Origin: a virus
DNA length: 20,693 bases
Strand: one strand, 5' to 3'
Virus record (IMG/VR): IMGVR_UViG_3300009502_000242
Span: 1 to 20,693 of that record
In this document: piece by piece, positions 1 to 20,693 of the stretch
Layout of the letters: each line of letters opens with the position of its first letter
How positions within the stretch are numbered: the first letter of the stretch is position 1
Made by a program: the position numbers and the translations under genes
Notes under the pieces: model-generated
What the model was told of the DNA's origin: nothing
Database searches by the model: none
What the model saw: the letters and a program-made list of their open reading frames with translations, nothing else

Positions 1-107
1 AGATGGAGCCTGTTGCGTGGGTGTACAAGGATAATACTGTGACTACCGATCCTGATCGTGCTGACGGAACATGGACAAAACTTTACGATTTAGGAGATGA
101 GAAATGA
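1..107 (+). CDS. 3' end of an unknown phage protein (EPVAW-type), partial
   Basis: The frame is open from position 3 and gives 34 residues before the TGA at 105-107; the gene probably begins outside the window. The visible part contains EPVAWVYK and ends WTKLYDLGDEK. EPVAW followed by a short W..LY element is, from general knowledge, common in small modular phage and prophage proteins of Burkholderiales; no function is known to me. The stop overlaps the next start as ATGA, so it is translationally coupled to the gene at 104. The ATG at 3-5 could be internal or the true start. Confidence 0.6.
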   Translation, partial: MEPVAWVYKDNTVTTDPDRADGTWTKLYDLGDEK

Positions 108-340
108 GTAAACAACCAGAAGCTTTGAGATTGGCTGAGGATCTTGAAAAATATCACTCAGGTCTTTATCACAAGCAATCCGCATCCGAACTACGCCGCT
201 TGCATGAGGTGAATAAGGCGTTGCTTGAGGTGTTACAAAATTTATGTGAAGCAGCTGATAATGGTCATGTTGCAAGTTATTCAAATTTGTGGGATGACGC
301 AAAAGCCGCAATTGCCAAAGCTACAGGAGAGCAAGCATGA
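104..340 (+). CDS. Small unknown phage protein (QPEALRLA type)
   Basis: 78 residues, mostly helical by composition, starting SKQPEALRLAEDLEKY and containing LRRLHEVNKALLEVLQ. This pattern is familiar from hypothetical proteins of Burkholderiales phages and prophages, but no activity is known. The start is supported by a GGAGATGAG ribosome site just upstream and the ATGA overlap with the preceding gene. Its end overlaps the next start (ATGA at 337-340). Codon use is GC-richer than in the genes after 831, matching its two neighbours, so the three look like one imported cassette. Confidence 0.75.
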   Translation: MSKQPEALRLAEDLEKYHSGLYHKQSASELRRLHEVNKALLEVLQNLCEAADNGHVASYSNLWDDAKAAIAKATGEQA

Positions 341-831
341 CTGACCTACGCAAAGCAGCAGAGATGGCGTTGGATGCGTTGCTTACTTGTGATGTTGATT
401 ATGATTACGATGAGAACCCGTACAACACATTTGACGCTGAAGATGTTTCAGAGGCTATTGATGCACTACGCCAAGCACTCGCACAGCCTGAGCACCCGTT
501 AGACAAGAAAGCCGATAACGCTCGTGAGTTGGGACTGGATTATGAGCCTGAGCCGTTTGAATATTGGAACGCAGTTGAAGGGTGGGTAAAGATTGACGAG
601 ATTCGTAAACACTTTGATTCTGTCGGGTGCGGGACGATTTACAAAACTGCTGGCGAAGGACGGAAACCACTCTACACCGCACCACCCAAGCCGTGGGTCG
701 GGCTGACGGATGATGAGATTCTTTCCGCAGCAGAGGAAGTACCAATTACTTGTATAAGGCAGAGGGATTACGACTTGCACTTTGCTCCAATCATCGAGGC
801 CAAACTCAAGGAGAAGAACAATGCCATTTAA
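337..831 (+). CDS. Unknown phage accessory protein with KPWVGLTDDEI tail
   Basis: 164 residues. The N-terminal part (MTDLRKAAEMALDALL ... IDALRQALAQPE, about residues 1-51) is a helical module. The C-terminal part carries PPKPWVGLTDDEILSAAEE (about residues 116-134), a short motif recurring in modular hypothetical proteins of Burkholderiales phages. No catalytic motif is evident. It overlaps the previous gene by four bases and the next start (821) by eleven. GC content and codon use are clearly higher than in downstream genes, suggesting separate acquisition. Function unknown. Confidence 0.75.
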   Translation: MTDLRKAAEMALDALLTCDVDYDYDENPYNTFDAEDVSEAIDALRQALAQPEHPLDKKADNARELGLDYEPEPFEYWNAVEGWVKIDEIRKHFDSVGCGTIYKTAGEGRKPLYTAPPKPWVGLTDDEILSAAEEVPITCIRQRDYDLHFAPIIEAKLKEKNNAI

Positions 832-1126
832 AGTTGATATAAAAGAATCAAATTTGTTTGAAACAGATGATGATAAAAAAATGTTGAAAACAATGTTAAA
901 ACAACACGTTGTTGTTGTTACTTTTACTAAGAAAGATGGATCCGAACGTATAATGAATTGTACACTTCAAGAAGATTTGATTCCTATTAAAGTTGTATCA
1001 GAAAGTGCGAATACCTCAAATGTTACAATACGAACTGTTAACGATGATGTTGTTCCCGTTTATGATATTGATGCAAAAGATTGGCGTTCTTTCCGTTGGG
1101 ATTCAGTTAAATCTGTTCAGTGGTAA
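821..1126 (+). CDS. DUF2693-like (SH3-fold type) phage protein
   Basis: 101 residues from the ATG at 821, preferred over an upstream in-frame start at 782 because AAGGAGAAGAACA lies just before it and the homologous-looking part begins MPFKVDI. The core VVVTFTKKDGSERIMNCTL (about residues 36-54) followed by a C-terminal DAKDWRSFRWDSVKSV is the pattern I recognise from the DUF2693 family of phage proteins. That family has no established function. It is the first AT-rich gene after the GC-richer cassette and overlaps the end of the 337 gene. Confidence 0.7.
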   Translation: MPFKVDIKESNLFETDDDKKMLKTMLKQHVVVVTFTKKDGSERIMNCTLQEDLIPIKVVSESANTSNVTIRTVNDDVVPVYDIDAKDWRSFRWDSVKSVQW

Positions 1127-1137
1127 TTGGTGATGTA

Positions 1138-1236
1138 ATGATTAAGGTAAATCCATTTTATATTGTTTGGTTTATTTTATTGTTGTTTACTGTTATATTA
1201 CCTTTTACATTTTTTATATGGTGTGCTTCAAGATGA
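1138..1236 (+). CDS. Tiny single-helix membrane protein
   Basis: 32 residues (MIKVNPFYIVWFILLL ... FFIWCASR) with one hydrophobic span over about residues 7-29 and basic ends. A GGTGA ribosome site stands seven bases before the ATG, and the TGA overlaps the next ATG (ATGA at 1233-1236), which supports real translation. Tiny membrane proteins are common in T4-like early regions; no function can be assigned. Confidence 0.6.
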   Translation: MIKVNPFYIVWFILLLFTVILPFTFFIWCASR

Positions 1237-1397
1237 AAAATGCTGTTTTAGATATGATTGATAATTTAAAAGAATTATCCGAGCGTAGTAATTATAAAGA
1301 CTACCAAACACTTAGCCAAATTATTGAATTATTGTCTAAGGAAAAAGAACCCATTGATGAAAAATTGATTAACTATTTTGAATCTAGTAATTATTAG
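1233..1397 (+). CDS. Small unknown helical protein
   Basis: 54 residues starting MKNAVLDMIDNLKELSE. The longer reading from 1167 is rejected because its extra N-terminus is the out-of-frame shadow of the 1138 membrane peptide, while the ATG at 1233 is coupled to the preceding stop (ATGA). Two amphipathic helices are likely. No recognised motif. Confidence 0.6.
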   Translation: MKNAVLDMIDNLKELSERSNYKDYQTLSQIIELLSKEKEPIDEKLINYFESSNY

Positions 1398-1407
1398 GAA
1401 ATATAAA

Positions 1408-1674
1408 ATGAAACATAAACATTATGAATGTATCGTGGCATGGGCTGAAGGTAAAACAATTCAACTTAAAAGAATTGATGGAAGTTGGAGCGATACGCTT
1501 GACCCTGCCTGGGCTTTTGATTTTGAATACCGCATCAAGCCAGAGCCTAAGCATGACCATTATAAACAATACCGAATAGACGAAAACGGAATGCCGTGGC
1601 TTGCAGGAATTGCTAATTTACGTTTGTATTTTGATGGTGACACAAATAAATTAAAGAAAGCGGAGGTAATTTAA
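1408..1674 (+). CDS. Conserved phage protein of unknown function (EYRIKPE type)
   Basis: 88 residues. The order HYECIVAWAEGKTIQ, then W.D..DPAW, then FEYRIKPEPK (about residue 48-57) is a pattern I recognise from many phage hypothetical proteins, where a short N-terminal module precedes the EYRIKPE strand. The function is unknown. The ATG at 1408 is chosen over 1378 because a TTAGGAAA ribosome site precedes it. The TAA overlaps the next ATG (TAATG). Confidence 0.7.
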   Translation: MKHKHYECIVAWAEGKTIQLKRIDGSWSDTLDPAWAFDFEYRIKPEPKHDHYKQYRIDENGMPWLAGIANLRLYFDGDTNKLKKAEVI

Positions 1675-1892
1675 TGCGTTATATAGCAAAACCGTATCTT
1701 TTTAACAACATTCGTGCGAAATCATTTGACAATGGTCTCGATGCTGTGTTATACTTAAATGAAATGTTAAGTGACAAAGGTGTACCAGATCATCTAGACT
1801 ATATCTTTAATCCACCTAAAGCAACAGAAAAGAATTTAAAACACGCACTTGAAGATTATGTAGGTATTGGAAAAATTATCCTTGAGGAATGA
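1674..1892 (+). CDS. Small unknown protein
   Basis: 72 residues, beginning MRYIAKPYLFNNIRAKSFD. The start overlaps the previous stop (TAATG) and is preceded by a GGAGG ribosome site within the 1408 gene's last codons. No recognisable domain. It ends just before the start of the 1897 gene, within the same rightward transcription unit. Confidence 0.65.
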   Translation: MRYIAKPYLFNNIRAKSFDNGLDAVLYLNEMLSDKGVPDHLDYIFNPPKATEKNLKHALEDYVGIGKIILEE

Positions 1893-1896
1893 GAAA

Positions 1897-2241
1897 ATGC
1901 AGCGTATTGTGATTAATGTTGATTGGGGTGGTTTTGGTTTATCCGATGATGCAATGCGTCGGTATGCAAAAATTAAAGGTATCCGATTGATTGAAAATGT
2001 TTCTGATTATGGAAATGTTGATTTTTATATTGATGAAATTGATGATGAAAACTATTTTTCATGCCGTGATTTAGAACGTGATGATCCTGTTCTTGTTCAA
2101 GTTGTAGAAGAAATGGGTGAAGACTCATTTGGAGGATATGCTACTTTAAAAATTGTTGAAATTCCTTCTGATGTGGAATGGATTATTCGTGATTATGATG
2201 GAATTGAACACATTGCAGAAAAACACCGTACTTGGCCATGA
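1897..2241 (+). CDS. Conserved phage protein (GGFGLSDDAMRRYA type)
   Basis: 114 residues from the ATG at 1897, with GAGGAATGAGAAA upstream. The upstream in-frame ATG at 1867 lies inside the previous gene and is less likely. The N-terminal strand MQRIVINVDWGGFGLSDDA followed by MRRYAKIKGI is a well-spread pattern in hypothetical proteins of T4-like and other phages. The C-terminal part is acidic and ends EHIAEKHRTWP. Function not established. Confidence 0.7.
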   Translation: MQRIVINVDWGGFGLSDDAMRRYAKIKGIRLIENVSDYGNVDFYIDEIDDENYFSCRDLERDDPVLVQVVEEMGEDSFGGYATLKIVEIPSDVEWIIRDYDGIEHIAEKHRTWP

Positions 2242-2271
2242 TATTAGTGTAACAGAGTGAGAGGGTAAAAA

Positions 2272-2517
2272 ATGAATGCCGCATATTTTCGTAAATTGGT
2301 ATCTGATGAAATTAGAGAAACTTTCTTTTGGTGTGGTCTATTGTCATCCTGGGATTGTAAAAGTAAAGAAACTGATACCAAAAATAAGCCCTTTTATCGC
2401 CTTCAAACGGGCCTTGGAGACGTTTTAGTATATGGTCCTAAGTCTATATACTTAAAAGATAAAAAGCACGTATCCGTTGATTCTATTAAACAAGAATTAA
2501 AAAGATATGTTGTATAA
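2272..2517 (+). CDS. Small unknown protein
   Basis: 81 residues, starting MNAAYFRKLVSDEIRETF, with GAGAGGGTAAAAA as ribosome site before the ATG. It contains one cysteine pair and several lysines and no recognised motif. It is the last gene before a strong promoter (2542-2570) and so may end the first early unit. Confidence 0.65.
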   Translation: MNAAYFRKLVSDEIRETFFWCGLLSSWDCKSKETDTKNKPFYRLQTGLGDVLVYGPKSIYLKDKKHVSVDSIKQELKRYVV

Positions 2518-2541
2518 AAACAACAGTCTTCAATATTTCCC

Positions 2542-2570
2542 TTGATTTGGTGCCTAGAAAATGTTATAAT
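2542..2570 (+). promoter_or_regulatory. Sigma70-type promoter
   Basis: TTGATT at 2542-2547 and a perfect TATAAT at 2565-2570 with a 17-base spacer. It faces the split metallophosphoesterase (2603) and lies in an intergenic gap. This is the arrangement expected for an early phage promoter read by host polymerase. Confidence 0.75.
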
Positions 2571-2602
2571 TATAAGACGAATAACTTTTTGGATATTTAA
2601 TT

Positions 2603-3487
2603 ATGAAACATAAGGAAAATGGTGTCGGAGGCTTGTTTATTGCATTAGCCTCCGACCTTTAGTGACTCCACCTCGAATTTGGTGATTTAATTTTAGAAAA
2701 TACAGAAAACGCCGATGTGTTGATTCTTTCCGGTGATATTTGTGTGGCTAGAGAATTACCTTTTGCCGATTCTCATATGGGTAAACGTTTCCGAGATTTC
2801 TTTGGTCGTTGTTCTTCAGAATTCCCTCATGTGATTATGATATCAGGTAATCACGAATCCTACAATGGAGATATTAGTGAAACAAATAAATTACTTAAAG
2901 ATGCTGTTGCTCACCTTCCAAACTTTCATGTATTGGAAAAAGAAACATTTGTACTTGATGATGTAACTTTCATTGGCGGTACATTGTGGACTGATATGAA
3001 TGGTGGTGATATATCAACACTAACTCACGTTAGTTCTATGATGAATGATTTTCGTATAATCAAGAACAGTAATTCCATGATATCATACAAAACAATTGCC
3101 GAAGATGGTACTGTTAAATTCAAGGAACGTCCTTCTAAATTTTCTGTAGATGATGCTGTACTTGAACACGAAAAGATGCTCGACTATATCATGACAGTAG
3201 TAGATAATAGACATAATGACAAGTTTGTTGTTGTTGGTCATCATGCACCAAGTAAGTTGAGTACAAAACCACAGTATGAACATGATACACTTATGAATGG
3301 TGGTTACAGTTCTGATTTATCACAGTTTATTTTAGATCGACCACAAATCAAGGCCTGGACTCATGGTCATACTCATCACTGTTTTGATTACATGATTGGT
3401 GATACTCGTCTTGTTTGTAATCCTCGTGGTTATATTCATTACGAAACACAAGCGGATGATTTTAAATTACAATATTTTGAGGTTTAA
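2603..3487 (+). pseudogene. Metallophosphoesterase interrupted by in-frame TAG-TGA (broken or recoded)
   Basis: Two in-frame segments make one calcineurin-like phosphoesterase. The first (2603-2659, 19 codons) ends IALASDL. It is followed by TAG (2660), TGA (2663) and CTC (2666), then by HLEFGDL leading into ADVLILSGDI. Joined as SDL-HLEFGD this restores metal motif I (DxH). The other motifs are intact: GDI, GNHE, VVGHHAP and GHTHH. The downstream segment can start only at GTG 2717, after motif I, and would lack a metal ligand. A 9-bp hairpin (2624-2632 with 2648-2656) sits directly before the stops. The N-terminus also has about ten extra codons compared with the usual MKIALASDLH form. Skipping 9 bases from CTT to CTC would give about 291 residues. 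A plain pseudogene or sequence error is also possible. Confidence 0.75.
2624..2656 (+). promoter_or_regulatory. 9-bp hairpin in front of the TAG-TGA stops
   Basis: GTCGGAGGC (2624-2632) pairs perfectly with GCCTCCGAC (2648-2656) around a 15-base loop, inside the short 5' part of the metallophosphoesterase. The right arm encodes the conserved ALA-SD part of motif I, and the left arm lies in the apparent ten-codon insertion. No T-run follows, so it is not a standard terminator. It could stall or steer ribosomes, or be the scar of a palindrome-forming mutation. Confidence 0.6.
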
Positions 3488-3493
3488 TATATT

Positions 3494-3580
3494 ATGAATG
3501 AAATTGTACAAAATTTTGGTATTTTCATTGTAATGCCTATTTGTCTTTTACTTTTCTTTTACTTTCTTATGAAGATGTGA
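3494..3580 (+). CDS. Tiny single-helix membrane protein
   Basis: 28 residues (MNEIVQNFGIFIVMPICLL ... FLMKM) with one hydrophobic stretch over about residues 8-25. It fills the gap between the phosphoesterase stop and the 3582 gene with one base to spare. The ribosome site (GAGGTTTAA) lies in the end of the previous gene. Short membrane peptides of this kind also occur elsewhere in this window. Confidence 0.5.
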   Translation: MNEIVQNFGIFIVMPICLLLFFYFLMKM

Positions 3581-3581
3581 T

Positions 3582-3815
3582 ATGAACGAAAGAATCAATC
3601 AACTTGCTGAACAGGCTGTGTCTGCTGTACAGAATCGTCCAAATGGTACTTGTGACATGGCCAAATATAACCAGAAGTTTGCTGAGTTGATTGTCCGTGA
3701 ATGTGCTGACATTTGTATGGAAATGGCCGCTAAGTGTGCAGGATTACCGGGTGATGGTGCTCTCGCCAAAGATTGTGCTGATTGGATTATGAAAGATTTC
3801 GGAGTTGAAGAATGA
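3582..3815 (+). CDS. Conserved small phage protein (FAELIVRECADIC type)
   Basis: 77 residues, starting MNERINQLAEQA. The segment KFAELIVRECADICMEM (about residues 29-45) is a helix I recognise from many T4-like hypothetical proteins; function unknown. It contains several cysteines without a clean zinc spacing. The end overlaps the next ATG (3812). Confidence 0.65.
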   Translation: MNERINQLAEQAVSAVQNRPNGTCDMAKYNQKFAELIVRECADICMEMAAKCAGLPGDGALAKDCADWIMKDFGVEE

Positions 3816-4006
3816 ACGAACAATACAAAAACAACATGAATGATTTTGTGATAATCGATTATCTTGACAGAATTCAAAAAGAATTCATTGATGTCATTAA
3901 AATGGAAATTGAAGATGCGTCTGCTTTGGATTATTTGAATAGATTAGATGCAATAGTTGAAACATTACAATATGATTTGCTTGATTTAAAGTTTGATCTC
4001 AGGTAA
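3812..4006 (+). CDS. Small unknown helical protein
   Basis: 64 residues, acidic and hydrophobic in alternation (DYLDRIQKEFIDVIKMEIED), suggesting two or three amphipathic helices or a coiled coil. The start overlaps the preceding stop by four bases (ATGA), and GAGTTGAAG serves as ribosome site. No recognised family. Confidence 0.6.
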   Translation: MNEQYKNNMNDFVIIDYLDRIQKEFIDVIKMEIEDASALDYLNRLDAIVETLQYDLLDLKFDLR

Positions 4007-4045
4007 AGTAAAATAGAATTTTGATAATTGTGAAATGAGATTATA

Positions 4046-4741
4046 ATGCGTGTACATATTGGGAAATATAAAAATTTTATTGGTCCATTCCAGATCGCCG
4101 AGACACTTTGCTTTTGGGCCAAGAAAGAAAGAGATAAACATGGTTTTGAACACACTGCTAATTGGGTTGACAATTTTGGTGAATGGTTAGCGGGTGGTGA
4201 AAAACAAGATTCATGGTTAATGAAATTGTGTCTTTGGATTCAATCCAAACGCAAACGCACAATCAAAGTAAAGATTGATCGTTGGGACACATGGTCTATG
4301 GATCATACCCTTTCATACATCATTCTTCCCATGTTGAAACAATTAAAAGAATCTAAACACGGTTCTCCTTTTGTTGATGATGAGGATGTACCAGAAGAAT
4401 TGCGTTCTACTAATGCAGAACCAAAAGAAAATGAATGGGACATCGACAGTAATCATTTCAAACGTTGGGAATGGGTAATGGACGAAATTATCTTTGCTTT
4501 TGAATGCAAAATCGATGACTCATGGGAAGATAAATTCAGATCAGGTGACCGTGATACTGTTTGGTTACCTTTAGACAAAGAAGGTAATGAAGTACCTGAA
4601 GCTGAAGCTAAATTATTTCGTATGGTTGATGGTCCTAATCATACATACAAGTGTGACTATGAAAGTATGAAAGTTGTAGAGAAACGTATACAGAATGGTT
4701 TTAGGCTTTTCGGGACCTACTATTCCGGATTATGGGACTAA
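4046..4741 (+). CDS. Conserved phage hypothetical protein (WDTWSMDHTL type)
   Basis: 231 residues. The segments KVKIDRWDTWSMDHTLSYII and HGSPFVDDEDVPEELR, and a later FKRWEWVMDEIIFAFE, form a pattern I recognise from a conserved protein in many freshwater and marine phages. No function has been established to my knowledge. It is soluble and rich in tryptophan. The RNA before it is AT-rich with a weak GAG ribosome site (AATGAGATTATA). Confidence 0.7.
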   Translation: MRVHIGKYKNFIGPFQIAETLCFWAKKERDKHGFEHTANWVDNFGEWLAGGEKQDSWLMKLCLWIQSKRKRTIKVKIDRWDTWSMDHTLSYIILPMLKQLKESKHGSPFVDDEDVPEELRSTNAEPKENEWDIDSNHFKRWEWVMDEIIFAFECKIDDSWEDKFRSGDRDTVWLPLDKEGNEVPEAEAKLFRMVDGPNHTYKCDYESMKVVEKRIQNGFRLFGTYYSGLWD

Positions 4742-4743
4742 TT

Positions 4744-5109
4744 ATGGGACAACTGCATGAATATGATTATATGTATGATGAATTACTAAACAACGGTATG
4801 GATAACTTACCTAAACATTTTAGTGGAACACAAACTATTAACATGCATTCAGATGAATCAATTAGAGGTGTACCATTTATTGTTTCTTTAGAATTATCGG
4901 ATTATGAATTACTTGATAAAACAATAGACAAACAATGGATCAAGAATAGATTGTTAGAATTGCTTGTTTATGAAATGCAGATTAAAAACTGCATTGAGTT
5001 TACTAAAACTGAAGATCCTATTAATAATACCACTAAATTTCGTGCTAGAATATTTGCGGTACCCGATGATAAAGTTAGACTTCTTAGATTAAAAGGGGAA
5101 TTAGAATAA
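4744..5109 (+). CDS. Unknown phage protein
   Basis: 121 residues if translation begins at the ATG at 4744 (MGQLHEYDYMYDEL). An in-frame ATG at 4732 inside the end of the previous gene gives four more residues. The two starts lie in a short DNA repeat (ATGGGAC twice), so the choice is open. The C-terminal half, with ...KFRARIFAVPDDKVRLLRL, looks like a small alpha/beta protein. No motif recognised. It overlaps the next gene by one base (TAATG). Confidence 0.65.
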   Translation: MGQLHEYDYMYDELLNNGMDNLPKHFSGTQTINMHSDESIRGVPFIVSLELSDYELLDKTIDKQWIKNRLLELLVYEMQIKNCIEFTKTEDPINNTTKFRARIFAVPDDKVRLLRLKGELE

Positions 5110-5387
5110 TGGCTGATACTGATATGAAAGAATATGTATCTAAAAAGATGCAAAAAACACAAAACCATATTGATAAACAAGTTCGAATAGCCAAATCACA
5201 CGGTGTAGAAGTTAAGAAACCTCATAAATTTGCCAAACATCATGTGATGAATTGTGGCAACCCCGATTGTTTAATGTGCATGAATCCACGTAAGTATGGC
5301 GAAAAGACTATGCAAGAGAAAAGTTTCGAACAAACTGTAGGTTGGACGGAGAATGATAGAGATGAAAAAGGAATAAAAAATGATTAA
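5109..5387 (+). CDS. Conserved phage protein with CGNPDCLMCMNPRK zinc-like motif
   Basis: 92 residues. Central HHVMNCGNPDCLMCMNPRK (about residues 45-63) has C-X4-C-X2-C plus two histidines, a likely metal-binding knuckle, followed by KTMQEKSFEQ. This combination is familiar from small conserved proteins in many T4-like phages; their role is unknown to me. The start is coupled to the previous stop (TAATG), with AAAAGGGGAA as ribosome site. The last codons overlap the 5380 membrane protein. Confidence 0.7.
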   Translation: MADTDMKEYVSKKMQKTQNHIDKQVRIAKSHGVEVKKPHKFAKHHVMNCGNPDCLMCMNPRKYGEKTMQEKSFEQTVGWTENDRDEKGIKND

Positions 5388-6003
5388 TACGTTAAAATTT
5401 ATACTATCAATAATTTTATGGATACCTAAAATTTTATTTCTTCTAGTCATTAATGTCGTTACGGTACTATTTTCACCTATCATATGTTTGTTTGTTAGAA
5501 TGGCTGAGGAGAGTTCAGTTACGGGATTTCCATCGGAATTTCCAGGCAAACCACGAGCATTTTTAATCAAACCACTCTATTGGTTTCAGTCATTTGATGC
5601 ACCGCTTGATGAGTTTTGGTACGGTGATTATACCGGCTGGCCTAAAACAGGTAAAACACAAACAGACTATGACTCTAGTTGGTGGTTACGTTATTTTTGT
5701 TATGTCAATTGGTTATGTCGGAATCCTGCATACGGCTTCGGACAAGCATTAGGATACGATTCTACAGGCATGACTTATATCACACAAAATGATAATACAG
5801 CACTTTGGAACACAGGTAAAAATAATGCTAGTTTTTGGAAATGCATCAATTCTAAAGGTCAAATTGGTTGGTGGTACAAAGCACAATTTTTCTTTACAAG
5901 TAAACGATTTATTGAGATTAATTTTGGTTATAAATTAGACTCCGACACAAAAATTAACATGCACGTAGTTGCTATGCAATTTACACCATTTTTAAGTATT
6001 TAA
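5380..6003 (+). CDS. Conserved phage membrane protein (DUF7338-like)
   Basis: 207 residues. The N-terminus has a long hydrophobic region (about residues 5-42, room for one or two membrane helices). A conserved aromatic part follows: PLYWFQSFDAPLDEFWYGD, then RYFCYVNWLCRNPAYGFG. I associate this order with a phage family of unknown function (possibly DUF7338; the name is from memory). A GAAAAAGGAATAAAAA ribosome site precedes the ATG. It probably acts at the inner membrane; nothing in it shows an enzyme or a holin. Confidence 0.6.
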   Translation: MINTLKFILSIILWIPKILFLLVINVVTVLFSPIICLFVRMAEESSVTGFPSEFPGKPRAFLIKPLYWFQSFDAPLDEFWYGDYTGWPKTGKTQTDYDSSWWLRYFCYVNWLCRNPAYGFGQALGYDSTGMTYITQNDNTALWNTGKNNASFWKCINSKGQIGWWYKAQFFFTSKRFIEINFGYKLDSDTKINMHVVAMQFTPFLSI

Positions 6004-6024
6004 TTAAACGATGAGGATTTTAAA

Positions 6025-6261
6025 ATGATTAGTATTATACATTATATTTCTGCGTGTAGACGCTTGAAAGAATCCGAAAAAACTGTTATGATGATGGGAG
6101 GTGAATCAGAGTGTAATGACATGATCTTAGGTCAGCGTGAAATGATTAAACTTGAGAAAGAATATTATCACGATGAAGTTATGAAGTTGGGTTTGTTATT
6201 TGTTGTTATTTTGCCAGTTACTTTAGCTGGTTTGGTTTTTTATTTTAAATTTTATCACTAA
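6025..6261 (+). CDS. Small protein with C-terminal membrane helix
   Basis: 78 residues. The N-terminal two thirds are polar and methionine-rich. The last part (LGLLFVVILPVTLAGLVFYF, about residues 55-74) is a clear transmembrane helix, making it a tail-anchored candidate. A GATGAGGATTTTAAA ribosome site precedes the ATG. No family recognised. Confidence 0.6.
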   Translation: MISIIHYISACRRLKESEKTVMMMGGESECNDMILGQREMIKLEKEYYHDEVMKLGLLFVVILPVTLAGLVFYFKFYH

Positions 6262-6273
6262 AAGGAGTTAAAA

Positions 6274-6540
6274 ATGTTACTAGTCGAAGTTACAGAAGTG
6301 CTTGTCATCAATGGTAAAAATGAAGATTTTCAAATCTTAATCAATATGGAAGTAGTGACTCAAATCAAACCACTTAAAGTTGGTGGTTGTCAACTCTTCT
6401 TTCAAGAATCGGGTGATGTTGCTAAAAACAACACACTTATCGTTAAAGAGAGTTATGATATGTTCAAGCAATTTGCAATGCAAACTGTAACATCAGAAGA
6501 CATTGCCAAGAAAGTTAAGGCATTGAAAACAACTACTTAA
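6274..6540 (+). CDS. Small unknown protein
   Basis: 88 residues, mostly short strands in the N-terminal part (MLLVEVTEVLVINGKNEDF) and a lysine-rich helix at the C-terminus. It has a near-perfect ribosome site, AAAAGGAGTTAAAA. No motif recognised; it stands alone between two unknown genes in the same direction. Confidence 0.65.
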   Translation: MLLVEVTEVLVINGKNEDFQILINMEVVTQIKPLKVGGCQLFFQESGDVAKNNTLIVKESYDMFKQFAMQTVTSEDIAKKVKALKTTT

Positions 6541-6552
6541 ATAGGAATTGAA

Positions 6553-6966
6553 ATGAAATTTACGTTTATGGTTCAAGATGAAAGTGATTGGAATAAAACT
6601 AAAAGAACAGTTGAGTTTGAGGCTGTTCAATTGGATGATATTGTTAGTGAATTTGAATTGTTTTTAAAAGGTTCTGGATTCCATTTTGATAACATTTTGA
6701 TTCATGAAAATGATGATGATGGTGTTGAAGATGATAATTTTTGGGGTGAAGATGATAATTTTTTTGCTAAAGTTCCAGAAGATAAATCTTTAGATGATCT
6801 CCGTGAACCTTTATCTGATTTAACAGAGAAAGAAAAACTAGAAGCTGCAAAAAATTCACCAAGATATTATGGTTTACAAAAAGAGCATCAAGGTTTGTAT
6901 AAAAATCCTGAAGGATCAACAAAACATTTACCAAAATACTATGGAATGCTAGTAATTGAATGTTAA
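6553..6966 (+). CDS. Unknown acidic phage protein
   Basis: 137 residues, strongly acidic in the middle, with a near repeat (VEDDNFWGEDDNFF, about residues 57-70). A second near repeat, SPRYYGL and LPKYYGM, occurs in the C-terminal part. The N-terminal MKFTFMVQDESDWNKTK looks like a strand-rich domain. It is preceded by ATAGGAATTGAA. It may bind a basic partner or metal through the acidic patch, but this is speculation. Confidence 0.6.
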   Translation: MKFTFMVQDESDWNKTKRTVEFEAVQLDDIVSEFELFLKGSGFHFDNILIHENDDDGVEDDNFWGEDDNFFAKVPEDKSLDDLREPLSDLTEKEKLEAAKNSPRYYGLQKEHQGLYKNPEGSTKHLPKYYGMLVIEC

Positions 6967-6972
6967 TAAATA

Positions 6973-6995
6973 CTAGGGTAGATCATTCACTCTAG
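6973..6995 (+). promoter_or_regulatory. Hairpin overlapping the ribosome site of the ATP-grasp gene
   Basis: CTAGGGT (6973-6979) pairs with ACTCTAG (6989-6995), seven pairs including one G-U, around a nine-base loop. The last bases of the right arm are part of the AGGAAAT ribosome site for the ATG at 7004, so folding could limit translation. This is a short stem and may be chance. Confidence 0.35.
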
Positions 6996-7003
6996 GAAAT
7001 AAT

Positions 7004-8317
7004 ATGTTAGTTTTAGTAATAGATCCAAGCGCACTATGTTTAGACTTTTGTTTACGCAGTATTGCTGCTGGTCATACTGTTAAATGGTACACAAAAGGTT
7101 CAAGATCGGCTCACATCGGTGAGGGACTAGTGGATAAAGTATCCAACTGGCGTCCTTATATGAAAGTGGCCGATCTTATTTTTTCGGCTGATAATCTTGA
7201 GTTTATGGATGAAATCGATGATTTTATTAAAAAAGGTTATCCAGTATTTGGTCCAGGTAAACGTGCTGCTAAATTAGAACTTGACCGTATGTATGGTCAA
7301 AAAGTAATCGAAGAGTTTGGTGGAGAGATCATTCCATCATATCCTTTTAGTACATATGACGCTGCTATCAATTACGTCAAACAAAACGGTGGTCGTTGGG
7401 TATCTAAACCAATTGGTGCAGAAGAAAACAAAGCGTTATCATATGTAGCAAAAGATGAAGCAGATATGATTGGTTTTCTAACAAAACAAAAAGAATCTTC
7501 TAAAAGTTCTTCACAATTTATTCTACAAGAATTCAGAAAAGGCATCGAGATTGCTGTAACAGGTATATTTGGTCCCGCAGGCTGGATGCCTTTTTGGGCA
7601 GAAGGGTTTGAATTCAAGAAACACATGAATAATGATCTTGGTGTTAATACGGGTGAAATGGGTACTGTTATTCGTTACACAAGAGAATCAAAATTGGCTG
7701 ATATATTGATGAAGCCAATGGAAGAAACACTGCACAAGATTGGTTACGTTGGTATGCTAGATATGAATGTAATCGTAGACGAAAAGACAGGTGTACCCTA
7801 TCCAATGGAATGGACTGCACGACCTGGTTATCCAATGTGGAATATTCAACAACCATTACACAAAAATGAATGTCCTGTTGAGTGGATGTTAGATTGTGTT
7901 AAAGGTAAAAATACTTTAGAAATAGAAGAAAAGACTTGTGTTGGTGTTGTAATGGCTAACTCAGACTTTCCTTTTAATAAATTTGATGAACAATCATACT
8001 TAGATTTCCCTGTATTGGCTGATGGTGCTGACTACAAACATCTACATCCATGTGAAATGAAATTGTCTAAAACAATTAAGATGATGGACGGTAAGATGGT
8101 TGAGAATGTACCTGAATGGGGTACAGCAGGTTCATATATCATCGTTTGTACTGGTGTTGGTGATTCTGTATCAGAAGCCAAAGATAAAGCATACAAACAA
8201 GTTGACAAAGTTAAATTCGGTAATGATGAACATCACCGCACAGATATTGGTGATCGTTGTGAGAAAGCACTTGGTAAACTACATAAATTAGGATTTTGTA
8301 AGGGTTGGACATATTGA
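7004..8317 (+). CDS. ATP-grasp ligase resembling PurD (phosphoribosylamine-glycine ligase)
   Basis: 437 residues, close to the length of bacterial PurD. The N-terminal third resembles the PurD pre-ATP-grasp fold but begins VLVIDPSALCLDFCLRSI and lacks the usual GxGGREH loop. The ATP-grasp part is clear: GPGKRAAKLELDRMYGQKVIEEFG, then WVSKPIG, then LQEFRKGIEIAVTGIF, and a metal-site segment PMEWTARPGYP. Canonical PurD joins phosphoribosylamine and glycine in purine synthesis, which would fit a phage that boosts nucleotide supply. Loss of the N-terminal glycine-rich loop leaves the true substrate open. It stands alone after a small-gene run, and its stop codon overlaps the -35 box of the next promoter. 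Confidence 0.75.
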   Translation: MLVLVIDPSALCLDFCLRSIAAGHTVKWYTKGSRSAHIGEGLVDKVSNWRPYMKVADLIFSADNLEFMDEIDDFIKKGYPVFGPGKRAAKLELDRMYGQKVIEEFGGEIIPSYPFSTYDAAINYVKQNGGRWVSKPIGAEENKALSYVAKDEADMIGFLTKQKESSKSSSQFILQEFRKGIEIAVTGIFGPAGWMPFWAEGFEFKKHMNNDLGVNTGEMGTVIRYTRESKLADILMKPMEETLHKIGYVGMLDMNVIVDEKTGVPYPMEWTARPGYPMWNIQQPLHKNECPVEWMLDCVKGKNTLEIEEKTCVGVVMANSDFPFNKFDEQSYLDFPVLADGADYKHLHPCEMKLSKTIKMMDGKMVENVPEWGTAGSYIIVCTGVGDSVSEAKDKAYKQVDKVKFGNDEHHRTDIGDRCEKALGKLHKLGFCKGWTY

Positions 8318-8343
8318 CTTTAAAGTATCATATATGATACAAT
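8314..8343 (+). promoter_or_regulatory. Promoter P1 with perfect 16-bp palindrome over the -10 box
   Basis: TTGACT at 8314-8319 and TACAAT at 8338-8343, spacer 18. A perfect palindrome, GTATCATATATGATAC (8325-8340), fills the spacer and enters the -10 box, the usual place for a repressor operator. The promoter drives the 8389-11622 unit. Confidence 0.65.
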
Positions 8344-8346
8344 AGA

Positions 8347-8375
8347 GTGACTTAATGATTAATATATGATACATT
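8347..8375 (+). promoter_or_regulatory. Promoter P2, near copy of P1
   Basis: GTGACT at 8347-8352 and TACATT at 8370-8375, spacer 17. TGACTT and TATATGATACA each recur 32-33 bases after their P1 copies, so P2 looks like a tandem duplicate of P1 that keeps the right half of the palindrome. The ATG of the downstream gene lies 14 bases further. Confidence 0.5.
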
Positions 8376-8388
8376 ATGAGGTTTTATT

Positions 8389-8988
8389 ATGAATATATTT
8401 TACACAAATCACGATCCTAAAATTTGTGCTATAGAACACATGAATAAACATGTCATTAAACAAATTATTGAATACGCACAACTTCTTTCTACCGCTCACC
8501 GTGTTCTTGATGGCAAAGAAGTGATTCAAAAACGTTGCGTTAATGGTTCTTTCCCTGCTCGGTTTCGTAATGTCAAAGTCTGGGAATTAACAGATTTTCG
8601 TGAAAAAGTTCTTTATTCTGCCACACACATTAATCATCCATCAGCGGTATGGGTTAGACAGTCAATTTACAACTATATGTGGTTGTCTAATTTGCTCGTT
8701 GAATTGTGCAAAGAGTATACATATCGTTATGGTAAAATACATAAAGCAGAACGTGAAGGATTGATACAAATGTTATGGGAGGTTGTTCCAGATAATATTC
8801 CACATACTGAATTTACAGAACCCACACCAGCCATGCCTAAAGACGTTATCATTTCTAATGATTCACTTTCTTCATATCGCAATTACTACAATCTAAATAA
8901 ACAACATCTGGCTAATTGGTCAGGTAAAATTAATTCTCGAAAGATACCTACATGGTATCAAATTAGGAGTGATAATGCCATCGTATGA
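8389..8988 (+). CDS. Conserved phage protein, CxxxHxxKHxxK type (possible DNA-repair or nucleic-acid function)
   Basis: 199 residues. The N-terminus MNIFYTNHDPKICAIEH continues into NKHVIKQIIEYAQLLSTAH (C13, H17, K20, H21, K24). It is followed by HPSAVWVRQSIYNYMWL, YRYGKIHK and a C-terminal SYRNYYNLNKQHLANW. I recognise this order from a widespread phage family that is sometimes labelled a pyrimidine-dimer glycosylase-like protein; I cannot confirm that label from sequence. Invariant-looking His, Lys and Arg suggest an enzyme on nucleic acid. It is the first gene after the duplicated promoter, with a TGAGGTTTTATT ribosome site. Its end overlaps the next gene by 14 bases. Confidence 0.6.
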   Translation: MNIFYTNHDPKICAIEHMNKHVIKQIIEYAQLLSTAHRVLDGKEVIQKRCVNGSFPARFRNVKVWELTDFREKVLYSATHINHPSAVWVRQSIYNYMWLSNLLVELCKEYTYRYGKIHKAEREGLIQMLWEVVPDNIPHTEFTEPTPAMPKDVIISNDSLSSYRNYYNLNKQHLANWSGKINSRKIPTWYQIRSDNAIV

Positions 8989-9253
8989 TATGCGTAATAA
9001 AGAAACGGGTCAAGTTTTAGAATATAGAATGAGTTATACAGTATTGGATAAATTTCTAGAAGATAATCCAAACTTAGAGGTATATCATTCAGCAGGTAAC
9101 ATTCCTGTACTAGGCGATGGTATGCGTATGAGTGTTCCTGGTATCGGACAACCACACGCAGCTTTTGAAACTGGAGTGATTCAACGTATGCGTGAAAGCA
9201 TACCCGGCAATACAATGAAAGGGCATAAAACCAAGCAACCCAGAGAATGGTGA
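8975..9253 (+). CDS. Small phage protein (FmdB/UvsY.-2-like N-terminus without cysteines)
   Basis: 92 residues from the ATG at 8975, chosen for the TTAGGAGTGATA ribosome site just upstream. MPSYDMRNKETGQVLEYRMSY, then LDKFLEDNPNLE, looks like the small proteins of T4-like phages related to FmdB-type zinc ribbons, but here the cysteines are missing. The rest (PVLGDGMRMSVPGIGQPH) is loop-rich. In T4-like genomes such proteins lie near recombination genes; here it precedes PhoH. Function unknown. Confidence 0.55.
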   Translation: MPSYDMRNKETGQVLEYRMSYTVLDKFLEDNPNLEVYHSAGNIPVLGDGMRMSVPGIGQPHAAFETGVIQRMRESIPGNTMKGHKTKQPREW

Positions 9254-9300
9254 TGAACAAACTACCATATCTTTTGATAAATAGAGTTGATAGAGAGAAA

Positions 9301-9432
9301 ATGTCAAAAGATTCCAAACTCGAAAAAGGCGGTATTAATGGTTACTCGATCAAAAAAGTTTCACGATCACCCGGATCAGTCCTATCAAAAAACACAAAGA
9401 GTTCAAAAACAAATAAAAACGCAAGAGTCTGA
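9301..9432 (+). CDS. Possible small basic ORF overlapping the start of phoH
   Basis: 43 residues from ATG 9301 (MSKDSKLEKGGINGYSIKK ...), with GATAGAGAGAAA as ribosome site. In-frame starts at 9247 and 9253 are also possible. It overlaps the PhoH N-terminal codons by about 95 bases in another frame. The beginning resembles the KLxKAGVSGYNKPKRTP pattern of a small phage protein family (DUF6321, from memory). The matching continuation (HDHPDQS) lies in the PhoH frame, so this may be a frameshifted or fused relic. Low certainty. Confidence 0.3.
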   Translation: MSKDSKLEKGGINGYSIKKVSRSPGSVLSKNTKSSKTNKNARV

Positions 9433-10168
9433 ATCATCAATAGACTTAGAAAAACCACAAACAGAGAAACACACTTCTCAGAATATGGGAAATTCTCTCA
9501 AGATTAAATTGGATCATTTGAAGACATTCGAACCGCTCACAGAAAATCAAAAAATCTTCTTTGATGCGTATGATAAAGGTTCCTACGCATTCATGCTTTA
9601 CGGTTCTGCTGGAACTGGTAAAAGTTTTATAGCACTTTACAAAGCACTGGAAGAAGTTTTGGATAAAGGCAACCCATTTAAAAAACTTGTAATCATCAGA
9701 AGTTCCGTACCATCTAGAGATTCTGGATTTTTGCCAGGGTCCTTAGAAGAAAAAAATGCTATTTACGAAGAACCATATAAGCAGATTTGCGCCGATCTTT
9801 TTGGTCGATCTGATGCATACGATAGACTGAAAGAGCAAGGTTATATTGAATTTCTCTCTACGAGTTATCTACGAGGAACCACATTTAACGATTCAATTAT
9901 TTTCTTTGATGAATTTCAATCTGCAACATGGCACGAAGATAGAACTATTTTATCTAGAACAGGAACTAGATCAAAACTAATTTTGTCTGGTGACTTTTCA
10001 CAAAATGATTTAATTAAATCAAAAAACGATCAGTCTGGTTTTCATGATCTATTTGCAGTAGCAACAGAAATGGATGAATTTGACATGATTCAATTTACAA
10101 CAAATGACATCGTGAGATCGTCATTTACAAAAAACTTTATTATAGCATGTGAAAAATTAGGACTATGA
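9338..10168 (+). CDS. phoH: PhoH-like ATPase
   Basis: 276 residues from ATG 9338 (AAAGGCGGTATTA upstream). An in-frame start at 9287 adds 17 residues without a good ribosome site. The first ~60 residues are basic and low-complexity. The core has Walker A GSAGTGKS (residues 89-96) preceded by LTENQKIFFDAY, and Walker B SIIFFDEFQSAT. These are the marks of PhoH, an ATPase found in many T4-like and marine phages, whose role in infection is unsettled (RNA helicase-like or phosphate-related). The stop is coupled by ATGA to the nuclease gene at 10165. Confidence 0.85.
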   Translation: MVTRSKKFHDHPDQSYQKTQRVQKQIKTQESESSIDLEKPQTEKHTSQNMGNSLKIKLDHLKTFEPLTENQKIFFDAYDKGSYAFMLYGSAGTGKSFIALYKALEEVLDKGNPFKKLVIIRSSVPSRDSGFLPGSLEEKNAIYEEPYKQICADLFGRSDAYDRLKEQGYIEFLSTSYLRGTTFNDSIIFFDEFQSATWHEDRTILSRTGTRSKLILSGDFSQNDLIKSKNDQSGFHDLFAVATEMDEFDMIQFTTNDIVRSSFTKNFIIACEKLGL

Positions 10169-10830
10169 AAACTTTTAATTACTGTACACCCAAAAATATT
10201 GCAGATATACAATCAACAACATTTCCCGATGGTAAACGTTTTTACGTATTAGAAGATGGAACAAAATTACCCTCAGTCACCACGGTGTTGGGTGCTCAGA
10301 AGAAACAATCCATTATGGAATGGCGCAGACGAGTGGGTGAAGTAGAAGCTGATAAGATATCAAGAAAAGCATCTAGTCGTGGAACTAATGTTCATACAAT
10401 TTGTGAAAAATATTTGAATAATGAATTGCATTATATGAATGGTATTATGCCTGATGCCGTTGAGTTCTTCCTTAGTATAAAACCATATTTGAACAATATA
10501 AATAATATTCACTATCAAGAAAAGGCATTATGGTCTAAACAATTAGGTGTAGCTGGTCGAGTTGATTGTATAGCAGAATATGAAGGTGTACTATCTGTTA
10601 TAGACTTTAAGACTTCCAGTAGACCAAAGAATCGTGAAGATATTCTAGATTATTTTTGGCAATGTTGTGCTTATTCACTTTGTTATGAAGAAATGATAGG
10701 AACTCCAATTGATGATTTAGTTATTATTATGGCTGTAGCAGATTCACCACCACTTATTTTCAAAGAAAGGGTGTCAGATCATATTGTTGGTTTGGTTGAA
10801 GCAATTAATTTTTACAGGAAACAAAAATGA
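10165..10830 (+). CDS. PD-(D/E)XK superfamily nuclease
   Basis: 221 residues. Early PSVTTVLG (about residues 36-43) and RGTNVHTICEKYL (H77, E81) precede the catalytic core GRVDCIAEY (D134) and VIDFKTSSRPK (D147, K149), followed by a helix YFWQCCAYSLCYEE. This is the RecB/Cas4-like exonuclease layout and is common in T4-like phages, where it is taken to act in DNA recombination or host DNA breakdown. ATGA overlaps with both neighbours show a tight three-gene operon phoH - nuclease - secreted nuclease. Confidence 0.8.
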   Translation: MKTFNYCTPKNIADIQSTTFPDGKRFYVLEDGTKLPSVTTVLGAQKKQSIMEWRRRVGEVEADKISRKASSRGTNVHTICEKYLNNELHYMNGIMPDAVEFFLSIKPYLNNINNIHYQEKALWSKQLGVAGRVDCIAEYEGVLSVIDFKTSSRPKNREDILDYFWQCCAYSLCYEEMIGTPIDDLVIIMAVADSPPLIFKERVSDHIVGLVEAINFYRKQK

Positions 10831-11468
10831 AAAAACTATTATTAGCGTTACTATTTGTATGTAATTCAGTATTGGCTTCAGGCTGTGTTGATTTATATCC
10901 AGAATCTAAACCAATTGAAGTTAAGAATACAGTAGAACTTTGTAATTCTTTTTATGTGTCTTTATTTGATAAAGAGCATAATAGAGTTATTCTTGTTGCA
11001 GAACATTTAAAACACGTCGGTATTGGTTCAGTTAAAAGAACTAATGATTTTCACCCAGATGACAGAATCGGTAAACACCCAAACACTACGGATTATTCAA
11101 ATACTGGCTATGATCGTGGCCACATGGCTCCTGCAGCAGATGCATCAAATGACAAAGAGATGCATGAAACATTCTTAATGTCTAATATGTCCCCGCAGCG
11201 GCCAATGCTCAATCGAGTTAGTTGGAAGGTTCTTGAGGAGAGTGTGAGATCATCATTTAACAAAACTAAATCTGACATGTACATTATCACGATTGCGGTG
11301 TATGATAGTGATGAAAAAATGGGTAGTATTCCAGTTCCAACTGCTTACTGGAAGATCGTCATTGTAGACTCTGTAACGCATTATTATTACGCAGTCAATA
11401 AAGACTATGCTGTAGTAGAAGAACGCTCTCCTATCGACATACAGAGCATCTTACCACTTGACAAATGA
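10827..11468 (+). CDS. Secreted DNA/RNA non-specific endonuclease (DRGH family)
   Basis: 213 residues. An N-terminal signal peptide (MKKLLLALLFVCNSVLA, then SGC) directs it to the periplasm or outside; the SGC could also make a weak lipobox. The catalytic block is YDRGHMAPAAD (H99) with N129 and E137 in MLNRVSWKVLEE. The N-to-E spacing of eight equals that of Serratia nuclease. The family cuts DNA and RNA with a metal ion. Export by signal peptide is unusual for a phage DNA-degrading enzyme and suggests attack on DNA in the periplasm or released by lysis. It is coupled to the preceding nuclease by ATGA. Confidence 0.85.
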   Translation: MKKLLLALLFVCNSVLASGCVDLYPESKPIEVKNTVELCNSFYVSLFDKEHNRVILVAEHLKHVGIGSVKRTNDFHPDDRIGKHPNTTDYSNTGYDRGHMAPAADASNDKEMHETFLMSNMSPQRPMLNRVSWKVLEESVRSSFNKTKSDMYIITIAVYDSDEKMGSIPVPTAYWKIVIVDSVTHYYYAVNKDYAVVEERSPIDIQSILPLDK

Positions 11469-11487
11469 TATATAAAGAGAGTATAAT

Positions 11488-11622
11488 ATGAAAATGAGAA
11501 AACTTATGAAGAAACTATATAAAGCGTGTGTTGAACATAACGCTGAAAGAGAAAAGAGATTTTGGTTAAAGGTATTGAAAAAATCTTTGAAGGGTAATAA
11601 AAAAACTAATGCAGTACAATAG
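11488..11622 (+). CDS. Small basic protein
   Basis: 44 residues (MKMRKLMKKLYKACVEHNAE ...), about one third lysine and arginine, with an AAAGAGAG ribosome site before the ATG. It may bind nucleic acid. Its last codons contain TACAAT (11615-11620), which could serve as the -10 box for the RNA locus that starts directly after it. No family recognised. Confidence 0.5.
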   Translation: MKMRKLMKKLYKACVEHNAEREKRFWLKVLKKSLKGNKKTNAVQ

Positions 11623-11633
11623 AATTCGTTGAA

Positions 11634-11684
11634 GGTATAGTAGTGACGGACAGGACGGGAGGTGACTGCTCCCCAGGTCCACCA
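11634..11684 (+). ncRNA. tmRNA acceptor piece (3' half, encoded first)
   Basis: A T-arm with exact tRNA geometry: stem GGGAG (11657-11661) with CTCCC (11669-11673), seven-base loop GTGACTG, joined without a gap to the acceptor strand CAGGTCC (11674-11680) and ACCA (11681-11684). The upstream part supplies the P2 strand GGTAT (11634-11638). The T-loop lacks the usual TTCRA consensus, which is odd and should be noted. Confidence 0.82.
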
Positions 11685-11756
11685 TAAAGTATATTGACCC
11701 GATAAGACACTCTAAAGTCTGAACTGGGAAAACTGCATATTAATATACTTTATAAT
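11685..11756 (+). other. tmRNA intervening loop removed during maturation
   Basis: Its ends are complementary: TAAAGTATATT (11685-11695) pairs perfectly with AATATACTTTA (11742-11752), stacking next to the acceptor stem so that the precursor is one long hairpin. Inside, CCC (11698-11700) with GGG and AGAC (11705-11708) with GTCT (11717-11720) make a smaller stem. Removal by tRNA-type processing would expose the CCA end and the 5' G. Permuted tmRNA precursors in bacteria have such a spacer. Confidence 0.75.
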
Positions 11757-11940
11757 GGGCCTGAATAATGTCGTATCGACTGACGGAACAATGATACCGG
11801 AGAATCGTGAAGCACTCACGTAAAATAGCGCAAAAAAACGTAAATGCAAACGATAACGCATTTTCTGTAGATAATCGCCTAGCGGCTTAATCTCAGTGGG
11901 GTTTCACCAACTGTCCTTATAATTCAATCAGTTGGTATTT
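11757..11940 (+). ncRNA. tmRNA coding piece (5' half, encoded second)
   Basis: It starts with acceptor strand GGGCCTG, then the D-loop-like region. A stem CGTGA/TCACG (11806-11810 with 11816-11820) stands in the place of pseudoknot PK1. The single-stranded run CGTAAAATAGCGCAAA resembles the segment before the resume codon in enterobacterial tmRNA. The tag is at 11846-11890. Part of it folds as GCC-TAGC-GGC, as expected for helix P5. Near the end ACCAACTG (11906-11913) pairs with CAGTTGGT (11929-11936), which could be a further hairpin or the 3' border. Confidence 0.8.
11846..11890 (+). other. tmRNA proteolysis-tag reading frame (ANDNAFSVDNRLAA)
   Basis: Fourteen codons plus TAA, translating to ANDNAFSVDNRLAA. 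It begins AND like proteobacterial tags and ends LAA, the ClpXP recognition end. It is four residues longer than the ten-residue tag of E. coli. The base four before the resume codon GCA is A, as in E. coli. Confidence 0.85.
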
Positions 11941-11982
11941 CAGAAACGAAGTAATTCGTTAAGGTTTTGATAATTTTCCTTA

Positions 11983-12020
11983 AATAAATTATCACTTTAT
12001 TAACTATAGGAGTTTTATAC
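11983..12020 (+). other. AT-rich leader of the outer-membrane protein gene
   Basis: Between the tmRNA and the ATG at 12021 are two small inverted repeats, ACGAA/TTCGT (about 11946-11959) and TTAAGG/CCTTAA (about 11959-11983), without a T-run. Then comes a TATAGGAGTTTTATAC ribosome site. No convincing promoter is visible; the barrel gene may be read from the tmRNA transcript. Confidence 0.35.
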
Positions 12021-12467
12021 ATGAAGAAAGTACTTTTGATTGCAACACTATTGGCAGCATTTAATGCATCTGCTGTTGAACTTGGTGTTAATGGCGGTGG
12101 AATTTCCGGTAGCACATCTGGCGGTCTTGCTGGTGTAACTGTCGGTGAGAAATTCGGTAAGTTTGGTGTTGAAGGTGGTTATGGCCAAGCATGGTTGAAT
12201 GGATCAACTCAAAATCGTTGGACTCTTGTTGGTTCATATGATGTATACACTACAGAAAAATTTGTAGTTGCAGGTAAAGTTGGTTACGCATATTTGAATA
12301 ACCAAAGTGCAACAAGCGGATCAGCAGCAACCGTTGGTCTTGGAGTTACTGTACCATTCAATGAGAATTGGGCAGGCACTGTAGACTACGCTTATCAAAT
12401 GGTTGCATCTGGTGTTACTCAATTTAACGGCAACGTTATTACTGCTGGTATCAAATATAAGTTTTAA
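12021..12467 (+). CDS. Phage-encoded outer-membrane beta-barrel protein
   Basis: 148 residues. A clear signal peptide, MKKVLLIATLLAAFNASA, is cleaved before V19. The mature part is glycine-rich alternating strands (GVTVGEKFGKFGVEGGYGQ, then WTLVGSYDVYTTEKFVVAG, then AAVGLGV-like segments) and ends GIKYKF. The terminal phenylalanine is the BAM recognition signal. About eight strands fit an OmpX/OmpA-like small barrel. Phage-encoded surface proteins can change host adsorption or block superinfection; that role is inference. A strong AGGAG ribosome site precedes it, and it lies directly after the tmRNA. Confidence 0.8.
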   Translation: MKKVLLIATLLAAFNASAVELGVNGGGISGSTSGGLAGVTVGEKFGKFGVEGGYGQAWLNGSTQNRWTLVGSYDVYTTEKFVVAGKVGYAYLNNQSATSGSAATVGLGVTVPFNENWAGTVDYAYQMVASGVTQFNGNVITAGIKYKF

Positions 12468-12479
12468 TATGGTTTTTCA

Positions 12480-12498
12480 GTCGGGTGAAAATCCCGAC
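12480..12498 (+). promoter_or_regulatory. Short hairpin before the gp33-like gene
   Basis: GTCGGG (12480-12485) pairs with CCCGAC (12493-12498) around a seven-base loop, in the 53-base gap between the barrel gene and the gp33-like gene. No T-run follows on either strand, so it is not a standard terminator; it may be an RNA-stability or processing stem. Confidence 0.45.
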
Positions 12499-12520
12499 GA
12501 TTAACAACACAGGATATACA

Positions 12521-12742
12521 ATGCCAACTCGTGATGAAATAACCCAATTCAGTTTGATGGTTGAACAGATGGCCATCGATGAGCGATGCGATTATTTGGA
12601 TGCAATTTTATTGCACTGCAAAAAAACTTCTTTGGAAGTTGAAGTTGCTTCCACATTAATTTCATCTTCACTAAAATCAAAAATTAGAGAACAGGCTGAA
12701 AAAAATAATCAACTCAAAAAAGTTTCTAGGCTCCCAATTTAA
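12521..12742 (+). CDS. 33: gp33-like late transcription co-activator
   Basis: 73 residues from ATG 12521 (ACAGGATATACA upstream); an in-frame ATG at 12485 overlaps the hairpin and is less likely. The sequence lines up by eye with the C-terminal part of T4 gp33: VEQMAIDERCDYLDAILLHC corresponds to IEKMVEEFGMSYLEATTAFL, and the LKSKIREQAEKNNQL helix to IIEKIQSEAIDENLL. T4 gp33 links RNA polymerase to the sliding clamp for late transcription. The order 33 - 59 - 32 is the same as the neighbourhood of these genes in T4, which strengthens the call. It is short compared with T4 gp33 (112 residues). Confidence 0.65.
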   Translation: MPTRDEITQFSLMVEQMAIDERCDYLDAILLHCKKTSLEVEVASTLISSSLKSKIREQAEKNNQLKKVSRLPI

Positions 12743-12762
12743 GACCTTTATTGTTTATCTTA

Positions 12763-12791
12763 TTAACTATTTTATAGATTGTATATATAAT
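12763..12791 (+). promoter_or_regulatory. Sigma70-type promoter of the gp59-like gene
   Basis: TTAACT (12763-12768) and TATAAT (12786-12791) with a 17-base spacer, in the gap between the gp33-like and gp59-like genes. Confidence 0.55.
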
Positions 12792-12819
12792 CATGCTGAT
12801 ATTCCTTTACAATATTAGA

Positions 12820-12849
12820 GTGTATGCGGTCTGAACACCGACGATACAC
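12820..12849 (+). promoter_or_regulatory. Structured 5' leader of the gp59-like gene
   Basis: GTGTAT (12820-12825) pairs with ATACAC (12844-12849), and inside it CGGT (12827-12830) pairs with ACCG (12837-12840). The fold starts about 20 bases after the -10 box and ends 18 bases before the ATG, so it would be in the mRNA leader. No clear Shine-Dalgarno is visible for the ATG at 12868, so the structure may matter for translation. Confidence 0.45.
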
Positions 12850-12867
12850 ACTTATCTATAACATATT

Positions 12868-13488
12868 ATGACTGAACTTAAAGAAAATACTGGTTTTGAA
12901 GCCTTTTCATTGTACCATGGTCTTAAACTACATTTCACTTCAAAAAGTTACGATTTTATAAAATATAACGGTAAAACAAATATAACAAAAGATGCTTTTC
13001 TAAAAAGAAAAGACAAGTATTCGTTTTATCGTTTATCACGTAAATTTAATATATTAGAACTTAAAGACTATTTGATTTCTAATTTTGTTTATGGTAATAG
13101 TACTTGGGTAGGTGAAATGATAGGTGCCGATGGGGAACATATATATAACAAGTGGCGGAAAATTAATCAGTCATTGACATACGCATTTGAGAAAGATATT
13201 TTGTATTTGTTTGATAAGTACGGTATCAAATCTGAAGAAATATTCAGAGTGGATCGTGGGCAGCATCCAGCATTATTATTGGAAGTTATGTCTGATTGTG
13301 TCAATATTGAAACGTTGATTGTAATGAATTCTTTTACTAATTTTGTAGATGGACATTGGCAAAGAATTCAAGATGATGTTGTTTGGCCAAATTGGAAACT
13401 GAAGTTTGAGAAATATACACCATTCATTGTATTCGATAAACTTAAATTTAAAAATATTTTAAAAGAAAAACTGGAAGAATATGAATAA
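12868..13488 (+). CDS. 59: gp59-like replicative helicase loader
   Basis: 206 residues, near the length of T4 gp59 (217). The pattern matches T4-like gp59: FEAFSLYHGLKLHFTSKSYD, then KYNGKT, KRKDKYSFYRLSRKF, then WVGEMI, GQHPALLLEVM and IETLVIMNSF, and WPNWKLKFEKYTPFI near the end. Gp59 brings the gp41 helicase onto gp32-covered forked DNA and thereby starts recombination-dependent replication. It overlaps the next gene by eight bases and lies one gene from gp32, its partner. Its own promoter and a structured leader stand upstream. Confidence 0.88.
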   Translation: MTELKENTGFEAFSLYHGLKLHFTSKSYDFIKYNGKTNITKDAFLKRKDKYSFYRLSRKFNILELKDYLISNFVYGNSTWVGEMIGADGEHIYNKWRKINQSLTYAFEKDILYLFDKYGIKSEEIFRVDRGQHPALLLEVMSDCVNIETLIVMNSFTNFVDGHWQRIQDDVVWPNWKLKFEKYTPFIVFDKLKFKNILKEKLEEYE

Positions 13489-13972
13489 ACCAAAGATCGA
13501 GTGCATATGGTTAGATATGGACGGTGTGATTGCTGACTTTGTAAAACGATACAAAGAAATGTATCGTATGGAACCAAGAGAAGCGGAAGGTAAGAAAAAG
13601 TTTAATCATTTCTTTGATGAATTTATTAAGACAAATCAGTTTGCAACATTAGATATGATGCCTGGTGCTATGATGGGAATTGAGTTTCTTCGTAAATGTT
13701 CTGTACCAACACAAATTCTTTCTTCAACTGCAAATCAAGAAAGATACGATGCCATCTCCAAACAAAAAATGATTTGGTTACATACTCATGGTATCACGTT
13801 CAATCCAATCTTTGTTCCTGGTAAAGATTTAAAATACAAATATGCAACACCAGAACGTATTATTATTGATGATACAGAATCAGTAATTGATGATTGGAGA
13901 AAAGCAGGTGGAATTGCAATTTGGCACCACTCTTGGCCAGAAACAATTAATATATTAAAACAATATATTTAA
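13481..13972 (+). CDS. HAD-superfamily phosphatase, 5'-nucleotidase-like
   Basis: 163 residues. HAD motif I is LDMDGVIADF (D12 nucleophile, D14), motif II LSSTA (S81), motif III the lysines around 115-118 and motif IV IIDDTESVIDDW (D130, D131). Small size and cap segment (GKKKFNHFFDEFI) resemble 5'(3')-deoxyribonucleotidases, which remove phosphate from nucleotides. Use in nucleotide balance near the replication genes is plausible. It overlaps the gp59-like stop by eight bases, so the two are co-translated. Confidence 0.75.
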   Translation: MNKPKIECIWLDMDGVIADFVKRYKEMYRMEPREAEGKKKFNHFFDEFIKTNQFATLDMMPGAMMGIEFLRKCSVPTQILSSTANQERYDAISKQKMIWLHTHGITFNPIFVPGKDLKYKYATPERIIIDDTESVIDDWRKAGGIAIWHHSWPETINILKQYI

Positions 13973-14055
13973 TCTTTTCTTTTAATTGTCCAACCTTTAT
14001 GGTAATTTTGAGTTCCGTTTAATATATTTTTCATACAACTATATGTTACAAGCAT
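13969..14055 (-). pseudogene. C-terminal remnant of a homing endonuclease (NUMOD/HTH type)
   Basis: Reading from 14055 leftward gives 28 residues ending CMKNILNGTQNYHKGWTIKR-KD before TAA. The NGxQxxHKGWTIK end is characteristic of the DNA-binding tails of phage GIY-YIG and HNH homing enzymes. A neighbouring frame just upstream reads GHDACNI, which fits the start of the same helix-turn-helix, so a frameshift is likely. A TATAAATA late promoter on the same strand (14069-14076) lies directly upstream. The catalytic domain is absent. Identification rests on a short match. Confidence 0.45.
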
Positions 14056-14068
14056 CGTGACCTACATC

Positions 14069-14076
14069 TATTTATA
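14069..14076 (-). promoter_or_regulatory. T4-type late promoter, leftward
   Basis: The minus strand reads TATAAATA, the T4 late promoter consensus, about 14 bases before the homing-endonuclease remnant. It forms an inverted repeat with the plus-strand copy at 14090-14097. Confidence 0.5.
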
Positions 14077-14089
14077 CCAAAAAAAGTAT

Positions 14090-14097
14090 TATAAATA
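14090..14097 (+). promoter_or_regulatory. T4-type late promoter for gp32
   Basis: A perfect TATAAATA ends two bases before the -35 box of the early promoter at 14100. Gene 32 in T4 is likewise transcribed from early/middle and late promoters. Confidence 0.55.
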
Positions 14098-14099
14098 TA

Positions 14100-14128
14100 T
14101 TGACATAGACAATAATCTATGTTATTAT
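14100..14128 (+). promoter_or_regulatory. Strong sigma70-type promoter of gp32 with internal dyad
   Basis: Perfect TTGACA (14100-14105), 17-base spacer, TATTAT (14123-14128). An inverted repeat, CATAGA (14104-14109) and TCTATG (14116-14121), lies between the two boxes, which could be an operator. The gp32 ATG is 78 bases downstream. Confidence 0.8.
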
Positions 14129-14205
14129 AGAAGTTGATTATGAGTAGTTAGTGGACAATCCGTTTAATAAAAAATATACTCCGTCTATACGAAAGGAAAT
14201 AAATT

Positions 14206-15081
14206 ATGTCATTCGCAAATCTCAAACGCCAATCTGGCAACTTAGAAAAACTATCCCAAGCAATCCAAGCACTTAATGAAAAGTCTGAAGGTTCTTCTGA
14301 CCGTGATAATTTCTGGCGTCCAGAAGTGGACAAGGCTGGTAATGGTTTAGCCATTATCCGTTTTCTGCCTTCATCAGAAAAAGATGGTGAAGATTCACTA
14401 CCGTGGGTCAAAGTATTCTCACATGGTTTTCAGGGTCCTGGTGGTTGGCTCATCGATAATTGTTTGACTACCAAAAACAAACCATGTCCAGTTTGTGAAT
14501 ATAATTCTTCACTTTGGAACTCTGGTATTGAGGCTAACAAAGATGTTGTTCGTAAACAAAAGCGTAAGTTAAACTATATTGCTAACGTTTATATTGTATC
14601 TGATCCTAAGCATCCAGAGAATGAAGGTCAGATCAAGTTGTTTAAGTTTGGTAAGAAAATCTTTGATAAGATTACCGAAGCAATGAATCCAGCATTTGAA
14701 GATGAAACGGCCATCAATCCATTTGATTTATGGAAAGGTGCTAATTTTAAATTAAAGATTCGTAAAGTTGAAGGTTATCAAAATTATGATAAGTCTGAAT
14801 TTGAATCACAGTCTGCATTGTCTACTAACGATGACAAACTTGAACAGATTTGGAAAACAGAATTCGCATTGAAAGAATTGATTGCGGATTCTGAGTTTAG
14901 AGATTTTGATTTATTGAAGCAGCGTCTTGATAAAGTTCTTGGTCTTAACGGTGAAGCACCACGTACAACCGTTGAACAAACGAAATTGGCTGAATTTAAA
15001 AAGCCTGCTGTGAAAGAACCAAGTATTGATGAAGATGATGATTCTTTAGATTATTTTAAAAACTTAGCTAACGAAGATTAA
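14206..15081 (+). CDS. 32: gp32-like single-stranded DNA binding protein
   Basis: 291 residues, close to T4 gp32 (301). A basic LKRQS near the N-terminus (residues 6-10) corresponds to the LAST motif for cooperative binding. The zinc site is H73-X12-C86-X7-C94-X2-C97, with CPVC, inside the OB-fold core. The C-terminus is acidic (SIDEDDDSLDYFKNLANED), the region that recruits gp59 and other partners. It covers ssDNA in replication and recombination. A strong AAAGGAAATAAATT ribosome site lies before the ATG. The long AT-rich leader offers the kind of unstructured site used by T4 gp32 for autoregulation. Followed by a terminator at 15112. Confidence 0.93.
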   Translation: MSFANLKRQSGNLEKLSQAIQALNEKSEGSSDRDNFWRPEVDKAGNGLAIIRFLPSSEKDGEDSLPWVKVFSHGFQGPGGWLIDNCLTTKNKPCPVCEYNSSLWNSGIEANKDVVRKQKRKLNYIANVYIVSDPKHPENEGQIKLFKFGKKIFDKITEAMNPAFEDETAINPFDLWKGANFKLKIRKVEGYQNYDKSEFESQSALSTNDDKLEQIWKTEFALKELIADSEFRDFDLLKQRLDKVLGLNGEAPRTTVEQTKLAEFKKPAVKEPSIDEDDDSLDYFKNLANED

Positions 15082-15111
15082 TTTTAAGTTATAATAAATA
15101 AGTAAACACGG

Positions 15112-15149
15112 CCCGGACCTCTGCATAAAGTACGTCCGGGTTTTCTTTT
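15112..15149 (+). terminator. Rho-independent terminator after gp32
   Basis: CCCGGAC (15112-15118) pairs with GTCCGGG (15134-15140), followed by TTTTCTTTT. It lies in the gap between the convergent gp32 and tail genes; on the minus strand the trailing T-run is weak, so it acts mainly rightward. Confidence 0.85.
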
Positions 15150-15156
15150 GTCTGTT

Positions 15157-17436
15157 TTATATTGAACGATAATTCTGCATATGTATTTTTTTCAATGTAG
15201 AGTCATTAGTTCTAACGCCAGTTAGTTGTTCAATAATAACTCTTCCACCACCACCGCTATTAATAATATTAGTGCTTGGACTATTTACAAGAAGATTTGT
15301 TGTTCCTGATAATTGTTTTTCTTTATTATCTAACTCGGCAGATGAAGATTGTAGTCTTTTATCTGTAGATGTATCGGATACAGGATCAGCAGATGGAACT
15401 TCTTTGGATTTCTCTGATACAGGTGTTAATACGGGTATATCACTGTCACTATCCATAATAACATTACCACTAGAATCTTTTTTATCAATCTTGTCGCCAG
15501 TATCAGCATGGGTGACTGTTGTATTTTTACCACTCGCAACTTTATCAGCTTCTTTGAGATTCTCAGCCGCTGCATATTTTGTTGCCTCAGCGTTAGTAAA
15601 TTCTCGATTACCTTCTTTTAATGCTGTATCACCAATTTGTTGAGCCGTTTCTGTTTTTGCTTTTGGTTCTTCTTTAGGTGCAGGTGTTGATGTAACAGCA
15701 GATTTATTTTCTTTTCCTGATACACTTTCATTCATCTTACTAAATTCAGACGGTGAAGGAAGAGTTTCTCCCGCAGCAGGATTAATTAAAGCAGCCGCAC
15801 GTTTATCATCACTCTCTTGTAGTTTTTTGGCGTGCATTTCTGGAGTAATTGGTTTATTTGGAGAATTATTTTTTTCTTCTTGTTGTTTTTTAGCTGAATT
15901 CTCAGCAGCCTGTGCTTGACCCCGTATAGCATTTCTTCTATTTGCACCTCTTTCTTCTCTCTTCTTATCACCCTGAATAATTAAATCATGTAAAGGATGA
16001 TTTGGGTCATTTCTCGCTTCTTCATTTTCTTTTAAAGATAGATATGCACCAACACCTACTCCAGCAATGGTACCTAATGCTCCTAAAGCAGAAGTAGAAA
16101 TAGCCGCACCCATTCCTCTTAAAAATGGAATAGATGATCTTGCTGCGGACATTGCCATTCTAGAAAGTGAAGCTAAACCTTTGGCCAATTTTCCTGCTAT
16201 TGATTTAAGATCCAATGCACCTAAAATATCACCAACGATTTCGACAATAGAAGCAATTATTCCCCCAAGCAAACTACCGCCTGATTCTTCTTGTTTTGGT
16301 TCTTCCTTCTTTGCTGTTTTTGATGATTCTTTTTTACCACGTAATTTATCAACTAATTCTTCCAGAAAACGTTTTTGTTCTTCCTCTTTTTCTTTTTTAA
16401 AGTTTCTAGTTAATTCATCTCTTTTTTTACGATCTTCTGATTCTTTTAATAAAGCGCCGTACATTTTAGATAACACATTAGCAACAGCATCACCTTTTGT
16501 AACTCTCGTTGCTTTTTTTGTGGATATGTTTGTTATTAATGGATTTTTATCATTAGATGATTCATCTTCTTCACTATCATTAATTTTCTCAGTGATTTTT
16601 GTGTTATCAATACCAAATGCTTTTGATAAAAGACTTCTACTTATTGTTTTTAAATCTTCACTAAATGACATTCCAGCGGAATGATATTTACTTTTATTTT
16701 GCTTTGTTAGATTTCTTACAATTTTATCAATGTTTGATTTTTCTGGTTTTTCTTTATTAATAGGTTTTAGTTTAGATTTTGATTTTTTTTCTTTTGTTTT
16801 TTCTTTTTCTGGTTTATCAAGTTCTGGTACACCGATCTCAGGAACAACAGGTGATGATTTGGTTTCTGGTTTATCAAGTTCTGGTTTATCACGTACGGGT
16901 GATACTAAAGAATATTCTATATTCTCACCATTCCATTCTAAATTGTTTTCATTTAATTCTTTTATCGTTTCGTGGATATCATCAACAAATTGTACAATCC
17001 ATCCTTGATCCTGCATATATTTTACAGGATTCGTAATTTCTATTTGATCAATTGGTTTGCTAGGTTTTTTACTAAAATATTCACCACTTGGTAATTTTTT
17101 AAAACCTTTCTTTTCAAATACAGAAACATAAGATTTATAATTCTTTATTTTTGTTTCATTTTCTTTTGAAAAAACAACTACTGATTTTTTAGTTTTTGGA
17201 TCTTCAAAGGTTACGTATTGATTATCATAAGGATCACCTGCAGCGTAAATTGCATTAAAATGAGCATCATCAGCAAATAATCCTTGAACTTTTTTGAAAC
17301 CTTCTGGTGATTTGTTGCCATCATAGCTTCCAATGGTTGTCCAATCGGAATTACGATAATATGATTTTAAATTGGAAGAAAAATTTTCTATTTTTTGAGA
17401 ATCTATTCTGACAACATATTTTTTAAGAATTTTCAT
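15157..17436 (-). CDS. Large tail-associated protein, tape-measure-like
   Basis: 759 residues. The N-terminal ~180 residues are an alpha/beta region (MKILKKYVVRIDSQKIENF) with repeated aromatic strands. A proline/lysine linker follows, with a DKPELDKPE repeat. Next is a module GDAVANVLSKMYGALL with a charged coiled coil (about 313-365), which is shared with the neighbouring 17440 protein. Two glycine/alanine-rich hydrophobic spans (about 387-409 and 440-467) are followed by a long polar, low-complexity tail. Long coiled coils with central membrane-like spans are typical of tape-measure or DNA-injection proteins, but I see no decisive signature. It lies three bases after the 643-residue gene in a leftward tail cluster. 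Confidence 0.5.
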   Translation of the reverse strand: MKILKKYVVRIDSQKIENFSSNLKSYYRNSDWTTIGSYDGNKSPEGFKKVQGLFADDAHFNAIYAAGDPYDNQYVTFEDPKTKKSVVVFSKENETKIKNYKSYVSVFEKKGFKKLPSGEYFSKKPSKPIDQIEITNPVKYMQDQGWIVQFVDDIHETIKELNENNLEWNGENIEYSLVSPVRDKPELDKPETKSSPVVPEIGVPELDKPEKEKTKEKKSKSKLKPINKEKPEKSNIDKIVRNLTKQNKSKYHSAGMSFSEDLKTISRSLLSKAFGIDNTKITEKINDSEEDESSNDKNPLITNISTKKATRVTKGDAVANVLSKMYGALLKESEDRKKRDELTRNFKKEKEEEQKRFLEELVDKLRGKKESSKTAKKEEPKQEESGGSLLGGIIASIVEIVGDILGALDLKSIAGKLAKGLASLSRMAMSAARSSIPFLRGMGAAISTSALGALGTIAGVGVGAYLSLKENEEARNDPNHPLHDLIIQGDKKREERGANRRNAIRGQAQAAENSAKKQQEEKNNSPNKPITPEMHAKKLQESDDKRAAALINPAAGETLPSPSEFSKMNESVSGKENKSAVTSTPAPKEEPKAKTETAQQIGDTALKEGNREFTNAEATKYAAAENLKEADKVASGKNTTVTHADTGDKIDKKDSSGNVIMDSDSDIPVLTPVSEKSKEVPSADPVSDTSTDKRLQSSSAELDNKEKQLSGTTNLLVNSPSTNIINSGGGGRVIIEQLTGVRTNDSTLKKIHMQNYRSI
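16808..16885 (-). repeat. Direct 21-base repeat inside the tail gene linker
   Basis: The plus-strand 21-mer starting TCTGGTTTATCAAGTTCTGG occurs at 16808-16828 and again at 16865-16885 (57 bases, 19 codons apart), with a partial third copy starting at 16880. It encodes the PELDKPE repeats of the proline-rich linker, so repeat slippage could change linker length. Confidence 0.8.
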
Positions 17437-17439
17437 TTA

Positions 17440-19371
17440 TTAACTCGTTATAGTTGTGACTGGCATTACAAATTTAGGAATCAAAGGGTGATCAGAAAGT
17501 GATCCAGCAGTTAATGTTTGAGGTTTAGCCTGGGATCCAACTACATTATTTGTAGGATTATTCATCGAAACTAGTTTTGGTTTTTTGATCAAATCACGAT
17601 TTTCATTTGATGCAGATGAAACTCTGCTTCCTGAGTCTGCTGTAGCAACTTCAGACATTTGTCCAGCCGGGCCGACAGGACTAATATTTGATAATTTAAT
17701 GTTATCTGGGTTCTGGGCTTTACCATTTTTGTTGATTTGATAATGTAAATGGTTACCGGTACTTTTCCCTGTGCTACCAACTTCACCTATTTTTTGACCA
17801 GCCTTTACAGTATCACCAGCCTTAACACCTATAGCAGATAAGTGTCCATATATTGTAACAATACCGTCACCATGATCAATCTGTATATGTGATCCATATC
17901 CATTACCTGTATCACTAGCCAATAATACAGTTCCATCTGCGGTTGCATTGACTTGTGTGCCTTTAGGTGCAGCAATATCAATACCAGGATGATCTTCTTG
18001 TTTTCCGTTTAATGTCCGTGAACCGAAACCACTTGTAATTGTTCCCGATCCTGCTAGTGTTGCTGACGGTGTACTTGCAACCGAGTTAACATCTACTTCT
18101 TCAAAATTAAAACCACCCTTTTTTAAACTAGATTTATATTCACCTACCGTCTGTGAAGCAATACTTGCATTTGCTCTTTTTTGTGGAGAACTCATTAAAC
18201 TCCCCATTTTCACATCATCGTTTGCATTTAGTATTGCTTTGACTGTTTCTATTCCTTTTCCAGTTCCAAGGAAATGAGCCATATATAGACTAGCATCTGT
18301 AACAGGTATACCTGCTCTTTTTAAACTATCAGATTCAGTATCAACCATAGCATTCATTAATAATTCTTGATTTTCTTCTGAGAATTTTTCTTTTCCAAAC
18401 TCTTTACCAAATGCTTTTAATCCCATGTCTCGTAAAGTACCAGGCATGAATTGATACTTTCCTGCCGCGGCCCCTGCACCACTCTGTTTAAAATGTGCCG
18501 ATCTTTTTTCTGATAAGGAAATAACCTCATCAATTGTTAAATCTGTAAGATTCTTTTGATAACTTTTTCCATTAATATCTTTGTTTCCAACAGTCACTAT
18601 ATTTGATTCGGTTTCACCTGCAACACGATTCATTATATTATAAGAGTTATCGGATTCTCTTCCTGATATTTTTGTTTTCAAATCATCTTTTGTTGAAGAT
18701 GGCATTGATGATAATTTTGGTACTTGTGTTGTTGTTGGTGGATTAGATTCTGGAGTAGTTCCAGATGGTTTTCCCGAAGAGTTTGGTTCTCCTGATGGAA
18801 TCATAGAACCTATACCTACACCAGCAGCTATACCTCCACCAACAATAGCTGCTTTCTTTGCAAATCCTTTTTTTCCTGCACCCTTATCAGTTACTTTAGG
18901 TACTTTTGAATTTGTACTAGAATACTTTTTAGTTTGTTTGGTTTCAGGTTTTATAGATTTCGTTTCTGTTTTGTCGTCAAAAGAACCAATTATATCTTGA
19001 TATTGTCTTTTTGTTTCTTGTGAACGTTCTTTTTCAAAATTCCTATCTAATTCAAATCTTTTAGTATTTTCTTTTTCATTTTTATCAAACAATCCATATA
19101 TTTTTGTAGCAACTGTAGCTACATTATCACCAACACGAACATTCTGTGTGGTGTCTAATGTAACTGTTGTGAAGAAGTTTTTATCATCGGAAACAGGTGA
19201 TTCTTTTTTTGTCTTCTGACCAAAGTAATCAGAAAATTTAGATTCAACAGGAGATTGTTTTTCTTTAGATAAACTACCAGATATTTTTTCTGGAGAAAAC
19301 ATTCCCATAATGTTGGTCGTTGTAGACTCCATTTCATTTGATACGATTTGTTTGTTTTTTGGATTAGCCAT
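17440..19371 (-). CDS. Tail-associated dual peptidoglycan hydrolase (lysozyme-like + M23 peptidase)
   Basis: 643 residues. About 75-130: module VRVGDNVATVATKIYGLF plus coiled coil, shared with the 15157 protein. About 172-192: a glycine-rich hydrophobic helix. About 233-400: lysozyme/transglycosylase-like domain with SGRESDNSYNIMN (likely catalytic E239) and AAAGKYQFMPGTLRDMG. About 441-555: M23 LytM-type endopeptidase with HPGID (H461, D465), YGH (H510) and HLH (541-543). One domain would cut glycan, the other peptide crosslinks, to open the wall for DNA entry. It lies in the leftward tail cluster after the gp26-like gene; in T4 the hub protein gp5 has only a lysozyme. The ATG overlaps the TAA before it by a few bases. 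Confidence 0.8.
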   Translation of the reverse strand: MANPKNKQIVSNEMESTTTNIMGMFSPEKISGSLSKEKQSPVESKFSDYFGQKTKKESPVSDDKNFFTTVTLDTTQNVRVGDNVATVATKIYGLFDKNEKENTKRFELDRNFEKERSQETKRQYQDIIGSFDDKTETKSIKPETKQTKKYSSTNSKVPKVTDKGAGKKGFAKKAAIVGGGIAAGVGIGSMIPSGEPNSSGKPSGTTPESNPPTTTQVPKLSSMPSSTKDDLKTKISGRESDNSYNIMNRVAGETESNIVTVGNKDINGKSYQKNLTDLTIDEVISLSEKRSAHFKQSGAGAAAGKYQFMPGTLRDMGLKAFGKEFGKEKFSEENQELLMNAMVDTESDSLKRAGIPVTDASLYMAHFLGTGKGIETVKAILNANDDVKMGSLMSSPQKRANASIASQTVGEYKSSLKKGGFNFEEVDVNSVASTPSATLAGSGTITSGFGSRTLNGKQEDHPGIDIAAPKGTQVNATADGTVLLASDTGNGYGSHIQIDHGDGIVTIYGHLSAIGVKAGDTVKAGQKIGEVGSTGKSTGNHLHYQINKNGKAQNPDNIKLSNISPVGPAGQMSEVATADSGSRVSSASNENRDLIKKPKLVSMNNPTNNVVGSQAKPQTLTAGSLSDHPLIPKFVMPVTTITS

Positions 19372-19542
19372 TTATTTTTGCTTTAGTTTTTCATTTTGTT
19401 CTTCTACATATTGAATTAACATAGCAACATAAATTTCTCTCTCCCACGGTATCATAGATTCCAATTCATTCAAACTATATTTGTGATGCTGCATCATTGA
19501 GAAATTGGTTTTATAATAATTTCTCAAGTTATCATGCCGCAT
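19372..19542 (-). CDS. Small -1 frame tail-chaperone extension (T-like) after gp26
   Basis: 56 residues from ATG at 19542: MRHDNLRNYYKTNFSMMQHH, then KYSLNELESMIPWEREIYVA followed by MLIQYVEEQNEK. MMQHHKYSLxELExMxPWEREIY is a pattern I recognise from small proteins or C-terminal extensions of tail-assembly chaperones upstream of tape measures. It can start on its own (three bases after the gp26 stop), or be joined to gp26 by a -1 shift at the T_TTT_TTC heptamer at 19551-19557, which leads into exactly this frame through CGT TTA GTG ATG. Both could occur. The stop is one base from the next ATG. Confidence 0.7.
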   Translation of the reverse strand: MRHDNLRNYYKTNFSMMQHHKYSLNELESMIPWEREIYVAMLIQYVEEQNEKLKQK

Positions 19543-19544
19543 CA

Positions 19545-20267
19545 CTAAACGAAAAAACTTTCAAGTCCCTCCGCAAAGATTACGTGTTCAAATTCACACT
19601 TTTTACATTTAACTTCGGCACGTTTAGAAAGAGTTGGTAATTTTTCAAAGAAATCTTCAATCTTTTTGAACTGTTCGGTATTCAATGAATCAATAAAATC
19701 TGTTAATTCTGTAACTGTTGATTCCTTTGCATAATGAAATTGTTCACCGTCGTAAATATAATCAATACTTTCTATAATCAGATTAAATGCCATGTCTGAT
19801 TTGGTATTGAACTTTCCTGATTTCCTAATAATAGAAAACTTTGGATAATTTAATTTTATAGAAACTTTATCTGTCAGTTGAATAATATCCTTAATATCTT
19901 CATTCTTTTCTACTTTGATATCCAAAAGATTAAAAGATACATTCATTAAAGTATTACAAACTTTATTGTCAACTTCATTTTCACAACGATACTTATTGTC
20001 TACTATTTCACCAACTGATCTGGCACGTAGATTTAAAAAGTAATATTCAACATCAATGATTGGTAATGAATCAATATCAATATTTTCTGTTATTGTACAA
20101 TTTTGTAACACTTGTTTGACATTTTTTTCAATTGTTTCTTTGTCGTCTGATTCCATAGCCATTAACAAATTTCTTTGTTCTTTAACTCGAAACGGCCTAA
20201 ATTTGATGTGTTTTTTTGATAGCGGTAAGTTTAATTCATATACAGGACAATCTATTTGTGGTAACAT
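19545..20267 (-). CDS. 26: gp26-like baseplate / tail assembly protein
   Basis: 240 residues. N-terminal MLPQIDCPVYELNLPLSKKH, then FRPFRVKEQRNLLMAMES, is the start of T4-like gp26 proteins (T4_baseplate family). RCENEVDNKVC (about residues 94-104) and KCKKCEFEHVIFAEGLE near the C-terminus give four cysteines that may hold one zinc. T4 gp26 is needed for baseplate hub assembly. A GAGGTTATA ribosome site precedes the ATG on the minus strand. The end carries a slippery heptamer just before its TAG, and the following small ORF is in the -1 frame. Confidence 0.8.
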   Translation of the reverse strand: MLPQIDCPVYELNLPLSKKHIKFRPFRVKEQRNLLMAMESDDKETIEKNVKQVLQNCTITENIDIDSLPIIDVEYYFLNLRARSVGEIVDNKYRCENEVDNKVCNTLMNVSFNLLDIKVEKNEDIKDIIQLTDKVSIKLNYPKFSIIRKSGKFNTKSDMAFNLIIESIDYIYDGEQFHYAKESTVTELTDFIDSLNTEQFKKIEDFFEKLPTLSKRAEVKCKKCEFEHVIFAEGLESFFV

Positions 20268-20301
20268 TATAACCTCAATTGTTAAATTATTATAAAATTA
20301 T

Positions 20302-20309
20302 TATAAATA
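20302..20309 (+). promoter_or_regulatory. T4-type late promoter of the GIY-YIG gene
   Basis: A perfect TATAAATA on the plus strand, 59 bases before the endonuclease ATG and pointing against the surrounding tail genes. Confidence 0.6.
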
Positions 20310-20312
20310 AGT

Positions 20313-20342
20313 GTATGTCACCAGATTGCAGTCTGCACATAC
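20313..20342 (+). promoter_or_regulatory. Two-part hairpin in the GIY-YIG leader
   Basis: GTATGT (20313-20318) pairs with ACATAC (20337-20342), and inside it CAGA (20322-20325) pairs with TCTG (20332-20335). A transcript from the late promoter would start in or near its left arm, so only read-through RNA would carry the whole fold. Confidence 0.5.
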
Positions 20343-20343
20343 T

Positions 20344-20366
20344 CTGACATTATAAAGGAATGTCAG
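20344..20366 (+). promoter_or_regulatory. Ribosome-site hairpin of the GIY-YIG gene
   Basis: CTGACATT (20344-20351) pairs perfectly with AATGTCAG (20359-20366). The AAAGGA ribosome site (20354-20359) lies in the seven-base loop and first paired base. Hiding the ribosome site in a hairpin is a known way T4 keeps I-TevI silent early. Confidence 0.6.
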
Positions 20367-20368
20367 CT

Positions 20369-20521
20369 ATGTCTATTTATGTACCCAAATTAATTTTTTA
20401 TGTCTATGCCTATCTTAGAGAGGATGGCACTCCTTACTATATTGGTAAAGGTAAAGATAATAGATCGCATTCAAAACAACACACAATAAAACCACCAAAA
20501 AATAAATCTAAAATAATATAA
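20369..20521 (+). pseudogene. Truncated GIY-YIG homing endonuclease
   Basis: 50 residues: FYVYAYLREDGTPYYIGKGK (residues 10-29) is the GIY-YIG core start, followed by DNR and a KPPKNKSKII segment. After TAA the same frame reads YCQS, which fits the usual continuation, but the rest of the catalytic domain (including the metal-binding glutamate) and the DNA-binding tail are missing. The sequence runs into the 3' end of the tail tube gene on the other strand. It stands alone on the plus strand between gp19 and gp26, as an intergenic homing gene would, with its own late promoter and hidden ribosome site. Confidence 0.75.
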
Positions 20522-20534
20522 TATTGCCAAAGTG

Positions 20535-20693
20535 TTATAGTTGTACAACTGTTACTGTAGGCACAATTTCTTTCCAGTATGTGTATGCAAATACTACAGT
20601 CAATTTATGGTAATTATCTGATGACCAGTCCAAATCTAATTGATTAACGGAAATTGGATATGCATCAAAAAGTGTAATTGTATATGAAGGTTC
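20535..20693 (-). CDS. 19: C-terminus of gp19-like tail tube protein, partial
   Basis: 52 residues are visible up to the TAA at 20535-20537; the start lies beyond the window. The segment YTITLFDAYPISVNQLDLDW, then SSDNYHKLTVVFAYTYWKE, is the conserved end of T4-like tail tube (gp19) proteins, which stack in hexamers to form the inner tail tube. This places the following leftward genes in the tail module. Confidence 0.82.
   Translation of the reverse strand, partial: EPSYTITLFDAYPISVNQLDLDWSSDNYHKLTVVFAYTYWKEIVPTVTVVQL

Follow-up and report, generated by a model that had tools for sequence, protein, structure and literature searches.

The locus considered here raises the question of whether this phage carries a working tmRNA gene in which the acceptor half precedes the coding half, and from which lineage such a gene might have come. 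The window, meaning the whole stretch of DNA that was analysed, is a virus record of 20,693 bases with PHROGs matches to T4-like phage families (gp32-type SSB, PhoH, exonuclease, baseplate hub, and metallophosphoesterase), and we take the tmRNA carrier to be a T4-like phage. The gene is flanked upstream by a DNA/RNA non-specific endonuclease gene (10827-11468; PF01223, E 5.7e-39), and downstream by a small beta-barrel-like gene (12021-12467) with a weak Pfam match below cut-off. Two genes elsewhere in the window also deserve mention. A 437-aa ATP-grasp protein (7004-8317) resembles phosphoribosylglycinamide synthetase (PF01071, PF02843), has no PHROGs match, and is an unusual metabolic gene for a phage, while a 643-aa protein on the - strand (17440-19371) matches the M23 peptidase domain (PF01551, E 2.4e-34), seems on visual inspection to include a lysozyme-like stretch, and adjoins a baseplate hub gene.

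Gene structure and family assignment

The contig holds a complete circularly permuted (two-piece) tmRNA gene at 11623-11942 on the + strand. The features of the region are listed below; L172, L239, and L240 are related contigs described later.

11458-11487, +: perfect sigma-70 consensus TTGACA-18-TATAAT, about 135 nt 5' of the tmRNA (consensus match only)
11488-11622, +: 44-aa basic ORF (MKMRKLMKKLYK...NAVQ) between promoter and tmRNA, a neighbour outside the tmRNA
11623-11684, +: acceptor piece with P2-like strand, T-arm, acceptor 3' strand, and CCA (RF04321 match from 11624; L172 identity block from 11621)
11657-11673, +: T-arm, with a 5-bp stem (11657-11661/11669-11673) and the 7-nt loop GTGACTG (11662-11668), checked letter by letter; loop also in L172, L239, and L240
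11674-11680, +: acceptor 3' strand CAGGTCC (U70), followed by A73 at 11681 and CCA at 11682-11684 (RF04321 alignment and letter check)
11685-11756, +: intervening transcribed spacer of 72 nt, predicted to be removed on maturation; arms 11685-11697/11740-11752, 13 bp
11757-11763, +: acceptor 5' strand GGGCCTG, where the coding piece begins (RF04321 alignment and letter check)
11764-11780, +: D-loop region AATAATGTCGTATCGAC, about 4 nt over the usual length, with GUCG replacing GG
11806-11820, +: hairpin CGTG/CACG of the coding piece, 5' of the tag (RF04321 alignment, letter check)
11846-11890, +: tag frame ANDNAFSVDNRLAA-stop, resume codon GCA (RF04321 alignment, letter check)
11898-11942, +: 3' tail of the coding piece, a predicted H-type pseudoknot (S1 11906-11913/11929-11936, S2 11898-11901/11914-11917)

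An earlier note on this DNA had placed an acceptor half with T-arm and CCA upstream of the coding half, and its coordinates were confirmed letter by letter, as was the pairing it proposed between 11674-11680 and 11757-11763 (GGGCCTG/CAGGTCC), which comprises seven pairs including G3-U70. The junction of T-stem, loop, and acceptor stem is also as claimed there, with the T-arm directly adjoining 11674, and the tag frame said to end in LAA is indeed present, with a degron-type AA end before its stop. The note let the locus end at 11940, which is consistent with the predicted pseudoknot ending near 11942; S1 of this pseudoknot was obtained from folding, and S2 was drawn by hand on the basis of the tails of L172, L198, L242, and L244. 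From what is known of tmRNA maturation, an RNase P cut is predicted 5' of 11757. When 145 nt (11646-11790) were folded, the structure obtained contained the spacer helix along with the T-stem and acceptor stem; its energy was -46 kcal/mol (z = -4.3), and 0 of 200 shuffles did as well.

The covariance search agreed with the family assignment made in the note, as the Rfam model tmRNA_permuted (RF04321) matched 11624-11890 (+) over its full length at 77.5 bits, against a cut-off of 47 bits (E 1.3e-13, computed for the whole window). The model beta_tmRNA (RF01850), which is now merged into RF04321 and was the only one of three older subtypes listed, overlapping matches of the same clan being suppressed, gave 25.1 bits and was missed at its cut-off of 84. 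A standard ssrA elsewhere in the phage, with this locus unconserved, had been named in advance as speaking against a permuted gene; the standard one-piece model (RF00023) reached 16.8 bits against a cut-off of 47, with nothing over the cut-off in the contig or in any of 14 related phage records, and relatives conserve the locus. A DNA similarity search of the locus against 50,697 phage records returned no match. Every test run on the sequence supports a phage-encoded circularly permuted tmRNA, the gene finder ARAGORN calling no tmRNA in the window, probably because the T-loop is GTGACTG and not TTCRANN.

The arms of the spacer pair directly 3' of CCA and up to 4 nt before G1, in a register that is the same in bacteria and phages. 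On average 7.1-7.5 of the first 8 arm positions are paired in bacteria and phages alike, compared with about 5 for arms taken from different loci and 2.4-4.4 for registers other than this one. The idea that this helix is special to the window gene was rejected, as it is common to bacteria and phages; it is a general feature of the sampled permuted genes, where it presumably keeps the precursor assembled so that it can be processed. The spacer core CCCGATAAGACACTCTAA is common to eight contigs, mostly with other T-arms.

As a separate observation, small ORFs with a Shine-Dalgarno-like site are nested in 17 of 40 spacers of at least 90 nt in related phage tmRNAs (L117, L016, L097, L010, L038, L035, L063, L127, L133, L228, and others), against an expectation of 1.7 by mononucleotide shuffles, with related loci counted separately. 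These ORFs form recurrent families, and one of them, a 156-aa ORF in the L117 spacer, matches an HNH endonuclease over cut-off (PF01844, E 1.9e-5). The 72-nt spacer of the window has no such ORF. Nested ORFs of this kind may be more unusual than the window tmRNA itself.

Proposed function

We favour, with a probability of about 0.82, a functional circularly permuted ssrA of a T4-like phage that would perform ordinary trans-translation during infection with the SmpB of the host. Anatomy, family membership, conservation, and the absence of SmpB in the records searched were computed directly, and we infer transcription, processing, charging, tagging, and benefit as follows. Transcription, probably starting at the consensus promoter (11458-11487), would yield a single precursor, in which the spacer helix would keep both acceptor strands together. 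Host tRNA-processing enzymes, including RNase P, would excise the spacer, and pairing in the acceptor stem and P2-like region would keep the two RNA pieces together. Host AlaRS would then charge the tmRNA via G3-U70, host SmpB and EF-Tu would bring it to stalled ribosomes, and translation would resume at the GCA at 11846, giving stalled proteins the tag ANDNAFSVDNRLAA, whose LAA end should direct them to ClpXP. The phage might benefit from the recycling of ribosomes during mRNA breakdown or from the clearing of host proteins, and similar roles for phage tmRNA were proposed in the report on phage Melnitz (PMC9004378). A gene for SmpB was found in 0 of 23 phage records searched, which are mostly fragments, and the phages may encode SmpB in parts that these do not contain.

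The putative promoter is the sole perfect match in the window, where 0.02 would be expected by chance. It is absent at the tmRNA of the relatives L172 and L239, and is therefore not a conserved part of the locus. The 44-aa ORF that follows it may be untranslated, as the -10 box runs directly up to its start codon.

The T-loop and D-loop

What is distinctive in the window copy is mainly its altered T-loop, GTGACTG, which departs from TTCRANN and is accompanied by a D-loop that is altered too (GUCG). Among 150 permuted tmRNAs gathered with a simple descriptor, TTC-type T-loops (67/150) are in every case combined with a GG D-loop and GC-type T-loops (80/150) in every case with AG or AGG, while in the window group (3/150) the T-loop GUG is paired with the D-loop GUCG. 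Given these fixed pairings, both loops change together, and, since 80 of the 150 depart from TTC, TTCRANN is not required in the permuted family. The T-loop and the D-loop core are invariant across the three variants of the window group; the contact that we propose between them is a drawing, which covariation cannot judge, as the loops do not vary.

SmpB and EF-Tu read the T-loop and D-loop of tmRNA. With both loops off consensus, activity of the window tmRNA with host SmpB is therefore not assured. A tentative extension of the favoured reading, to which we give clearly less than even odds, is that of a phage-specific tmRNA with a rebuilt elbow, in which T-loop GUGACUG and D-loop GUCG would have changed together while the fold was kept, recognition by host SmpB or a regulator would be altered, and the RNA would move as a module with exchangeable tags. 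In such an elbow the G19-C56 contact could possibly have been swapped, or a short loop-loop helix formed.

The same non-canonical T- and D-loops could also be those of a decoy, namely an RNA that is charged or SmpB-bound, makes a poor substrate through its altered elbow, and by competing with host tmRNA slows host trans-translation. Phage DS6A reportedly has a tag-less RNA that acts as a decoy (PMC11915505). Such a role is unlikely here, however, given that a decoy would have no need of a tag, and yet the frames are intact, with the AA end and stop in all three variants (the window with ANDNAFSVDNRLAA, L172 with ANDESFALAA, and L239), and that many related phages have canonical T-loops.

Relatives of the gene and exchange of its parts

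Besides a sister contig (L122/L217/L238) that is 99.97% identical to the window, the window T-arm was found in L172 (IMGVR_UViG_3300009159_001470), L239 (3300020151_002331), and L240 (3300020159_003235), making three sequence variants overall, as the tmRNA sequence shown is identical in L239 and L240. RF04321 is passed by L172 (83.1 bits) and by L239/L240 (86.9 bits). These relatives share with the window an identical T-arm, the D-loop GUCG, and a near-identical spacer core, and differ from it in their short tags (that of L172 among them) and in their tail. Their acceptor stems are also informative, being GGGCCTG/CAGGTCC in the window and L172 and GGGGCTG/CAGCTCC in L239/L240, a double change that turns C4-G69 into G4-C69 and keeps the pair. 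Because L239 and L240 were fetched by T-arm sequence only, this compensatory change is not an artefact of the search, and it is the best single sign in our data of an RNA that has been kept functional.

A 233-nt block (11621-11853) is 97.9% identical to L172, whereas neighbouring genes mostly show 67-76% DNA identity and PhoH 57% protein identity. The high identity is confined between the tmRNA 5' end and a point inside the tag, and the 3' tails differ. With such a block standing among far less similar neighbours, and with tag and tail exchanged, the tmRNA would move as a module, and modules seem to be exchanged between phages; the near-identity to L172 may reflect recent transfer rather than selection. 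In another pair of contigs, L244 (4502 bp) and L245 (6878 bp), the tRNA-like part and spacer are near-identical while tag and tail are different, and L244 retains part of the other tail, an arrangement that would result if a new tag-tail module were inserted before this remnant. Upstream of the tmRNA, L172 has a gene that matches GIY-YIG weakly (E 0.0011, not reaching cut-off); that this gene might aid movement of the module is speculation.

A decaying copy caught after such a transfer would account for the window having the lowest score of the PhoH-related contigs above the RF04321 cut-off (77.5 versus up to 141 bits), for its divergent T-loop, and for the non-standard pairs that the RF04321 alignment places in its P2-like helices. 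We nonetheless hold a pseudogene to be very improbable, as the same T-loop recurs in the sister contig and three more contigs in three sequence variants, the acceptor change is compensatory, the tag frames are undamaged, and the identity to L172 over the 233 nt far exceeds that of the flanks.

Origin and distribution

With regard to origin, the earlier note had allowed for either a host with a permuted gene or an independent event. Descent from a permuted family of betaproteobacterial-like and phage genes is favoured over independent invention, the window group lying on a long branch. In a core tree from about 160 nt, printed without support values and not placing the window group, PhoH-related phage sequences are intermixed with betaproteobacterial ones and the window group falls outside the others. 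A 19-base coding-piece motif of related phage tmRNAs (GTAGGCGATGACYGTAAAT) occurs elsewhere almost only in Burkholderiales (Advenella, Pelistega, Taylorella, Brackiella). The GTGACTG T-arm was sought in 399 genomes from the bacterial order to which Advenella belongs and occurred in none, so that no host source of the T-loop emerged there. A strong permuted tmRNA (>120 bits) is carried by only 17 of these 399 genomes, and the host may therefore well use standard ssrA. The betaproteobacterial permuted tmRNA and that of the window are alike in having the acceptor/T-arm part with CCA upstream, a helix-bearing spacer, a coding piece with the tag, and a 3' terminal structure; the window copy differs in its T-loop GTGACTG, longer GUCG D-loop, phage location, and other tail module. 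The most economical reading of these sequences is that the gene descends from a permuted one of betaproteobacterial-like type that circulates among phages. A permutation of standard ssrA born independently in phages, for which the long branch could be invoked, is barely plausible when break point, spacer-helix register, and coding-piece anatomy are as in bacterial and other phage permuted tmRNAs and the spacer core is common to phages with canonical permuted tmRNAs.

The earlier note had also called a phage with a permuted tmRNA striking, which is not supported, as phage-borne permuted tmRNA is already known and, being common in IMG/VR, is not rare. Methylophilales phage Melnitz was reported in 2022 to carry a two-piece tmRNA, and two-piece structures made up 53 of 133 unique phage tmRNAs, 50 of these 53 being from marine or aquatic phages (PMC9004378). 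The two-piece tmRNAs of Melnitz, pelagimyophages, and other phages resemble that of the window as permuted ssrA genes of T4-like aquatic phages with a tag frame. The Melnitz copy, unlike that of the window, was grouped with Alphaproteobacteria/SAR11 and associated with a glutamine riboswitch (PMC9004378); no Rfam riboswitch reached cut-off in the window. A pattern from the resume region matched at least 120 stretches in IMG/VR, and all 50 examined passed RF04321, as did 27 of 50 contigs that encode a protein related to the window PhoH. No permuted tmRNA occurs in Variovorax phage V45v66, whose PhoH ranked nearest among the listed matches from phage isolates with Burkholderiales hosts.

We also came across an unannotated permuted tmRNA in Stenotrophomonas phage vB_SmaS-DLP_6 (KU682439.2, 102838-103059; L247/L259; RF04321 136.8 bits), whose gammaproteobacterial host group presumably uses standard ssrA. 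It is like the window copy in gene plan and spacer helix, but its T-loop is the canonical TTCGATT and its sequence is not close.

To the known phage two-piece tmRNAs the window adds a divergent lineage. It shows that the plan of a phage tmRNA can be retained when the T-loop/D-loop elbow has changed, and that near-identical phage tmRNAs exchange tag and tail. What a phage gains from a tagging RNA of its own, and whether the sequence of the tag or the elbow matters, thereby become questions that can be tested.
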